From positions 1 to 64,000 of the forward strand of contig JOGW01000018.1 in the NCBI GenBank assembly GCA_000721375.1: DNA of 64,000 nt, in the 5' to 3' direction. The position numbers were made by a program, and so were the translations under genes. The notes below the pieces were generated by a model. It had not been told where the DNA came from and did no database searches. It was given only the letters and a program-made list of their open reading frames with translations. Below are positions 1 through 64,000 of this stretch, in pieces (the first letter of the stretch is position 1; each line of letters begins with the position of its first letter). This DNA is from Streptomyces sp. NRRL B-3428 (GTDB taxonomy: Bacteria; Actinomycetota; Actinomycetes; Streptomycetales; Streptomycetaceae).

Positions 1-40
1 GCCCCCGCCTGCCACAAGACCCACCCCCCAAGGGCCCCAC

Positions 41-78
41 GACCTGTGCAAACAGGTCCTTCACGGCCGAGAAGGACC
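41..78. promoter_or_regulatory. two overlapping inverted repeats upstream of nirB
   Basis: Positions 41-47 (GACCTGT) and 52-58 (ACAGGTC) form a perfect 7-bp dyad with a 4-nt centre. Positions 55-62 (GGTCCTTC) and 71-78 (GAAGGACC) form a second perfect 8-bp dyad. The two share bases 55-58, so as RNA they would be mutually exclusive hairpins. They may be an operator plus terminator of the gene before the window, or part of the nirB leader. The rest of bases 1-130 shows no gene and no convincing promoter. Confidence 0.4.
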
Positions 79-139
79 CCTCACGCGACCTAACGTCGTA
101 GACAAGGCTTCCCCGACGCACGCCCGGAGTGTGACCCCG

Positions 140-2911
140 ATGACCCAGACCCTGGTACTGATCGGCCACGGCATGGTGGGCCAGCACTTCCTGGAGGTGC
201 TCGCCGAGCGCGGAGCCTTCGCCGGTGACGACGGGCCCGGCTGGCATGTGGTCGTCCTCGCCGAGGAGAACCGCGTCGCCTACGACCGCGTGCACCTCTC
301 CTCCGCCTTCACGGGCACCGACCCCGACGAACTCTCCCTCACGGACGCCGAGTTCATCGAGCGGCACGGCATCGATCTGCGCCTGGGCGACCCGGCCGAC
401 CACATCGACACCACCGCCCGCAAGGTCACCACCGCCTCCGGGGCGGTCGTCGCCTACGACGCCCTGGTCCTGGCCACGGGCTCGTACCCCTTCGTCCCGC
501 CCATCGACGGCGCCGACGCCCCCGGCTGCTTCACCTACCGCACCCTCTACGACGTCGAGGCCCTCACCTCGTACTCGAAGGAGGCGAAGACCGGCGTCGT
601 CGTCGGCGGCGGTCTGCTCGGTCTCGAAGCGGCCGGCGCGCTGCGCACCCTCGGGCTGCAGACCCACGTCGTCGAGTTCGCCCCGCGCCTCATGCCGCTC
701 CAGGTCGACGACGGCGGCGCCGCCGCGCTCCGCTCGACCATCGAGAGCATGGGCGTCGCCGTGCACACCGGTGTCGGCGCCAGCAGCATCGAGACCGACG
801 GCGACGGCCGCACCCGCGCCCTGCGGCTGTCCAACGGCGAGACCATCAACGCCGACCTTGTCGTCTTCTCCGCCGGTGTCCGCCCCCGCGACCGCCTCGC
901 CCGCGAGGCGGGCATAGCCGTCGGCGACCGCGGCGGCGTCGTGGTCGACGAGCACTGCCGCACCACCGACGCGTACATCTACGCCATCGGCGAGTGCGCC
1001 CAGACCGCCGACGGCCGGGTCTACGGCCTGGTCGCGCCCGGCTACCAGATGGCCGAGGCAGCCGCCGACGCCCTCGCGGGCGAGGGCAGCAAGGTCTTCA
1101 ACGGAGCCGACACCTCCACCAAGCTGAAGCTGATGGGCGCCGATGTGGCCTCCTTCGGCGACCCGTTCGCGCAGGAGGGCAAGGACGGAGCGGTCTCCGT
1201 CGTCTTCTCCGACTCGCGCGACGGCGTCTACAAGAAGCTGCTGCTCGGTCCCGACGGCGCCCTGCTCGGCGGCATCCTCGTCGGTGACGCCGACGCGTAC
1301 TCCTCGCTGAAGCCGCACACCGGCAAGCAACTCCCCGCCCCCGCCGAGGCCTATGTCGGCCCCGTGACCGCCGCCGACATCCCCGGCGCCGACGCCCTGC
1401 CCGATGACGCGGTGCTCTGCTCCTGCCACAACGTCACCAAGGCGCAGGTCACTTCGGCCATCGCCGCCGAGGGCATCACCGACCTCGGTGGCATCAAGAA
1501 GTGCACCAAGGCCGGTACGGGCTGCGGCGGTTGCGTCAACACCCTCCAGGCCGTCCTGGACGCCGAACTCGCCGCCGCCGGCATCGAGAAGGCCAAGGGC
1601 CTGTGCGAACACTTCGAGCTCTCCCGCTCGGAGATCTACGACAGGATCCGCACCGAGCACATCCGTTCCTTCACGGAGCTGCTCGAGAAGTACGGCAAGG
1701 GCGAGGGCTGCACGGTCTGCAAGCCGGTCGTCGGCAACGTCCTCGGCACGCTCGGCCCCGAGCTCGGCCTCACCCACATCCTCGACGGCGAACAGGCCGG
1801 CCTGCAGGACTCCAACGACCTGTACCTCGCCAACCTCCAAAAGGACGGCACCTACTCGGTCGTCCCGCGCATCCCCGGCGGTGAGATCACCCCCGAGGCG
1901 CTCATCGTGATCGGCGAAATCGCCCGCGACTACGGCCTCTACACGAAGATCACCGGCGGTCAGCGCATCGACCTGTTCGGCGCCCGAGCCGAGCAACTCC
2001 CGGAGATCTGGCAGCGGATGGTCGACGCCGGCATGGAGTCCGGCCACGCCTACGGCAAGTCCCTTCGTACGGTGAAGTCCTGCATCGGGTCGAAGTTCTG
2101 CCGCTTCGGCCAGGGCGACTCCGTGCAGCTCGCGATCGACCTTGAGCTGCGCTACCGCGGTCTGCGGGCACCCCACAAGATCAAGGGTGGTGTCTCGGGC
2201 TGTCTGCGCGAGTGCGCCGAGGCCCGCGGCAAGGACATCGGCGTCATCGCCACCGCCAACGGCTGGAACCTCTACGTCTGCGGCAACGGCGGCACCAACC
2301 CCCGACACGCGGACCTGCTGGCCGCCGACCTGGACGCGGGCGAACTCTTCCGCCTCATCGACCGCTTCCTCATGTACTACGTCCGCACGGCCGAGCGCCT
2401 GGAGCGCACCTCCGCGTGGCTGGAGCGCATCGACGGCGGCCTGGACCACCTCAAGTCCGTCCTCATCGAGGACTCCCTCGGCATCGGCGCCGAGCTGGAA
2501 GCCCAGATGGAACGCCACGTCGCCGCCTACCAGGACGAGTGGGCCGCCGTGCTCGCCGACCCGGAGAAGCTCAAGCGCTTCAAGCCGTTCACGGCCGCCC
2601 CTGAGGACGGCGTCGACTTCCGCGATGCCATGGAGAACGCGGTCGCCGAGCTGGAGCCGGGCCGCGGCCGCGTGGCCGTGCTGCCCGACGGCACCGAGGC
2701 GGCCCTGTTCAAGGACCGCTCCGGCGAGCTCTACGCGGTCGGCAACCTCGACCCGTACTCCGGCCAGGGCGTGATGGCGAACGGCATCATGGGCAGCCGC
2801 GACGGCGTCCCGACGATCGCCTCGCCCATGCACAAGCAGGAGTTCGACCTGCGCACCGGTGTCAGCCTGGACGACCCCGCTGTCTTCCTGGGCATCCCCG
2901 AGCTGCCGTAG
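140..2911 (+). CDS. nirB: nitrite reductase [NAD(P)H], large subunit fused to a NirD-like domain
   Basis: Assimilatory NAD(P)H nitrite reductase that reduces nitrite to ammonium in the cytoplasm using FAD, Fe-S and sirohaem. The N-terminal ~400 residues are a pyridine nucleotide-disulphide oxidoreductase (IGHGMVG and VVGGGLLGLEAAG dinucleotide motifs). A BFD-type [2Fe-2S] domain follows (CSCHNVTK and CTKAGTGCGGC, ~430-465). The sirohaem/4Fe-4S ligands are CIGSKFC (~648) and GCLREC (~688). The last ~80 residues resemble NirD (VGNLDPYSGQGVMANGIMG, SPMHKQEFDLRTG) but stop before the final strands usual for NirD. A GTG lies at 131, but GGAG at 126-129 is 10 nt from the ATG at 140, which is preferred. 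It lies upstream of narK in the same orientation. Confidence 0.93.
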   Translation: MTQTLVLIGHGMVGQHFLEVLAERGAFAGDDGPGWHVVVLAEENRVAYDRVHLSSAFTGTDPDELSLTDAEFIERHGIDLRLGDPADHIDTTARKVTTASGAVVAYDALVLATGSYPFVPPIDGADAPGCFTYRTLYDVEALTSYSKEAKTGVVVGGGLLGLEAAGALRTLGLQTHVVEFAPRLMPLQVDDGGAAALRSTIESMGVAVHTGVGASSIETDGDGRTRALRLSNGETINADLVVFSAGVRPRDRLAREAGIAVGDRGGVVVDEHCRTTDAYIYAIGECAQTADGRVYGLVAPGYQMAEAAADALAGEGSKVFNGADTSTKLKLMGADVASFGDPFAQEGKDGAVSVVFSDSRDGVYKKLLLGPDGALLGGILVGDADAYSSLKPHTGKQLPAPAEAYVGPVTAADIPGADALPDDAVLCSCHNVTKAQVTSAIAAEGITDLGGIKKCTKAGTGCGGCVNTLQAVLDAELAAAGIEKAKGLCEHFELSRSEIYDRIRTEHIRSFTELLEKYGKGEGCTVCKPVVGNVLGTLGPELGLTHILDGEQAGLQDSNDLYLANLQKDGTYSVVPRIPGGEITPEALIVIGEIARDYGLYTKITGGQRIDLFGARAEQLPEIWQRMVDAGMESGHAYGKSLRTVKSCIGSKFCRFGQGDSVQLAIDLELRYRGLRAPHKIKGGVSGCLRECAEARGKDIGVIATANGWNLYVCGNGGTNPRHADLLAADLDAGELFRLIDRFLMYYVRTAERLERTSAWLERIDGGLDHLKSVLIEDSLGIGAELEAQMERHVAAYQDEWAAVLADPEKLKRFKPFTAAPEDGVDFRDAMENAVAELEPGRGRVAVLPDGTEAALFKDRSGELYAVGNLDPYSGQGVMANGIMGSRDGVPTIASPMHKQEFDLRTGVSLDDPAVFLGIPELP

Positions 2912-2949
2912 CGCACCGACGGGCTGCCGTAACCGCAGCACACGCCACC

Positions 2950-2980
2950 CCGGGCCGGTCCTCGACGAGGGCCGGCCCGG
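2950..2980 (+). terminator. GC-rich hairpin after nirB
   Basis: CCGGGCCGG (2950-2958) pairs with CCGGCCCGG (2972-2980). The loop itself contains CCTCG/CGAGG complementarity. It sits about 40 nt after the nirB stop, so nirB and narK probably do not share one uninterrupted transcript. Confidence 0.6.
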
Positions 2981-3080
2981 TCGGCACAGGCGCCCGGGAT
3001 CCGGGCCGCACGTCCCGACGAGCGGTCGGTATGAAGGCCCTACGGTCCGAGGCCCACCGGTCCCAACGTCCGCCCCGACA

Positions 3081-3095
3081 CAGGCCCTTGGCCTG
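3081..3095. promoter_or_regulatory. perfect 15-bp dyad upstream of narK
   Basis: CAGGCC-CTT-GGCCTG is a perfect inverted repeat about 90 nt before the narK start, in the 276-nt spacer after nirB. Its GGCC arms loosely recall DevR/OsdR hypoxia boxes, but the match is weak. The regulator is not identified. Confidence 0.35.
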
Positions 3096-3187
3096 CGGAC
3101 AAGCCGACTTACGCCTCTCCCCGCAAGGAAAGAGGGGACGCAACCTGGATAGGTACGGATCCCCTCCTTCACCCCCAGGAACAGCGC

Positions 3188-4603
3188 ATGCCTGCCGTCA
3201 AGGAAACAGTCGAGGTCGCACAGCGGTCGTACGACCCCGCGCAGTACCGCCCGGGCCGCCCCATCACCGACTGGGAACCCGAGAACGAGCTCTTCTGGAA
3301 GTCCACGGGCAAGCGCGTGGCCCAGCGCAACCTGTGGATCGCCGTCCCCGCCCTGCTCGTCGCCTTCGTGGTGTGGCAGGTGTGGAGCGTCACCGCGACG
3401 AACCTCAAGGACGTCGGCTTCGGCTTCACGACCTCGCAGCTGTTCTGGCTGACGGCCATCCCCGGCATCACCGGTGGTACGGCCCGAATCTTCTACACGT
3501 TCCTGGGCCCGAAGGTCGGCCAGCGCAAGTTCACCGCGCTCTCCACGGTCATCCTGATCGTCCCGCTCCTGTGGCTGGGCTTCGCGATCCAGGACACCTC
3601 GACCTCCTTCACCACGATGGCGATGATCGCCGCGCTCTGCGGTGTCGGTGGCGCCAACTTCTCCTCCGCACTGGCCAACATCGGCTTCTTCTTCCCGAAG
3701 AAGGAGAAGGGCAACGCGACCGGCATCAACGGCGGCCTCGGCAACCTCGGTGTCTCCGTGGTCCAGCTGCTCACCCCGATCCTGATCACCAGCTCGGTGC
3801 TCGCGATCGGCTCCGGCCAGCACAACGCGGCCAAGGGCAAGGACGTCTACCTCCAGAACGCCGCCTTCGTATGGGTCCCGGTCCTGATCGTGCTCGCCGC
3901 CGTCGCGTGGTTCGGCCAGAACGACCTGAAGACCGCCTCCACCTCCTTCAGCCAGCAGAAGGTCATCTTCAAGCGCAAGCACAACTGGCTGATGACCTGG
4001 CTCTACGTCGGCACCTTCGGCTCCTTCATCGGTTTCGCCGCCGCGCTGCCGATGCTGATCAAGACCACGTTCCCGGCCTACTCGGTCGCCACCTACGCCT
4101 GGATGGGCCCGGCCCTCGGCGCCCTGGCCCGCTGGGCCGGCGGCTGGGTCGCCGACAAGCTGGGTGGCGCCCGCGTCACGATCATCTCCTTCGTGGGCAT
4201 GGCCGTCTCGATCATCGGCGTGATCAACTTCCTGCCCTCGGGCGGCAATGACGGCAACTTCGCCGGCTTCTTCGTCTCCTTCCTGGCCGCGTTCTTCTTC
4301 TCCGGCATCGGCAACGGCTCGACCTTCCGCCAGATCCCGGTGATCTTCCGCAACCAGCACCTGAAGGGCCTGACCGAGGGCACGCCGGAGTACGCGAAGG
4401 CGCTGAAGCAGACCGAGATGGAGGCGGGCGCCGTCACCGGCTTCACCGCCGCGATCGCCGCCTACGGCTTCTTCTTCATCCCGGCCCTGTTCGCGAACTT
4501 CGCCGTGACCAGCGCGATGTGGGGCTTCGTGGCCTTCTACGTCAGCTGCATCGTGGTCACGTGGTGGTTCTACGCCCGCAAGGGCGCCGAGTCGCCGTCC
4601 TGA
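3188..4603 (+). CDS. narK: NarK-type nitrate/nitrite MFS transporter
   Basis: Integral membrane transporter of the NNP branch of the major facilitator superfamily, moving nitrate in and/or nitrite out. The 471-aa product has about 12 hydrophobic segments. It carries Gly-rich NNP-like stretches (GGANFSSALANIGFFFPK and GINGGLGNLGVS, around residues 155-185; SGIGNGSTFRQIPVIF, ~374-389). A long N-terminal hydrophilic segment precedes TM1. AGGA at 3177-3180 precedes the ATG. Placement between nirB and pflB suggests it feeds nitrite reduction or exports nitrite during nitrate respiration; no nitrate reductase is in the window, so direction is inferred. Confidence 0.93.
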   Translation: MPAVKETVEVAQRSYDPAQYRPGRPITDWEPENELFWKSTGKRVAQRNLWIAVPALLVAFVVWQVWSVTATNLKDVGFGFTTSQLFWLTAIPGITGGTARIFYTFLGPKVGQRKFTALSTVILIVPLLWLGFAIQDTSTSFTTMAMIAALCGVGGANFSSALANIGFFFPKKEKGNATGINGGLGNLGVSVVQLLTPILITSSVLAIGSGQHNAAKGKDVYLQNAAFVWVPVLIVLAAVAWFGQNDLKTASTSFSQQKVIFKRKHNWLMTWLYVGTFGSFIGFAAALPMLIKTTFPAYSVATYAWMGPALGALARWAGGWVADKLGGARVTIISFVGMAVSIIGVINFLPSGGNDGNFAGFFVSFLAAFFFSGIGNGSTFRQIPVIFRNQHLKGLTEGTPEYAKALKQTEMEAGAVTGFTAAIAAYGFFFIPALFANFAVTSAMWGFVAFYVSCIVVTWWFYARKGAESPS

Positions 4604-4644
4604 CCCGACCGTCACAGCGCCTGTCATGGCGACCTGCTGACCAC

Positions 4645-4677
4645 GCCCCCGAAGACCGCACACCGGTTTTCGGGGGC
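4645..4677 (+). terminator. rho-independent-type terminator after narK
   Basis: GCCCCCGAA (4645-4653) pairs perfectly with TTCGGGGGC (4669-4677) around a 15-nt loop, about 40 nt after the narK stop. It separates narK from the pfl promoter region. Confidence 0.75.
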
Positions 4678-4700
4678 TTCGGCGTACTCGGGAAGAAAAA

Positions 4701-4720
4701 CTTGTGAAAGTTTTCACAAG
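4701..4720. promoter_or_regulatory. Rex operator (ROP-like) upstream of pflB
   Basis: CTTGTGAAA-GT-TTTCACAAG is a perfect 9-bp inverted repeat. Its core TGTGAAAGTTTTCACA fits the Streptomyces Rex consensus TGTGAACNNNTTCACA at every fixed position but one. Rex represses respiratory and fermentative genes until NADH/NAD+ rises at low oxygen. The site lies 178 nt before the pflB ATG. Binding by Rex is inferred from the consensus. Confidence 0.8.
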
Positions 4721-4727
4721 CGGACAA

Positions 4728-4820
4728 GGGACCTTGGTCCTCGAAGAAACCGCAGGTCGGAGGCCTGCTGGCATGCGGGCCCGGCTCATCCGGGGGACCA
4801 TTGGTACCGAACCCGGGACC
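4728..4820. promoter_or_regulatory. three GGGACC half-sites, DevR/OsdR-like, upstream of pflB
   Basis: GGGACC occurs at 4728, 4794 and 4815. The first is part of the dyad GGACC-TT-GGTCC (4729-4740), close to the core of the mycobacterial DosR/DevR box (GGGACTWWAGTCCC). The second and third start 21 bp apart, two helical turns, each followed by AT. This matches the style of DevR/OsdR hypoxia sites but is not a full consensus match. A separate perfect 10-bp palindrome TGATCGATCA lies at 4835-4844. Confidence 0.45.
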
Positions 4821-4897
4821 ATCGCTGCCCCAAATGATCGATCAAACGCAGTCCAATGGTGAGTAAGCAATGACGCGGCAATTCGGAAGGTGCGGCC

Positions 4898-7168
4898 ATG
4901 ACTGCAGCTCCTGCGGAAGCAACGGTTAACGGCGAGGCCTGGGACGGCTTCAAGGGCGGGCTGTGGCGCGACGCCATCGATGTCCGCGACTTCATTCAGC
5001 AGAACTACACCCCGTACGAGGGCGACGACTCGTTCCTCGCGGGCCCCACCGAGCGGACCACCGCCGTGTGGAAGGCCATCACGGACAAGTTCCCGGAGGA
5101 GCGCGAGAAGGGCGTCTACGACGTCGCGTACGACATTCCGTCGTCGATCACCGCGCACGCCCCGGGCTACATCGACCGAGACAAGGACCTGATCGTCGGT
5201 CTGCAGACGGACGCCCCGCTCAAGCGCGCGATCATGCCGTACGGCGGCTGGCGCATGGTGGCCGGCGCTCTGAAGACCTACGGCTACCCGGTCTCCGAAG
5301 ACCTGGAGAAGGTCTTCACCGAGTACCGCAAGTCGCACAACTCCGGTGTCTTCGACGCCTACACCCCCGAGATCCTCGCCGCCCGCAAGGCCGGCATCGT
5401 CACCGGTCTCCCGGACGCCTACGGCCGCGGCCGCATCATCGGCGACTACCGCCGCGTGGCCCTCTACGGCGTCGACCGTCTCATCGAGATCAAGAAGACC
5501 GAGAAGAACGAGATCGCCGCCATGCCGGCAGGCGACCGTTCGCTCGAGGAGACCATCCGCCTTCGCGAGGAGCTCTCGGAGCAGATCCGCGCGCTCGGCG
5601 AGCTGAAGCAGATGGCCGAGGCCTACGGCTACGACATCTCCGGCCCCGCCAAGACCGGCCGCGAGGCCATCCAGTGGCTGTACTTCGCGTACCTCGCCGC
5701 CGTGAAGGAGCAGAACGGCGCGGCCATGTCGCTGGGCCGTACCTCCACCTTCGTGGACGTCTTCCTCCAGCGTGACATCGCCAAGGGCCTCATCACCGAG
5801 GAGCAGGCGCAGGAGCTCGTCGACGACTTCATCATCAAGCTCCGCATCGTGCGCTTCCTGCGCACCCCGGAGTACGACGAGCTGTTCTCCGGCGACCCCA
5901 CCTGGGTCACCGAGTCGATCGCCGGAATGGGCGAGGACGGCCGTCCGCTGGTCACCAAGACCTCGTTCCGCTACCTGCAGACCCTCTACAACCTCGGCCC
6001 GGCCCCCGAGCCGAACATGACGGTCTTCTGGTCGCCGCAGCTGCCGCAGGGCTTCAAGGAGTACTGCGCCAAGGTCTCCATCGACACCTCCTCGGTGCAG
6101 TACGAGTCCGACGAGCTGATGCGCCCGCGCTTCGGCGACGACACCGCCATCGCCTGCTGTGTCTCGGCGATGCCGGTCGGCAAGCAGATGCAGTTCTTCG
6201 GCGCCCGTGTGAACGTCGCCAAGACCCTGCTCTACGCGATCAACGGCGGCCGTGACGAGAAGTCCGGCGTCCAGGTCGGCCCGAAGACCGAGGCCATCAC
6301 CTCCGAGGTCCTCGACTACGACGAGGTCATGAAGAAGTTCGACGAGCAGATGGAATGGCTCGCCAACGTCTACGTGCACTCGCTGAACGTCATCCACTAC
6401 ATGCACGACAAGTACGCCTACGAGCGCATCGAGATGGCGCTGCACGACCGCGACGTGCGCCGCACGATGGCCTGCGGTATCGCCGGTCTCTCGGTCGCCG
6501 CGGACTCCCTGTCGGCCATCAAGCACGCCAAGGTCACCGTCGTGCGCGACGAGACCGGTCTCGCCACCGACTACACCATCGAGGGCGACTACCCGGCGTA
6601 CGGCAACAACGACGACAAGGTCGACTCCATCGCCGTCTGGCTGGTCGAGGAGTTCATGAAGAAGGTGCGCAAGCACCCGACCTACCGCAACGCCGAGCAC
6701 ACGCAGTCGGTGCTGACGATCACCTCGAACGTGGTCTACGGCAAGAAGACCGGCAACACCCCCGACGGCCGCCGCGCGGGCGAGCCGTTCTCGCCGGGCG
6801 CCAACCCGATGAACGGCCGTGACACACACGGCTACATCGCCTCGGCGATGTCGGTGGCGAAGCTCCCGTACGAGGACGCCGAGGACGGCATCTCGCTGAC
6901 CAACACCGTCACCCCCGACGGCCTCGGCCGCACCCCCGACGAGCGGATCAAGAACCTGGCGGGTGTGCTCGACGGCTACATGGCCTCCGACGGCTTCCAC
7001 ATGAACGTGAACGTCCTCAACCGGGCCGTTCTCGAGGACGCCATGGAGCACCCGGAGAACTACCCGCAGCTGACCATCCGGGTCTCGGGTTACGCGGTCA
7101 ACTTCGTCCGCCTGACCCGTGAGCAGCAGCTCGACGTGCTCAACCGCACCTTCCACGGCTCGCTCTGA
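4898..7168 (+). CDS. pflB: pyruvate formate-lyase (formate C-acetyltransferase)
   Basis: Glycyl-radical enzyme that converts pyruvate and CoA to acetyl-CoA and formate without oxygen. At 756 aa it is essentially full length against about 760 in E. coli. The active-site cysteine pair is in [13 protein letters not shown] (C420-C421) and the radical glycine is in RVSGYAVNF (Gly731) near the C-terminus, followed by LTREQQ. GGAAGG at 4885-4890 precedes the ATG. The activating enzyme pflA follows after a 159-nt spacer full of hairpins. The upstream region carries Rex and possible hypoxia-regulator sites, fitting expression under oxygen limitation. Codon use matches the neighbours, so any horizontal origin is not recent. 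Confidence 0.97.
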
Positions 7169-7175
7169 GCCCCCG

Positions 7176-7286
7176 GCCCGGCGTGCCCCGCACGCCGGGC
7201 CTTCGGCTCGCAGCAAGCACGAACGTGAGCGCGAGCCGACCCCGACTCGCGGCCCCGGGCCTGGGCCCTCACTCCCGGCCCGGGAG
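7176..7286 (+). terminator. three successive hairpins between pflB and pflA
   Basis: Stem 1 is GCCCGGCGTG (7176-7185)/CACGCCGGGC (7191-7200), a perfect 10-bp stem with a 5-nt loop only 7 nt after the pflB stop. Stem 2 is TCGGCTCGC (7203-7211)/GCGAGCCGA (7231-7239). Stem 3 is CTCCCGG (7272-7278)/CCGGGAG (7280-7286), a compact dyad. The first looks like a terminator or attenuator that would lower pflA relative to pflB. The role of the others is unknown. Confidence 0.6.
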
Positions 7287-7327
7287 CCGCGATCACCAAC
7301 CTGCTTCTGCCATTCGGGAGTTGTGCC

Positions 7328-8176
7328 ATGACAGTGCTGCTCGGCAAGGACATCCCCGTCGGTGCGCCGACCGCCGACGAACGTATCGGTCTGCACAGCC
7401 CGACGAGTCGGCCCACGACCCCGGCCGCAGCCGCCACGCAGCGCCCCATCGAGGGCTCCGTGCACTCCTGGGACCTGTCGACGGGCGTCGACGGCCCCGG
7501 CACGCGCTTCGTGACCTTCCTGGCCGGCTGCCCGCTGGCCTGCCTGTACTGCCACAACCCCGACACGATGAAGATGCGCAACGGCAAGCGCACCTCCGCC
7601 GACGACGTGATCGCCGAGGCGGGCAAGTACACGACCTTCATCAAGGCTTCCGGCGGCGGCGCCACCATCTCCGGCGGCGAACCCCTGCTCCAGCCGGTCT
7701 TCGCGGGTGAGCTCTTCCACCGCCTCAAGCACGAACTCGGCCTGCACACCGCGCTCGACACCTCGGGCTTCCTGGGTGCCCGCGCCACCGACGCGATGCT
7801 GCGCGACATCGACCTGGTGCTGCTCGACATCAAGTCCTGGGACCGCGACACCTACAAGAAGGTCACCGCGCGCGAACTGCAGCCCACCCTGGACTTCGCC
7901 CACCGCCTCGCCGACCTCGGCAAGGAGGTGCACGTCCGCTTCGTGCTCGTGCCCGGTCTGACCGACGACCCGGCCAACGTCGAGGGCGTCGCCGCCTTCG
8001 CGGCCTCCCTCGGCAACGTCTCGCGGGTGGACGTGCTGCCCTTCCACAAGCTCGGCCAGTCCAAGTGGGAGGCCCTGGACATGCCGTTCACACTGGCCGA
8101 GACCCCCTCGCCGATGCCCGAGGAGGTCGACGCGGCCAAGCGGATCTTCGAGGCCCACGGCCTGAAGGCCGTCTGA
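7328..8176 (+). CDS. pflA: pyruvate formate-lyase activating enzyme (radical SAM)
   Basis: Uses a 4Fe-4S cluster and S-adenosylmethionine to make the glycyl radical on PflB. The 282-aa protein has the radical-SAM cysteines in GCPLACLYCHNPDT (C68, C72, C75, CX3CX2C) and the SAM-contact motif ISGGEPL (~117). It has an extra ~40-residue N-terminal segment before IEGSVHSWDLSTGVDGPGTR, which is where shorter homologues begin. GGGAG (7316-7320) supports the ATG at 7328. Pairing with pflB makes the assignment firm. Confidence 0.95.
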   Translation: MTVLLGKDIPVGAPTADERIGLHSPTSRPTTPAAAATQRPIEGSVHSWDLSTGVDGPGTRFVTFLAGCPLACLYCHNPDTMKMRNGKRTSADDVIAEAGKYTTFIKASGGGATISGGEPLLQPVFAGELFHRLKHELGLHTALDTSGFLGARATDAMLRDIDLVLLDIKSWDRDTYKKVTARELQPTLDFAHRLADLGKEVHVRFVLVPGLTDDPANVEGVAAFAASLGNVSRVDVLPFHKLGQSKWEALDMPFTLAETPSPMPEEVDAAKRIFEAHGLKAV

Positions 8177-8210
8177 GCCCGCCTCCGCGACCCGGACGTA
8201 CCCTGGAGGC

Positions 8211-8423
8211 ATGAGCACCACCCCGACGCCCCGCGACGAGCGGCCCGAGACCGAGCCCGAGCAGCCGAAGCCCAGGCCCGCGCTCGTCTTCGACGACCCG
8301 CTCGACCAGCAGTCCTCCGACGACACGGACCGGGGCTGGGGCGAGCGGCCGACGGGCGGCAGCGCCGACAGTGCCGCGGACCTCGCACGCTTCCTCGACG
8401 AGAAGCCTCCGCACCACATCTGA
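8211..8423 (+). CDS. small acidic hypothetical protein
   Basis: A 70-aa hydrophilic protein rich in Pro, Asp and Glu, with no membrane segment and no recognisable domain. The C-terminal stretch ADLARFLDEKPPHHI looks like the conserved end of a family of short Streptomyces proteins. GGAGGC abuts the ATG and a TACCCT -10-like hexamer lies just upstream, suggesting a very short leader. Function unknown. It reads from 34 nt after pflA, but its link to that operon is unclear. Confidence 0.6.
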   Translation: MSTTPTPRDERPETEPEQPKPRPALVFDDPLDQQSSDDTDRGWGERPTGGSADSAADLARFLDEKPPHHI

Positions 8424-8490
8424 GCCCGGACACGGCACCGGATCCGAGCCCGGGCACGGCACCAGCTCCGAGCCCGGGCACGAAGCCGGG
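8422..8490. repeat. imperfect 24-bp tandem repeat (about 2.9 copies)
   Basis: Units begin GAGCCCGG at 8422, 8446 and 8470 and share GAGCCCGGRCACG. They start at the stop codon of the small acidic gene and run to the end of mscL (opposite strand), filling the convergent spacer. Confidence 0.7.
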
Positions 8491-8493
8491 TGA

Positions 8494-8970
8494 CTACTCC
8501 TCGCGGTGCCCCGACCCGCGCTGCGCGACCAATGCGTCGCGGATCTCCTTGAGCACCTCGAGCTCGGTGATCTCCATCGTCTCCTGGACGCCTTCCTTCG
8601 CCTTGCGCCGCTGCTCCGCCTTGGCCAGGTACTTGGCCATCGGCAGCACCATGAGGAAGTAGACGACAGCGGCGGTGATCAGGAACGTCAGGATCGCGCT
8701 GAGCACCGAGCCCCACAGGATCGGGATGCCCGTCACGTCGCCCGTCTTCGGATCCACCGCACAGGGCGCCTTGAGGCAGGACTGATAGTGATCGAGATCC
8801 TTGGTGCCGAGCGCGCCGACCAGCGGATTGATGACGCCCTTCACCACGGAGTTCACGATGTTGGTGAACGCCGCGCCGATGACGACCGCGACCGCCAGAT
8901 CGACCACGTTCCCCCGCATCAGGAACGCCTTGAACCCTTCGAGCAGGCTGGGCTTCTTCTCCTCGCTCAC
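8494..8970 (-). CDS. mscL: large-conductance mechanosensitive channel MscL
   Basis: Inner-membrane pentameric safety valve opening under hypo-osmotic membrane tension. The MscL signature GFKAFLMRGNVVDLAVAVVIG is at the N-terminus. TM1 is followed by a periplasmic loop with two Cys and TM2 (LSAILTFLITAAVVYFLMVLP), then a charged C-terminal helix (ITELEVLKEIRDALV). An in-frame ATG at 9015 exists, but GAAAGG lies 7 nt before the GTG at 8970 and the sequence then reads SEEKKPSLLEGF, the usual family start, giving 158 aa. Confidence 0.95.
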   Translation of the reverse strand: MSEEKKPSLLEGFKAFLMRGNVVDLAVAVVIGAAFTNIVNSVVKGVINPLVGALGTKDLDHYQSCLKAPCAVDPKTGDVTGIPILWGSVLSAILTFLITAAVVYFLMVLPMAKYLAKAEQRRKAKEGVQETMEITELEVLKEIRDALVAQRGSGHREE

Positions 8971-9111
8971 GGTGGAGCCTTTCGTCGCACGTGCAGTGGC
9001 AGTTGAAGCTGCCATTAGGCACGCCGGGCCGAAGGGACGTCCAATCCATGCACACGAACAGGTGAGTTGACGAACTGCCGCACCCGCATCTTGACGTCGA
9101 GAGCCCGCACG

Positions 9112-9660
9112 TCATCGCAGTGTCACCGCAAGCGGCCTGTCCGGGCCTGCCCCCGCGAGGGTGGTGGCCACCTCACGCGTGACCTGGAGCACCACCAACG
9201 CGCCGCTGTCGAGGGCGCCTTGACCGGCCTCGGGCACCTGCGCCACACGTGCGTTGGAGGCGATCACGCGCGCCCGCTCGCCGTGGGACGCCGCGGCGAC
9301 CACGTCGACGCGATCGCCCGGCGTGAGAAGGGAAGCGGCGCCGGCGTCGGCGATACGTACCGGGGCGGAGACCAGCCCCACGGGGCGCGCGGCCGGCGCG
9401 GCAGCCGCCACCGCATCGGAGCGGGCAGCGGGCTCCGCACCTGCCCTGGCGCCCAGTGCAAGAGTGGCCGCGGCCACCGCGAGCCCCGCCGCGACGGTAC
9501 GTCTGCGTCGCCGCAGCGCCCTGCTCAACCGCGCGCTCGCGCCCCGTACATGAAGGGGAGAGAAGTGCGGAACATCGCATGAGGGCGCGGGGACCGCAGG
9601 TGGAGGAGGGTCGGCAAGGGACGGGTGGGAGAGAGGACGAGTGGTGGACACAGGGATCAC
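9112..9660 (-). CDS. SAF-domain protein (RcpC/CpaB-like)
   Basis: A 182-aa protein with a Pro-rich N-terminus, an Arg-rich stretch and one hydrophobic helix (VAAGLAVAAATLALGARAGA, ~53-72). A C-terminal domain has SAF/CpaB features (PVGLVSAPVRIADAGAASLL, TPGDRVDVVAAA). CpaB/RcpC proteins belong to Flp pilus assembly, but no other pilus genes are nearby. It is probably a membrane-anchored extracellular protein. The start used is GTG; internal GTGs are possible. It lies upstream of mscL in the same orientation, and a similar gene is common next to mscL in Streptomyces. Confidence 0.65.
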   Translation of the reverse strand: MIPVSTTRPLSHPSLADPPPPAVPAPSCDVPHFSPLHVRGASARLSRALRRRRRTVAAGLAVAAATLALGARAGAEPAARSDAVAAAAPAARPVGLVSAPVRIADAGAASLLTPGDRVDVVAAASHGERARVIASNARVAQVPEAGQGALDSGALVVLQVTREVATTLAGAGPDRPLAVTLR

Positions 9661-9739
9661 CGCCTGACGTGAGGGACGTCGTGGGGACGCCGCCGAACGC
9701 CCCTCACGATCCCCGCATCGCCGAAAGCCCGCTGAGCCC

Positions 9740-9766
9740 TGTGGACAACCAGCGGCCTGTGGACAA
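9740..9766. promoter_or_regulatory. two perfect DnaA-box sequences
   Basis: TGTGGACAA, the complement of the Streptomyces DnaA box TTGTCCACA, occurs at 9740-9748 and 9758-9766, 18 bp apart and in the same orientation, inside the 226-nt non-coding stretch 9661-9886. No dnaA/dnaN genes or box cluster are present, so this is not oriC. It could be a regulatory or DnaA-titrating site. Nothing else is recognisable in this spacer. Confidence 0.4.
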
Positions 9767-9886
9767 CTCCCTCACCCGATCAGGCAGTTCAGGCCGCGCA
9801 GCGCCCGCCTGCCGACGGGCGCCGATAGCCTGGAAAGGGCTTCGGCCCCCGGGCGGGAGGGGACTGTCCGGCCCCGGCCCACAACC

Positions 9887-10720
9887 TCACGGCAGCTCGA
9901 TCCCCAGATCCCACCCATCATGCGCATGCGTGCACAGGCAGTCCCGCTCCGAAGTCGCCGGAAGCGCCCCGACCACGTCGAACAGCACCTCGCGCAGCCG
10001 CCCGACGTTCTCGCCGAACACCTTCAACACCTCGGTGTGCGAGACGCCTTCACCCGTCTCGGCGCCCGCGTCCAGGTCCGTCACCAGCGACATCGACGTG
10101 TAGCAGAGCCCCAGTTCACGGGCGAGTACGGCCTCGGGGTGCCCCGTCATACCGACCACCGACCAGCCCATCGCCGCATGCCACTGCGACTCGGCGCGCG
10201 TCGAGAAGCGCGGCCCCTCGATCACGACCATCGTCCCGCCGTCCACCGGCTCCCAGCCCCGCCCCCGTGCGGCCCTGAGCGCGGCGGCGCGACCCACCGG
10301 GCAGTAGGGGTCGGCGAAGGTCGTGTGGACGACGTTCGGCACGGTGCCGTCCGGCAGCGGGTACCCGTCGAAGAAGGTCTGGGCCCGCGCCTTCGTGCGG
10401 TCCACGACCTGATCCGGCACGAGCAGCGTCCCGGGCCCGTACTCCGGCCGCAGCCCGCCCACCGCGCAAGGGCCGAGCACCTGCCGTACGCCCATCGAGC
10501 GCAGCGCCCACAGATTGGCGCGGTAGTTGATGCGGTGCGGCGGAAGGCTGTGCCCGCGGCCGTGCCGGGGAAGGAAGGCCACGCTCCGCCCGGCCAGTTC
10601 GCCGAGGAAGAGGGAGTCGCTGGGCGCTCCGTAAGGGGTCTCCACCTCGACCTCGGTCACGTCCTCCAGGAAGGAGTAGAACCCCGAGCCGCCGATGACA
10701 CCGATCTCTGCGTTCGCCAT
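9887..10720 (-). CDS. mtnP: S-methyl-5'-thioadenosine phosphorylase (MTAP/PNP family)
   Basis: Phosphorolyses methylthioadenosine to adenine and 5-methylthioribose-1-phosphate for methionine salvage. The 277-aa protein starts ANAEIGVIGGSGFYSFL, with phosphate and purine-site motifs LPRHGRGHSLPPHRINYRAN, VVIEGPRFSTRAES and VGMTGHPEAVLARELGL, typical of the MTAP/PNP trimer family. The TDLDAG stretch at the purine-site position fits 6-amino purine use, so MTA rather than guanosine is the likely substrate. ATGs at 10729 and 10720 are both in frame. A bidirectional-looking hairpin separates it from the FmdB gene. Confidence 0.9.
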   Translation of the reverse strand: MANAEIGVIGGSGFYSFLEDVTEVEVETPYGAPSDSLFLGELAGRSVAFLPRHGRGHSLPPHRINYRANLWALRSMGVRQVLGPCAVGGLRPEYGPGTLLVPDQVVDRTKARAQTFFDGYPLPDGTVPNVVHTTFADPYCPVGRAAALRAARGRGWEPVDGGTMVVIEGPRFSTRAESQWHAAMGWSVVGMTGHPEAVLARELGLCYTSMSLVTDLDAGAETGEGVSHTEVLKVFGENVGRLREVLFDVVGALPATSERDCLCTHAHDGWDLGIELP

Positions 10721-10753
10721 ATGAGCCATGAGATCAGCGTAGTCATACGCGAA

Positions 10754-10782
10754 AACCCCGCTGCCTGAGAGGCGGCGGGGTT
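10754..10782 (-). terminator. strong hairpin downstream of the FmdB-family gene
   Basis: Positions 10754-10766 pair with 10770-10782 through 13 positions, including one G-U, around a 3-nt loop. In the minus direction the stem is followed by TTTTCGC. It terminates the FmdB gene before mtnP. Confidence 0.75.
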
Positions 10783-10805
10783 CCCGAAAGCGTAAGAAAC
10801 GAGCG

Positions 10806-11120
10806 TCAGGCAGCCGACGTCGAGGACGACGAAGACGAAGACGAAGCCGACGTCGACGACGAAGAAGTCGAGGACGACGAAGAAGAAGGCTTGGCAGCCG
10901 TCGAAGAGGACGACGACGAGGCCGGCGTGCTGCTCGAGGACGAGCCACGGCTGTCGTTGCGGTAGAAGCCCGAGCCCTTGAACACGATGCCGACCGCCGA
11001 GAACACCTTCTTGAGGCGTCCGTTGCAGTTCGGGCACTCGGTCAGAGCGTCATCGGTGAACTTCTGCACCGCCTCGAGGCCTTCGCCGCACTCGGTGCAC
11101 TGGTACTGATACGTCGGCAC
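10806..11120 (-). CDS. FmdB-family zinc-ribbon protein with poly-Ser tail (Ruc-like)
   Basis: A 104-aa protein. An N-terminal FmdB zinc ribbon has PTYQYQCTECGEG and CPNCNGRLKK (two CXXC pairs, residues ~8-36). Residues ~58-104 are almost all Ser with Ala, Thr and Pro and must be disordered. M. tuberculosis Rv0991c (Ruc), a Ser-rich FmdB-type protein described as a redox-regulated chaperone under heat-shock control, has the same layout and sits next to the cyclo-ligase/galU cluster. A CIRCE-like element just upstream supports heat-shock regulation. AGGAGG six nt before the GTG sets the start. Confidence 0.8.
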   Translation of the reverse strand: MPTYQYQCTECGEGLEAVQKFTDDALTECPNCNGRLKKVFSAVGIVFKGSGFYRNDSRGSSSSSTPASSSSSSTAAKPSSSSSSTSSSSTSASSSSSSSSTSAA

Positions 11121-11130
11121 TTGCTTCCTC

Positions 11131-11157
11131 CTGGCACTCTCACTCGATGAGTGCTAA
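11131..11157. promoter_or_regulatory. CIRCE-like element (HrcA operator) upstream of the FmdB gene
   Basis: CTGGCACTC (11131-11139), a 9-nt spacer, then GAGTGCTAA (11149-11157). The right arm is identical to the CIRCE half-site, the left arm matches 7 of 9, and the spacer is the canonical 9 nt. It lies 10 nt upstream of the GTG, directly behind the AGGAGG ribosome site. HrcA repression is inferred. Confidence 0.75.
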
Positions 11158-11187
11158 CGACGTTCCATAGTGACGTATTCCGCTGGA

Positions 11188-12468
11188 TCAGTCCACCGTG
11201 GCGAGCGCGCGGTGACTCACACCACGTGCCACGGTCCGCCCCTTGGACTCCGGTACGAGCCTGCCGCGCAGCGCGAACAGGGTCAGCAGGGCCAGTGCGG
11301 TCGCGACCGCGGGGACCATGAATCCATAGCTGGCGCCATGCGCGTCGGCAAGGCGCCCCGCCACCGTCACGGCCGCTGCCTGCCCGAAGGCGACCGCACC
11401 CGTGAGCCAGGTGAACGCCTCGGTACGGGCCGAGGCCGGCACCAGCTGCTCGACCAGGGTGAACGCGGTGATCAGGGCCGGTGCGATGGACATGCCCACG
11501 AGCAGGCCCACCACGGCGAACAGCGCCACCGAGTCGAGCGTCCACAGGGTGGAGGCGACCACGGTCAGTCCCGCGTAACCGAGCAGCAGCCTGCGCCGGG
11601 GTCCGACCTTCCAGACGACGGCGCCGCAGGCGATGCCCGCGATCATGTTGCCGGCCGCGAAGATGCCGTACAGCAGGCCGTTCACGCCGGACTGGCCGAT
11701 CTCCTCGGCGAAGGCCGTCAGGGAGACCTGCATACCGCCGAAGACGGCGCCGATGCCGAGCATGGCGACGATGAGTGCCCGCACGCCCGGGATCGTCAGG
11801 GCGGAGGCCTGCCCGACCCGCGCGTCACCCGGGACATGGCGGGCCGGCTGGGTGCCGCGCTGCGCGGCGAAGAGCAGACCGCCCGCGAGGGTCAGGACCG
11901 CCTGGGCGGCCAGGCCGGCGCCCGGGTGGACCATGGTGCACAAGGCCGTGGCGAGCACGGGGCCGACGACGAAGGTGAGCTCGTCCGTCACGGACTCGAA
12001 GGCCGCCGCGGTGGGCAGCAGGTGCCGGCGGTCGTCCCGGTCGAGCACGGAGGCCCAGCGGGCCCGGACCATCGGACCGACCTGCGGCACCGAGGCACCG
12101 GTCGGCACGGCCGCGAGGAACAGCGCCCACAGGGGAGCGTCCGCGAGGGCCAGCGAGGCGAGCAGGATCACCGAGACGGCGTTGATCAGCACGCCGGGGA
12201 TCAGGACGGCCGACTGTCCGAAGCGGTCCGCGAGCTTGCCGCTCTGCGGGGCGAACAGGGCCATGGAGATACCGGTCACCGCGGCCACGGCGCCCGCGCT
12301 GCCGAACGATCCGGTCGTGTGCTGCACGAGCAGCACGATCGACATCGTGAGCATGGCGAACGGCTGCCGTGCGGCGAAGCCGGGCAGGACGAACGAAAGG
12401 GCACCGGGAGTGCGCAGGAGCTGCCCGTAACCAGGGCGGGTCTCCGGGTTGGTCTCGACCGTGGACAC
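11188..12468 (-). CDS. MFS transporter, drug-exporter type
   Basis: Major facilitator superfamily protein of about 426 aa with about 12 membrane segments. An A-motif-like loop (PQSGKLADRFGQ, about residues 75-86) follows TM2. The N-terminus ETNPETRPGYGQLLRTPGALSFVLPGF is typical of Streptomyces MFS proteins; the substrate cannot be inferred. GTGs at 12471 and 12468 are adjacent; AAGGA 5 nt upstream favours 12468. A longer reading to 12795 has no ribosome site and GC-shadow composition. Not part of an evident operon. Confidence 0.85.
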   Translation of the reverse strand: MSTVETNPETRPGYGQLLRTPGALSFVLPGFAARQPFAMLTMSIVLLVQHTTGSFGSAGAVAAVTGISMALFAPQSGKLADRFGQSAVLIPGVLINAVSVILLASLALADAPLWALFLAAVPTGASVPQVGPMVRARWASVLDRDDRRHLLPTAAAFESVTDELTFVVGPVLATALCTMVHPGAGLAAQAVLTLAGGLLFAAQRGTQPARHVPGDARVGQASALTIPGVRALIVAMLGIGAVFGGMQVSLTAFAEEIGQSGVNGLLYGIFAAGNMIAGIACGAVVWKVGPRRRLLLGYAGLTVVASTLWTLDSVALFAVVGLLVGMSIAPALITAFTLVEQLVPASARTEAFTWLTGAVAFGQAAAVTVAGRLADAHGASYGFMVPAVATALALLTLFALRGRLVPESKGRTVARGVSHRALATVD

Positions 12469-12805
12469 CACGGTCCTTGCCTTTCTGCTGCCTGGTAGCG
12501 GGCCCGTGTGGCGTCGCCGAGAGCTGTCCATCGTGCGCAGGGATCGTCGGTGATGCCGGTCCCTGCGGGGTTTCTCGGCCGCCGTGCGAACGCGCCAGCT
12601 CTGCATCAGACAGAGGTGATCGTGTGAGTTCCCTTCATTGTACGGGTTGTCGGCGCCCCGCGCCTCGGAAATGCGCACTCTCGGGGAGTTGCCACCTGCG
12701 ATTGGGGCGCCGTTCACCCACGTAACCCTGAAGTTCAGCCTCGTACGCCTGAAGTCGGCTCGAAGTCGGCTCGAAGTCGGCCTGGAGCCGCTCACGAACC
12801 CCGGC
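12469..12805. other. non-coding spacer with 11-bp tandem repeat
   Basis: This 337-nt stretch between the MFS gene and the antiporter gene shows no supported gene. At 12751-12783 the 11-mer GAAGTCGGCTC is repeated three times (last copy ending CCT), one helical turn per unit. It may hold the MFS promoter. No terminator hairpin was recognised. Confidence 0.5.
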
Positions 12806-14302
12806 TCAGGACGGCGTGCCCGTCCCCAGCCACCCGGCCAGCTTTCCGCCCTGTCCGACGTCCCGCAGCCGCTTCTCCGCCGCGTCCCGCACCGGGTCCG
12901 TGGCCACGACGAGGAGCTCGTCCCCGCGCCGCAGCACCGTGGTGGGCGACGGTACGAAGGACGCCTCGTCGCGGACGATCAGGGTGACCGCCGCGCCCGC
13001 GGGCAGCCGTAGCTCGCCCACCTCGACGCCGTGCATCTTGGACCGCTCGGGGATCGAGACCGAGAGCAGATGCCCGCGCAGCCGTTCCAGCGGGGCCGAT
13101 TCGATGCCCAGGTCGGCCGCCTCGCTGGAGTCGCCCAGTTTCAGGGCCTTGGCGAGCCACGGCAGCGTAGGACCTTGGATCAGCGTGTAGACCACGACGA
13201 GCACGAAGACGATGTTGAAGATCCGCTCGTTGCTCTCGATCCCGGCCACCATGGGGATGGTGGCGAGAATGATGGGCACCGCTCCGCGCAGACCGGCCCA
13301 GCTCATCAGGGCCTGTTCACGCCAGGGGATCTTGAACGGCAGCAGGCTGATCGTCACTTCCAGCGGGCGGGCCACCATCGTCAGGATCAGGCCGATGACC
13401 AGCGCGGGCCAGATGTCCTCGATCAGCTTGTGCGGGGTGACCAGGAGTCCGAGCAGGACGAACATGCCGATCTGGGCGATCCAGCCGAGTCCGTCGGCGA
13501 ATCCGCGGGTGGCCGGCCAGTGCGGCAGTTTGGCGTTGCCGAGCACCATGGCGGCCAGATAGACGGCGAGGAAGCCCGAGCCGTGCGCGATGGCGCCGGC
13601 CGCGTACGCCGTGATCGCGATGGCCATGACGGCGATCGGGTAGAGGCCGGAGGCGGGCAGCGCGACATGGCGCAGGCCCCACGAACCGAGGAAGCCGACC
13701 GCGAGGCCGATGGCCGCGCCGATGGCGAGCTCCATCGCGATCTCGCCGACCAGGACGTACCAGGCGTGCATCGGCTCGGTCGAGGAGAAGGCCACGACGA
13801 GGATCACGACCGGGGCGTCGTTGAACCCGGACTCGGCTTCGAGCACACCGGTCACGCGCGAGGGCAGCGGCACCTTGCGCAGCACGGAGAAGACCGCCGC
13901 GGCGTCCGTGGAGGACACGACCGCGCCGATGATGAGCGCCTGGCGCCATTCGAGCCCGACGAGATAGTGCGCACCCGCGGCCGTGACACCGACGCTGACC
14001 GCGACACCGACGATCGAAAGGACGATCGCGGCCGGCAACGCGGGCTTGATCTCCTTCCACTTGGTGCCGAGGCCACCTTCGGCCAGAATCACCACAAGCG
14101 CCGCATAACCGATGACCTGGGTCAACTCGGCATTGTTGAAGCTGACGTTGAAGATCCCGTCCTGGCCTATCGCGACGCCGATGCCCAGGTAGAGGAGCAG
14201 GCTGGGCAGCCCGCTGCGCGAGGAGATCCGCACGGCGGCGACGGCGATGAGCAGGACGAGCGAGCTGATCAGGAGGAGCTCGTTGAGCTGATGGACAGTC
14301 AG
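12806..14302 (-). CDS. K+(Na+)/H+ antiporter, CPA1 NhaP2-type with TrkA-C domain
   Basis: Monovalent cation/proton antiporter of about 498 aa with 12-13 membrane helices. Antiporter motifs include VSSTDAAAVFSVLR and ESGFNDAPVVI (the conserved Asp pair region). A C-terminal TrkA-C regulatory domain (about 415-480) carries LRLPAGAAVTLIVRDE. An in-frame GTG at 14233 would delete the first helix. Extending upstream gives 23 residues (TVHQLNELLLISSLVLLIAVAA) that complete it, beginning at a CTG at 14302-14300. GGAAGGAA (14309-14316) lies 6 nt before that CTG, so a CTG start is preferred. Confidence 0.85.
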   Translation of the reverse strand: MTVHQLNELLLISSLVLLIAVAAVRISSRSGLPSLLLYLGIGVAIGQDGIFNVSFNNAELTQVIGYAALVVILAEGGLGTKWKEIKPALPAAIVLSIVGVAVSVGVTAAGAHYLVGLEWRQALIIGAVVSSTDAAAVFSVLRKVPLPSRVTGVLEAESGFNDAPVVILVVAFSSTEPMHAWYVLVGEIAMELAIGAAIGLAVGFLGSWGLRHVALPASGLYPIAVMAIAITAYAAGAIAHGSGFLAVYLAAMVLGNAKLPHWPATRGFADGLGWIAQIGMFVLLGLLVTPHKLIEDIWPALVIGLILTMVARPLEVTISLLPFKIPWREQALMSWAGLRGAVPIILATIPMVAGIESNERIFNIVFVLVVVYTLIQGPTLPWLAKALKLGDSSEAADLGIESAPLERLRGHLLSVSIPERSKMHGVEVGELRLPAGAAVTLIVRDEASFVPSPTTVLRRGDELLVVATDPVRDAAEKRLRDVGQGGKLAGWLGTGTPS

Positions 14303-14581
14303 TGGCCGTTCCTTCCGCGCGCGCTGCTGAAAGAGGGGGGTACTTCGTTACCTTACCTAATCGTTAACGCTTTCTTGACGCCCTTGTTTTCCCTTCCGAT
14401 ACGGTCCGGGTGGCCGGATCGGCCTGTGCGTGCGACCGAAGCGGACTCCGCGTCTCAACCTCAACCGGCCTGCACCTAAGGTTGCTCCTGCACTCAAAGG
14501 ACCGCTCCGCCGCTCGAGTACCGCCCACGGCTTGCGCCGCACCACGGCACACGAAGGCCGGCAAGGACCACAAGGACAGCG

Positions 14582-17332
14582 ATGCCCGCGAACACCACCG
14601 CCACTTCGGGTGGCCGCAAGGCCGGCCGGAAGAAGGGGCGCCGCCTCCGCCTGTTTGTCCTCGCCCTCGTGGTGGCGATCGTGGCGGGTATCGGCTTCGG
14701 CGCCTGGTGGAGCATCAGCACCGTGCGCGCCTCCCTTCCGCAGACGAAGGGTTCGCTGACCCTCGACGGTCTGAGCGCGCCCGTGGACGTACGGCGCGAC
14801 GCCCAGGGCATCCCGCAGATCTACGCGGACACCTCCGAGGACCTGTTCCGCGCGCAGGGTTACGTGCAGGCGCAGGACCGGTTCTGGGAGATGGACGTAC
14901 GCCGCCATATGACCTCCGGTCGGCTGTCCGAGATGTTCGGTGAGGGGCAGGTCGACACCGACGCGTTCCTGCGCACGCTGGGCTGGCACAGGACCGCGCA
15001 GGAGGAATACGACACCAAGCTCGCGCCCGACACGAAGAAGTACCTGCAGGCGTACGCCGACGGGGTCAATCAGTACCTCGAAGGCAAGTCCGGCGAGGAC
15101 GTCTCGGTCGAGTACGCGGCCCTCGGCTTCACCACCGACTACGAGATCGAGAAGTGGACCCCGGTCGACTCGGTGGCCTGGCTCAAGGCGATGGCCTGGG
15201 ACCTGCGCGGCAACATGCAGGACGAGATCGACCGCTCGCTGATGTACAGCAGGCTCGGTCCCAAGGAGATCGCCGAGCTCTACCCGGACTACCCGTACGG
15301 CACGCACAAGCCGATCGTGCAGGAAGGCGCGGTCGACACCGCGACCAACACGTACAACCCGAAGGCCACCGCCACCCAAGGTCAGTCGGGCGCCGCGAAC
15401 GGTCTGAACACGGGAGCCACGGGTGCCGCCCTGAACACCCAGCTCTCCGGCCTCTCCAAAGTCCTGGAGAACATGCCCGACGCCGTCGGCCCCAACGGCA
15501 ACGGCATCGGCTCCAACTCCTGGGTGGTCTCCGGCAAGCACACGACCACCGGCATGCCGCTGCTCGCGAACGACCCGCACCTGGCGCCCATGCTGCCCTC
15601 GCTCTGGTACCAGATGGGCCTGCACTGCCGCGGCGGCGTCAGTGAGAAGTGCCAGTACGACGTCTCCGGCTACACCTTCTCCGGTATGCCCGGCGTGATC
15701 ATCGGTCACAACCAGCAGATCGCCTGGGGCATGACCAACCTGGGCGCGGATGTCACCGACCTCTACCTGGAGAAGATCCAGGGCGACGGCTATCTGTACG
15801 ACGGCAAGGTGCTGCCGTTCACGACGCGTACCGAGACGATCAAGATCGCCGGTGGTGAACCCAAGAAGATCACCGTCCGCACGACCAACAACGGCCCGCT
15901 GCTCTCCGACCGCAGCGACGAGCTCGGCAAGGTCGGCGAGGAAGCGCCCGTGGCCAGCTCCGCCCCCGACCGCTCGGACGGCTACGCGGTGGCGCTGAAA
16001 TGGACCGCGCTCGATGCGGGCAAGTCCATGGACGCCGTGTTCCTGATCAACAGGGCGACGGACTTCAAGGAGTTCCAGGCCGCGGCCGCCAAGTTCGAGG
16101 TGCCTTCGCAGAACCTGATCTACGCCGACAAGCAGGGCAACATCGGCTACCAGGCGCCCGGCAAGATCCCCACGCGCTCCGCGAAGCACGACGGCACGCT
16201 GCCCGCCCCCGGCTGGGACTCCTCGTACAACTGGACCGGGTACATCAACCCGAAGGCGCTGCCCTACGAGTACAAACCCGAGCGCGGCTACATCGTGACG
16301 GCGAACCAGGCCGTGATCGACGAGGACAAGTACCCGTACGACCTGACGAAGGACTGGGGCTACGGCGCGCGCAGCCAGCGGATCAACGACCTGATCAAGG
16401 ACAAGATCAAGGGCGGCGGGAAGATCTCCACCGAGGACATGCGCACCATGCAGATGGACTCGAGCAGCGAGATCGCCAACACGCTGAACCACATGCTGAC
16501 CAAGCTCGACATCAAGGACCCCGACGTCCGCGCCGCGCAGAAGCTCCTCGAGGGCTGGAACGGTACGCAGGACGCCGACTCGGCGGCCGCCGCGTACTTC
16601 AACGCGGTGTGGCGCAACGTCCTCAAGCTCGCCTTCGGCAACAAGCTGCCCAAGGAGCTGCGCGTCAAGGGCTCCTGCATCAGCGTCCCGCCGGCCGACA
16701 AGACGGGCCCGGTCGACAACCCCGACGAGCGGGTGCGCGAATGCGGTCAGCGCGACCCGGACGCCGCCCAGCCGGACGGCGGCGACCGCTGGTTCGAGGT
16801 GTTCCGCCAGCTGTCCAAGGACAAGGACAGCGAGTGGTGGCACACGCCCGCGACCCGCACCGACGAGGAGACCACGACCCTCGACGGACTCCTTGCACGC
16901 GCCATGGAGGACGCCCGCTGGGAGCTGACCGCCAAGCTCGGCAAGGACATGGACACCTGGAGCTGGGGCCGGCTGCACACCCTGGAGCTGAAGAACCAGA
17001 CCATCGGCACCGAGGGCCCGGGCTTCATGCAGTGGCTGCTCAACCGAGGCCCCTACAAGCTCGGCGGCGGTGAGGCAGCGGTCGATGCGACCGGCTGGAA
17101 CGCGGCCGGCGGCTACGAGGTGATCTGGGTGCCGTCGATGCGGATGGTGGTCAACCTCCAGGACTTCGACAAGTCCAAGTGGATCAACCTGACCGGTGCG
17201 TCGGGGCATGCGTACAGCCCCAACTACACCGATCAGACCGACAAATGGGTCAAGGGCGAACTGCTCGACTGGTCGTTCACCAAGGACGCGGTCGAGGAGT
17301 CGACCGAGAACCACCTGGTGCTCAAGCCGTAA
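14582..17332 (+). CDS. penicillin acylase family protein (Ntn hydrolase)
   Basis: Peptidase S45-type amidohydrolase of 916 aa, exported or membrane-anchored through one N-terminal helix (LRLFVLALVVAIVAGIGFGAWW) after a Lys/Arg-rich start. The alpha-chain region has DVRRDAQGIPQIYADT and GYVQAQDRFWEMDV. The self-cleavage site and N-terminal nucleophile are in NGIGSNSWVVSG (Ser311), followed by MPLLANDPHL. Family members hydrolyse beta-lactam side chains or N-acyl-homoserine lactones; the substrate here is unknown. GGAC with the ATG at 14582 sets the start. The 3' end overlaps the convergent cyclo-ligase gene by 11 nt. Confidence 0.92.
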   Translation: MPANTTATSGGRKAGRKKGRRLRLFVLALVVAIVAGIGFGAWWSISTVRASLPQTKGSLTLDGLSAPVDVRRDAQGIPQIYADTSEDLFRAQGYVQAQDRFWEMDVRRHMTSGRLSEMFGEGQVDTDAFLRTLGWHRTAQEEYDTKLAPDTKKYLQAYADGVNQYLEGKSGEDVSVEYAALGFTTDYEIEKWTPVDSVAWLKAMAWDLRGNMQDEIDRSLMYSRLGPKEIAELYPDYPYGTHKPIVQEGAVDTATNTYNPKATATQGQSGAANGLNTGATGAALNTQLSGLSKVLENMPDAVGPNGNGIGSNSWVVSGKHTTTGMPLLANDPHLAPMLPSLWYQMGLHCRGGVSEKCQYDVSGYTFSGMPGVIIGHNQQIAWGMTNLGADVTDLYLEKIQGDGYLYDGKVLPFTTRTETIKIAGGEPKKITVRTTNNGPLLSDRSDELGKVGEEAPVASSAPDRSDGYAVALKWTALDAGKSMDAVFLINRATDFKEFQAAAAKFEVPSQNLIYADKQGNIGYQAPGKIPTRSAKHDGTLPAPGWDSSYNWTGYINPKALPYEYKPERGYIVTANQAVIDEDKYPYDLTKDWGYGARSQRINDLIKDKIKGGGKISTEDMRTMQMDSSSEIANTLNHMLTKLDIKDPDVRAAQKLLEGWNGTQDADSAAAAYFNAVWRNVLKLAFGNKLPKELRVKGSCISVPPADKTGPVDNPDERVRECGQRDPDAAQPDGGDRWFEVFRQLSKDKDSEWWHTPATRTDEETTTLDGLLARAMEDARWELTAKLGKDMDTWSWGRLHTLELKNQTIGTEGPGFMQWLLNRGPYKLGGGEAAVDATGWNAAGGYEVIWVPSMRMVVNLQDFDKSKWINLTGASGHAYSPNYTDQTDKWVKGELLDWSFTKDAVEESTENHLVLKP

Positions 17333-17942
17333 AAGCGCGAACCCCTCCAGGGGTCACCACCGCGTGAACGGGGTGGTCGTGCGGTTCCGCCGGAACCTGC
17401 GCGACCACCTCGTTCTCGTAGAGCAGCACCACGAGTTCCGCGTGCGCACCCGCCCGTTCGAGACGTGCGAGCACCCGGTCGTACGAGCCTCCGCCGCGTC
17501 CGAGCCGCATGCCGTGCTCATCGACCGCGAGCCCGGGCAGCAGCACCGCGCCGGCCTGCGTGACGGCCTCGGGGCCGAGCCGTTCGCCCTCGGGTTCGAG
17601 CAGGCCGCGGCCCGCGGGGGCAAGCCGCTCGGGGCCTTCGTACGCGGCCCAGTCGAGATCGTTGTCCACGAGCAGCACGGGCAGCAGCACCTTTGCGCCA
17701 CGGGCGCGCAGAGCATCGAGCAGCACCCGCGTACCGGGCTCGCGCCCGACCGAGACATACGCGGCGACCACGGCACCCGGTGTGCTCAGCACGGGCAGCG
17801 CGAGCGCCTGCTCGCCGAGCGCGGTCGCCGCCATCTGGACGTCATCCGGCGTCAACGTCCTCCTCATCGCGAGGAGTTCTCTGCGCAACTCTTCCTTGGC
17901 AGCCTTGCTTCCGGTCCGTCCGGTCACAGCTCGTTCACACAT
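17322..17942 (-). CDS. 5-formyltetrahydrofolate cyclo-ligase
   Basis: MTHFS (YgfA) family, ATP-dependent conversion of 5-formyl-THF to 5,10-methenyl-THF. KEELRRELLAMRRTL at the N-terminus is the family opening, LLPGLAVDEHGMRLGRGGGSYDR is the ATP/folate site, and LLYENEVV follows. The ATG at 17942 gives 206 aa, a normal length; a TTG at 17963 is also possible. It is divergent from galU and convergent with the acylase gene. The pairing of cyclo-ligase with galU matches mycobacterial Rv0992c-Rv0993. Confidence 0.92.
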   Translation of the reverse strand: MCERAVTGRTGSKAAKEELRRELLAMRRTLTPDDVQMAATALGEQALALPVLSTPGAVVAAYVSVGREPGTRVLLDALRARGAKVLLPVLLVDNDLDWAAYEGPERLAPAGRGLLEPEGERLGPEAVTQAGAVLLPGLAVDEHGMRLGRGGGSYDRVLARLERAGAHAELVVLLYENEVVAQVPAEPHDHPVHAVVTPGGVRAFTA

Positions 17943-18023
17943 ATCAGGCCCAATCCTGTGCAATGAGAATGAATTAACCGGAGCAGAATCTTCCGCGCAT
18001 TCTCAGCGGATATGGTGCGGGGC

Positions 18024-18928
<905 letters not shown>

Positions 18929-18932
<4 letters not shown>

Positions 18933-20251
18933 GCAACAGCACCACGGATCAGACCGCCCATGTGTGGTCGGTGACCGAGCATCTCGACGACATCCTGGCG
19001 ACCGTCCAGCCGTTGGAGCCCATCGAGCTCCAACTGCTCGACGCGCAGGGCTGTGTCCTCGTCGAGGAGGTCACCGTCCCGCTCTCGCTGCCGCCCTTCG
19101 ACAACAGCTCCATGGACGGCTATGCGGTCCGGGTCGCCGATGTCGAGGGCGCGAGCGAGGAGTTCCCCGCCGTCCTCGAAGTGATCGGGGATGTCGCGGC
19201 GGGCAGTGCGGGCGATCTGACCGTGGGCGCCGGCCAGGCCGCGCGCATCATGACCGGCGCGCCACTGCCGCCCGGCGCGGAAGCCGTGGTCCCGGTCGAG
19301 TGGACCGACGGGGGCCTCGGCGAGGGCCCGGTCGGCGGCATGACCCCGCACAGCGCGTCGCCCGAGGGTGCGTCCGGTGAGGTGCGGGTGCACAGGCCCG
19401 CCGGGGCGCGGGCGCATGTCCGCGCGCAGGGCAGCGATGTCCAGGCCGGCGAGATGGCGCTCGCCGCCGGTACGGTCCTCGGCCCGTCCCAGATCGCCCT
19501 GCTCGCCGCGATCGGCCGCGCCTCCGTGCGCGTCCGTCCGCGTCCTCGTGTGGTCGTGATGTCCACGGGCAGCGAACTGACGCAGCCGGGCGAGGAGTTG
19601 GGCAAGGGCCAGATCTACGACTCCAACTCCTTCGCGCTGACCGCCGCCGCGCGTGACGCCGGCGCGATCGCGTACCGGGTCGGAGCGGTCGCGGACGACG
19701 CGGAGACCTTGCGCTCCACGATCGAGGATCAGCTGATCCGCGCGGATCTCCTGGTCACCACGGGTGGGGTGAGCGTCGGCGCGTACGACGTGGTCAAGGA
19801 AGCGCTGCAGAGCGTCGGTGACGAGGACGAGGCGGGCGCGGGCATCGAGTTCCGCAAGCTCGCGATGCAGCCGGGCAAACCGCAGGGCTTCGGCTCGATC
19901 GGCCCCGACCACACGCCGCTGCTCTGTCTGCCCGGCAATCCGGTCTCGTCGTACGTCTCCTTCGAACTCTTCGTACGTCCCGCGATCCGCACCCTGATGG
20001 GTCTGGAGGACGTCAACCGGCCGAGCGTCCGCGCGGAGCTGCGCTGCGAGGAGCCGCTGTCGTCCCCGAAGGGCAAGCGCCAGTTCCTGCGCGGGTCCTA
20101 CGACGCGGCGGCGGGCGCGGTCCGTCCGGTGGGCGGTTCCGGTTCGCATCTGATCGCAGCGCTCGCGCAGGCGGACTGCCTGATCGTGGTCCCCGAGGAC
20201 GTGGCGGAGGTCGCGCCGGGCACGCAGCTGGATGTGATCCTGCTCGGCTGA
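18929..20251 (+). CDS. moeA: MoeA-family protein (molybdopterin molybdotransferase / gephyrin-like Glp)
   Basis: MoeA fold: N-terminal domain with LPPFDNSSMDGYAVRVADV, MPT-binding domain with VVTTGGVSVGAYD, and GNPVSSYVSFELF before the beta-barrel C-terminus (440 aa). MoeA inserts molybdate into molybdopterin. In this position, between galU and rimJ/sepX, the Corynebacterium homologue Glp is a gephyrin-like FtsZ-binding division protein that works with the membrane receptor GLPR. The neighbours moaC and mogA keep a Moco role possible, so both are plausible. TTG start at 18929 overlaps the galU stop by 4 nt. Confidence 0.9.
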
Positions 20252-20287
20252 GGCGAAGTTCCGGGGGATCGGGGCGGCGCCCTCCCG

Positions 20288-20300
20288 GGGGCTCTGCCCC
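20288..20300. repeat. short GC-rich intergenic hairpin element
   Basis: GGGGC-TCT-GCCCC followed by TGACCCC, inside the 202-nt gap between moeA/glp and moaC. Elements of this form recur between genes in Streptomyces chromosomes. It may attenuate read-through from galU-moeA. Confidence 0.4.
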
Positions 20301-20453
20301 TGACCCCTGGGCGCGCGCCTTGATCCGGCCGGTCCTCGCCGACCGCGGCGCTCTTGGTAGCGGTACCGTGTCGCCCACACACGGCCTGCACACGGCCCTC
20401 CGCACGGGGCGCGTGCACGGCCGCTCGAGGCCCGACCGGGAGCGCAGCAGCAC

Positions 20454-20933
20454 ATGAGCACGCAGGACCGACTGACCCATATCGACGAGGCGGGCGCCGC
20501 CCGCATGGTCGACGTGTCCGGGAAGGACGTGACCGAGCGCATCGCCCGCGCCTCGGGCCGCGTGCTCGTCTCGCCCCAGGTGATCTCGTTGCTGCGCGGC
20601 GAGGGCATGCCCAAGGGCGACGCCCTCGCGACGGCCCGTATCGCCGGAATCATGGGCGCCAAGAAGTGCTCCGACCTGATCCCGCTCTGCCACCCGCTGG
20701 ACATCGCCGGCGTCAAGCTCGACCTCGCGGTCGCGGACGACGCGGTGGAGATCACGGCCACCGTGAAGACCACGGGCCGCACGGGCGTCGAGATGGAGGC
20801 GCTGACCGCCGTGTCGGTCGCGGGTCTGACGGTCGTCGACATGGTGAAGGCCGTCGACAAGGGCGCGGTCATCACGGACGTACGGGTGGAGTCGAAGTCG
20901 GGCGGCAAGTCGGGCGACTGGAGCCGGGCATGA
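20454..20933 (+). CDS. moaC: cyclic pyranopterin monophosphate synthase MoaC
   Basis: Second step of molybdenum cofactor synthesis, forming cyclic pyranopterin monophosphate from the MoaA product. MVDVSGKDVTERIA opens the domain, and the active-site motifs are GAKKCSDLIPLCHPL and MEALTAVSVAGLTVVDMVKA with the KAVDKG segment. It is 159 aa, a normal length. The start is the ATG at 20454 after GGGAG. The stop overlaps the start of mogA as ATGA, so they are translationally coupled. Confidence 0.96.
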   Translation: MSTQDRLTHIDEAGAARMVDVSGKDVTERIARASGRVLVSPQVISLLRGEGMPKGDALATARIAGIMGAKKCSDLIPLCHPLDIAGVKLDLAVADDAVEITATVKTTGRTGVEMEALTAVSVAGLTVVDMVKAVDKGAVITDVRVESKSGGKSGDWSRA

Positions 20934-21427
20934 CGTATCGCGCCCTGGTCGTCACCGCCTCCAACCGCGCCGCCGCCGGCGTCTACCCGGACAAAGGCGG
21001 CCCGATCCTCGCCGAAGGCCTGCGCGGCCTCGGCTTCGAGGTCGACGGTCCGCAGGTCGTTCCCGACGGCGACCCGGTCGAGGCCGCACTGCGGTCCGGC
21101 GTCGAGGCCGCGTACGACGTGATCGTCACGACCGGCGGTACGGGCATCTCGCCCACCGACGCCACCCCGGACGCGACCCGCCGTGTCATCGACTACGAAG
21201 TGCCCGGAATCCCCGAGGCGGTACGGGCGTTCAGCAGGGACAAGGTGCCCGCCGCGGCCCTGTCGCGAGGCCTGGCCGGAGTCGCCGGCCGCACGCTGAT
21301 CGTCAATCTGCCCGGTTCCACCGGCGGAGTGCGCGACGGTCTCGCCGTACTGGAGACGGTCCTGGTGCACGCGGTCGAGCAGCTCCACGGAGGAGACCAC
21401 CCCCGACCCAGCGGGAGCCCGAGCTGA
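20930..21427 (+). CDS. mogA: molybdopterin adenylyltransferase-type protein (MogA/MoaB)
   Basis: A 165-aa MogA/MoaB-fold protein that activates molybdopterin by adenylation. The MPT-binding motif VTTGGTGISPTDATPDATR is at ~63-81 and VNLPGSTGGVRDG near ~122. The ATG is in the ATGA overlap with moaC. The stop overlaps the CTG proposed as start of the acetyltransferase. No molybdoenzyme is encoded in the window itself; nitrate reductase elsewhere would be a customer. Confidence 0.9.
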   Translation: MTYRALVVTASNRAAAGVYPDKGGPILAEGLRGLGFEVDGPQVVPDGDPVEAALRSGVEAAYDVIVTTGGTGISPTDATPDATRRVIDYEVPGIPEAVRAFSRDKVPAAALSRGLAGVAGRTLIVNLPGSTGGVRDGLAVLETVLVHAVEQLHGGDHPRPSGSPS

Positions 21428-22083
21428 ACAGCCCTTCCTGGCCGGTGGAGCTGGTGGACGGTGACGTCGTCCTCCGGCCCATAAAGCTGCGCGACCAGCG
21501 CAACTGGCGCGAGGTCAACCGCCGCAACCGCGACTGGCTGCGCCCCTGGGAGGCGACCATTCCGCCGCCCGCCCCGGGCGCACCTCCCGCGCACCGGCCC
21601 ACGTACCGCCAGATGGTGCGCCATCTGCGCGCGGAGGCGAACGCGGGCCGGATGCTGCCGTTCGTCATCGAGTACCGGGGGCAGCTGGTCGGTCAGCTCA
21701 CCGTTGCCGGGATCACCTGGGGCTCGATGTGCTCGGGCCATATCGGCTACTGGGTGGACCAGTCCGTCGCGGGCCGCGGCGTCATGCCCACCTCGGTCGC
21801 GCTGGCCGTCGACCACTGCTTCCGCGCGGTCGGACTGCACCGCATCGAAGTCTGTATTCGCCCGGAGAACAACCCGAGCCGCAGAGTCGTGGAGAAACTC
21901 GGATTCCGCTCCGAGGGACTTCGTCCACGCTATCTCCACATTGACGGAGGCTGGCGGGACCATCTGGTGTTCGCACTCACCGCCGAAGAGGTCCCCGAAG
22001 GGCTGCTCACGCGCTGGCATCAGACGCGCAGGCTCGCAGCTCAGCAGCAGGGGCGCGAGCAGGATCACGAACAGCAGAAATAA
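21424..22083 (+). CDS. rimJ: GNAT N-acetyltransferase, RimJ/RimL type
   Basis: Acetyl-CoA-dependent acetyltransferase, probably acting on a ribosomal or other protein N-terminus. PIKLRDQRNWREVNRRNRDWLRPWE is the RimJ opening. The acetyl-CoA region is GYWVDQSVAGRGVMPTSVALAVDHCF, and RIEVCIRPENNPSRRVVEKLGF is the family hallmark. The first in-frame GTG (21445) has no ribosome site. A CTG at 21424, with GGGAG 6 nt upstream and a CTGA overlap with the mogA stop, adds the expected NSPSWPVELVDGDVVLR. That gives 219 aa with a non-ATG start. It lies next to the sepX-like gene as in mycobacteria. Confidence 0.88.
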   Translation: MNSPSWPVELVDGDVVLRPIKLRDQRNWREVNRRNRDWLRPWEATIPPPAPGAPPAHRPTYRQMVRHLRAEANAGRMLPFVIEYRGQLVGQLTVAGITWGSMCSGHIGYWVDQSVAGRGVMPTSVALAVDHCFRAVGLHRIEVCIRPENNPSRRVVEKLGFRSEGLRPRYLHIDGGWRDHLVFALTAEEVPEGLLTRWHQTRRLAAQQQGREQDHEQQK

Positions 22084-22257
22084 AATACTTGTTCGAAAGT
22101 GGGCGAGAGTTGACCGTGAATATGCCTGCAAACGGAGCCTGATCGAAGCCTGTTGATCGCATCAGTCACAAAAAAAGTTCGAGATATCAGCCAGATCGTG
22201 CGACACACCGGGCCAATTGGCAGATGGCCTCACCGAAACCCCTCTACCGTGTGAGGC

Positions 22258-23397
22258 GTGAGCAGCAGCGGCCTCATCTACGCAGTCATCGTCGGGGCCT
22301 GGGCCGCCTACTTGGTGCCGATGTGGCTCCGTAGGCAGGACGAGCTCAATGAGGCTCGTCCGACGGAACGCTTCAGCACCGCCATCCGTCTGCTGTCCGG
22401 ACGGGCGGGAATGGAGCGCCGCTATGCCAAGGGCCTCAAGGCCCGCGGCGAGAGCGAAGAGCCCGGGTCGGAGCCGGTGGTCGCGGAACCCCTGACGGGA
22501 TCCGTCGACGTCCGGTCCTTCGCCGCGCCCTCGGCCTCCGGTGCCGGCGAGATCGCCGAGCAGGTGGAGGAGGCCCCGGAGCGCGAGACGGCACCGGAGC
22601 CCCAGGAGAGACCGCGCCAGGTTCCCGCCGCCCGCCGCCGCCCCGATCCTCGCGCCGGCAGGGCGGAGCGCGACCCCGCCGCCGCCGCGCGCGCCCGGCG
22701 CTCGCAGGTGCTCGCGCGGCGTCGGCGCACCACGATGATGCTGTTCCTCGCGTTCTCGCTCGGCGCCGTCGTCGCCGCGGTCGGCGGACTGCACCTCCTG
22801 TGGGTGCCCGCGCTGCCGGCCGTCCTGCTGAGCGCGTACATCCTGCATCTGCGCGCCCAGGAGCGCCGCCGCTTCGCGTACGTGATGGACCACCGTCGCG
22901 CCGAGGCCGCCGCTCGCCGGGTGCGTGAGCGCAGCGCCGCACAGCGCCGTGAGGCGGCCGCACGCGAGCAGGGTCCCGTCGGGCCGGACCTCGCTGCCGA
23001 CCGGCGCGCCCTGGTCGAGCAGACCGATCACGCCGAGTGGGTCGACCAGCAGCGCGAGCGTGAGCGCGGCGGTTCCCGCGGCGACAGCTGGGAGCCCGTC
23101 CCCGTTCCGCTGCCGACCTATGTCACCGCGCCGGTCGCCCCGCGTGCGCACGGCGAGGTGGACCTCGGGGCGCCGGACACGTGGAGCTCGGCGCGGTCCT
23201 CGACGGCGGGTGCGCCCGCGGAGGCGGCGCCCGCGGCCGAGGAGGCCGAAAGCGCCGAAGCCCCGGCCGTCAGGGCCGCCGACCGGCAGGCCGCCGCGCG
23301 CCGTGCGGCCTCCGGCCGCCGTTCGCGCGAGCGCGGCCGCACGCCGCTCTTCGACCAGTACGCGGACCCCGAGCGCCCGCGCGCGGCCAACGAGTGA
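22258..23397 (+). CDS. sepX: SepX/GLPR-like membrane division protein
   Basis: A 379-aa membrane protein. The N-terminal helix (LIYAVIVGAWAAYLVPMWLRRQDE) is followed by a long charged, Ala/Glu/Pro-rich linker. A second pair of helices (~159-200, MMLFLAFSLGAVVAAVGGL and LPAVLLSAYILHL) precedes a long Arg/Glu/Ala coiled tail. This layout and its place after galU-glp-rimJ fit SepX, a Streptomyces membrane protein needed for hyphal septation, and the corynebacterial Glp receptor GLPR. GTG start; no clear ribosome site and a TACCGT at 22245-22250 suggest a leaderless message. Confidence 0.75.
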   Translation: MSSSGLIYAVIVGAWAAYLVPMWLRRQDELNEARPTERFSTAIRLLSGRAGMERRYAKGLKARGESEEPGSEPVVAEPLTGSVDVRSFAAPSASGAGEIAEQVEEAPERETAPEPQERPRQVPAARRRPDPRAGRAERDPAAAARARRSQVLARRRRTTMMLFLAFSLGAVVAAVGGLHLLWVPALPAVLLSAYILHLRAQERRRFAYVMDHRRAEAAARRVRERSAAQRREAAAREQGPVGPDLAADRRALVEQTDHAEWVDQQRERERGGSRGDSWEPVPVPLPTYVTAPVAPRAHGEVDLGAPDTWSSARSSTAGAPAEAAPAAEEAESAEAPAVRAADRQAAARRAASGRRSRERGRTPLFDQYADPERPRAANE

Positions 23398-23472
23398 CGG
23401 CCGTGCACTGACCAGCGAGGGAACGGATTTCCAAGCACCCCGATCGGGGTGCTAAGGTTTCACTCGTTGCAA

Positions 23473-23546
23473 GGGCCTGTGGCGCAGTCTGGTAGCGCAC
23501 CTCGTTCGCATCGAGGGGGTCTGGGGTTCAAATCCCCACAGGTCCA
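23473..23546 (+). tRNA. tRNA-Ala (CGC anticodon)
   Basis: Cloverleaf readable by eye: acceptor GGGCCTG/CAGGTCC (one G-U), D stem GCGC/GCGC, anticodon stem CCTCG/CGAGG with loop TTCGCAT (anticodon CGC, reads GCG), T stem TGGGG/CCCCA with loop TTCAAAT, discriminator A. CCA is not encoded. A strong terminator follows 10 nt later. Confidence 0.93.
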
Positions 23547-23556
23547 CCGCAATTGA

Positions 23557-23586
23557 GAACCCCGCCGGATGTATCCGGCGGGGTTC
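23557..23586 (+). terminator. terminator of tRNA-Ala
   Basis: GAACCCCGCCGGAT (23557-23570) and ATCCGGCGGGGTTC (23573-23586) form a perfect 14-bp inverted repeat followed by TTGCTTT. Confidence 0.88.
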
Positions 23587-23692
23587 TTGCTTTGCGTTGG
23601 CGACCGCGGCGGGCCGTGGCCGAGGCGTAGTGGATCAAGGGTGCGAACTGCGTCACTTGGTGTTGAGCGGGTGGCGTGGATACTTGGTGCTT

Positions 23693-24160
23693 ATGTCCTT
23701 CGTTGTCCGGTATCGCCGCATGGTGTGTGTGGCTCTCGCCCTGAGTGGTGTTGTGCTGCTCGGTGCCTGCGGCCGGCCGGACGGGCTCGATGTGCGCGGG
23801 CCCGCGATATCGCCCTCGCCGCAGAAGGGTCCGGTGTACGTCGCCGACTCGATGGGGCAGCCGCTGCGCCGGCCGACCTCCGTGGGGCTCAGCGAGCTGG
23901 TGACCGTCAGCGAGCTCAAGTGGAGCAGCTGGGGCGGCTCGGCCGCCGTCGCCAGCGGGAAACTGAGCGGGCCCTGGTGTCTGCCGGGGTGCGGGACGAA
24001 GCCGTACGACGTGACCGTCACCCTCAGCGGGCTGCAGCAGCAGGAACGCGTCGCCTACTACCGACGGGCCTCCGTCGTGCCGGTCGACCCCGAGAAGCTG
24101 CCGCCCGTGGCGATGAACGTCCAGCTGCAGGCGATCCGGCTCATGGTCCCGGTGTACTGA
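23693..24160 (+). CDS. putative lipoprotein upstream of a histidine kinase
   Basis: About 155 aa with a signal peptide (FVVRYRRMVCVALALSGVV) and lipobox LLGAC, so a secreted, lipid-anchored protein. The mature part has PVYVADSMGQPLRRPTS, ELVTVSELKWSSWG and a Cys pair (WCLPGCG). No catalytic motif is seen. It ends 6 nt before the kinase gene, so the two are one operon and it may be the kinase's extracytoplasmic sensor or brake, as CseA is for CseC; that role is inferred from position only. A longer reading to 23597 exists but the ATG at 23693 places the signal peptide correctly. Confidence 0.8.
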   Translation: MSFVVRYRRMVCVALALSGVVLLGACGRPDGLDVRGPAISPSPQKGPVYVADSMGQPLRRPTSVGLSELVTVSELKWSSWGGSAAVASGKLSGPWCLPGCGTKPYDVTVTLSGLQQQERVAYYRRASVVPVDPEKLPPVAMNVQLQAIRLMVPVY

Positions 24161-24166
24161 GCGGCC

Positions 24167-25423
24167 ATGGGACTCCGTACGAAGATCGGTGCCGCGATCG
24201 CCGGCACGGCTGCGCTCGTGGCCGTCGTGGTCGGGCTGCTCGTGCACCACCAGATCGTGGGCGCGCAGTACGACGCGGCCGTCCAGCAGATCGGGGACCG
24301 GCTGCAGACCGCCGTGCAGGACCATGCGGCGGGTGTCGACGGCGGGTTCTCGCTGATCAATCCGCCCGATCTGCCGAAGCCCCTCGGCGAGGCCGTGAAG
24401 AAGGGGCGGTGGGGCGTCTATCTCGACCGCAAGGGCGATGGGCCGCCGCTGCTGTGGGCGGCGAGCAAGCAGGGCGACGCGGTCGTCGCGCTGCGGCGGC
24501 CCTACGACAGGGAGACGCGGACCGTCAGGGACCTGGACCGGGTGCTGTGGATCTCCGGAGGTATCGCCGCCGCGCTCGGCGGTCTGGTCGGGCTCGCGGT
24601 TGCGACCCGGCTCGGACGGCGGCTCACCGCATCCGCCGACACGGCCAAGCGCATCGCCGACGGCGATCTCACCGCCCGCCTCGAACCGGGCGGCAAGGAC
24701 GAGGTCGCCAAGCTCGCCACCTCCGTGAACACCATGGCCGACGCGCTCTCGCGGCGGATCCAGGCCGAACGCGAAGTCACCGCGAACATCGCGCACGAGC
24801 TGCGCACCCCCGTCGCCGGCATGGTCACCTCCGCCGGACTGCTGCCGCCGGGACGCCCCTCCGAACTGGTCCAGGGCAGCGCGCAACGGCTGCGGGAGCT
24901 CGTCGACGACGTCATCGAGGTGGCCCGTCTCGACGTGGCCGCCGAGACGGCCGAGAACGAGCCGCTGGCCTGGGGGGATCTGGTGCGCAAGGCCGTACGG
25001 GCCGCGGCGGGACCCGAGGACGGTGTCGAGGTGGCCGTGCTGGGCAGCGCCGTGGTCGAGACCGATCCGCGGCGCTTCGAGCGGATCGTGGTCAACCTCG
25101 TCACCAACGCGCTGCGGCACGGCTCCGCGCCGGTGCGGGTGGAGGCGGAGAGCGGCGTGCTCCGGGTGTACGACAGCGGGCCCGGGTTCCCCGAGCAGAT
25201 CCTGGAGGCCGGGCCGCAGCGCTTCCGTACCGGCGAGCACGAGACGGGGCTCGGCCTCGGGCTCACCATCGCCCTCGGCCAGGCCCAAGTGCTCGGCGCA
25301 CGGCTGCGGTTCGCCAACCCGGAAGGTGGCGGCGCGCTCGCCGTGCTGGATCTGCGGTCGGCCGTGACCGCGACTGACCGGGGCTTGCCTTCGCGGCCCG
25401 GTCAGACCAGCGGCTTGGCGTAG
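24167..25423 (+). CDS. sensor histidine kinase (HAMP, HisKA, HATPase)
   Basis: A 418-aa membrane kinase with TM1 (~7-26), an extracytoplasmic sensor of ~105 residues and TM2 (~128-145, ISGGIAAALGGLVGLAVATRL). A HAMP domain has IADGDLTARLEPGGKDEVAKLATSVN. The phospho-His box is TANIAHELRTPVAG, with N box IVVNLVTNALRHG, G1 VYDSGPGFP and G2 GLGLGLTIA all intact. No response regulator gene is adjacent on either side, so its partner is unlinked. Its 3' end overlaps the convergent GNAT gene by 22 nt. Confidence 0.93.
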   Translation: MGLRTKIGAAIAGTAALVAVVVGLLVHHQIVGAQYDAAVQQIGDRLQTAVQDHAAGVDGGFSLINPPDLPKPLGEAVKKGRWGVYLDRKGDGPPLLWAASKQGDAVVALRRPYDRETRTVRDLDRVLWISGGIAAALGGLVGLAVATRLGRRLTASADTAKRIADGDLTARLEPGGKDEVAKLATSVNTMADALSRRIQAEREVTANIAHELRTPVAGMVTSAGLLPPGRPSELVQGSAQRLRELVDDVIEVARLDVAAETAENEPLAWGDLVRKAVRAAAGPEDGVEVAVLGSAVVETDPRRFERIVVNLVTNALRHGSAPVRVEAESGVLRVYDSGPGFPEQILEAGPQRFRTGEHETGLGLGLTIALGQAQVLGARLRFANPEGGGALAVLDLRSAVTATDRGLPSRPGQTSGLA

Positions 25424-25884
25424 CAGCGGCTGCTCTCGTGGAAGCGGTAGTGGCCGAACTTCGTGCACGGCTCGTAGCCGCTCGACGTGTACAGAGCGAT
25501 CGCCTCGGGCTGCTCGGTCCCCGTCTCCAGGACCATCCGCGTACGGCCGCGGCCCCGGGCGTCCTCCTCCAGCAGCCCGAGTATCCGCCGCGCCAGACCC
25601 AGGCCGCGGGCCTCGCGGACCACGTACATCCGCTTCAGCTCGGCATCACCGTCCGAGTAGCCCTCGCCGCCCGCGTTCTGGGTGCGCCAGCCGCCTGTCG
25701 CGACGGGGCGGTCCTGCTCGTCGTACGCGAGCAGGTAGAGCCCGACGGGCGGTACGAACATTCCGGCGTCGAGCGGGGTCGCGTCGCCCTCGCCGTCGCC
25801 GTAGCGCTCCATGTACTCCTGCTGCACCTGGTCGTTGAGCTTGATCGCGTCCGGGTGGTCGTAGCGCAGCGGCTGAATGTTCAT
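25402..25884 (-). CDS. GNAT family acetyltransferase
   Basis: A 160-aa acetyl-CoA-dependent N-acetyltransferase. The acetyl-CoA pyrophosphate loop is VVREARGLGLARRILGLLEEDA, with LKRMYV before it and IALYTSSGYEPC after it, standard GNAT features. The substrate is unknown. The start MNIQPLRYDHPDA at 25884 has GGGAC closely upstream; an ATG at 25893 is also possible. Monocistronic, convergent with the kinase gene. Confidence 0.85.
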   Translation of the reverse strand: MNIQPLRYDHPDAIKLNDQVQQEYMERYGDGEGDATPLDAGMFVPPVGLYLLAYDEQDRPVATGGWRTQNAGGEGYSDGDAELKRMYVVREARGLGLARRILGLLEEDARGRGRTRMVLETGTEQPEAIALYTSSGYEPCTKFGHYRFHESSRCYAKPLV

Positions 25885-26006
25885 GCGTCCCATCGTACTT
25901 CTATGCAATCACCGGCTGTGGCGGCACCTATTGTGCCCACGCCGGGACCGGGGGTCGCCGGCGATCGAGTAGCGTTTCCTGTCTTCCCCCCGGTCTGGAG
26001 AACGTT

Positions 26007-26798
26007 TTGCTGACAGTGACCTCCGTGAACGTGAACGGCATCCGCGCCGCCGCCAAGAAGGGCTTCACCGAGTGGCTCGCGGGGACCGACGCCGATGTCG
26101 TCTGCCTGCAGGAGGTACGCGCCGAGGCCTCGCAGATCCCCGACGAGGTGCGTGCGCCCGACGGCTGGCACGTCGTCCTCGCCCCGTCCGTGGCCAAGGG
26201 CCGCGCGGGTGTCGCGCTGTACTCGCGGCGGGCGCCCGAGCGGGTGCGGATCGGGTTCGGGTCGGCGGAGTTCGACGACAGCGGGCGCTACGTGGAGATC
26301 GATCTGCCGGGCGTCACGGTCGCGTCGCTGTATCTGCCGTCGGGGGACGCGGGCACCGAGAAGCAGGACGAGAAGTACCGCTTCATGGACGAGTTCCTGG
26401 TGTACCTGAAGGAGCTCAAGACGCGCGCCGCCGCCGACGGGCGTGAGGTCGTGGTCTGCGGTGACTGGAACATCTGCCACGAGGAAGCCGACCTCAAGAA
26501 CTGGAAGACCAACCGCAAGAACGCGGGCTTCCTGCCACAGGAGCGGGAGTGGCTCGGGCGGGTCTACCAGGAGTACGTGGACGTGGTGCGGGCGCTGCAT
26601 CCGGGGGGCGAGGGGCCGTACAGCTGGTGGTCGTACCGGGGGCGCGCCTTCGACAATGACGCCGGATGGCGCATCGATCTGCAGGTGGCGACGCCGGGTC
26701 TGGCCGGGCGGGCCGTGAAGGCCTTCGTGGAGCGGGCCGAGACGCACCCCGAGCGCTGGTCGGACCACGCTCCGGTGACGGTCGTCTACGGAAGCTGA
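26007..26798 (+). CDS. xth: exodeoxyribonuclease III
   Basis: Mg2+-dependent AP endonuclease and 3' exonuclease in base-excision repair. EEP-family catalytic motifs are all present: TSVNVNGIRAA, VVCLQEVRAE, VVCGDWNICHEE, DAGWRIDLQV and RWSDHAPVTV. It is 263 aa, of normal length. TTG start at 26007, with GGAG (25997-26000) 7 nt upstream and no better alternative. Monocistronic. Confidence 0.95.
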   Translation: MLTVTSVNVNGIRAAAKKGFTEWLAGTDADVVCLQEVRAEASQIPDEVRAPDGWHVVLAPSVAKGRAGVALYSRRAPERVRIGFGSAEFDDSGRYVEIDLPGVTVASLYLPSGDAGTEKQDEKYRFMDEFLVYLKELKTRAAADGREVVVCGDWNICHEEADLKNWKTNRKNAGFLPQEREWLGRVYQEYVDVVRALHPGGEGPYSWWSYRGRAFDNDAGWRIDLQVATPGLAGRAVKAFVERAETHPERWSDHAPVTVVYGS

Positions 26799-26807
26799 CC
26801 GCAGTCG

Positions 26808-27812
26808 CTAGCTCCACGGATCCAGGGCGAGCTTGCCCCGGGTCCGGCCTGCCGCGAGCTGTTGGAGTGCGGCCGGGCCCTCGGACAGCGGGTGGATCTC
26901 CGGTGTGCCCGGGCGGTACACGCCCTGGTCGACCAGCTCTGTCAGCTCGGTGAGCAGTGAACGGTAGAGCGCCGGTGCGTCCGTCGCCAGGGCGCCGATG
27001 TGCAGGCCCATGAGCTGGACCCGGTGGGTGAAGACCAGGTCGTGGGTGGACACCGTCGCGTCGCCCGAGGCCGCGCCGTAGACGACGATGCGGCCGGTGA
27101 AAGGCTTCGTGACCGCAAGGCTCGTCGGGAACGTGGCCCGGCCCACCGATTCGAGGACCAGGTCGACTCCGCCGGTCAGGCGGGTGATCTCGGCCGCCAG
27201 GTCCGGGCGGGCGCTGTCGAGGACGTGGTCGGGGCCGAGCGCTTCGAGCGTCTCGTGCTTGCCCGGCGACGCGGTGGCGATCACCCGCGCCCCGTAGTGG
27301 CGGGCGAGCCGGACCGCCGCCTGGCCCACGCCTCCCGCCGCCGCGTGGATCAGGACCGCCTCGTCCTTCTCGATACGGCCGAGGGGTCGCAACGCGGCAA
27401 GCGCCGTGGCCCAGTTGAGGACCAGGCCGAGCGCCTGGGCGTCGGTCCAGCCGGCCGGTACGGGGAGCGCCTGTGCGGCCGGCATCGTCATGTACCGGGC
27501 GAAGGCGCCCGGTCCCGTGCCGATCACGTGGGTGCCGAGCGGCAGTTGAGCGTCGATACCCGGTCCTGCGGCCACGATTTCTCCCGCGGCTTCGAAGCCG
27601 GCCGCGTACGGCGCCGCCGGGCCACCCGCGTATCTGCCCTGCGTCTGCAGGACGTCCGCGAAGTTCACGCCCGCGGCGCCCACGCGGATCAGGTACTCGC
27701 CGGGGCCCGGTGCGGGTACCGCCTGGTCCGGCAGAAGGGTCAGGTCCTGCGGCCCGTTGTGCGAGAGCTGGACGAGGCGCTGCTGGGTGCTGGGGTGCTT
27801 GCTGGTCTCCAT
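26808..27812 (-). CDS. NADPH:quinone oxidoreductase-type MDR protein
   Basis: A 334-aa zinc-independent medium-chain dehydrogenase/reductase. The N-terminal GroES-like part has GAAGVNFADVLQTQGRYAGG. The Rossmann part carries AAAGGVGQAAVRLARHYGARVIAT (~148-171), then VLESVG and PFTGRIVVYGAASG. No zinc ligands are seen, which fits the quinone oxidoreductase branch. It is divergent or monocistronic, with the MerR gene upstream in the same orientation, so MerR control is possible. Confidence 0.88.
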   Translation of the reverse strand: METSKHPSTQQRLVQLSHNGPQDLTLLPDQAVPAPGPGEYLIRVGAAGVNFADVLQTQGRYAGGPAAPYAAGFEAAGEIVAAGPGIDAQLPLGTHVIGTGPGAFARYMTMPAAQALPVPAGWTDAQALGLVLNWATALAALRPLGRIEKDEAVLIHAAAGGVGQAAVRLARHYGARVIATASPGKHETLEALGPDHVLDSARPDLAAEITRLTGGVDLVLESVGRATFPTSLAVTKPFTGRIVVYGAASGDATVSTHDLVFTHRVQLMGLHIGALATDAPALYRSLLTELTELVDQGVYRPGTPEIHPLSEGPAALQQLAAGRTRGKLALDPWS

Positions 27813-27847
27813 GCCGGGAACGTACGGGCTTCACACCGGTGGCAAGG

Positions 27848-28204
27848 TCAAGTCCCGCTCGGCGAGGCCCCGGAGCGGGCTTGGTCCAGATAGGCGTCCA
27901 GTGCCTGCTGTTGTTCGGCGAGTGCGGTGATCCGCTCGGCGAGGCGGTCGCGATAGCTCTCCACCGCCTGGAGGAACTCCGCGCACGTGACCGACCCGGA
28001 CTGCGGAAGCGCCTCCCGTATCAGCCGCACCGGCAGCCCCGACTCCAGGAGTGTGCGGATGGTGGTGACGCGGTCGAGGGTGGAGGGGCAGTAGTCGCGG
28101 TACCCATTGGCGCAGCGCCCGGGGACGATGAGCCCTTCGTCCTCGTAGTGCCGCAGCGATCTGGCGCTCACCCCGCTGGCCTTGGCGGCCTCACCGATCC
28201 TCAT
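27848..28204 (-). CDS. MerR family transcriptional regulator
   Basis: A 118-aa regulator with N-terminal winged HTH (RIGEAAKASGVSARSLRHYEDEGLI) and dimerisation helix (VESYRDRLAERITALAEQQQAL). Only one Cys is present in the effector region (TCAEFLQ), so it is unlikely to be a metal sensor; small-molecule MerR type. The start at 28204 is the ATG of MRIGEAAK. It precedes the quinone oxidoreductase gene by 35 nt on the same strand and likely regulates it. Confidence 0.88.
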   Translation of the reverse strand: MRIGEAAKASGVSARSLRHYEDEGLIVPGRCANGYRDYCPSTLDRVTTIRTLLESGLPVRLIREALPQSGSVTCAEFLQAVESYRDRLAERITALAEQQQALDAYLDQARSGASPSGT

Positions 28205-28217
28205 GCCCGGGTGCCCG

Positions 28218-28901
28218 TCAGTCCTTCTCGGCCGCAAGCCGTCGGTCCAGCGCCAGGGAGAGTTCCGCCTCCACCACGGCCTTCGCCAGGGGGCGGAGCT
28301 TCTCGAACTTCTCGGCCGGTGCGTGCGCGCGGATCGTGGTGAGGAACAACTCGGCCAGCGCGTCCGCGTGTTCGCGTACACGGGCACCGGCCTGCATGAC
28401 CTCGGCGAGCGGTACCCCGGCGCGTACGAGGGCGGTGGACGCGTCGAGCAGACGGCGGCTGATGTGCACGATCTCTTCGCCGTCGGGGGCCAGATAGCCG
28501 AGTTCGAGGGCGGCGGCGAGGTTCTCGGGGGTGACCTCGCCGGCGAAGGCGTCGGCCAGTTCCTCGGGGCTCAGACGGACCGGGGTCTCCTCGGTGGGGT
28601 TCAGGCCGAGGACCTCGCTCACGTCGCGGCCGGATTCGAGTGCCTCGTTCAGCTCGGCGATGACGGACAGGGTGTGGCCGCGCTCCAGCATCGCGGCGAT
28701 GGTGTGCAGACGGGCCAGGTGGTGCTCGTCGTACCAGGCCAGGCGCCCCTCGCGGCGTGGCGGCGGGATCAGGCCGCGCTCGCGGTAGAAGCGCAGGGTG
28801 CGCACGGTGATGCCGGCCGCCTCGGCGAGTTCCGTCATGCGGTACTCGCGGACCGTCGCCGTCTTCGGGTCCGCCTTGGGGTCCTTAGCCTTCTCCACCA
28901 C
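28218..28901 (-). CDS. MerR family transcriptional regulator with extended C-terminus
   Basis: About 227 aa. MTELAEAAGITVRTLRFYRERGLIPPPRR is the MerR HTH, preceded by ~20 charged residues. The C-terminal ~150 residues (SPEELADAFAG, LELGYLAPDGEEIVHISRRLLDAS) form a helical ligand-binding region found in a Streptomyces group. The GTG at 28901 has AGGG 8 nt upstream. It is divergent from the monooxygenase operon, so it is the natural candidate regulator of that operon. A tail-to-head spacing of 13 nt to the other MerR gene suggests co-transcription. Confidence 0.85.
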   Translation of the reverse strand: MVEKAKDPKADPKTATVREYRMTELAEAAGITVRTLRFYRERGLIPPPRREGRLAWYDEHHLARLHTIAAMLERGHTLSVIAELNEALESGRDVSEVLGLNPTEETPVRLSPEELADAFAGEVTPENLAAALELGYLAPDGEEIVHISRRLLDASTALVRAGVPLAEVMQAGARVREHADALAELFLTTIRAHAPAEKFEKLRPLAKAVVEAELSLALDRRLAAEKD

Positions 28902-28918
28902 GTCGAGCACCCTATGTT

Positions 28919-28932
28919 GTACCGCCGGTAAC
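28919..28932. promoter_or_regulatory. imperfect palindrome before the divergent MerR gene
   Basis: GTACCGCCGGTAAC is palindromic except for one position and lies about 18 nt upstream of the MerR start. MerR proteins bind such dyads within their own promoters; binding here is inferred. Confidence 0.35.
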
Positions 28933-28998
28933 AAGTCAGAGATATGGATCCGCTCAGCCCCTACCCATGAGTACGGAGCTGCTCTACTCTCCCCACTA

Positions 28999-29016
28999 TG
29001 CCAGTGGTTACTGGCA
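28999..29016. promoter_or_regulatory. perfect dyad upstream of the monooxygenase operon
   Basis: TGCCAGT-GGTT-ACTGGCA is an 18-bp perfect inverted repeat in the intergenic region shared with the divergent MerR gene, about 40 nt before the monooxygenase ATG. It is a candidate operator; the regulator could be the MerR protein or a TetR-type factor elsewhere. Confidence 0.5.
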
Positions 29017-29055
29017 CAGTCGTGAGCGCATCGTGTACTTCGGGAGGCGGGCTGC

Positions 29056-30594
29056 ATGGCCGGGCATCAGCGTGAGCACGAACATGTACGGGTGGCGGTG
29101 ATCGGATCCGGCTTCGGCGGCCTCGGCGCCGCCGTGCGGCTGCGCCGCGAGGGCATCACGGACTTCGTGGTCCTCGAGCGGGCCGGCTCGGTCGGCGGGA
29201 CCTGGCGTGACAACAGCTATCCGGGCTGCGCCTGCGACGTACCCAGCCACCTGTACTCGTTCTCGTTCGCGCCCAACCCCGAGTGGCCGCGCACCTTTTC
29301 GGGCCAGGAGCACATCTGTTCGTATCTGGAGCATGTCGCCGACACGTTCGGGCTGCGCCCGCATCTCCGCCTCGACTCCGAGGTCAAGCAGATGCGCTGG
29401 GACGCGGAGCAGGTGCGCTGGGAGGTGGAGACCAGCAGCGGGACGCTGACCGCGGATGTGGTCGTCTCGGCCACCGGGCCGCTCTCCGATCCCAAGATCC
29501 CGGACATCGAGGGCATCGACACCTTCGAGGGCAAGATCTTCCACTCGGCGCAGTGGGACCACGACTACGACCTGCGCGGCAAGCGGGTCGCGATGATCGG
29601 GACGGGTGCGTCCGCGATCCAGATCGTGCCGGAGATCCAGAAGGAGGCCGGGCGGGTCACGCTCTTCCAGCGCACCCCGCCGTGGGTGCTGCCGCGCGCC
29701 GACCGGGCGATCAGCGGCGCGGAGCGCTGGCTGCACCGGCAGCTGCCGTTCACGGCCAAGGCCCGGCGTGGACTGCTCTGGGGCATACGGGAGTTGCAGG
29801 TCCAGGCGTTCACGAAGCGGCCCAACGAGCTGGGTCTGATCGAGGCGCTGGCCAAGCGGAACATGCACCGCTCCATCCGCGACCCCGAGCTGCGCGCCAA
29901 GCTCACACCCACGTACCGCATCGGCTGCAAGCGGATCCTGCTGTCCAACGCCTACTACCCGGCGCTCGCCAAGCCCAATGTCGACCTGGTCGCCAGCGGG
30001 CTCGCCTCGATACGCGGCAACACCCTCGTCGCCGCCGACGGCACCGAGACCGAGGTCGACGCGGTCATCTTCGGCACCGGCTTCCATGTCACCTACATGC
30101 CGATCGCGGACCGGGTGATCGGCGCGGACGGCACGACGCTCGCCGAGTGCTGGAAGGACGGGATGAAGTCGCTGCGCGGTGCGACCGCGGCCGGCTTCCC
30201 CAACTGGATGACGATCATCGGGCCCAACACCGGGCTCGGGAACTCCTCGATGATCCTGATGATCGAGTCTCAGCTCAACTACATGGCCGACTACGTACGG
30301 CAGTTGGAGACGCTCGGCGGCCGGGTCGCCCTCGCCGCGCGGCCCTCGGCCGTGAACGCCTGGAACCGGCGCGTGCAGGACCGCATGAAGCGGACCGTGT
30401 GGAACACCGGCGGCTGCACCAGCTGGTACCTGGACTCCAACGGCGTCAACACCACCGTGTGGCCGGGCACGACCACCGAGTTCCGGTCGGCGACACGGCG
30501 GGTGGACATGGCGGAGTACGAGGTGGTGCGCGCGCCGAAGCCCGTACAGGAAGCTTCGAAGTCCCGTAAGGCGAAGGCCGAGGTGCAGGCGTGA
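29056..30594 (+). CDS. flavin-containing Baeyer-Villiger-type monooxygenase
   Basis: A 512-aa FAD/NADPH monooxygenase that inserts oxygen next to a carbonyl or oxidises heteroatoms. The FAD motif is VIGSGFGGLGAAV, the BVMO fingerprint is FEGKIFHSAQWD (FxGxxxHxxxW) and the NADP motif is MIGTGASAIQIV. The partner genes, an alpha/beta hydrolase and an SDR, mirror the mycobacterial mymA-lipR-sadH set and suggest ketone-to-ester oxidation, ester hydrolysis and alcohol/ketone interconversion. The start at 29056 is preceded by GGGAGGC. Overlaps the hydrolase gene by 4 nt. Confidence 0.92.
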   Translation: MAGHQREHEHVRVAVIGSGFGGLGAAVRLRREGITDFVVLERAGSVGGTWRDNSYPGCACDVPSHLYSFSFAPNPEWPRTFSGQEHICSYLEHVADTFGLRPHLRLDSEVKQMRWDAEQVRWEVETSSGTLTADVVVSATGPLSDPKIPDIEGIDTFEGKIFHSAQWDHDYDLRGKRVAMIGTGASAIQIVPEIQKEAGRVTLFQRTPPWVLPRADRAISGAERWLHRQLPFTAKARRGLLWGIRELQVQAFTKRPNELGLIEALAKRNMHRSIRDPELRAKLTPTYRIGCKRILLSNAYYPALAKPNVDLVASGLASIRGNTLVAADGTETEVDAVIFGTGFHVTYMPIADRVIGADGTTLAECWKDGMKSLRGATAAGFPNWMTIIGPNTGLGNSSMILMIESQLNYMADYVRQLETLGGRVALAARPSAVNAWNRRVQDRMKRTVWNTGGCTSWYLDSNGVNTTVWPGTTTEFRSATRRVDMAEYEVVRAPKPVQEASKSRKAKAEVQA

Positions 30595-31550
30595 GCCGAC
30601 TGATGCATGTGACCTCCGGGCCCTACGCCCCGCCGGTCGCCGCCCGCGAACTGGTCGCCGTCTCCTCCGACGGCTCCCGGCTGCACGTCGAGGTGCACGG
30701 CCCCGAGGGGGCGCCGGTCGTGGTGCTCGCGCACGGCTGGACCTGCTCGACGGCCTTCTGGGCCGCGCAGATACGGGAGTTGGCGCGCGACCACCGCGTC
30801 GTCGCGTACGACCAGCGCGGCCATGGCCGCTCTCCGGCGGCCGCGGGACCGAGCGGCTACAGCGTCGGCGCGCTCGTGGACGATCTCGAAGCGGTGCTCG
30901 CCACGGCGCTCGAACCGCATGAACGGGCCGTGCTCGTCGGGCACTCCATGGGCGGCATGACGCTGATGGCCTCAGCCGGCAGCCCCAAGTTCGAGGAGCA
31001 CGCGGCCGCGGTGCTGCTGTGCAGCACGGGTGCGGTACGGCTGCCCGCCGTGTCCACGGTGATCCCGCTGCGCGAGGGCCGGCTGCGCACCCGCCTCACC
31101 CGCGGTCTGCTCGGCTCCAAGGCCCCGCTCGGGCCGGTCACTCCGCTCGCGCGGAGGATTCTGCGGTACGCGACGATGGGCCCCGGTTCCTCGCCGGACA
31201 AGATCGACGCCTGCGCCCGTATCGTGCACGCCTGCCCGCGCGGGGTGCGGCACGCCTGGGGACGGGTACTCGCCTCCCTCGACATCGAAGCCCAGGTGCG
31301 GAAGTTGCACGCGCCCACCGCGGTGATCGCGGGCACGGCGGACCGTATGACACCTCCGGTGGCCGCGCGGGCCATCGTGGCCGAACTGCCCCACTGCGTG
31401 GGGTTCGACGAGCTGCCGGGGATCGGCCATATGACCCCCGTCGAGGCTCCCGACCTGGTCACCGCGCAGATACGTCAACTCGTCGCCGATCACGTGGCCG
31501 CTCAGGAGACAGCGGCCACCGATCACGTAGCAGTGAAGGAGGGGGCATGA
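30591..31550 (+). CDS. alpha/beta hydrolase
   Basis: A 319-aa alpha/beta-fold hydrolase. The oxyanion region is VVLAHGWTCSTAFW, the nucleophile elbow is LVGHSMGGMTLM (Ser), the acid is in IAGTADRMTPP and the catalytic His in GIGHMTPVEAP. In the operon it would hydrolyse the ester or lactone made by the monooxygenase, an inference from context. GTG start in a GTGA overlap with the monooxygenase; its stop overlaps the SDR start (ATGA), so all three genes are coupled. Confidence 0.9.
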   Translation: MSRLMHVTSGPYAPPVAARELVAVSSDGSRLHVEVHGPEGAPVVVLAHGWTCSTAFWAAQIRELARDHRVVAYDQRGHGRSPAAAGPSGYSVGALVDDLEAVLATALEPHERAVLVGHSMGGMTLMASAGSPKFEEHAAAVLLCSTGAVRLPAVSTVIPLREGRLRTRLTRGLLGSKAPLGPVTPLARRILRYATMGPGSSPDKIDACARIVHACPRGVRHAWGRVLASLDIEAQVRKLHAPTAVIAGTADRMTPPVAARAIVAELPHCVGFDELPGIGHMTPVEAPDLVTAQIRQLVADHVAAQETAATDHVAVKEGA

Positions 31551-32422
31551 GCAAGGTCGCCCTTGAAGGACAGGTCGCCGTCGTCACCGGAGCCGCCCGC
31601 GGTGTCGGGGAGCTGCTCGCACGCAAGCTCTCCGCGCGCGGTGCGAAGGTCGCGCTGATCGGACTCGAACCGGATCTCCTCAAGGAGGTCTGCTCGAAGC
31701 TGCACACCGAGGCCGAGTACTGGCACGCCGACGTCACCGACCACGAGGCGATGGCGCAGGTGGCCCAGGAGGTCAAGGAGCGCTTCGGCAAGGTGGACAT
31801 CGTGGTCGCCAACGCCGGTGTCGCGGCGGGCGGTCCGTTCACCGAGTCGGATCCGCACGCGTGGCGACGGGTGATCGAGGTCAACCTGATCGGCTCCGCC
31901 GTGACCGGGCGGGCCTTCCTGCCCGTACTCATGGAATCGCGCGGCTACTTCCTGCAGATCGCCTCGCTCGCGGCGATCACGCCGGCGCCCATGATGACGG
32001 CGTACTGCGCGTCCAAGTCCGGGGTCGAGGCCTTCGCGCACAGCCTCCGGGCGGAGGTCGGGTACAAGGGCGTACGGGTCGGGGTCGGCTATCTGTCGTG
32101 GACCGACACGGACATGGTGCGCGGGGCCGACGAGGACGACGTGATGCGGGAGCTGCGCGCGCGGCTGCCGTGGCCGTCCAACAAGACGTATCCGCTCGGT
32201 CCGGCCGTCGACCGGATCGTCGAGGGGATCGAGCGGCGCTCGGCGCATGTGTACGCGCAGTGGTGGCTGCGCGGGATGCAGTCCGTGCGCGGATATCTGC
32301 CCGGGATCATCGGGCGGGTCGGGGCGCGGGAGATGAAGCGGTTCGAGGGGCGCTTCTCGGGCGGCAACCGGGGGCTCGTCGGGGCCGGGGGAGCGGCGGA
32401 CGAGCGGTCCCGGGGGGCCTGA
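31547..32422 (+). CDS. short-chain dehydrogenase/reductase
   Basis: A 291-aa SDR. The cofactor motif is VVTGAARGVGELLA, NAG is in VVANAGVAA, the catalytic Ser is in LQIASLAAITP and YxxxK is in MTAYCASKSGVEA. The C-terminus carries a hydrophobic, basic tail after ~230 that may bind membranes. It probably interconverts the alcohol and ketone of the operon's substrate. Followed by a very strong terminator. Confidence 0.9.
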   Translation: MSKVALEGQVAVVTGAARGVGELLARKLSARGAKVALIGLEPDLLKEVCSKLHTEAEYWHADVTDHEAMAQVAQEVKERFGKVDIVVANAGVAAGGPFTESDPHAWRRVIEVNLIGSAVTGRAFLPVLMESRGYFLQIASLAAITPAPMMTAYCASKSGVEAFAHSLRAEVGYKGVRVGVGYLSWTDTDMVRGADEDDVMRELRARLPWPSNKTYPLGPAVDRIVEGIERRSAHVYAQWWLRGMQSVRGYLPGIIGRVGAREMKRFEGRFSGGNRGLVGAGGAADERSRGA

Positions 32423-32445
32423 GCGGGCCTGACGGGATGAACGGG

Positions 32446-32480
32446 CAAGGGCCCACCCGGAGTTACCGGGTGGGCCCTTG
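32446..32480. terminator. strong terminator after the monooxygenase operon
   Basis: A perfect 15-bp stem, 32446-32460 with 32466-32480, and a 5-nt loop (AGTTA). It can serve both the plus-strand operon and the convergent small gene. Confidence 0.88.
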
Positions 32481-32520
32481 TGTGCGCAGTGTGCGTTGCG
32501 CTCAGTTCTGCGACGTCAGG

Positions 32521-32748
32521 TCAGCTGTCGTAGTCCTGGTCGAACTTGTCCTGCATGGCCTGGCCGGCCTCCTGAGCCTTGCTCTGGCCCTGCTCGGCGG
32601 CCTGCGAGGCACGCTCCGAAGCCTGGCCGAACTGGTCCTGGGCTGCGTCCGAGGCCTCACTGGCCTTGTCGGATGCGTCCTGTCCCAGGCCCTTCGCGCG
32701 GTCGGCGAGCTCGGAGGCCTTGTCCTTGAACTGGTCGGCGATGCCCAT
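32521..32748 (-). CDS. small Ala/Gln-rich helical protein (antitoxin/CsbD-like)
   Basis: A 75-aa hydrophilic protein, MGIADQFKDKASELADRAKG then repeated Ala/Ser/Gln/Asp heptads, predicted to be an amphipathic helix with LEA-like character. No signal peptide. Similar short proteins in actinobacteria are annotated as CsbD-like stress proteins or antitoxins; no toxin gene is adjacent. A ribosome site GGAGTG lies upstream of the ATG at 32748. The 132-nt spacer behind it probably contains its promoter. Confidence 0.75.
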   Translation of the reverse strand: MGIADQFKDKASELADRAKGLGQDASDKASEASDAAQDQFGQASERASQAAEQGQSKAQEAGQAMQDKFDQDYDS

Positions 32749-32880
32749 AAGAATTCACTCCTGAGGTGGGTGAGGGGATTGGGCCTCGACCAGCCTCGCA
32801 CGCCTGGACATTCCGCGCATTTCGATCTCCGTCACCCAGTGTCAGGGCAGACGGGACAAGGCCTCCGGGCCCTCGGCACA

Positions 32881-35800
32881 TCACAGCCGGGGCGGCAACT
32901 TGGGACGCCGCCGGTCCGGCACTTCGGAGTAGTCCGGCGGGACGGCCGCCGGATCCTGCTCAAGGAGCTCCAGAGCCATCCGCACCGCGTCGTCGAGCTG
33001 CGCGTGGCGGCCCTCCGCCCAGTCCAGGGGCGTACGCAGGATCTCGACGTCCGGCTCCACACCGTGGTTCTCCACCGACCAGCCGTACTCGTCGAACCAC
33101 GCCGCGTTCATCGGCACCGTGATCACCGTGCCGTCCCCGAGCCGGTGCCGCCCCGTCATACCGACCACACCGCCCCAGGTGCGCTGGCCGACCACCGGGC
33201 CGAGCCCGAGCAGCTTGAACGCCGCCGTGATCATGTCGCCGTCCGAGGAGGTCGCCTCGTCCGCGAGCGCCACGATCGGGCCGCGTGGGGCGCTTGAGGC
33301 GTACGAGACGGGCTGGGCGTCGCGGGTCAGGTCCCAGCCGAGGATCGAGCGGGTGAGCTTCTCGACGACCAGTTCGCTGATGTGGCCGCCCGCGTTGCCG
33401 CGTACGTCCACGATGAGCGCGGGGCGCGAGACCTCCATGCGCAGATCGCGGTTGAACTGGGCCCAGCCCGAGCCGCCCATGTCGGGGATGTGCAGATAGC
33501 CGCACTTGCCGTGGCTCAACTCCCGTACGACATCGCGGCGTTTGGCCACCCAGTCCTGGTAGCGCAGCGGCCGCTCGTCGATCAGGGGCACGACCGCGAC
33601 GCGGCGCGCGCGGCCTTCGCCCTCGGCGGGGGTGAAGGTCAGCTCGACCGTGGTGGCGCCCGTGCCCGCGAGCAGCGGATACGGCCCGGCGACCGGGTCC
33701 ACGGGGCGGCCGTTCACATGCGTGAGGACCGCGCCCTCGCGCAGGCCCTGGCCGGCGAGCGGGGAGCGGGCCTTGGAGTCGGAGTTGTCGCCGGGCAGGA
33801 TCCGCTTGATCACCCATTGCCCGTCACGGCATACGAAGTTGGCGCCGAGCAGGCCCTGGGCGCGCTGGTAGTGCGGCGGTCCCTCATTGCGGCGGGCCGG
33901 GGTGACGTACGCGTGCGACGTGCCCAGTTCGCCGAGGACCTCCCGCATGAGATCCCCGAACTCGTCGGGGGACGCGACCCGTTCGACCAGCGGGCGGTAC
34001 TGGTCGAGGACGCCCTGCCAGTCGATACCGCACATCTTCGGTTCCCAGAAGAGGTGCTTGATGATGCGTCCGGCCTCGTCGTAGGCCTGGCGCCACTCAT
34101 GGGGTGGGTCGACCTCGTGGACGATACGGCGCAGATCGATCCAGACAGTCGAATCACTGTCGCCGGTCTCGGTGGAGGGGACGGCCCGCAGCTCGCCCCC
34201 GTCGACCACCACGAGCCGGGTGCCGTCGCCGCTGAGCGCGAACCAGTCCAGATCGCCGACGAGTTCGGTCTTCTTCGCCTTGCTGATGTTGAAGTATTCC
34301 AGGGTGGGCTGGCCCGAGGTGTCGTCCGGGTTCGCGAAGGTCTCGCCGAGCGCGCCCGAGATCGGCCAGCGCAGCCAGACCAGACCACCACCGCTGACGG
34401 CGGCGAGCGAGGAGTACTTGGAGGCGGCCACCGGGAACGGGGTCACGCGGTCCGGCAGCCCCTCGATCTCCACGATCACCGTGCCGTCGCTGCTGTCGCT
34501 CTCCACCGGATCGAGCCCGCCCGCCGCGGGCCGTCCGTCGGGCGAGAGCGCGAAGGGGGAGGGCGTGGCGGACGACAGCGGCAGGAGATAGGGGCGGCAT
34601 CCGAGCGGGAAGGACAGGTCGCCGGTGTGCACGTCGTACACCGGGTCGAAACCGCGCCACGACAGGAAGGCGAGGAAGCGGCCGTCGCTGGTGAAGACCG
34701 GATTCTCGTCCTCGAAGCGGCCGTTGGTGACGTCGATGATCGAACGGTCCTTGATCCGGGCCATCTTGATCTGCCGCAGCGAGCGTCCGATGCCCGGATG
34801 CGACCAGGTCAGCCAGGCGCCGTCCGGTGAGAAGGCCAGATCGCGCACGGGCCCGTTGATGGACCGGATCAGCTCGGTGACCTCGCCGTTCGACTCCTCC
34901 GTGACGTCGATCAGGAGCAGCCGGCCGTCACCGGCCGCGATCGCGACCCGCTCGCCGTCCGGGTCGGAGACCATCTCCTGCACCCGGCCCACCTCACCGG
35001 AGGCCAGCCGGCGCGGTTCGCGCTCGCCGCTCGCGCGCGGGAGATACGAGATCTCGACGGCGTCCTCACCGTCCGCGTCGGTGATGTACGCGACCTGCCC
35101 GTTCGTACCGAGCATCTCCGGCAGCCGGACCCGCACACCCGGGGTGTCGACGATGGTGCGCGCCGGGCCGTCGCGATGGGTCAGCCAGTACAGACAGCCG
35201 CGTACGCACACCGCGCTCGCCCGGCCCGTGGTGTCCACCGAGATCCCGTCCACGTGGCTGGCGGCAGGCACCTGGTACGAGCGCCGCCCGACCCGCGGCC
35301 CGCCGAGCCGCACCTCGAGGCGTCGCGGCTTCGCCGCGGCCGAGAGGTCGTCGACCAGCCATACGTCACCGGCGCACTGGTAGACGACCCGCTCGCCGTC
35401 GCTGGAGGCGTGCCGGGCGTAGAACTCGTCGTGGTCGGTGTGCCGCCGCAGATCGGTGCCGTCGGGAGCGCACGAGTAGAGGTTGCCGACGCCCTCGTGG
35501 TCGGACAGGAAGGCGATCCGGTCGCCCACGAACATCGGCGAGGCGATATGCCCGCCGAGGTCTTCGAGCAGCCGCTTGCCGTGCAGCCAGAGCCGGCCGG
35601 TCGCCCCGCCCCGGTACCGCTTCCAGGCAGCCGGCTCGTGCGGAGGCTTACCGGTGAGCAGCAGGGTCTGCCGCTCGCCGTCGTGATCGGCGACCGCGAT
35701 GTCGTTGACCGGGCCCCAGGGCATCTTGCCGCCGGGCGAACCGTCCGGCGGCACCGTGTAGGCCCACGAGAAATACGAGAACGGCTGGCCGTGACTGGCC

Positions 35801-36138
35801 ACCGCGAGGATGTCGCCGTCGGGGGACCAGCCGCACACGCGGGTGTCGGTGTTCCCCCAGTACGTCAGGCGCTGGGCGGGACCGCCCGCGACCGGCACGA
35901 CATGGATCTCCGGATCGAGGCTGCGCCAGGTCGTGTACGCGATCCGCGTACCGTCCGGCGAGAAGCGTGGGTGGCTGACCCGGGTGCGGTCCACGGTGAG
36001 CCGCCAGGCGCGCTCGGGGACCGCACCCTCGGGCGCGATGGGGCTCAGCCAGAGGTCGTCCTCGGCGGCGAAGCACACCAGGCTGCCGTGGAGGTGCGGG
36101 AAGCGGAGATACGCATCGGTGGATCCGGAGTCGCTCAC
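32881..36138 (-). CDS. tricorn protease (S41 family)
   Basis: Large self-compartmentalising peptidase of 1,085 aa that trims peptides from upstream proteolysis. N-terminal six- and seven-bladed beta-propellers show TolB/WD-like blades (SPDGTRIAYTTWRSLDPEI, SPDGDILAVASHG, SSDGERVVYQ). The C1 domain has TSHAYVTP (equivalent of the archaeal Ser-His pair, ~741). A PDZ domain (~775-850) follows, then the C2 domain with the catalytic Ser in EATSSDGDMITAAFK (~961). GTG start. Co-directional with the SsgA-like gene upstream. Tricorn is frequent in Streptomyces, so not evidence of recent transfer. Confidence 0.93.
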   Translation of the reverse strand: MSDSGSTDAYLRFPHLHGSLVCFAAEDDLWLSPIAPEGAVPERAWRLTVDRTRVSHPRFSPDGTRIAYTTWRSLDPEIHVVPVAGGPAQRLTYWGNTDTRVCGWSPDGDILAVASHGQPFSYFSWAYTVPPDGSPGGKMPWGPVNDIAVADHDGERQTLLLTGKPPHEPAAWKRYRGGATGRLWLHGKRLLEDLGGHIASPMFVGDRIAFLSDHEGVGNLYSCAPDGTDLRRHTDHDEFYARHASSDGERVVYQCAGDVWLVDDLSAAAKPRRLEVRLGGPRVGRRSYQVPAASHVDGISVDTTGRASAVCVRGCLYWLTHRDGPARTIVDTPGVRVRLPEMLGTNGQVAYITDADGEDAVEISYLPRASGEREPRRLASGEVGRVQEMVSDPDGERVAIAAGDGRLLLIDVTEESNGEVTELIRSINGPVRDLAFSPDGAWLTWSHPGIGRSLRQIKMARIKDRSIIDVTNGRFEDENPVFTSDGRFLAFLSWRGFDPVYDVHTGDLSFPLGCRPYLLPLSSATPSPFALSPDGRPAAGGLDPVESDSSDGTVIVEIEGLPDRVTPFPVAASKYSSLAAVSGGGLVWLRWPISGALGETFANPDDTSGQPTLEYFNISKAKKTELVGDLDWFALSGDGTRLVVVDGGELRAVPSTETGDSDSTVWIDLRRIVHEVDPPHEWRQAYDEAGRIIKHLFWEPKMCGIDWQGVLDQYRPLVERVASPDEFGDLMREVLGELGTSHAYVTPARRNEGPPHYQRAQGLLGANFVCRDGQWVIKRILPGDNSDSKARSPLAGQGLREGAVLTHVNGRPVDPVAGPYPLLAGTGATTVELTFTPAEGEGRARRVAVVPLIDERPLRYQDWVAKRRDVVRELSHGKCGYLHIPDMGGSGWAQFNRDLRMEVSRPALIVDVRGNAGGHISELVVEKLTRSILGWDLTRDAQPVSYASSAPRGPIVALADEATSSDGDMITAAFKLLGLGPVVGQRTWGGVVGMTGRHRLGDGTVITVPMNAAWFDEYGWSVENHGVEPDVEILRTPLDWAEGRHAQLDDAVRMALELLEQDPAAVPPDYSEVPDRRRPKLPPRL

Positions 36139-36219
36139 CTACTCATGCTTTTCCGGTGAACGGGGTGCGGCAACTTGGAAGTCGCAGAACTCCCAGAAGT
36201 CGCGGAACTCGCGGCAGCC

Positions 36220-36582
36220 TCAGTGCGCGACCGGAGTCGCCACCGCATGCGTTCTGCGCAGGAACCGCGTCAGACGTGCGCTGTCGAACTGCAGCACCGC
36301 GACCCCCTGCGCCGTGTGGAACTCCACGACCGTCGCGACCCGCCCGCACGGCCAGACCCGGGCAGGTCCGCTGGCGGCCGGAGCCGTCATGCCCTGCTCG
36401 AGTACCTCGCGGGGCAGTGACCAGCCGGGAGCGTCCTCGCCGATTACGGCAATCCGGACCTCGCTCTGCGGCGAATACCGCAGAGCTACCCGCACCGCCT
36501 GGTGGGCGTCGCCACTGTCGGCGTCCGTGACGAGATGGGCCCGGGTGCAGACCTCCACCGCCGGGGGGTGCTCCTGGTCCAT
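36220..36582 (-). CDS. SsgA-family sporulation/cell-division protein
   Basis: A 120-aa SsgA-like protein (SALP), an actinomycete family that controls septum placement, peptidoglycan maturation and spore separation. Diagnostic features are ALRYSPQSEVRIAVI, LPREVLEQGM, ARVWPCGRVATVVEFHTAQGVAVLQF and the C-terminal RLTRFLRRTHAVA. An in-frame ATG at 36672 would add 30 non-homologous residues; GAGGAG before the ATG at 36582 fixes the start. It lies just upstream of the tricorn gene. Confidence 0.85.
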   Translation of the reverse strand: MDQEHPPAVEVCTRAHLVTDADSGDAHQAVRVALRYSPQSEVRIAVIGEDAPGWSLPREVLEQGMTAPAASGPARVWPCGRVATVVEFHTAQGVAVLQFDSARLTRFLRRTHAVATPVAH

Positions 36583-36766
36583 CCACAGCTCCTCACGCTC
36601 GTCACGCTCGTCGGTCCCTGTGTCACGCCTGCCCACGTGCGTACGAGACATGACTCGACATGAACCGGACATGGCTCCATCGCCCCATCACGACTCTTCC
36701 TTTATGCCCCTTTGTGTCGCATATAACCCCTACTGTCGGCGCTCTCTATTTGTGACATGACCGCTC

Positions 36767-36783
36767 TTGCAAGCCATTCGCAA
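36767..36783. promoter_or_regulatory. Nur box (nickel uptake regulator) upstream of the ECF transporter
   Basis: TTGCAA-GCCAT-TCGCAA matches the S. coelicolor Nur consensus TTGCAA-N5-TTGCAA at 11 of 12 positions and lies within a longer perfect dyad (CTCTTGC 36764-36770/GCAAGAG 36780-36786). A TATCAT -10-like hexamer follows at 36792-36797, so the box overlaps the -35 region. Nickel-dependent repression is inferred. Confidence 0.75.
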
Positions 36784-36833
36784 GAGGCCACTATCATCGA
36801 ACGGTTAACCACCCGCAGAGCGGAGCCCCTGCC

Positions 36834-37883
36834 ATGCATGTCCCCGACGGATTCATCAACGCACCGGTATCGGTCGCGGCCGGAGTCGTCGCCGCCGGCG
36901 CCGTAGCGGTATCGCTGAAGGGCGCGCGCCGGGAGCTCGACGAGCGCACCGCACCGCTCGCGGGCCTGGTCGCGGCGTTCATCTTCGCCGTGCAGATGCT
37001 GAACTTCCCGGTCGCCGCAGGCACCAGCGGACATCTCCTGGGCGGTGCGCTCGCGGCGATACTCGTCGGCCCCTTCACCGGGGTGCTGTGCATCTCCGTC
37101 GTCCTGCTCCTGCAGGGGGTGCTCTTCGCCGACGGCGGCCTGACCGCGCTCGGTGTGAACATCACGGTCATGGGTGTGGTCACCGCCGTCGTCGCCTACG
37201 CGCTCTTCCGCGGTCTGCTCAAGGTGCTGCCGAACAAGCGCCGCTCGGTGACCGTCGCCTCCTTCGTGGCCGCGCTGGTGTCCGTCCCTGCCGCGGCCGC
37301 CGCGTTCGTGCTCGTGTACGCGATCGGCGGCACCACCGACGTGCCGCTCGGCACCGTCTTCACGGCCATGGTCGGTGTGCACACCCTGATCGGCATCGGC
37401 GAGGCCGCGATCACCGCGGCGACCGTCGGCGCCGTGATCGCGGTGCGGCCCGACCTCGTGCACGGCGCCCGCGGCCTGACCGCGCCGCTCAAGCTGCGGG
37501 TGGGCGGCGAGCTGGTCGACGCGCAGCCCGCGGTCGTCGAGGGCCCGGTCCGCTCCCCGCGCAAGGTCTGGATCGGCGGTCTGGTCGCCTCCCTGATCCT
37601 CGCGGGCTTCGTCTCCTTCTACGCCTCCGCGAACCCCGACGGCCTGGAGAAGGTCGCCGCCGACAAGGGCTTCGACAAGGGCGCCGAGGGCAAGGAGCAC
37701 GCCTCGGCCGACTCGCCGCTCGCGGACTACGGGGTCAAGGACGTCGACAACGCGCGGCTCTCGGGAGGCCTCGCGGGTGTGATCGGCGTCGGCGCCACGG
37801 TGGTCGTGGGCACGGGTGTCTTCATGGTCGTACGCAAGCGGCGCACCCAGACCGTGGACACCCGTACGCCGGAAACCGTCTGA
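36834..37883 (+). CDS. cbiM: ECF nickel/cobalt transporter S component, CbiM-PDGLE fusion
   Basis: A 349-aa substrate-binding membrane component of an energy-coupling-factor importer. MHVPDGFINAPVS is the CbiM/NikM N-terminus, whose His2 ligates the metal. About six helices follow, including NFPVAAGTSGHLLGGALAAILVG. The C-terminal ~100 residues carry the PDGLEKVAADKGFD (CbiN/PDGLE-like) segment and another helix. It is first of three coupled genes with CbiQ and CbiO. Upstream Nur box argues for nickel rather than cobalt. GCGGAG is the ribosome site. Confidence 0.92.
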   Translation: MHVPDGFINAPVSVAAGVVAAGAVAVSLKGARRELDERTAPLAGLVAAFIFAVQMLNFPVAAGTSGHLLGGALAAILVGPFTGVLCISVVLLLQGVLFADGGLTALGVNITVMGVVTAVVAYALFRGLLKVLPNKRRSVTVASFVAALVSVPAAAAAFVLVYAIGGTTDVPLGTVFTAMVGVHTLIGIGEAAITAATVGAVIAVRPDLVHGARGLTAPLKLRVGGELVDAQPAVVEGPVRSPRKVWIGGLVASLILAGFVSFYASANPDGLEKVAADKGFDKGAEGKEHASADSPLADYGVKDVDNARLSGGLAGVIGVGATVVVGTGVFMVVRKRRTQTVDTRTPETV

Positions 37884-37884
37884 C

Positions 37885-38646
37885 ATGGGTGCGGGCCACG
37901 CGCATCGGCTCTACCGGCACGGGCACTCGCCCGTGCACGCGCTGCCGCCGCACACCAAGCTCGCCGCCGTCTTCGCCTTCGTCGTGGTGGTCGTCTCGAC
38001 CCCGCGCGAGGCGGTCTGGGCCTTCGGGCTCTACGCGGTGCTGCTCGGCGCGGTCGCGTACGTGGCCCGTGTCCCGGCCGGTTTCCTCCTCAAGCGCCTG
38101 CTCATCGAGGTGCCCTTCGTGGCCTTCGCGGTGCTGCTGCCGTTCGTCGCGCAGGGCGAGCGGGTCGAGTTCGCCGGGCTCTCGCTCAGCGTCAGCGGAC
38201 TGTGGGGCGCCTGGAACGTCCTCGCCAAGGGAACCCTCGGCGTCGCCGCCTCCGTCCTGCTGGCCTCCACCACCGAACTGCGCGAACTCCTGCTCGGCCT
38301 GCAGCGGTTGAAGCTCCCGCCGCTGCTCGTGCAGATCATGTCCTTCATGATCCGGTACGGGGATGTGATCACCGACGAGCTGCGGCGGATGCGGATCGCC
38401 CGCGAGTCCCGTGGTTTCGAGGCGCGCGGTGTGCGCCACTGGGGAGTGCTCGCGAAGACCGCGGGCGCGCTCTTCATCCGCTCGTACGAGAGGGGGGAGC
38501 GGGTCCATCTGGCCATGGTCAGCCGGGGGTACGCCGGGTCGATGCCCGTGATCGACGAGGTGACCGCCTCACGCGCCCAGTGGTCGTACGCCCTGACGCT
38601 GCCCGTCTGTGCTCTGCTCGTCTGCTTGTTGGGATGGTTCCTGTGA
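37885..38646 (+). CDS. cbiQ: ECF transporter transmembrane protein CbiQ
   Basis: A 253-aa T component coupling the ATPase to the metal-binding subunit. About five helices, with cytoplasmic coupling motifs RMRIARESRGF and the basic stretch around ERVHLAMVSRGYAG, typical of CbiQ (ARG signatures). HPHTKL-like start PPHTKLAAVF is the family opening. Starts 2 nt after the cbiM stop and overlaps cbiO by 4 nt (GTGA). Confidence 0.92.
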   Translation: MGAGHAHRLYRHGHSPVHALPPHTKLAAVFAFVVVVVSTPREAVWAFGLYAVLLGAVAYVARVPAGFLLKRLLIEVPFVAFAVLLPFVAQGERVEFAGLSLSVSGLWGAWNVLAKGTLGVAASVLLASTTELRELLLGLQRLKLPPLLVQIMSFMIRYGDVITDELRRMRIARESRGFEARGVRHWGVLAKTAGALFIRSYERGERVHLAMVSRGYAGSMPVIDEVTASRAQWSYALTLPVCALLVCLLGWFL

Positions 38647-39386
38647 CCCCTTCACTCGAAGTGCGCGGCCTCGCGTACGCGTATCCCGACGGGCATCAGG
38701 CCCTGTTCGGCGTGGACTTCACGGTCGGGCGCGGTGAGCGCGTGGCGCTGCTCGGGCCGAACGGCGCGGGCAAGACCACCCTCGTGCTGCACCTCAACGG
38801 GATCCTCGGCGGGGGAGCGGGCACGGTCCATGTGGCCGGGGTGCCGGTGGTGAAGGCGAACTTCGCCGAGGTGCGGCGCCGGGTCGGGATCGTCTTCCAG
38901 GACCCGGACGACCAGCTGTTCATGCCGACGGTCCGCGAGGATGTCGCGTTCGGTCCCGCGGCCGCGGGGCTGCGGGGGCCCGAGCTCGAAGCGTGCGTAC
39001 ACAAGGCGCTGAAGCTGGTCGGCATGGAGGCCTTCGCGGACCGTCCGCCGCACCATCTCTCCTTCGGCCAGCGGCGCCGGGTGGCGGTCGCGACGGTGCT
39101 CGCGATGGAGCCCGAGATCCTCGTGCTCGACGAGCCCTCCTCGAACCTGGACCCGGCCTCGCGCCGTGAACTGGCCGACATCCTGCGGTCGTTGGACGTG
39201 ACCGTCCTGATGGTCACGCACGACCTGCCGTACGCCCTCGAACTCTGCCCGCGCTCGCTCGTGCTCAGCGAGGGCGTGATCGCGGCGGACGGCCCCACGG
39301 GCAAGCTGCTCGCCGACGAGGAGCTGATGCGGGCGAACCGTCTGGAGCTGCCGTTCGGCTTCGATCCGCGCTCGGTGGAGGCCTGA
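38643..39386 (+). CDS. cbiO: ECF transporter ATP-binding protein CbiO
   Basis: A 247-aa cytoplasmic ABC ATPase powering metal import. Walker A LLGPNGAGKTTL, Q loop IVFQDPDDQLFMPTVREDVAFGP (the DDQLF run is typical of CbiO), signature LSFGQRRR, Walker B ILVLDEPSSNLD and H loop VTHDL are complete. The GTG at 38643 in a GTGA overlap is preferred; an ATG 9 nt earlier is possible. It ends the metal importer operon. Confidence 0.93.
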   Translation: MTPSLEVRGLAYAYPDGHQALFGVDFTVGRGERVALLGPNGAGKTTLVLHLNGILGGGAGTVHVAGVPVVKANFAEVRRRVGIVFQDPDDQLFMPTVREDVAFGPAAAGLRGPELEACVHKALKLVGMEAFADRPPHHLSFGQRRRVAVATVLAMEPEILVLDEPSSNLDPASRRELADILRSLDVTVLMVTHDLPYALELCPRSLVLSEGVIAADGPTGKLLADEELMRANRLELPFGFDPRSVEA

Positions 39387-39495
39387 GGGGCTGTCCGTCT
39401 TACGCTCCCGGGACCCGGAATCGCCCGGACTCCGTGCACGTTGCACCATGGTGACCGGCCAGGACGGACCGGCCGGTACGCAAGGGAGTGGCGAC

Positions 39496-40665
39496 GTGAC
39501 TGGGTCGACAGGTGTGGTCGAGGTCCAGGGCACGGTGGAGCCCGGCTGGGAAGGCGTACGCGACGCCTTCGTACGCAACTTCGCCGAGCGCGGTGAGCGC
39601 GGGGCCTCCGTCGCCGTGTACCGCGACGGACGGCCGATGGTCGACCTGTGGGGCGGCACGCTCGGTGTGGATCTCGACGAGCCGTGGCAGCGCGACAGTG
39701 TGCACCTGATCCGGTCGGCCACCAAGGGCGTGGCCGCGGCCGTCCCGCTGCTCCTTCACCAGCGCGGACAGCTGGACCTCGATGCTCCCGTCGGCCGGTA
39801 CTGGCCCGAGTACAAGGCGGCCGGCAAGGAGCACACCCGCGTACGCCACCTGCTCGCGCACCGCGCGGGCGTCCCCGTCCTGGACACCCCCGTCCCCTTC
39901 GACGACCCGCAGGCAGGACCGCGCGCGGTCGCCGCGCAGGCCCCGGTCTGGGAGCCGGGCACGGACCACGGCTACCACCCGCACACGTACGGCTTCCTGG
40001 TCGGCGAGCTGGTGCGCCGCGTCACCGGGCGCACGCTCGGGCAGTGGCTGGCCGAGCAGATCACCGGGCCGCGCGGTATCGACCTGTGGGTCGGTCTGCC
40101 CGAGGCCGAGCAGCACCGCGCGGGCACCGTCACGCGCGTGGAGCCGCCGGCGGTCGGCAACGGACTGCGGCTGCGCGCCAAGCGGGCGGTCGCGGAGGCG
40201 TACGAGAACCCGGACTCCCTGACGCGCAGGGCCTTCGCCTCCCTCGCGCCCACCGACGAGAACGCCCCGGCCTACCGCGCGGCCGAGCTCCCCGCCACGA
40301 ACGGCATGGCCAACGCCCGTTCCCTGGCCCGCTTCTACGCATCGCTGATCGGCCCGCTCGACGGCCACGCGCGCCTGTTCGCCCCGGCGACCGTCGCGCT
40401 GGCCCGCACGGAGGAGTCGGCGGGTCCGGACCGCACCCTGGTCGTCAACACCCGCTTCGGACCCGGGTACATGCTGCACGGACCGGCCTCCCCGCTCCTC
40501 GGCCCGTCCTCCTTCGGCCACCCCGGCCGCGGCGGCCCGCTGGGCTTCGCGGACCCGGATACGGGAGTGGCCTTCGGTTACACGACCAACGGTCTGCAGA
40601 AGGGCGTCACCGCGGACCCGCGGGCGCAGGCGTTGCTGCGGGCGGTGCGCGCGGTCACGGCCTGA
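39496..40665 (+). CDS. serine hydrolase, class C beta-lactamase/esterase family
   Basis: A 389-aa EstB-like serine hydrolase. The SxxK motif is in LIRSATKGVAAAV, the Tyr motif is in HGYHPHTYGFLVGE and the third motif is in FGHPGRGGPLGF (HPG in place of KTG). This points to an esterase or peptidase rather than a true beta-lactamase. No signal peptide. An in-frame ATG at 39448 exists, but AAGGGAG sits 8 nt before the GTG at 39496. Convergent with trmO, 3 nt apart. Confidence 0.85.
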   Translation: MTGSTGVVEVQGTVEPGWEGVRDAFVRNFAERGERGASVAVYRDGRPMVDLWGGTLGVDLDEPWQRDSVHLIRSATKGVAAAVPLLLHQRGQLDLDAPVGRYWPEYKAAGKEHTRVRHLLAHRAGVPVLDTPVPFDDPQAGPRAVAAQAPVWEPGTDHGYHPHTYGFLVGELVRRVTGRTLGQWLAEQITGPRGIDLWVGLPEAEQHRAGTVTRVEPPAVGNGLRLRAKRAVAEAYENPDSLTRRAFASLAPTDENAPAYRAAELPATNGMANARSLARFYASLIGPLDGHARLFAPATVALARTEESAGPDRTLVVNTRFGPGYMLHGPASPLLGPSSFGHPGRGGPLGFADPDTGVAFGYTTNGLQKGVTADPRAQALLRAVRAVTA

Positions 40666-40668
40666 AGC

Positions 40669-41136
40669 TCAAGGCTTGAAGTACTCCGACATCACATCGC
40701 CCACCCACTCCGGCTGCTTGGTGTCCGCGGGCAGGAACTCCCGCATCACCGGCTTGAGATCGATGACCGGAGTGCCCTCCACCGCGTCGAGCCCGACCAC
40801 CGTCAGCTCGCGCCCCCGGACCGACTCGACGGCGCAGATCGTCACACCGATGCGGTTGGGCCTGCGGGGCGCGCGGCCCGCGAAGATACCGACGGCCGGC
40901 AGGTCGGCGCGGCCGCGGTACAGGCGTGGCTCGCTGTAGTCCTCGGCCTCGTCGAACTGGTCGAAGACGAAGAGCACTTCGACATGCGAGAAGCCCTCGA
41001 GCCCCTGGAAGCACGCATCGCCGAACCGCTCGTCCACCACGATCGTGCTGCGGACCGCGCCCCAATGGTCGCTGTTCTGGATGTCCGTACGCTCGTTGCG
41101 GACCGTGCCCACCGGAGTGATCTCGAAGCTCACCAT
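40669..41136 (-). CDS. trmO: tRNA (N6-threonylcarbamoyladenosine-37-N6)-methyltransferase TrmO
   Basis: A 155-aa TrmO/TsaA-like (YaeB) protein that methylates t6A37 in tRNA. VGTVRNERTD opens the beta-barrel fold. FSHVEVLFVFDQFD, GIFAGRAPRRPNRIGVT and GTPVIDLKPV are the family motifs. Single domain and normal length for the actinobacterial form. ATG at 41136. Confidence 0.88.
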   Translation of the reverse strand: MVSFEITPVGTVRNERTDIQNSDHWGAVRSTIVVDERFGDACFQGLEGFSHVEVLFVFDQFDEAEDYSEPRLYRGRADLPAVGIFAGRAPRRPNRIGVTICAVESVRGRELTVVGLDAVEGTPVIDLKPVMREFLPADTKQPEWVGDVMSEYFKP

Positions 41137-41165
41137 GGACCGAGGCTAATGGCAGGCCGTCAGGA

Positions 41166-42011
41166 TCAGGCAGCCCCCAGCATCAGTCCGATCCCCACCA
41201 CCATCACCCCGGCCGCCGCGATCCGCGGCAGTCCGAAGCGCTCCTTGAAGAACACCGCACCGATCGCCGCCCCCACGATGATCGACGACTCGCGCAGCGC
41301 CGCGATCGGAGCGAGGGCCGCGCGGGTCTGGGCCCACAGGACCAGGCCGTACGCGAGGACCGACAGGGCCGCGCCAAGCAGACCGCGCACCGCGTACGGC
41401 CTGAGCAGGGAAGGGAGTTGACGGCCGTGGCGGATCATCGCGTACGCCGGGATCGCGAGGCCTTCGAGGATCATCAGCCACGCCACGTAACCGACCGGGG
41501 TGCCCGACGCCCGTACGCCCACGCCGTCCACGACCGTGTAGGCCGCGATGGACAGACCGGTGGTGAGCGCGGCGATCAGCGCGGGCCAGTCGGGGCGACG
41601 GCCGCGCAGACCCCACAGGGCGAGGCCCACGAGGCCCGCGCAGGCCACCGCGACCCCGGCCAGCTGAAGGCCGCCGATCCGTTCGTCGAGGAAGAGCGCC
41701 GCCGCCACCGTGACGGCGAGCGGCGCGCTGCCGCGGGCGATCGGATAGACCTGCCCGAAGTCGCCGAGCGTGAACGACCGCATGAGCAGGGCCTGGTAGG
41801 CGACGTGCAGCAGCGCCGAGGTGACCAGCGGACCCCAGGCACCGGCCGCCGGCAGCGGTGCGAAGCACGCGAGCACGGCGCCGATCACCGCTCCGCCGCC
41901 CGACAGCAGGGTGAACGCGAGGAGTTGGTCCTTGATGTGGTGCGCTATCGCGTTCCAGGACGCGTGCGTGACGGCCGCCAGGACGACGGCCGCCGCGACG
42001 ACCGGCGTCAC
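41166..42011 (-). CDS. EamA/DMT-family transporter
   Basis: A 281-aa drug/metabolite transporter with ten helices in two EamA repeats. Motif-like stretches are WNAIAHHIKDQLLAFTLL in the first and AVRGLLGAALSVLAYGLVLWAQTRAALAPIAALRES in the second. Substrate unknown. The GTG at 42011 overlaps the upstream ybaK stop as GTGA, so the two are coupled. Longer reading to 42116 runs inside ybaK and is rejected. Confidence 0.85.
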   Translation of the reverse strand: MTPVVAAAVVLAAVTHASWNAIAHHIKDQLLAFTLLSGGGAVIGAVLACFAPLPAAGAWGPLVTSALLHVAYQALLMRSFTLGDFGQVYPIARGSAPLAVTVAAALFLDERIGGLQLAGVAVACAGLVGLALWGLRGRRPDWPALIAALTTGLSIAAYTVVDGVGVRASGTPVGYVAWLMILEGLAIPAYAMIRHGRQLPSLLRPYAVRGLLGAALSVLAYGLVLWAQTRAALAPIAALRESSIIVGAAIGAVFFKERFGLPRIAAAGVMVVGIGLMLGAA

Positions 42012-42532
42012 GCGGAAGCAACTTCGCGTACGTCCACGAGTGAACCGCCTGCATGCGAGATCAGGGACTCGGGGTCCATCGGGAACACCGTGTGCGGGGT
42101 CCCGGCCGCCGCCCACACCACCGCGTGGTCGAGCAGTCCGCGGTCGGCGAGCACCCGCGTCTTCGTACGGTGGCCGAAGGGCGGCACACCGCCGATCGCG
42201 TAACCGGTCGTCTCGCGCACCACGTCCGCGTTCGGCCGGGTCACCTTCTCGGCGCCCAACTCCCGCCGTACACGCTCCATGTCCACCCGCGACGAGCCGT
42301 CCATCAGGACGAGCACCGGCACCCCGTCCGCCGCGAAGATCAGCGACTTCACGATCTCGCTCAGCTCACAGCCGATCGCCTCGGCGGCCTGCGCGGCCGT
42401 GCGCGTCGCGTCCGGGAAGCTGCGTACCTCCCCGATCACGGAGTCGAGGCCGAGCTCCTTCAGCGCCTCGGCGAAACGGGGGTGGGCGGCCTTGCCCGAT
42501 GCGGTCGACGCGGCGGATTGCGATGCACTCAT
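42008..42532 (-). CDS. YbaK/EbsC-family aminoacyl-tRNA deacylase
   Basis: A 174-aa protein that hydrolyses misacylated tRNA (Cys-tRNA-Pro or Ala-tRNA-Pro class). The core has IGCELSEIVKSLIFAADGVPVLVLM (with the conserved catalytic Lys), AIGGVPPFGH and DRGLLDHAVVWAAAGTPHTVF, all hallmark YbaK features. The N-terminal 15 residues are Ser/Ala-rich. Its stop overlaps the DMT transporter start. Confidence 0.88.
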   Translation of the reverse strand: MSASQSAASTASGKAAHPRFAEALKELGLDSVIGEVRSFPDATRTAAQAAEAIGCELSEIVKSLIFAADGVPVLVLMDGSSRVDMERVRRELGAEKVTRPNADVVRETTGYAIGGVPPFGHRTKTRVLADRGLLDHAVVWAAAGTPHTVFPMDPESLISHAGGSLVDVREVASA

Positions 42533-42645
42533 GGCGGCACGCTATCGGTCGGTGTAGCGGGCACGCGAGCCTGTATCCGTAACGTAGAAAGCGCTCTCTG
42601 TAGCTGTGACGCCGAGGAAGTTCAGCCCATCGCCCCGAGCACCGC

Positions 42646-44361
42646 TCAGCCCACGGCTCCCAGCACCGCCGCCACCAGCGGACCCGAGGACTTGCCGCCA
42701 CGGCCGCCCTCCTGCATCACCGCGGCCGCCGCGATGTCGCCGCGCCAGGCGGTGAACCACCCGTTGGGGTCCTTCTGCCCGTCGACCTCGGCCGAACCCG
42801 TCTTGCCGCCGATGTCACCGCCGAGCGAGGCCATGGCCTCGGCCGCGGAGCCGTTCGTCGCGGTGTACGCGAGCAGTTCGCGCAGCTGCGCGTGGGCCTT
42901 CGGGTCGAGGGTGCGTGAGGCGGTGGCCAGTTGACGGCCGTCCACCTCGGGCGAGACCAGATAGGGCTGCTTGAAGACACCGGTCTTGGCGGTGGCGATG
43001 ATCGACGCGACGTTCAGCGGGTTCATCCGCACCCCGCCCTGGCCGATCAGTGAGGCCGCCTTCTGCGCGGCCTGCTGCACCGGCACCGCACCGTCGAAAC
43101 TCGGCACGCCGATCTGCCAGTTGCCGCGCCCGAGCCCGAAGACCTCCTGCGCCTGCTTGGTCAGATCGCCGTCACCGAGCTTGCCGGCCTGCGAGATGAA
43201 GGCCGTGTTGCAGGAGGCGGCGAAGCTGGTACGGAACGTGCCGCCCTTGATCTCGAACTCCTCGACGTTCTGGAACTTCCAGCCGCCCGAGGTGAAGTAC
43301 TTGGGGCAAGGGTGCGGCTTGTCGATCCCCGCGAGGCCCTTCTCCAGGAGCATCGAGGCCGTCACGATCTTCATCGTCGAGCCGGGCGCGAGCGAGCCCT
43401 GCAGCGCCACGTTCATGCCGGACGGGTTGGAGTTCGCCGCCGCCAGGATCTCGCCCGTGCTCGGCTTGAGCACCACGATCGCGGCCCGGCTGCGCTTGGC
43501 CACCTCACGCTCCGCGGCGGCCTGCGCGGTCGGGCTGATGGTGGTCTTCACCGTGCCCGGGGTGCCCTCGGAGAGCGTGAGCAGGGTCTTGTCGGGCAGG
43601 GCCTTGCCGTCGTCCTTGGCGTCCTTGTCGTCCTTGCTCTTCGCCTCGCCCTTCTCGGGCTTGGCGCGCACGATCTGCAGCTCGATCCCCGCGCTGCCGC
43701 CGGCCTTCTCGCCGAACTTCTCGCGAAGACCGTCGAGCACGCTCGCCATCGACGGGTACTTCTCGGCGGTCAGCGGCCCGCCGTTGCGGTCCACCGCCTT
43801 GATCGGCGGCGTCCCCGCCTCACCCGCGCGCAGGATGTCGCCCGCCTTGAGGCCCGGGTGCACCACGTCGGGCTGCCAGTCGACGACCGGCTTGCCGGTC
43901 AGCGTGCGCACCACGGTCAGCGCGGAGTCGTACGCGTAGGGCTTGGACTTTCCCTCGTACGAGACCGTGGCAGCCACCTTGAAGGGGACCTTGGCGCCCG
44001 CGCCCTTGCCCGGGGTGAACCGCACCCCGGTCAGATGCGCGTCCTTCTGGTACGAGGTGAGCGCGGCCTTCGCCGCCACCGAGTCGTCGGTCAGCCGGGC
44101 CGCGCCCGCCGCGTCGCCCTTCGCCCAGGCGGCGAGGAACTTGTCGGTGGTCTGCTCGACCTCGGCCTTCGACAGCGGCTTGGCCTGCAGTTGTTTCGGC
44201 GAGAGCGGTTCGTCGCCGGAGCCGTCGGAACCGCCGCCGACCAGCGCGTAGGCGGTGATGCCCACGCCCGCGACCACGGCACCGGCCGTGACCGCGATCA
44301 GCGCGACCTTGGTCTCCTTGCTCATGGCGTTGTGCCCGCCCGAGCGCCCTCGCTTGCCCAC
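42646..44361 (-). CDS. penicillin-binding protein with MecA-N domain (copy 1)
   Basis: A 571-aa monofunctional transpeptidase for peptidoglycan cross-linking, anchored by one N-terminal helix (VALIAVTAGAVVAGVGITAYALV). An NTF2-like MecA-N domain follows (VEQTTDKFLAAWAKGDAAGAARL). A Lys/Asp-rich insertion lies near residues 225-245. The transpeptidase motifs are LAPGSTMKIV (SxxK, ~325), ASCNTAF (SxN) and GGKTGSAEV (KTG, ~520). It is paralogous to the gene immediately upstream. In S. coelicolor two PBPs sit in the equivalent position next to pmt. Confidence 0.93.
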   Translation of the reverse strand: MGKRGRSGGHNAMSKETKVALIAVTAGAVVAGVGITAYALVGGGSDGSGDEPLSPKQLQAKPLSKAEVEQTTDKFLAAWAKGDAAGAARLTDDSVAAKAALTSYQKDAHLTGVRFTPGKGAGAKVPFKVAATVSYEGKSKPYAYDSALTVVRTLTGKPVVDWQPDVVHPGLKAGDILRAGEAGTPPIKAVDRNGGPLTAEKYPSMASVLDGLREKFGEKAGGSAGIELQIVRAKPEKGEAKSKDDKDAKDDGKALPDKTLLTLSEGTPGTVKTTISPTAQAAAEREVAKRSRAAIVVLKPSTGEILAAANSNPSGMNVALQGSLAPGSTMKIVTASMLLEKGLAGIDKPHPCPKYFTSGGWKFQNVEEFEIKGGTFRTSFAASCNTAFISQAGKLGDGDLTKQAQEVFGLGRGNWQIGVPSFDGAVPVQQAAQKAASLIGQGGVRMNPLNVASIIATAKTGVFKQPYLVSPEVDGRQLATASRTLDPKAHAQLRELLAYTATNGSAAEAMASLGGDIGGKTGSAEVDGQKDPNGWFTAWRGDIAAAAVMQEGGRGGKSSGPLVAAVLGAVG

Positions 44362-44446
44362 CAGTTCCTCCGCCTTGCCCTGCGGGTGCCGCTTGTTGTG
44401 AGGGGCACCTTATCCGTGTTCGGTGACGGTGCTCGTCCGGCTTGAC

Positions 44447-44476
44447 GGGTGGTCCCGGGGTGTGCCGGGACCACCC
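44447..44476 (-). terminator. terminator between the two PBP genes
   Basis: GGGTGGTCCCGG (44447-44458) and CCGGGACCACCC (44465-44476) form a perfect 12-bp stem with a 6-nt loop, about 10 nt past the stop of PBP copy 2. The two PBPs are thus likely separate transcription units. Confidence 0.7.
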
Positions 44477-44482
44477 GGGGGC

Positions 44483-46099
44483 TCAGTAGCCGGCGCCCAG
44501 GACCTGCGCCACGATCGGCCCGGCCGCCTCGCCGCCACGGCCGCCCTCGATGACGACGGCGGCCACCGCGATGTCACCGCGGAAACCGGCGAACCAGCTG
44601 TTGGGCTTGTCCTGACCGGCGACTTCGGCGGAGCCGGTCTTGGCCCCCACGTCGCCGCTGAGGCCGCCCACGGCGCTTGCCGCGGAGCCGGAACGTGCGG
44701 TGGTGCGCATCATGTCGGTCAGCTGGCTCGCGGTGTTCCCCCGTACCCCGGGCGCGGTTGCCCGCTGCAGGCCGTACGAGGAGCCGACGATCACCGGCTG
44801 CTTGAAGGAGCCGCCGCCCTTCACCGTGGCCACGATCGACGCCAGGTTCAGCGGGCTCATCTGGACCACACCCTGTCCGATCGCGTTCGCCGCACGGTCG
44901 GAGGTCTCGGCAGGCGGCACCGATCCGTCGTACGAGGGAATGCCGGTCTGCCACTCGGCACCGATGCCGAACTTGGCGGCTTCCTGGGTGAGCGAGTTGT
45001 CGTTGAGGTCGTCGTGCGCGATCAGCTTGATGAAGGCGGTGTTGCACGAGCGCGAGAAGTCCTCGGCGAGCGTGGCGTTCTCGTTGGGGGCCAGACCGGT
45101 CAGATTGTGGAAGGTCTGGCTGCGGTACACGATGCTGTTCACGCAAGGGGCGTGGCTGCCGGGACCGGCGACACCGTTGTCGATGAACGTCGCCGCCGTC
45201 ACGATCTTCATCGTGGAGCCGGGTGCCAATCTGCCCATGAACGCCGTGTTGTTGCCGGGTTCCTGATTGGCCACCGCGAGCACCTGCCCGCTGCTCGGTT
45301 GGATCGCGACCACCGACGACTTGGCCTTGCTCTGCACGGCCTTCTCCGCTGCGGCCTGCGCCTTGGCGCTGAGCGTGGTCCGGATCTTTCCCGGCTCGCC
45401 CTTCTGCAGGGTCACCAGCGGTGTGTTGTACGCCGTGGCGTCGGCCCGCTCGATCCACAGCTCGATGCCGGGCTTGCCGCCCGCCTTGTCCGCGTAGCGG
45501 TTCTTGAGCTCGTCGATGATGGGCGCCAGCGAGGGGTACTTCTCCGCCGAGAGGACCTTCTTGTCCCGGTCCACGACCTCGATCTGCGGGTCGTCGGCCT
45601 GGCCCACCGCGAAGGTGTCGCCGTCCTCCATGGCGGGGTGCGCCACCGTCGGCTTCCAGTCCACCAGCGCGACACCGGTGGTGACCCCGCGGACGACCTT
45701 CAACTGGCTCTTGTACGAGAAGGGCTTGCTCTTCCCGTTGGACGAGACCGTCGCCGAGACCGTGAACGGCACGCTCGTGCCGGACACCGCGCCCTGCTCG
45801 ACCTTCACCTTCGTGATGTCGGCGCTCACGAAGGAGCCGAGCACCTTGCCGGCCTTGTCCGCGTCGTTCGTGAGCGCGGCAGCCGTATCCGGATCCCCGG
45901 CCTGCCAAGCCTTGAAGAACTTCCCGACCGTTTCCTTGACTTCCTCGTCGGTCACCGGACCCGAAGTCGGCTTCGCATCGGACGTCGAAGTCGAGCCCCC
46001 GGTCACCCCGTTGTACAAATTCACCGCCCCGTATCCGGCGACTCCCACCATCACGGTGAAAACCCCGCCGACCAGAGCCGTCTTCACTCCACTGCGCAT
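44483..46099 (-). CDS. penicillin-binding protein with MecA-N domain (copy 2)
   Basis: A 538-aa paralogue of the next PBP with the same order: TM helix (LVGGVFTVMVGVAGYGAV), MecA-N domain (VKETVGKFFKAWQAGDPDTAAAL), dimerisation region and transpeptidase. Motifs are LAPGSTMKIV (~295), RSCNTAFI and GAKTGSAEVAG (~486). It lacks the Lys/Asp insertion of copy 1. The ATG at 46099 with GGGGAG upstream is preferred over 46144. Presumed cell-wall synthesis during growth or sporulation. Confidence 0.93.
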   Translation of the reverse strand: MRSGVKTALVGGVFTVMVGVAGYGAVNLYNGVTGGSTSTSDAKPTSGPVTDEEVKETVGKFFKAWQAGDPDTAAALTNDADKAGKVLGSFVSADITKVKVEQGAVSGTSVPFTVSATVSSNGKSKPFSYKSQLKVVRGVTTGVALVDWKPTVAHPAMEDGDTFAVGQADDPQIEVVDRDKKVLSAEKYPSLAPIIDELKNRYADKAGGKPGIELWIERADATAYNTPLVTLQKGEPGKIRTTLSAKAQAAAEKAVQSKAKSSVVAIQPSSGQVLAVANQEPGNNTAFMGRLAPGSTMKIVTAATFIDNGVAGPGSHAPCVNSIVYRSQTFHNLTGLAPNENATLAEDFSRSCNTAFIKLIAHDDLNDNSLTQEAAKFGIGAEWQTGIPSYDGSVPPAETSDRAANAIGQGVVQMSPLNLASIVATVKGGGSFKQPVIVGSSYGLQRATAPGVRGNTASQLTDMMRTTARSGSAASAVGGLSGDVGAKTGSAEVAGQDKPNSWFAGFRGDIAVAAVVIEGGRGGEAAGPIVAQVLGAGY

Positions 46100-46213
46100 T
46101 ACTGCGCTCCCCTCCCCAGGAGTCCCGAACGATCCGTCCAGCATGTTGAACGTGTTCAGGAAGTTATGGAGGGAAGCTTAAGCGCTTTCTGTGACGGTAG
46201 GGACTCGAGGTGG

Positions 46214-47971
46214 CTAAACCCAGGTGTCGAACCACATACGGGCCCGCCAGGAATCCACCGGAATGGGGTGGCCGGTGTAGATCGGCCAGAAGTAGATGAA
46301 GTTCCAGACGATGAGCAGGACGAGGACGCCCGCACCCACCACCCCGACCACTCTGCGTCGTTCGGTCGATCCACGCGGCCCGATGATCGAGCCGATCATC
46401 ATCGACAGGCCCATGCACAGGTACGGCACGAAGACGACCGCGTAGAAGAGGAAGATCGTCCTCTCCTGGTAGCGCAGCCACGGCAGGAAGCCCGCGAGGA
46501 ACGCACCGGCGATCGCGCCCGCCCGCCAGTCGCGGCGGAAGAACCAGCGCCACAGCAGATAGAGGACCGCGAAGCACGCGGCCCACCACAGGAGCGGGGT
46601 GCCGAGCGCGAGCACCTCGCTGGCGCACTTCTCCCGGACGTCCGCCGGGCAGCCGGGGGAGCCGGGCGCGGGGGACTCGTAGTAGTACGAGACCGGGCGG
46701 CCCAGAACCAGCCAACTCCACGGATTGGACTCGTAGTCGTGGTGCGAGGTCAGGTTGACGTGGAAGTCCCAGACCTGGTTCGAGTAGTGCCACAGGCTGC
46801 GCCACCAGTCGGGGAAGATCCCGCCGAACCCGCTTGAGGGGTGCTCGGCGCCCCACTCGCGCAGATAGCCGCGGTCGCCCTTGTCGGTGTGCAGGAGCCA
46901 GCCGGTCCAGGTCGCCAGGTAGGTGGCGAACAGGACGGGCACGGTCGAGACGAACGCGGGGAGCACGTCCCGCTTGAGCGTCGCGACGTACGGGCGGCGG
47001 GCGCCTGCCGTGCGGCGGGCGCCGACGTCCCACAGGACCGTCATCAGGCCGAACGCGACGAGGAAGACGCCGCCGTTCCACTTGGTCGCGAAGGCCAGGC
47101 CCAGGAAGACACCGGCCGCGATCCGCCAGGGCCGCCAGCCCAGGCGGAGCGTTTCCGCGATGCCCGCGTCGGGCCGTACGACTCCCTCGTCGTCCATCGG
47201 AAGGGCCGCGGCCAGCTTGGCGCGCGCCTTGTCGCGGTCGATCACCAGCGCGCCGAACGCCGCGAGGACGAAGAACATCAGTGGCAGGTCGAGCAGCGCG
47301 GTCCGGCTCATGACCAGGTGCAGCCCGTCCACCGCGAGCAGCAGACCGGCCAGACAGCCGAGGAAGGTGGAGCGGAACATCCGCCGCGCGATCCGGCACA
47401 CCATCAGGACCGAGAGCGTGCCGAGCAGCGCCACCATGAAGCGCCAGCCGAAGGGGTTCAGGCCGAACATCCACTCGCCGGCGGCGATGACCCACTTGCC
47501 CATCGGCGGGTGCACGACATACGACGGGTCATGGCCGACCGGCACGTTGGAGCCGAGGTCGATGACCGTCTTGTTGTAGTCCTTGGGCCAGTTGACCTCG
47601 TAACCCCGCTTGAGCAGGGCCCAGGCGTCCTTCGCGTAATACGTCTCGTCGAATATCACCGCCTTGGGCTCGCCCAGCTTCCAGAAGCGGAGCAGGCCCG
47701 CGACGAGCGTGACGAGCAGCGGTCCGCCCCAGCCGAGCGCGCGGCTCATCCTCGGGCGCGCCTCGGGTGCCACCTTGAGCAGCGACCACAGCCGGGGACC
47801 CGGCTCGGCGTACGGCGGTGACAGGCGCTGTCCCACGTCCTGCACCGGCTGTGCGGTGTACCCGAATCTGCGCAGCCGCGCGGTCCACTTCTGCGTCTGC
47901 TGCTGCTCGGGGGCATCGCCGGTCGGCCGGGCGGTGGAGTCCCTTGTCGGTGGGGACGGAGCACTGGTCAC
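46214..47971 (-). CDS. pmt: polyprenyl-phosphate-mannose:protein O-mannosyltransferase
   Basis: A 585-aa integral membrane glycosyltransferase (GT39) that transfers mannose to Ser/Thr of exported proteins from polyprenyl-phosphate-mannose. The catalytic loop is AVIFDETYYAKDAWALL (DE motif), followed by VHPPMGKWVIAAGEWMFG. At least ten helices lie in the C-terminal two thirds. The N-terminal ~75 residues are hydrophilic and Gln/Pro-rich. Position next to rsmI matches M. tuberculosis Rv1002c. Its lipoprotein clients are not known from sequence. Confidence 0.94.
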   Translation of the reverse strand: MTSAPSPPTRDSTARPTGDAPEQQQTQKWTARLRRFGYTAQPVQDVGQRLSPPYAEPGPRLWSLLKVAPEARPRMSRALGWGGPLLVTLVAGLLRFWKLGEPKAVIFDETYYAKDAWALLKRGYEVNWPKDYNKTVIDLGSNVPVGHDPSYVVHPPMGKWVIAAGEWMFGLNPFGWRFMVALLGTLSVLMVCRIARRMFRSTFLGCLAGLLLAVDGLHLVMSRTALLDLPLMFFVLAAFGALVIDRDKARAKLAAALPMDDEGVVRPDAGIAETLRLGWRPWRIAAGVFLGLAFATKWNGGVFLVAFGLMTVLWDVGARRTAGARRPYVATLKRDVLPAFVSTVPVLFATYLATWTGWLLHTDKGDRGYLREWGAEHPSSGFGGIFPDWWRSLWHYSNQVWDFHVNLTSHHDYESNPWSWLVLGRPVSYYYESPAPGSPGCPADVREKCASEVLALGTPLLWWAACFAVLYLLWRWFFRRDWRAGAIAGAFLAGFLPWLRYQERTIFLFYAVVFVPYLCMGLSMMIGSIIGPRGSTERRRVVGVVGAGVLVLLIVWNFIYFWPIYTGHPIPVDSWRARMWFDTWV

Positions 47972-48076
47972 CGCGCCATCGTAGGGAACGCGGCTGTGGG
48001 CGTCCTGGGTGCGGCCCGCGGGGAAGTGGACGCGGCCGGTCCCCGTCTTCCCGTCCTTCGGCCCCAGCTCTTTGCG

Positions 48077-48099
48077 AATCTATCGATATTCGATAGATT
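48077..48099. promoter_or_regulatory. 23-bp perfect dyad upstream of the DUF2975/HTH pair
   Basis: AATCTATCGA (48077-48086), TAT, TCGATAGATT (48090-48099) is a perfect 10-bp inverted repeat; an extra TCGATA half-site starts at 48111. It stands out as AT-rich in this GC-rich region and lies 37 nt before the membrane gene, between it and divergent pmt. It is a plausible autoregulatory operator for the HTH protein. Confidence 0.6.
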
Positions 48100-48135
48100 C
48101 CCATCGTCACTCGATACTCGAAGGAAGGGGGAGTC

Positions 48136-48627
48136 GTGGGAAGGCTGACGGTGGGCGCGCTGCGCGCCGTGCTGGTGGTGGTGTGCGCGGGGACCGTGTT
48201 CGTGCAGGCGGGGATGGTGTGGGCGCTGGTGGGCGGGCACGATCCGGAGGACGGATCGATGCCGCTGACCCCGCTGCGTGTGATCACGATCCTGGGCATG
48301 GTGGCGGTGCAGGTCGCTTTGGCCTGCGTATGGCGCCTCGTGGGGATGGTCCGACGCGGAACCGTGTTCTCCACCACCGCCTTCCGGTACGTGGACGGTG
48401 TGATCGGAGCGATCGTGGCGGCCGCTCTCGTGTGGTTCGCGGTCACGGCGGTCAACGCACCTGGCCAGCGGGAGGATCCGGGCGTCACCGTCATCATGTT
48501 CGGGGTCGGCGTGGCCATCCTCGGGGTCGCCCTCATCGTCCTGGTGCTGCGGATGCTGCTCGCCCAGGCCGTCGCGCGCGATGTCGAGGCGACGCGGATG
48601 CAGGCCGAGCTCGACGAGGTGATCTGA
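48136..48627 (+). CDS. DUF2975-like four-helix membrane protein
   Basis: A 163-aa protein with four hydrophobic helices (VGALRAVLVVVCAGTVFVQAG, VITILGMVAVQVALACVWRLVGMV, VIGAIVAAALVWFAV, FGVGVAILGVALIVLVL) and an acidic tail (EATRMQAELDEVI). It belongs to the DUF2975 type of small membrane proteins typically encoded just before a YozG-like HTH gene. GTG start with GGAAGGGGGAG upstream. Its stop shares one base with the HTH start (TGATG), so they are coupled. Confidence 0.82.
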   Translation: MGRLTVGALRAVLVVVCAGTVFVQAGMVWALVGGHDPEDGSMPLTPLRVITILGMVAVQVALACVWRLVGMVRRGTVFSTTAFRYVDGVIGAIVAAALVWFAVTAVNAPGQREDPGVTVIMFGVGVAILGVALIVLVLRMLLAQAVARDVEATRMQAELDEVI

Positions 48628-48881
48628 TGCCGATCGCCGTCGACATCGACGTGATGCTGGCCAGACGGAAGATGTCCGTGGGCGAGCTCGCGGAACGCGT
48701 CGGGATCACACCCGCCAATCTCGCGGTGCTCAAGAACGGCCGCGCCAAAGCCGTCCGCTTCGCCACCCTCGCCGCACTCTGCGAGGTCCTCGACTGCCAG
48801 CCGGGCGACCTGCTGCGCTGGGAGCCCGAGGTCCCCGAGGAGGCGGTGGCCGACGAGCAGCCTGCGAGGATGGACGTGTGA
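48627..48881 (+). CDS. HTH regulator, Cro/CI (YozG) type
   Basis: An 84-aa DNA-binding protein made of one helix-turn-helix: MLARRKMSVGELAERVGITPANLAVLKNGRAKAVRFATLAALCEVLDCQPGDLL. No effector domain. ATG start overlaps the upstream membrane gene stop. It probably binds the dyad upstream of the operon, with the membrane protein modulating it. Its stop overlaps the rsmI GTG by 4 nt, so rsmI may be co-transcribed. Confidence 0.87.
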   Translation: MPIAVDIDVMLARRKMSVGELAERVGITPANLAVLKNGRAKAVRFATLAALCEVLDCQPGDLLRWEPEVPEEAVADEQPARMDV

Positions 48882-49762
48882 CAGCACCGCAAGGAACCCT
48901 CGTCCTGGCCGGCACGCCGATCGGCGACACCGCCGACGCCCCGCCCCGGCTCGCCGCCGAGCTCGAGACGGCCGACATCGTCGCCGCCGAGGACACCCGG
49001 CGCCTTCGCCGCCTGACCCAGGCGCTCGGGGTGCAGACCACCGGGCGGGTCGTGTCGTACTTCGAGGGCAACGAGTCCGCCCGTACGCCGGAGCTGGTCG
49101 AGGCCCTCGTCGACGGCGCCCGTGTGCTCCTGGTGACCGATGCCGGGATGCCCTCCGTGTCCGACCCGGGCTACCGCCTGGTCGCGGCCGCCGTCGAGAA
49201 GGACATCAAGGTCACGGCCGTGCCCGGACCGTCCGCGGTCCTCACCGCGCTGGCGCTCTCGGGGCTGCCCGTGGACCGTTTCTGCTTCGAGGGCTTCCTG
49301 CCGCGCAAGGCCGGCGAGCGGATGTCGCGGCTTCGCGAAGTGGCCGGCGAGCGGCGCACGTTGGTCTACTTCGAGGCCCCGCACCGCCTCGACGACACCC
49401 TCGCCGCGATGGCCGAGGCCTTCGGCGCCGAGCGCCGCGCCGCCGTCTGCCGCGAGCTGACCAAGACCTACGAGGAGGTCAAGCGCGGCCCTCTGGGCGA
49501 ACTCGCCGAATGGGCCGCCGAAGGGGTCCGCGGAGAGATCACCGTGGTCGTCGAAGGCGCCCCGGAAACGGTCGCGGAACTCGACGCGGAAGAGCTCGTG
49601 CGCAGGGTGCAGGTGCGGGAGGAGGCGGGGGAGCGGCGCAAGGAGGCCATTGCAGCCGTTGCGGCGGAAGCCGGGCTACCCAAGCGCGAGGTATTCGATG
49701 CTGTCGTCGCGGCAAAGAATGCGGCGGGCCGGTCGCCAAAGGACGGCAAAGGACTATCGTGA
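48878..49762 (+). CDS. rsmI: 16S rRNA (cytidine(1402)-2'-O)-methyltransferase
   Basis: A 294-aa tetrapyrrole-methylase-fold enzyme that 2'-O-methylates C1402 of 16S rRNA. LVLAGTPIGDTADAPPRLAAEL is the N-terminal SAM-site motif. VAAEDTRRLRRL, LLVTDAGMPSVSDPGYRLV and AVPGPSAVLTALALSGLP are the family hallmarks; RTLVYFEAPHRL follows. The start GTG overlaps the HTH gene stop. Confidence 0.94.
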   Translation: MTAPQGTLVLAGTPIGDTADAPPRLAAELETADIVAAEDTRRLRRLTQALGVQTTGRVVSYFEGNESARTPELVEALVDGARVLLVTDAGMPSVSDPGYRLVAAAVEKDIKVTAVPGPSAVLTALALSGLPVDRFCFEGFLPRKAGERMSRLREVAGERRTLVYFEAPHRLDDTLAAMAEAFGAERRAAVCRELTKTYEEVKRGPLGELAEWAAEGVRGEITVVVEGAPETVAELDAEELVRRVQVREEAGERRKEAIAAVAAEAGLPKREVFDAVVAAKNAAGRSPKDGKGLS

Positions 49763-49871
49763 AAAGCAAAGGCTAAGCCGGGCATCGGGCTCTTTCCACA
49801 TGAGGCACCCAAAAACGCTCCAATAGTCGACAGGTCTGATGCGTTCCGGCCGTGCGAGGCGTCCACTGGGT

Positions 49872-49934
49872 GAAGGAACCCCATCGGTTCCTTCGCACGT
49901 GGATGACCCCGGACGTACTTGTCCGAGGGACAAG
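49872..49934 (+). promoter_or_regulatory. two hairpins in the leader of the zinc-ribbon gene
   Basis: GAAGGAACC (49872-49880)/GGTTCCTTC (49886-49894) is a perfect 9-bp stem with a 5-nt loop, with further flanking complementarity (CGTGCGA 49851-49857/TCGCACG 49893-49899). CTTGTCC (49918-49924)/GGACAAG (49928-49934) is a 7-bp dyad touching the GAGGAG ribosome site. The first may be the rsmI terminator. The second may be an operator or translational control hairpin. Confidence 0.45.
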
Positions 49935-49944
49935 AGGAGCTGGC

Positions 49945-50400
49945 ATGAGTGAGATCACCGGCCGCGCCGCAGACGTCGACGCCGCAGCAGACCGTCCGAT
50001 GGACCCCAGCAGCCTGCCGACCCATCCCATAGCCACCGTTCACGAGTCGTACGCGTTCGCGTGTATGCGCTGCGGGCACGGCTGGGAGCAGTCGTACGAC
50101 ATCGAGCACTTTGTCGACGGCAAGGGCAATGAATTCGTGCTGTACAAGGCGGGCGGTCAGCGGGTTCCCTCGCCCCTGAGCCGGCCGACCTGCTTCAACT
50201 GCGGCGGGCATGTCGTCCGCATCATGCAGGCCGGACAGGTCTCCTCGATCCTCGATCTGCTCGGGCGCAAGGAGCACCACAAGGACCGCGCGAAGAAGAC
50301 CGGGCCCGGAGCGGCCGCCGACGGGGCGCCCGTCGAGGGCGAGCACCACTGGCACCTCTCCGATCTGCTGCACCCTTTCAGGGGCAAGCAGCAGCCCTAG
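49945..50400 (+). CDS. conserved zinc-ribbon protein of unknown function
   Basis: A 151-aa protein. A CXXC...CXXC ribbon (FACMRCGHGWEQ and TCFNCGGHVV) brackets IEHFVDGKGNEFVLYK. The C-terminus is basic with HLSDLLHPFRGK. No catalytic motif. GAGGAG six nt before the ATG at 49945 sets the start; a longer reading to 49852 lacks one. It sits where metG lies in some actinobacteria, between rsmI and tatD. Confidence 0.75.
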   Translation: MSEITGRAADVDAAADRPMDPSSLPTHPIATVHESYAFACMRCGHGWEQSYDIEHFVDGKGNEFVLYKAGGQRVPSPLSRPTCFNCGGHVVRIMQAGQVSSILDLLGRKEHHKDRAKKTGPGAAADGAPVEGEHHWHLSDLLHPFRGKQQP

Positions 50401-50450
50401 GGGCCGGGTGCGTCCTCGGGGCCCATGGGTGCGCTTCGTAGGATCGAGGC

Positions 50451-51320
50451 ATGAGCCCCAAGGACGCACCCCCTCCGCTGCCCGAGCCCCTGCGCATCCC
50501 GGTCGCCGACTCGCATACGCACCTCGACATGCAGGACGGCACCGTCGAGCAGGGGCTCGCGAAGGCCGCTTCGGTCGGCGTGACGACCGTGGTGCAGGTC
50601 GGCTGCGACCTCAAGGGCTCGCAGTGGGCGGCCGACACGGCGGCGGCGTACGAGAGCGTGCACGCGACCGTCGCCCTGCATCCGAACGAGGCGCCGCGCA
50701 TCGTGCACGGAGATCCCGACGGCTGGTCGCGGCAGGGTGCGCGGCAGCCACTCGGTGACGCCGGGCTCGACGAGGCGCTCGCCGAGATCGACAGGCTCGC
50801 GGCATTGCCGCAGGTCAAGGGCGTCGGTGAGACCGGGCTCGACTATTTCCGCACGGGGCCCGAGGGCAAGGCGGCGCAGGAGAAGTCCTTCCGTGCGCAT
50901 ATCGAGATCGCCAAGCGGCACGGCAAGGCACTGGTCATCCACGATCGCGAGGCGCACGCCGATGTGCTGCGGATCCTGAAGGAGGAGGGCGCACCCGAGC
51001 GGACCGTCTTCCACTGCTACTCCGGCGATGCGGCGATGGCCCAAGTCTGCGCGCAGAACGGCTACTTCATGTCGTTCGCGGGCAACGTGACCTTCAAGAA
51101 CGCCCAGCATCTGCGGGACGCCCTGGTGGCCGCGCCGCTCGAACTGGTCCTCGTCGAGACCGACGCGCCCTTCCTGACCCCGGCGCCGTGGCGCGGACGG
51201 CCTAACGCCCCGTATCTCATTCCGGTCACGTTGCGGGCGATGGCACTTGTGGCCGGGGTGACCGAGGACGTGCTGGCAGCGGCCGTCTCGGCGAACACGG
51301 CGCGCGCTTTTGATTACTGA
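50451..51320 (+). CDS. tatD: TatD family DNase
   Basis: A 289-aa metal-dependent TIM-barrel DNase. The metal motif is VADSHTHLDMQDG, with GVGETGLDYFRTG, LVIHDREAHADV, FHCYSGD and VETDAPFLTP, all hallmark TatD sites. Starts with ATG at 50451, 50 nt after the zinc-ribbon gene. It heads a cluster tatD-rpf-ksgA-ispE shared with mycobacteria. Confidence 0.93.
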   Translation: MSPKDAPPPLPEPLRIPVADSHTHLDMQDGTVEQGLAKAASVGVTTVVQVGCDLKGSQWAADTAAAYESVHATVALHPNEAPRIVHGDPDGWSRQGARQPLGDAGLDEALAEIDRLAALPQVKGVGETGLDYFRTGPEGKAAQEKSFRAHIEIAKRHGKALVIHDREAHADVLRILKEEGAPERTVFHCYSGDAAMAQVCAQNGYFMSFAGNVTFKNAQHLRDALVAAPLELVLVETDAPFLTPAPWRGRPNAPYLIPVTLRAMALVAGVTEDVLAAAVSANTARAFDY

Positions 51321-51374
51321 CGGATAACGCTCACGGGCCGCACCGCTGGGCAGCGCCACGACACTGTGTAGTCG

Positions 51375-51464
51375 CGTCGCTTGGGAGAGTGACGGATGCT
51401 CCGCTAGGTTCGCTCCGCTTGATCCGGAGCCCGCAAGGGACCGAGTGGAGCCTGGAGCGACGTC
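51375..51464 (+). promoter_or_regulatory. nested structured leader of the rpf gene
   Basis: Three nested stems can be drawn: CGTCGCT (51375-51381)/AGCGACG (51456-51462), GCTCC (51398-51402)/GGAGC (51447-51451) and GCTCCG (51412-51417)/CGGAGC (51425-51430). The outer 3' arm contains part of the GGAG ribosome site (51454-51457) and ends 2 nt before the GTG start. The leader could thus switch translation of rpf. Streptomyces rpfA is known to use a ydaO c-di-AMP riboswitch, but no match to that consensus was found here. Confidence 0.45.
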
Positions 51465-52907
51465 GTGAGCCATGGGACTTCGTACGACCCCTACGGGGTG
51501 AGTGAGCAGTACGGGGACGCGCAGTACGGAGAAGCGCCTCAGCACGGGGAAGGCGCCTACAAGGACGGGCCGTACGGAGACGGGTCGTACGGGGACGGGC
51601 CGTACGGAGACGGGTCCTACGGGGACGTGCGGTACGGCGCCGACACCTACCGGCCCGCCTACGAGGCGCGGGCGGCGGCGCGGCAGCGGTCCGCCGAGTT
51701 CCCCCGCCAGTCACCGGTGTCCGCGGCCGCTCAGCAGGCCGCGCCGGCCGCACCCCGCGCCGGCGGACGGGCCGAGGCCCGGCGGGCCGCGCGGCGCAAG
51801 AAGAGCTCGACGACACCCGACACCCTGCGCCGGCTCGTCCCACAGGCCCTGGTCGTGGCCTTCCTCGCGGGCGGCACCTCGGCGTTCGTCGCCCAGGACA
51901 AGGCCGTGAAGCTCACCGTCGACGGCAAGGAGCGCACCCTGCACACCTTCGCCGACGACGTCTCCGAGCTCGTCGCCGACGAGGGTCTCGCCGTGGGCGC
52001 GCACGATGTCGTCGCCCCCGCCCCCGGCACCCAACTGGCCAGTGGGGACGAGGTGGTGGTGCGCTACGGCCGGCCCGTGCACCTCACCCTCGACGGCCAT
52101 CGCCGCAAGGTCTGGACGACCGCCCACACCGTCGACGGCGCGCTGCGCCAGCTCGGGGTGCGGGCGGAGGGCGCATATCTGTCGGCCTCGCGGTCCAAGC
52201 GGATCGCCCGTGAAGGGCTGCAGCTCGACATCCGCACCGAGCGCACCGTCACGATCATGGCCGACGGCCGTGAACGCACCATCCGTACGAACGCGGCGAC
52301 CGTACGCGAGGCCGTGGAGCAGGCCGGGATCTCGCTGCGCGGCCAGGACACCACGTCCGTGCCGCCGGCCAGCTTCCCGCGCGACGGGCAGACCCTGACG
52401 GTCATGCGCGTCACCGGCAGCAAGGAGGTGCGCGAGGAGCCGATCGCCTTCGACGTCCAGCGCACCCAGGACGCGTCGCTGTTCTCCGGCACCGAGGTCG
52501 TGGACAAGGCCGGGCGGCAGGGCGTGCGCCGGGTCACGTACGCGCTGCGCACCGTGAACGGCGTCAAGCAGAAGCCCCGGCGGCTGAAGACCGAGGTCGT
52601 ACGCGAGCCGGAGACGCAGCTCGTCCGGGTCGGCACCAAGGCGCTGCCGTCCTCGGTGAGCGGGGCCGACGGACTGAACTGGTCGGGGCTCGCGGTCTGT
52701 GAATCGGGCGGCCGGCCGAACATCACGGACCCGTCGGGGACGTACGGGGGCCTCTACCAGTTCGATACGCGCACATGGCAGGCGCTCGGCGGCAGCGGCC
52801 GCCCCCAGGACGCCCCCGCATCCGAGCAGACGTACCGAGCGAAGAAGCTGTACGTGCAGCGGGGCGCGAGCCCCTGGCCGCACTGCGGGGGGCGGCTGCA
52901 CGGGTAG
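51465..52907 (+). CDS. rpfB: resuscitation-promoting factor (RpfB-type, DUF348 x3, G5, transglycosylase)
   Basis: A 480-aa secreted cell-wall hydrolase that helps spores or dormant cells resume growth. The N-terminus is a Tyr/Gly/Asp-rich cytoplasmic repeat (GPYGDGSYGD units) followed by basic residues and a single membrane segment (VPQALVVAFLAGGTSAFVA). Three DUF348 repeats (AVKLTVDGKERTLHT, VHLTLDGHRRKVWT, RTVTIMADGRERTIRT), a G5 domain (EEPIAFDVQRTQDASLFSG) and a C-terminal Rpf lysozyme-like domain (LAVCESGGRP, GGLYQFDTRTWQALGG) follow. GTG start after GGAG. RpfC is its probable S. coelicolor counterpart. Confidence 0.93.
   Translation: MSHGTSYDPYGVSEQYGDAQYGEAPQHGEGAYKDGPYGDGSYGDGPYGDGSYGDVRYGADTYRPAYEARAAARQRSAEFPRQSPVSAAAQQAAPAAPRAGGRAEARRAARRKKSSTTPDTLRRLVPQALVVAFLAGGTSAFVAQDKAVKLTVDGKERTLHTFADDVSELVADEGLAVGAHDVVAPAPGTQLASGDEVVVRYGRPVHLTLDGHRRKVWTTAHTVDGALRQLGVRAEGAYLSASRSKRIAREGLQLDIRTERTVTIMADGRERTIRTNAATVREAVEQAGISLRGQDTTSVPPASFPRDGQTLTVMRVTGSKEVREEPIAFDVQRTQDASLFSGTEVVDKAGRQGVRRVTYALRTVNGVKQKPRRLKTEVVREPETQLVRVGTKALPSSVSGADGLNWSGLAVCESGGRPNITDPSGTYGGLYQFDTRTWQALGGSGRPQDAPASEQTYRAKKLYVQRGASPWPHCGGRLHG
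51564..51623 (+). repeat. 30-bp tandem repeat inside rpf
   Basis: Two 30-bp units (51564-51593 and 51594-51623), each built of two 15-bp halves encoding DGPYG/DGSYG, with one mismatch. Such in-frame repeats can vary in copy number. Confidence 0.7.
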
Positions 52908-52935
52908 GGCATCAGGAGCCCCGTACCCTTGACCG

Positions 52936-53826
52936 GTGAGCACCACTGAGCCCGACGCCTCCGGCGCCCTCCTCGGCGCAGCCGACATCCGCGAGCTGGC
53001 CGCGGCGCTTGGCGTGCGCCCGACCAAGCAGCGCGGGCAGAACTTCGTCATCGACGCCAACACCGTCCGCCGCATCGTGCGCACCGCCGGGGTGCGCCCC
53101 GACGACGTGGTCGTCGAGGTCGGCCCCGGGCTCGGCTCGCTGACGCTGGCGCTGCTCGAAGCGGCCGACCACGTCACCGCCGTCGAGATCGACGACACCC
53201 TCGCCGCCGCGCTGCCCGCCACGATCGGCGCGCGGATGCCGGAGCGCGCCGAGCGGTTCTCGCTGGTGCACTCGGACGCGATGCTCGTCCAGGAGCTTCC
53301 CGGACCGGCGCCGACCGCGCTCGTCGCGAACCTCCCGTACAACGTGGCCGTGCCCGTCCTCCTGCACATGCTCGCGACCTTCCCGACCATCGAGCGCAGC
53401 CTCGTGATGGTGCAGGCGGAGGTCGCCGACCGGCTCGCCGCCGTGCCCGGGAACAAGGTGTACGGCGTGCCGTCGGTGAAGGCGAACTGGTACGCCGAGG
53501 TGAAGCGGGCGGGTGCGATCGGGCGCAATGTCTTCTGGCCCGCGCCGAACGTCGACAGCGGGCTGGTCTCGCTCGTACGGCGCGCGGAGCCGGTCAAGAC
53601 CACGGCCTCGCGCAAGGAGGTCTTCGCGGTGGTCGACGCGGCGTTCGCGCAGCGCCGTAAGACCCTGCGGGCCGCGCTGTCGGGGTGGGCCGGTTCCTCG
53701 GTCGCCGCCGAGGCGGCGCTGGTCGCGGCGGGGATCTCGCCGCAGGCGCGCGGGGAGGCGCTGACCGTCGAGGAGTTCGCGCGGATCGCGGAGAACAAGG
53801 GCGCGGGGCACGGGGGAGTTGCGTAA
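52936..53826 (+). CDS. ksgA: 16S rRNA dimethyladenosine transferase
   Basis: A 296-aa KsgA/RsmA enzyme that dimethylates A1518 and A1519 in 16S r[21 protein letters not shown] is the family opening, [15 protein letters not shown] binds SAM and [16 protein letters not shown] is the catalytic NLPY motif. GTG start at 52936. The stop abuts the ispE start directly. Confidence 0.95.
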
Positions 53827-54732
53827 GTGAGCGTCACGGTACGAGTGCCGGCCAAGGTCAACGTCCAGCTCGCGGTCGGCGCCGCGCGCCCCGACGGCTT
53901 CCACGACCTGGCGAACGTCTTTCTCGCCGTCGGCCTGTACGACGAGGTCACGGTCACGCCGGCCGCCGCGCTGAAGATCACCTGCTCGGGTCCTGACGCG
54001 CATCAAGTACCCCTCGACGAGACGAACCTGGCGGCCCGTGCGGCCATCGCGCTCGCCGCCCGGCATGGTCTTTCGCCGGACGTCCACATCCACATCGCCA
54101 AGGACATCCCCGTCGCCGGGGGCATGGCGGGTGGCTCGGCGGACGGGGCGGGAGCGCTGCTCGCGTGCGACGCGCTGTGGGGCTTGGGGTCGTCCCAGGC
54201 CGAACTGCTCGCCATCTGCGCAGAGTTGGGCAGCGACGTACCGTTCTCGCTGCTCGGCGGTGCGGCGCTCGGCACCGGCCGCGGTGAGCTGCTCGAACCG
54301 CTCCCCGTGGGCGGTTCCTTCCACTGGGTGTTCGCGCTGGCGGACGGCGGTCTCTCCACGCCTGCCGTGTACGGGGAGTTCGACCGGCTGACGGCGGGTA
54401 CGGCCGTACCCGAGCCGCTCGCCTCGCCCGCCCTGCTCGCGGCCCTGCGGGACGGTGACGCGGACGCGCTGGCGGCGACGGTGGTCAACGATCTGCAGCC
54501 GGCGGCGCTTTCGCTGTTCCCCGCGCTGGCGAAGACCCTTGAGGTGGGCTCGTCGGCGGGTGCCATCGCCGCGCTGGTCTCGGGCTCGGGCCCGACGACG
54601 GCGTTCCTGACGAACTCGGCGGAGTCCTCGCAGAAGGTGGCCTCGGCGCTGCTGGCTTCCGGGACGTGCCGCGCTGTTCGTGTGACGTCGGGGCCCGCTG
54701 TGGGGGCGACGGTGGTGGCGTCGGCCGTCTGA
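53827..54732 (+). CDS. ispE: 4-diphosphocytidyl-2-C-methyl-D-erythritol kinase
   Basis: A 301-aa GHMP kinase of the MEP isoprenoid pathway. VPAKVNVQLAVGAARPDGFHDL is the substrate motif, IPVAGGMAGGSADGAGALLA the ATP site and LVSGSGPTTAFL the C-terminal GHMP motif. GTG immediately follows the ksgA TAA, so translation is coupled. It is normal length. Confidence 0.94.
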   Translation: MSVTVRVPAKVNVQLAVGAARPDGFHDLANVFLAVGLYDEVTVTPAAALKITCSGPDAHQVPLDETNLAARAAIALAARHGLSPDVHIHIAKDIPVAGGMAGGSADGAGALLACDALWGLGSSQAELLAICAELGSDVPFSLLGGAALGTGRGELLEPLPVGGSFHWVFALADGGLSTPAVYGEFDRLTAGTAVPEPLASPALLAALRDGDADALAATVVNDLQPAALSLFPALAKTLEVGSSAGAIAALVSGSGPTTAFLTNSAESSQKVASALLASGTCRAVRVTSGPAVGATVVASAV

Positions 54733-54739
54733 CGCCCAC

Positions 54740-54762
54740 GTACTCACGTGCGAGTTGAGTAC
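54740..54762. promoter_or_regulatory. dyad upstream of the acyltransferase gene
   Basis: GTACTCA (54740-54746) and TGAGTAC (54756-54762) form a perfect 7-bp inverted repeat with a 9-nt centre, 44 nt before the acyltransferase ATG and 7 nt after ispE. It is a candidate operator; the regulator is unknown. Confidence 0.4.
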
Positions 54763-54806
54763 CTGAGCGCTCACCGGCGCCCCCCACCCCGCGCGACCGT
54801 ATCCGT

Positions 54807-56132
54807 ATGGAATCCACCGTGCGTGAGCTCGCGGACAAGACCCCGGCGACCCGGGACCGGTACATGGATCTGCTGCGGGTCGCCTCGCTCGGCACCGTGG
54901 TCGTCGGGCACTGGCTGATGGCCGCCGTCGCCACCGATGACGCGGGGCGGATCCAGCTCGGGAATCTGCTCGCCGAGGTGCCGCAACTGCAGCTGCTCAC
55001 CTGGGTGTTGCAGATCATGCCGGTGTTCTTCTTCGTCGGCGGGTTCTCGCACGCCCTGTCGTACCGCTCGCTGCGGCGCAAGTCGGGCAGCGAGCAGTCC
55101 GTGTACGCCGCGTTCCTGCGCGCACGACTGCAGCGGCTGCTGCGGCCCACGATGGTGTTCATCCTGGTGTGGGGCGCGGCCGCGCTGATCCTTCAACTCA
55201 TCGGCGGCAGCCCGCACTTGGCGGACATCACGCTGCGCCTGGTGCCCCAGCCGCTGTGGTTCATAGGGATCTATCTCGCGATGGTCGCCTTCACCCCGCC
55301 GCTGCTCAAGCTGCACGAGCGATACGGGTGGGGCGCCTTCGGCGCTCTCGTCGCCGCGGCCGCCGCCGTGGACGTGCTGCGGTTCGTCGCCGGGGTGCCG
55401 TTCGTCGAGTTCCTGAACTTCGCGTTCGTCTGGCTCGCCGTCCACCAGCTCGGCTTCCTGCGCGCGGACGGCCGGCTGCGGCTGCCGTCGCTGCTCGCCG
55501 CCACGGGTGTGCTCGGTGCCACCGCGCTGGTCGCCTTCGGCCCGTATCCGCTGAGCATGGTCGGGATGCCCGGCGAGAAGATCTCCAACATGGCCCCGCC
55601 CACCTTCGCCCTGCTCTGCCACGGCCTGTGGCTGGTCGGCGCGGTGGAACTGGTGCGCAGGCCCGCGACCCGGTGGCTCGAGCGGCCGCGCGTGTGGCGC
55701 ACGGTCGTCGCCGCGAACGGGGTCTCGATGACCGCGTTCCTGTGGCATCTGACGGCGATGCTCGGGGTGTACGGCGTGATGATCGGCCTCGACGTCCCGC
55801 TGCCCGCACCCGCGAGTGCTGCCTGGTGGGCGCAGGTGCCGCTGCGGATGGCGGCCGCGGCGGTCCTCACGGCCCTGCTCGTCGCGGCCTTCCGCGGCTT
55901 CGAGCGGCCGGCGCCTTCCGCGACCCGTACGAACGGCTCGGGGCCGGTGGCCGCGCTCGGCATCACGCTCTGCCTGTTCGGCGTCCTGGGGCTCTCGATG
56001 GTCGGCTTCGGCGACCTGCTGGAAGGCCGCTCGGCCCTGCTGATCGCCTTCCGGGTCACTGCTCCCGTCGCGGTGGGGATGGCGCTGGCCGGGTGGTTCC
56101 TGGTGGAGCGGGCGGGCAGGCGCGGGGTCTGA
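54807..56132 (+). CDS. acyltransferase family 3 membrane protein
   Basis: A 441-aa multi-spanning (10-11 helices) acyltransferase-3 (OafA/WecH-like) that O-acylates sugars or lipids at the envelope. RDRYMDLLRVASLGTVVVGHWL carries the conserved Arg and His of helix 1. IMPVFFFVGGFSHALSYRS and RLQRLLRPTM are further family motifs. Start ATG at 54807; no clear ribosome site. Convergent with the lipoprotein gene across a strong terminator. Confidence 0.9.
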   Translation: MESTVRELADKTPATRDRYMDLLRVASLGTVVVGHWLMAAVATDDAGRIQLGNLLAEVPQLQLLTWVLQIMPVFFFVGGFSHALSYRSLRRKSGSEQSVYAAFLRARLQRLLRPTMVFILVWGAAALILQLIGGSPHLADITLRLVPQPLWFIGIYLAMVAFTPPLLKLHERYGWGAFGALVAAAAAVDVLRFVAGVPFVEFLNFAFVWLAVHQLGFLRADGRLRLPSLLAATGVLGATALVAFGPYPLSMVGMPGEKISNMAPPTFALLCHGLWLVGAVELVRRPATRWLERPRVWRTVVAANGVSMTAFLWHLTAMLGVYGVMIGLDVPLPAPASAAWWAQVPLRMAAAAVLTALLVAAFRGFERPAPSATRTNGSGPVAALGITLCLFGVLGLSMVGFGDLLEGRSALLIAFRVTAPVAVGMALAGWFLVERAGRRGV

Positions 56133-56145
56133 CGTCCGGGCCGGC

Positions 56146-56174
56146 TGAGGGCCGCTCCTCGCGGGCGGCCCTCA
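56146..56174. terminator. bidirectional terminator
   Basis: TGAGGGCCGC (56146-56155) and GCGGCCCTCA (56165-56174) form a perfect 10-bp stem with a 9-nt loop between the convergent acyltransferase and lipoprotein genes. Confidence 0.78.
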
Positions 56175-56183
56175 CCCGTCCTG

Positions 56184-56831
56184 TCAGCCGTTGACCCGAA
56201 TCGTCGACTTCGCCAGCTCGTACCCGGCCTGCACGTCCTTCTTGTCCCCCTGGTCGGAGCCGCCGAGCGCCACCACGACCGCGCCCTGCGGTGTGGCGAC
56301 CGCGAAGGCGCGGGCCGTGCGTTCTTCCTCGAAGAGCGGGTCGAGCTCCGTGTAGAGGACCTCGACCGCCTCCGCGGAGCCGGCCTTGAACGCCGTGTAC
56401 TTCTCGTCGGCGTGCCCATCGGCCTCGGCGACGAAGAGCTCGAGCACCTTGCGCAGGTCGGCCCCGGTCTTGGGGTCCTCGACGTACGTGCGCAGGAACC
56501 CGGTCTTCCCGACCGCCTTCGAGCTGATCTCGCAGCGCATCACCACCGGGCCCTGGCGCGCGAGCTCGGCGAAGTCCTCGTCCGGTGCGACGTCGACCGA
56601 CTCGGGCTCCCACTTCGTCGCCGTCTCGTACGTCACCGGCAGCTCACAGGCCGATCCGGCGGCGCCCACGCTGCCGGAGCCTTCGGCGACCGGTGCGCTC
56701 TGCGAACCGTCGGACTTCCCGTCCTTCGACTTCCCGCCCTTCGACTCCCCGTCGCCGCCCCCCGAGCACCCCACGGCCAGCCCCGCCGTGACCGCCACTG
56801 CCAGGACTCCCCGTACCAACGAACTGCGCAT
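56184..56831 (-). CDS. putative lipoprotein
   Basis: A 215-aa protein with signal peptide (LVRGVLAVAVTAGLAV) and lipobox AVGC, then a Gly/Ser/Lys/Asp linker. The mature domain has a Cys pair (CELPVTYETATKW and VVMRCEIS) and FAVATPQGAVVVALGGSD. No enzyme motif. The ATG at 56831, rather than 56885, places the signal peptide. Function unknown; possibly a clientele of Pmt glycosylation, not shown by sequence. Confidence 0.8.
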   Translation of the reverse strand: MRSSLVRGVLAVAVTAGLAVGCSGGGDGESKGGKSKDGKSDGSQSAPVAEGSGSVGAAGSACELPVTYETATKWEPESVDVAPDEDFAELARQGPVVMRCEISSKAVGKTGFLRTYVEDPKTGADLRKVLELFVAEADGHADEKYTAFKAGSAEAVEVLYTELDPLFEEERTARAFAVATPQGAVVVALGGSDQGDKKDVQAGYELAKSTIRVNG

Positions 56832-56962
56832 CGTGCTGTTCCCGCCCTTTGAATCGTGCTCCCGCCCCCCGGGAGATCGCCGCACAATAACGCGCCCCCC
56901 GGGACGACTACCCTGGTAGGCCGGTCGAGAAGTCGATCGACTACCCCCGGTACAGGAGTGAA

Positions 56963-58771
<1,809 letters not shown>

Positions 58772-58875
58772 AGGGGCGGTAGGGGTTTGCCGGGGCCGCC
58801 GAGGTGCGTGCGTAAGGTGATCGCGACCAATTTCCGCCGCAGGGTGGGAAGTTGCATGCGATATGGGGGACTTAC

Positions 58876-59301
58876 ATGCGCAAGCTGCGCAATGCACTCG
58901 TGGTCGGCGGCATGGCCGCGACCGTTCTGATCGGTACGGCGGGGTCCGGCTTCGCCCAGGACGCGGGGGCCGACGCCTCGGTCGCCGGCGCCGAGGGCGA
59001 AGGCAAGTGGGACTACTACAGCAGGACCGAGCTGCGTAACGTCGACCTCCAAGTGAGGGACACGAAGGTCGACGGGCATGCGGTCTACGTCCAGTTGCTG
59101 ACCATGGCGCCGAACGGTTCGGTGACCGCGTACAGCAAGCGGTACCACCGCACCGGTGCGGACACTCCCGGCGAGAGCTGGAGCGGGCTCCGCGCGACCA
59201 ACAGTGCCGGTATCGCCGCCGCCACCGTCCGGGTGTGCGTCGACGACGCGGGCTCGGACACCTGCGGGCGCGGACCGTGGCGCGAGGTCAACCGGGACTG
59301 A
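58876..59301 (+). CDS. small secreted protein
   Basis: A 141-aa protein with a signal peptide (RKLRNALVVGGMAATVLIGTAGSGFA, cleaved near ~27). The mature part has KWDYYSRTELRNVDLQVRDT and two Cys in VRVCVDDAGSDTCGRGP. No known domain recognised. GGGGGA five nt before the ATG at 58876; an in-frame ATG at 58852 is less likely. Confidence 0.78.
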   Translation: MRKLRNALVVGGMAATVLIGTAGSGFAQDAGADASVAGAEGEGKWDYYSRTELRNVDLQVRDTKVDGHAVYVQLLTMAPNGSVTAYSKRYHRTGADTPGESWSGLRATNSAGIAAATVRVCVDDAGSDTCGRGPWREVNRD

Positions 59302-59573
59302 TCCCGTGCCCGGTTCACCACCCCAGTAACAGCCGCATCACGGGCCGGTTCTCCCTTGGGAACAGGCGAGCGACCGGCCCTCGGTGTGCGCGGGGTCAGT
59401 GATAGAAAGAACTCCCGCCGAAGTGAAGCAGAGTTGCGGGAACCATGCCCGATTCGCTCCTTTCCGGAGGGATTCAGACAGGTCCTGAGACCAGCGAGCA
59501 GGCCCTGAAGCCAACGGAATTGCGGGGGAGGCCGGTCGGGCAGTGGTTCTTGCGTGATGAGGTAGTCCGTCCG

Positions 59574-61337
59574 ATGAGCCAGCCACCCCAGCCGCCAGGA
59601 CCACCGTCGCAGCCGCCGGGACCGCCGTCGCAGCCCCCGGGGGGAGCGCCGCAGCCCGGATACGGCTATCCGCAGGGACCGCCGGCCGACAACTCGTATC
59701 CGCAGACCGGCCCTTATGCGCAGCAGCCCGGCCCGTACGCACAGCAGCCGGGTCCCTACACCCAGCCCTCCGGCCCGTACGCACAGCAGCCGCAGCAGGG
59801 TTACGGCTACCCGCAGCAGCCCCAGTACCCCGGTGCTCCCGCGCCCGGCGGCCCCGGTGCGCCCGGCGGACAGGGCGGTCCGGGCGGCGGCTTCGGACGG
59901 TTCTTCAAGGGCAGGACCGGGGCGATCGTGGCGGCGGCCGTGGCCGGACTGCTCGTCATCGGCGGCGGTGTCGTCTTCGCGGTGAACAGCGGTGACGACA
60001 AGCCGAAGGACCCGGTCGCCAAGCCCAGCAAGAAGAGCACGGACGCCCCCAAGCCCTCCGAGTCCGTGGACCAGGGCGACGGCAAGGGCACCGGCAAGCA
60101 GGACGCCTCGATCAACGACGGCATCAAGGCGGGCGAGGTACCGGCCTGGCTCGCGATGAACGACCAGGACATGCCGGGCAACGGCGCGGAGCTGTTCGAC
60201 ATCTGGGTGCAGGGCGATGTCGTGGTGCAGGCCGCCTACCGCAAGGTCACCGCGTTCTCGGTGAAGGACGGCAGCCAGAAGTGGTCCGTCGACGTGCCCT
60301 TCGAGGTGTGCGACACCCCCAAGCACACGACGCCCGACGGCAAGGTCGTCATCGCGCACAAGTCCGGTACGGGCGACCGCGCCAAGTGCTCGCAGCTGAT
60401 GATGATCGACCTCAAGACCGGCCAGAAGGGCTGGACCGCGGAGGTCAAGGAGGGCGGGGCGTTCGACTCGGTCATCACCCTCGACCTGGTGATCTCCGGT
60501 GACACCCTGCTCGCCGGACGCGACCTGTCCGGTACCGCCTATCGCATCAGCGACGGCAAGGAGATCTGGCAGGCGAAGAAGGAGGACACCGGGGTCTGCT
60601 TCCCGAACGTGTTCGCGGGCGGCAAGAAGCTCCTCGGCGTCGACCGCTGCGGTGCCGGTTCGCCCACCGAGCACGAGCAGCTCAAGGAGTACGACCCGGC
60701 CACCGGCAAGGTGAAGTGGCGCTACCAGCTCAAGAAGGGCTGGTCCGTCAACCGCGTCTACTCCGAGTCGCCGATCGTCGTCTCGCTGACCAATGACGAG
60801 GACAAGTCCTGGGCCATCGCGGCCTTCACCGACGCCGGCAAGCTCCGCTCGCAGATCGACGGCGGCAAGGACAGCTTCCGCCAGCAGTGCGCGGGCCTCG
60901 GCATCGGCAGCGACAACGCGCAGAGCTGCGACGGCATGGTCGCCGGCGGCGACACCTTCTACATGGCCACCGAGGCGAAGAAGTCCGGTGACTTCGACCG
61001 TGTCAACGAGGTCGTCGCCTTCGACCTCGACACCGGCAAGGCCAAGTGGCGCTCCAAGGTCGACAAGCGCCAGGTGCTGCCGCTGACGGTGGTGGGCTCG
61101 GACCTCATCGGGTACGTGGACGCCACCTTCGACACCGGCGGCCAGATCGTGAAGTTCGGTCCGAAGGGCGGCGCGCCGACCGTGCTGCAGAAGCACTCCA
61201 GCGGTGCGCAGGCCGTGGAGAGCTCGATGTTCAGCGGACCGCTCGCCTATGCCGACGGCCGGTTCTTCATGACGTCCTCACGCCTCTTGGGCGACGACGA
61301 CGAAGAGGAAGCCCGCATGCTGTCCTTCGGCAAGTGA
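59574..61337 (+). CDS. membrane-anchored PQQ-like beta-propeller protein (copy 1)
   Basis: A 587-aa protein. The cytoplasmic N-terminus (~1-120) is Pro/Gln/Gly/Tyr-rich with repeated PGPYAQQ and YGYPQ. One helix follows (TGAIVAAAVAGLLVIGGGVVFAV), then a Lys/Asp linker and an extracellular PQQ-type propeller (ITLDLVISGDTLLAGRD, AYRISDGKEIWQAKKED, FDLDTGKAKWRSKVDK). Six to seven blades are countable. Family function is unknown; such proteins may bind cell-wall or sense ligands. ATG at 59574 after GAGG. A paralogue follows 52 nt later. Confidence 0.85.
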   Translation: MSQPPQPPGPPSQPPGPPSQPPGGAPQPGYGYPQGPPADNSYPQTGPYAQQPGPYAQQPGPYTQPSGPYAQQPQQGYGYPQQPQYPGAPAPGGPGAPGGQGGPGGGFGRFFKGRTGAIVAAAVAGLLVIGGGVVFAVNSGDDKPKDPVAKPSKKSTDAPKPSESVDQGDGKGTGKQDASINDGIKAGEVPAWLAMNDQDMPGNGAELFDIWVQGDVVVQAAYRKVTAFSVKDGSQKWSVDVPFEVCDTPKHTTPDGKVVIAHKSGTGDRAKCSQLMMIDLKTGQKGWTAEVKEGGAFDSVITLDLVISGDTLLAGRDLSGTAYRISDGKEIWQAKKEDTGVCFPNVFAGGKKLLGVDRCGAGSPTEHEQLKEYDPATGKVKWRYQLKKGWSVNRVYSESPIVVSLTNDEDKSWAIAAFTDAGKLRSQIDGGKDSFRQQCAGLGIGSDNAQSCDGMVAGGDTFYMATEAKKSGDFDRVNEVVAFDLDTGKAKWRSKVDKRQVLPLTVVGSDLIGYVDATFDTGGQIVKFGPKGGAPTVLQKHSSGAQAVESSMFSGPLAYADGRFFMTSSRLLGDDDEEEARMLSFGK

Positions 61338-61389
61338 CGTCCGCCGTACAAGTCCCCGACTTCCCGTATCACTTGAGGTAGAGATCCCC

Positions 61390-63258
61390 ATGTCACAGCC
61401 ACCCCAGCCGCCCAACGAAGGCTTCGGCGCACCGCAGGACCCGCCCCCGGGCGGCTTCGGTGCACCTCAGGAGCCCGGTTACGGCTACCCGCAGACCCCG
61501 CCGCCGGCCGGTCAGACCCCGCCGCCCCCGGCCGGTCAGCCCGCGACCCCGCCGCCGCCGGCCGGACCGCCGGGAACCCCGCCGCCGGGCCAGCCCGGTT
61601 ACGGCTACCCGCAGGCCCCCGGCCAGGTCTACCCGACGCCGGCCCCCGGCCAGCAGATCGGCTACGGCCAGCAGCAGCCGTACGGCGCCCAGCCCCAGCA
61701 GCCGTACGGGACACAGCAGCAGCCGTACGGAACACCGCAGCAGCAGCCGTACGGGACCTATCAGCAGTACCAGCAGCCGGGCGCCGCACCGGCGGGCGCA
61801 CCCGGCGGCGGTGGCGGCAAGAAGCTCAACGCGCAGATGATGATCATCATCGCGGCCGTGGTGGCCGTCGCCCTGATCATCGGCGCCGGAGTCTTCCTCG
61901 CGTCGGGCGACGACGACGGCGGCAAGAAGAACGAGTCCAAGCAGGGCGAGACCGACGGCGGCAAGACCGGCGGCAACGAGGGCGAGAACAAGGGCGGTGA
62001 CGGCGGCAAGGAGAAGAAGCCGGCGAGCACCAGCGCGAAGTCGCTCTTCAACGTGCCGGCGCCCGAGGTGAAGAACGACGACTCCATCGCCACCGACGGC
62101 TCCTGGCTCACGGAGAAGACCTACGCCAAGTCCGGTGTGAACGAGATCGTCGGCTACGAACCGCTCACCGGCGCGAAGCTGTGGACCATCCCGCTCGCGG
62201 GACCGGTGTGCGCGGGCTCCGAGCACGTGACCGAGGACGGCCTGACCGCCGTGCTCTTCCAGGGCGCGAAGCCCACCAAGGCGCGGGCCCACATGGGCTG
62301 CACCGAGGTGGCGGCGATCGACCTCGACAACGGTCAGAAGCTGTGGCAGAAGGGCAGCAAGGCCGGCGACACGAAGATGACCTTCGACGAGGTCACCGTG
62401 GGCAAGGGCCTTGTCGCCGCGGGCGGTACGAGCGGCGGTTCGGCCTGGGAGATCAAGAGCGGCAACGTCAAGTGGGAGCCCAGGGCGGGCGACAAGTGCA
62501 AGGACAACGGCTACGCGGGCGGCAACGGGCTCGTCGCGCTCAGCCGCTGCGGCGCCGACTACGACACCGCCGCGCTCAAGGTCCAGCCGCTGGATGAGAG
62601 CGGAAAGCCGCTGTCGAGCTACACGCTGCCGCCCGGCATCCAGTGGGGGAGCATCGTGTCGGCCAGCCCCTTGGTGGCGGCGGTTGACTCGACCGACCAG
62701 TCCAAGGGCCCCACGGACTACTTCGTGATCGACGAGAAGACCGGGAAGCTGCGCAGCAAGATCAGCGTGGATCCGGAGAAGTACCAGCGCACCTGTGACG
62801 CGACCGAAGTCGCCCAGTGCCGCAACGTCGCCGTCGGAAACGACCATCTGTACCTGGCGACCCGTGAGCACGAGGGCGGCGGCGAGTACGGCATGACCAA
62901 CGAGATCATCTCGTTCGATCTGGCCACCGGGAAGGAAGCCGGTCAGAAGGCCGACGCGGGCGACCGCTACACGATGTTCCCGCTGCGCATGGACGGCGGC
63001 AACATCATCGCCTACAAGGTGCCGCCGTACGACAAGGGCGGACAGATCGTCAGCATCGACGGCAAGACCTTCAAGGAGACCGTCTTCCTGGAGAACCCGG
63101 CCGACGAAGCGGTCCGGGACGCCGAGAGCAGCTTCTCGACGGACTACGCCGAGTACCGCTACTCCAACGGACGGCTCTACATCAGCGACGTGTTCGCCAG
63201 CAAGCCGCTGTCGGCGGACGACAAGAACTATCTGGTGGTCGCCTTCGGGGCGTCCTGA
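61390..63258 (+). CDS. membrane-anchored PQQ-like beta-propeller protein (copy 2)
   Basis: A 622-aa paralogue with the same order. The Pro/Gln/Tyr-rich N-terminus has QQPYGTQQ and PGYGYPQ repeats. The TM helix is MIIIAAVVAVALIIGAGVFLA. An acidic/Lys/Gly linker and the propeller follow (GYEPLTGAKLWTIPLAG, IDLDNGQKLWQKGSK, VIDEKTGKLRSKISVD, SFDLATGKEAG). The SD context GAGGTAGA-N6-ATG resembles that of copy 1, indicating gene duplication. Ends with a very strong terminator. Confidence 0.85.
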   Translation: MSQPPQPPNEGFGAPQDPPPGGFGAPQEPGYGYPQTPPPAGQTPPPPAGQPATPPPPAGPPGTPPPGQPGYGYPQAPGQVYPTPAPGQQIGYGQQQPYGAQPQQPYGTQQQPYGTPQQQPYGTYQQYQQPGAAPAGAPGGGGGKKLNAQMMIIIAAVVAVALIIGAGVFLASGDDDGGKKNESKQGETDGGKTGGNEGENKGGDGGKEKKPASTSAKSLFNVPAPEVKNDDSIATDGSWLTEKTYAKSGVNEIVGYEPLTGAKLWTIPLAGPVCAGSEHVTEDGLTAVLFQGAKPTKARAHMGCTEVAAIDLDNGQKLWQKGSKAGDTKMTFDEVTVGKGLVAAGGTSGGSAWEIKSGNVKWEPRAGDKCKDNGYAGGNGLVALSRCGADYDTAALKVQPLDESGKPLSSYTLPPGIQWGSIVSASPLVAAVDSTDQSKGPTDYFVIDEKTGKLRSKISVDPEKYQRTCDATEVAQCRNVAVGNDHLYLATREHEGGGEYGMTNEIISFDLATGKEAGQKADAGDRYTMFPLRMDGGNIIAYKVPPYDKGGQIVSIDGKTFKETVFLENPADEAVRDAESSFSTDYAEYRYSNGRLYISDVFASKPLSADDKNYLVVAFGAS

Positions 63259-63272
63259 CAAGACAGATCACC

Positions 63273-63313
63273 ACGGAACGGCCCTGTCCCCACCCGGGAC
63301 AGGGCCGTTCCGT
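63273..63313 (+). terminator. very strong terminator after the PQQ-propeller pair
   Basis: Positions 63273-63290 pair perfectly with 63296-63313 (18 bp) around a 5-nt loop CACCC, 15 nt after the stop. Confidence 0.88.
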
Positions 63314-63362
63314 ATGCCGCTCGTGTGCCGTTCCGTATCCCGGGTGAGTCTGTATTCCGTAT
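63308..63362. repeat. three TTCCGTAT direct repeats upstream of the response regulator
   Basis: TTCCGTAT starts at 63308, 63331 and 63355, at 23 and 24 bp intervals, about two helical turns apart, so on the same DNA face. The first is inside the terminator arm. They lie 163-217 nt before the response regulator start and may be binding sites. The rest of 63363-63524 shows no gene. Confidence 0.45.
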
Positions 63363-63524
63363 CCGGTATGCGCCCCGATGGGTCCCGAATGACGGGGATT
63401 TCGGTATTCCGAGGTGCTTCTGGGCGGTAGGGGGCGCGTAACGTCGAACAACCGTGTAGCTTCCGGGAGATGAGGGGCTGGGGGGCTCCGGTATTTGTGT
63501 GTGGGGGAATGGGGGGTTGGCTCG

Positions 63525-64000
63525 ATGGGTGTGCGGCTCATGGTGGTCGACGATCACCGCTTGCTGGCCGAAGCGCTCGCCTCGGCACTGAAACTGCGCG
63601 GGCACCGGGTGCTCGCCGCCGCCGCACCGGCCGCGGGAGCGGCGGAACTTGTGGTGCAGCGCGCGCCCGAAGTCTGTCTGATCGGTACGTCCACGCCCGC
63701 CGAACCGGGCATCTTCGATCCGATCGTGAAGATCAAACGGGAGCGTCCGCAGGTCGCCGTCGTGGTCCTGGGCCCCGTGCCCTCACCACGCGGCATCGCG
63801 GCCGCGTTCGCCGCCGGCGCCTCCGGTTACGTACGGCACGACGAGCGGATCGAAGGCGTCGAGCGCGCCATCATGAAGGCCCGCGCGGGGGAGGCGGCGG
63901 TCGCACCGCAGCTGCTCCAGGGCGCCTTCTCCGAGCTGCTCAACCCGGCGGCGCAGCCCGACGACGAGGGCCAGCGGCTGCTGCAGATGCTGACGCCGAG
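63525..64000 (+). CDS. LuxR/NarL-type response regulator with atypical receiver (5' part only)
   Basis: Open frame running off the window end; only ~158 codons are visible. The receiver opens RLMVVDDHRLLAEALASALKLRGHRVLAA with the acidic pair intact. The strand that should read ..MD..MP is instead EVCLIGTSTPAEP, so the phospho-acceptor Asp is replaced by Gly. The later K motif reads GYVRHDE, lacking the conserved Lys. It is therefore a pseudo-receiver probably not activated by phosphorylation. The C-terminal HTH is outside the window. GGGGGG precedes the ATG. Confidence 0.82.
   Translation, partial: MGVRLMVVDDHRLLAEALASALKLRGHRVLAAAAPAAGAAELVVQRAPEVCLIGTSTPAEPGIFDPIVKIKRERPQVAVVVLGPVPSPRGIAAAFAAGASGYVRHDERIEGVERAIMKARAGEAAVAPQLLQGAFSELLNPAAQPDDEGQRLLQMLTP

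What the first reader, a model, noticed from the sequence alone, without database searches (positions are those of the whole stretch)
140..8176. Anaerobic/hypoxic module in a Streptomyces: nirB(D), narK, pflB, pflA
Pyruvate formate-lyase and its activase are oxygen-sensitive enzymes of fermentation, rare in this aerobic genus. Both are intact at all catalytic residues (CC pair, radical Gly, CX3CX2C) and use typical codons. They follow narK and a nitrite reductase, giving a coherent set for living with little oxygen: nitrate/nitrite traffic, nitrite reduction and radical-based pyruvate breakdown. A Rex site and hypoxia-like half-sites precede pflB.
Basis: partly seen in the sequence, partly recalled or inferred. 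Interest (0 to 1): 0.72.

Follow-up and report, generated by a model that had tools for sequence, protein, structure and literature searches.

The report
Streptomyces fermentation genes under dual switch
A soil bacterium normally thought of as strictly air-breathing carries an intact oxygen-sensitive fermentation enzyme, and its control region has the same layout of predicted redox and low-oxygen switches as a distant gene for the next step of ethanol fermentation, which makes survival without oxygen in this genus directly testable.

Summary
The genes are real and intact: fused nirBD (140-2911), narK (3188-4603), pflB (4898-7168), pflA (7328-8176). The claim of rarity is wrong: 145 of 392 Streptomyces genomes have a pyruvate formate-lyase match (134 above cut-off); 40 of 139 examined places have narK upstream. 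A pyruvate formate-lyase in the Streptomyces OsdR regulon is already in print.

What looks new is the control region. A perfect Rex operator (4702-4719) is followed at fixed offsets by a DevR/OsdR-like box (+26), a CAGGTC block (+51) and a second DevR-like box (+92). The genome has exactly two perfect Rex operators; the other precedes adhE on another contig, with the same layout. Across 392 genomes the Rex+box motif occurs 50 times in 33 genomes (reversed control: 0), 24 before pflB and 17 before adhE; 15 genomes have both.

Best reading: pflBA and adhE form an ethanol/formate fermentation regulon, held off by Rex when NADH is low and activated by a DevR/OsdR-type regulator in hypoxia. Binding and expression are untested. 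Most pfl loci of the genus lack the element. The link of narK and nirBD rests on synteny.

Separately, pflB alone was replaced by an allele of another clade; its neighbours follow the strain's own lineage.

The parts
140..2911 (+). nirBD: NADH-dependent siroheme-type nitrite reductase, large and small subunit fused
   Evidence: NF011565 1012 bits (cut-off 883), TIGR02374 999, Pfam Rieske_2 at residues 835-915
3188..4603 (+). narK: nitrate/nitrite MFS transporter
   Evidence: TIGR00886 316 bits (cut-off 311.7)
4702..4719 (+). Rex operator, perfect palindrome TTGTGAAAGTTTTCACAA, 196 bases before the pflB start
   Evidence: 0 mismatches to the S. avermitilis Rex consensus (PMC5355995, passage); similar position in relatives that keep a Rex site
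4728..4741 (+). DevR/OsdR-like box 1 GGGACCTTGGTCCT, offset +26 from the Rex start
4753..4758 (+). conserved CAGGTC block, offset +51, factor unknown
   Evidence: offset 51 in 9 of 9 pflB promoters parsed of 13 tried (one with 1 mismatch), offset 52 in 9 of 10 adhE sequences parsed of 11 tried (the tenth, L305, was mis-parsed)
4794..4807 (+). DevR/OsdR-like box 2 GGGACCATTGGTAC, offset +92
4815..4830 (+). third DevR-like half-site GGGACCATCGCTGCCC
   Evidence: read by eye in the promoters printed
4835..4844 (+). TGATCGATCA palindrome, present in a number of relatives but not all
   Evidence: read by eye in the promoters printed
4898..7168 (+). pflB: pyruvate formate-lyase, 756 aa; Cys420-Cys421 (6155-6160), radical Gly731 (7088-7090); allele of clade A in a clade B lineage
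7328..8176 (+). pflA: PFL-activating radical-SAM enzyme, CX3CX2C at 7529-7552
   Evidence: TIGR02493 286 bits (cut-off 231.75)
8211..8423 (+). 70-aa open frame between pflA and mscL; its like follows the composite site directly in six loci that lack pfl

Best explanation
A genuine pyruvate formate-lyase system (PflB plus its activase PflA) forms, together with the unlinked bifunctional AdhE of the same genome, a small ethanol/formate fermentation regulon. Both promoters carry one composite control element of fixed geometry: Rex operator, DevR/OsdR-like box at +26, CAGGTC at +51/52, second DevR-like box at +92 to +95. Proposed working (inferred): in air, Rex with NAD+ sits on its operator and the OsdR-type regulator is unphosphorylated, so both genes are off. 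When oxygen falls, a DevS/OsdK-type kinase phosphorylates the regulator, which binds the boxes, and a rising NADH/NAD+ ratio releases Rex; only then are pflBA and adhE made. PflA, with SAM, puts a glycyl radical on Gly731; pyruvate plus CoA gives acetyl-CoA and formate; AdhE reduces acetyl-CoA to ethanol and regenerates 2 NAD+ (enzyme chemistry recalled). Shown here: gene identity, catalytic residues, the operator and box sequences, their conserved spacing and shared targets, and the presence of Rex and OsdK/OsdR-like proteins. Not shown: binding, expression, activity.
For: Above-cut-off families and catalytic residues. Exactly two perfect Rex operators in 8.57 Mb: one before pflB, the other before adhE (AdhE NF010378 1371 bits against 951). 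Two further places of that scan carry the S. avermitilis cydA1 and atpI operators letter for letter, a positive control. Same geometry at both promoters. In 29 Rex-anchored pflB promoters (window included), DevR-like boxes stand at +26/27 and +92/93 (lowest mean 2.07 mismatches; best mean in 200 shuffles 5.42 on average, 5.03 at least; related sequences, so not a probability). Genus scan: 50 matches in 33 of 392 genomes, reversed pattern 0; 24 at pflB and 17 at adhE by comparing; 15 genomes with both. One genome without a pfl match has the element before an adhE that is in pieces (G167). adhE directly precedes pflB in 9 of 139 genus places. One Rex gene with a 1-mismatch Rex site just upstream; two OsdK/OsdR-like pairs. 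OsdR bound the SCO5978/5979 probe, whose predicted site is CGGGACCTTCGGCCCT (PMC5069765, passages); its 14-base core stands in the L066 pflB promoter.
Against: No binding or expression data. Rex sits upstream of the boxes, far from the start codon, which is unusual for a simple repressor. The element is at pflB in only 24 of the 134 genomes with an above-cut-off PFL. 20 of 40 narK-type places have no Rex site within 1 mismatch in the 420 bases before pflB, and 18 loci of the named set without one there have none within 2 mismatches anywhere in the stretch held. 9 of 24 genomes with the element at pflB have none at adhE, and five of those nine have no AdhE above cut-off. Of the 17 adhE targets one is in pieces (G167) and one has an internal stop (G322). 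Nine of the 50 matches lie at neither gene: six at loci without pfl, three of an oxidoreductase type. The composite pattern was written after seeing the window; the own-genome Rex scan (up to 2 mismatches) found 12 places against 2 for the reversed pattern, so a few of its weaker places are chance.
Confidence: 0.72

Rival explanations
1. The four genes are one nitrate/nitrite-plus-fermentation module, in which narK and nirBD serve anaerobic nitrate respiration together with PFL.
For: narK lies within 5.5 kb upstream of pflB in 40 of 139 pfl places; nirBD precedes narK in a number of these; two narG genes are in the genome; in relatives a molybdoenzyme, an FeS protein and often a second narK follow pflA.
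Against: No Rex site within 2 mismatches before narK or nirBD in the window (only 139 bases before nirBD exist) and no strong DevR box; nirBD is not always adjacent; in L054 a CbiX-family gene precedes nirBD, which fits siroheme supply for nitrogen assimilation as well. 99 of 139 pfl places have no narK upstream in the stretch taken (contig ends can hide it).
Confidence: 0.35
2. The pfl system is a relic: intact by sequence but hardly used, and the Rex/DevR sites mainly serve other genes at the locus.
For: Six loci without pfl keep the Rex site; several pfl copies in the genus are fragmentary; S. lividans carries a putative PFL-activase pseudogene (PMC6302529, passage).
Against: Full-length frames with all catalytic residues; a pflB replacement that kept frame and promoter; shared geometry with adhE; an S. 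lividans putative PFL transcript rises with the OsdR regulon (PMC6302529, passage).
Confidence: 0.12
3. The boxes called DevR/OsdR-like belong to another regulator with a GGGNC-N4-GNCCC site; Rex control is real but the hypoxia input is not OsdR.
For: The OsdR consensus AGGGCCGATCGGCCCT (PMC5069765, passage) differs from the window boxes; an extra conserved CAGGTC block has no known factor.
Against: A pflB box core (L066) is identical to the core of an S. coelicolor site in a probe bound by OsdR; two OsdK/OsdR-like pairs are in the genome.
Confidence: 0.25

Closest known systems
Putative PFL in the OsdR regulon of S. lividans / S. coelicolor (SCO0206; PMC6302529, passages read)
   Same: PFL gene in a Streptomyces, up-regulated together with nitrate reductase genes, a nitrate/nitrite transporter and OsdR
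   Different: I infer, without its sequence, that it corresponds to the other locus kind seen here: of the 85 places I filed as type II (a mixed bin by my distance rules), 83 have no Rex site within 1 mismatch before pflB; recurrent neighbours there are usp (46 of 85), a response regulator (27), adhE (22) and ppdk (20). The S. lividans activase is called a pseudogene in that paper
Rex regulon of Staphylococcus aureus: pflBA, adhE, nar genes (PMC2883068, listing and start of abstract; described in PMC5355995, passage)
   Same: Rex control of pflBA and adhE
   Different: Other phylum; a second, DevR-like input at fixed spacing is proposed here and was not in what I saw of these papers
Rex regulon of S. 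avermitilis: cyd, atp, nuo, rex-hem (PMC5355995, passages)
   Same: Same operator consensus; cydA1 and atpI operators recovered letter for letter in the window's genome
   Different: pflB occurs once in that paper, for S. aureus; here perfect operators stand before fermentation genes
E. coli PflB/PflA (PDB 1h16)
   Same: Near full-length alignment, both cysteines, radical glycine
   Different: Different control (FNR/ArcA, recalled)

Membership tests
Pyruvate formate-lyase (TIGR01255) | score above the curated cut-off over the full length | tested here: met
   1199 bits against 994.2, residues 14-756
Pyruvate formate-lyase (TIGR01255) | adjacent catalytic cysteines and radical glycine in RVSGYA | tested here: met
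   Cys420-Cys421, Gly731; aligned to 1h16
Pyruvate formate-lyase (TIGR01255) | pyruvate + CoA to acetyl-CoA + formate, glycyl radical | not testable with these tools
   needs protein or cells
PFL-activating enzyme (TIGR02493) | score above cut-off, CX3CX2C, next to pflB | tested here: met
   286 bits against 231.75; CPLACLYC; starts 160 bases after pflB
Rex regulon | TTGTGAA-N4-TTCACAA upstream of the gene and a rex gene in the genome | tested here: met
Rex regulon | Rex binds, NADH releases | not testable with these tools
   gel shift needed
DevR/OsdR regulon | GGGNC-N4-GNCCC-type box conserved in position | tested here: met
   29 anchored promoters, adhE promoters; the pattern count over the window equals chance
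DevR/OsdR regulon | match to the published S. coelicolor OsdR consensus AGGGCCGATCGGCCCT | tested here: inconclusive
   window boxes share the GGG..CC frame, not the GCCGATCGGC core; one relative's box core equals the core of a site in an OsdR-bound probe
DevR/OsdR regulon | OsdK/OsdR-like pair in the genome | tested here: met
   two kinase/regulator pairs, kinases 64 and 63%, regulators 74 and 73% identical to type II-locus proteins taken as OsdK/OsdR-like by domains and context, not by a named S. coelicolor sequence
NirBD nitrite reductase | score above cut-off | tested here: met
   NF011565 1012.2 against 883
NarK transporter (TIGR00886) | score above cut-off | tested here: met
   316 against 311.7, narrowly

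The most novel reading that the evidence does not exclude
Streptomyces and relatives hold a two-input fermentation switch: one composite promoter of strict geometry (Rex operator, DevR box +26, CAGGTC +51/52, DevR box +92 to +95) shared by unlinked pflBA and adhE. It works as an AND gate (low oxygen and high NADH) that keeps an oxygen-labile radical enzyme off in air, with a third, unidentified factor at CAGGTC; meanwhile the pflB coding sequence under this fixed promoter is exchanged between lineages as a unit.
Probability: 0.5. Interest if true: 0.66.

Novelty: new variant of a known kind. Interest (0 to 1): 0.52.

Why it matters
Streptomyces are commonly regarded as obligate aerobes (general knowledge), and how their mycelium stays alive without oxygen is an open question. 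This gives a concrete, minimal gene set (pflBA plus adhE) with a predicted dual control, sites exact enough to mutate, and natural comparisons (genomes with both, one or none of the parts). It also offers a clean case of a single enzyme gene being exchanged inside a conserved promoter and operon.

Tried and rejected
Rarity of PFL in the genus: rejected (145 of 392). Horizontal gain of the whole narK-pfl block: rejected for this strain; only pflB changes clade, narK and pflA stay with S. mesophilus. DevR boxes by frequency in the window: no excess (48 found, 46 expected), so only positional conservation is used. A Rex site moved elsewhere in loci lacking one before pflB: none within 2 mismatches in 18 loci of the named set (L028 and L030, also without one, were not scanned). 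An rRNA operon or other RNA family near the nirBD contig end: no Rfam match in the three relatives' loci given. A chimeric assembly as the cause of the pflB swap cannot be excluded without reads; the tract starts 4.9 kb from the end of a 267-kb contig, and no protein above 92% identity was among the 120 rows listed (only the 7994 candidates sharing most words were scored). DevR-like boxes upstream of the two narG genes: none for one (best 3 mismatches), one at 1 mismatch for the other (7% of shuffles do as well). In one search, 4 of 13 pflB and 1 of 11 adhE sequences were not parsed by my expression and L305 was parsed at a wrong place. Papers: I read passages of three (PMC6302529, PMC5355995, PMC5069765); of all others I saw listings and starts of abstracts. 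No paper on Rex or DevR at a Streptomyces pfl showed up in searches; the library lacks most subscription journals.
Full report
Observation. The four genes are present and intact: fused nirBD, narK, pflB and pflA. All four score above the curated NCBIfam cut-offs, narK only narrowly. PflB aligns along nearly its whole length with E. coli PFL 1h16 and has Cys420-Cys421 and Gly731; PflA has CX3CX2C. The genome has one PFL-like match (PF02901).

Rarity. In 392 Streptomyces genomes (own included), 145 have a TIGR01255 match at E <= 0.001 and 134 are above the cut-off. Outside the own genome one search lists 140 places above the cut-off. I took 138 of them and used the short stretch already held for one more (L095); one, the second copy of G254, was not taken. 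Of these 139 places, 40 have narK within 5.5 kb upstream, 5 more have mscL downstream, 9 have adhE directly upstream, 30 have adhE elsewhere in the stretch and 55 have none of these; pflA is adjacent in 134. The bins follow my distance rules, the last two are mixed, and contig ends can hide neighbours. So PFL is common but not universal, and the narK context is one of several. A putative PFL in the OsdR regulon of S. lividans, with nitrate reductase and nitrate/nitrite transporter genes, is in print (PMC6302529, passages read).

Control region. The window has a perfect Rex operator at 4702-4719 and DevR-like boxes after it. Among the 80 named loci plus the window, 29 Rex-anchored pflB promoters (Rex 190-260 bases before the start; window included) show GGGAC-N4-GTCCC-like boxes at +26/27 (20 of 29 within 2 mismatches, one base of play allowed) and +92/93 (19 of 29). 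The lowest mean is 2.07 mismatches; the best mean over all offsets in 200 shuffles was 5.42 on average and 5.03 at least. The sequences are related, so this is not a probability. Rex in S. avermitilis recognises TTGTGAA-N4-TTCACAA (PMC5355995, passages); OsdR is described as the S. coelicolor counterpart of M. tuberculosis DevR (PMC5069765, passages).

Second target. A scan of the whole genome for the Rex operator with up to 2 mismatches gives 12 places (reversed pattern: 2); exactly two are perfect, C18:4702 (pflB) and C13:146692. The latter lies before an AdhE gene (NF010378 1371 bits against 951). Its promoter has the same 18-mer, GGGACTTTGGTCCC at +26, CAGGTC at +52 and GGGACTTTCTGCCC at +93. 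The 85 bases after the operator agree at 38 positions between pflB and adhE; 0 of 5000 shuffles reach this (maximum 36). Two places with 1 or 2 mismatches carry the published S. avermitilis cydA1 and atpI operators letter for letter, and the first lies beside a cydA-like gene (hit below the curated cut-offs).

Genus-wide test. The pattern operator-N8-GGNNCNNNNGNCC with up to 1 mismatch has 50 matches in 33 of 392 genomes; the reversed pattern has none. By coordinates and tblastn: 24 lie before pflB; 17 before adhE (one, G167, in pieces in a genome without a pfl match; one, G322, with an internal stop); 6 at an mscL locus without pfl; 3 are of a Pyr_redox type (one shown as L297, two judged from similar operator letters only). 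15 genomes have both pflB and adhE elements. In one search I tried the 12 pflB loci that one search had laid plus the window, and the 11 adhE loci; 9 of 13 pflB and 10 of 11 adhE were parsed. CAGGTC is at 51 in all 9 pflB (one with a mismatch) and at 52 in 9 of 10 adhE; box 2 is at 92 or 93 in 8 of 9 pflB (85 in the other) and at 93-95 in 9 of 10 adhE. The tenth adhE sequence (L305) was parsed at a wrong place.

Against. The element stands at pflB in 24 of the 134 genomes with an above-cut-off PFL. Half of the narK-type places (20 of 40) have no Rex site within 1 mismatch in the 420 bases before pflB, and 18 loci of the named set without one there have none within 2 mismatches in all the sequence held. 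In three Kitasatospora/Streptacidiphilus loci the order is DevR box, then Rex. 9 of 24 genomes with the element at pflB lack it at adhE. Rex is upstream of the boxes in the window, so simple promoter occlusion is not evident; hindrance of box 1, 8 bases away, is my inference. No binding or transcript data exist here.

Trans factors. One Rex gene (PF06971), at C32:11645, with a 1-mismatch Rex site just before it. Two kinase/regulator pairs like those near type II pfl loci: C19 (64% and 74%) and C5 (63% and 73%). The query proteins were called OsdK/OsdR-like from their domains (double GAF kinase; receiver plus GerE) and context, not from a named S. coelicolor sequence.

Mechanism. In air both inputs hold the genes off; in hypoxia the regulator is phosphorylated and Rex leaves when NADH rises; PflA activates PflB; acetyl-CoA goes to ethanol by AdhE, regenerating NAD+. 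Formate may be excreted or oxidised: a formate-dehydrogenase-like gene is present but below cut-off (622 against 666 bits), and two narG genes are present. Only gene presence, residues, sites and spacing are shown.

narK and nirBD. The block narK-pflB-pflA is recurrent. In class A relatives a NasC/FdhA-like molybdoenzyme (below both cut-offs), an FeS protein and often a second narK follow pflA; the window lineage has mscL there. This leaves open whether narK serves respiration or assimilation.

pflB replacement. Against S. mesophilus (L047) the window is 93% (nirBD), 94% (narK) and 95% (pflA) identical in protein, but 78% in pflB; pflB is 92% identical to a strain (L002) whose pflA is 78%. DNA identity switches inside the pflB frame, at about 4.9-5.05 kb and 6.98-7.17 kb. 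At 63 residues diagnostic between 23 clade A and 12 clade B sequences the window has clade A at 58, clade B at 2 and neither at 3. A pflB tree with the window beside L047 is rejected (AU p 8.5e-37); the window falls with class A (support 88, not starred) inside a clade of class A and the adhE-pflB type (100). In pflA the window pairs with L047 (support 100); a pflA clade of the window with class A is rejected (p 4e-5), and so is one of window, class A and the adhE-pflB type (p 5.7e-8); window, class A and class B together have support 94, not starred. So pflB has been exchanged alone at least once, probably twice. The groups were named after identities had been seen; the trees are quick searches without bootstrap, and the pflA tree carries a long-branch warning for its outgroups.

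Verdict. The enzymes are a known kind. The shared, spaced Rex/DevR element at two unlinked fermentation units is, as far as my searches reach, undescribed, and it turns a plausible story into a testable regulon.

Noticed in passing
window 4898-7168 against L047 and L002: pflB alone belongs to another clade than its neighbours: an in-place replacement of one gene under a conserved promoter.
   Followed up: yes
L294, L296, L298, L302, L312, L320 (about 1500-1900): At six loci without pfl the Rex site, with more or less of the box-1 letters, survives before the 70-aa frame and mscL; a divergent gene may be what keeps it (inference).
   Followed up: partly
L155 around 10082 (own genome C18:128081) and L297: A 1-mismatch Rex site, with DevR-like letters nearby, precedes a 499-aa pyridine nucleotide-disulphide oxidoreductase.
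   Followed up: partly
window 41-58: Perfect inverted repeat GACCTGT-GCAA-ACAGGTC before nirBD, near-identical in S. mesophilus, sharing CAGGTC with the pflB/adhE promoters.
   Followed up: no
L014 13944-16718 and equivalents in relatives: Molybdopterin oxidoreductase with FeS partner downstream of pflA, between formate dehydrogenase and nitrate reductase by score; absent at this place in the window lineage.
   Followed up: partly
window 14582-17329: Penicillin amidase family protein, 916 aa (Pfam 822 bits).
   Followed up: no
L068, L073, L075 (Cellulosimicrobium-like records): A 1-mismatch Rex site with a GGGACCTAGGTCC-type box roughly 90-100 bases downstream before pflB, outside the Streptomycetaceae; the L068 record is labelled Sphaerisporangium.
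   Followed up: no
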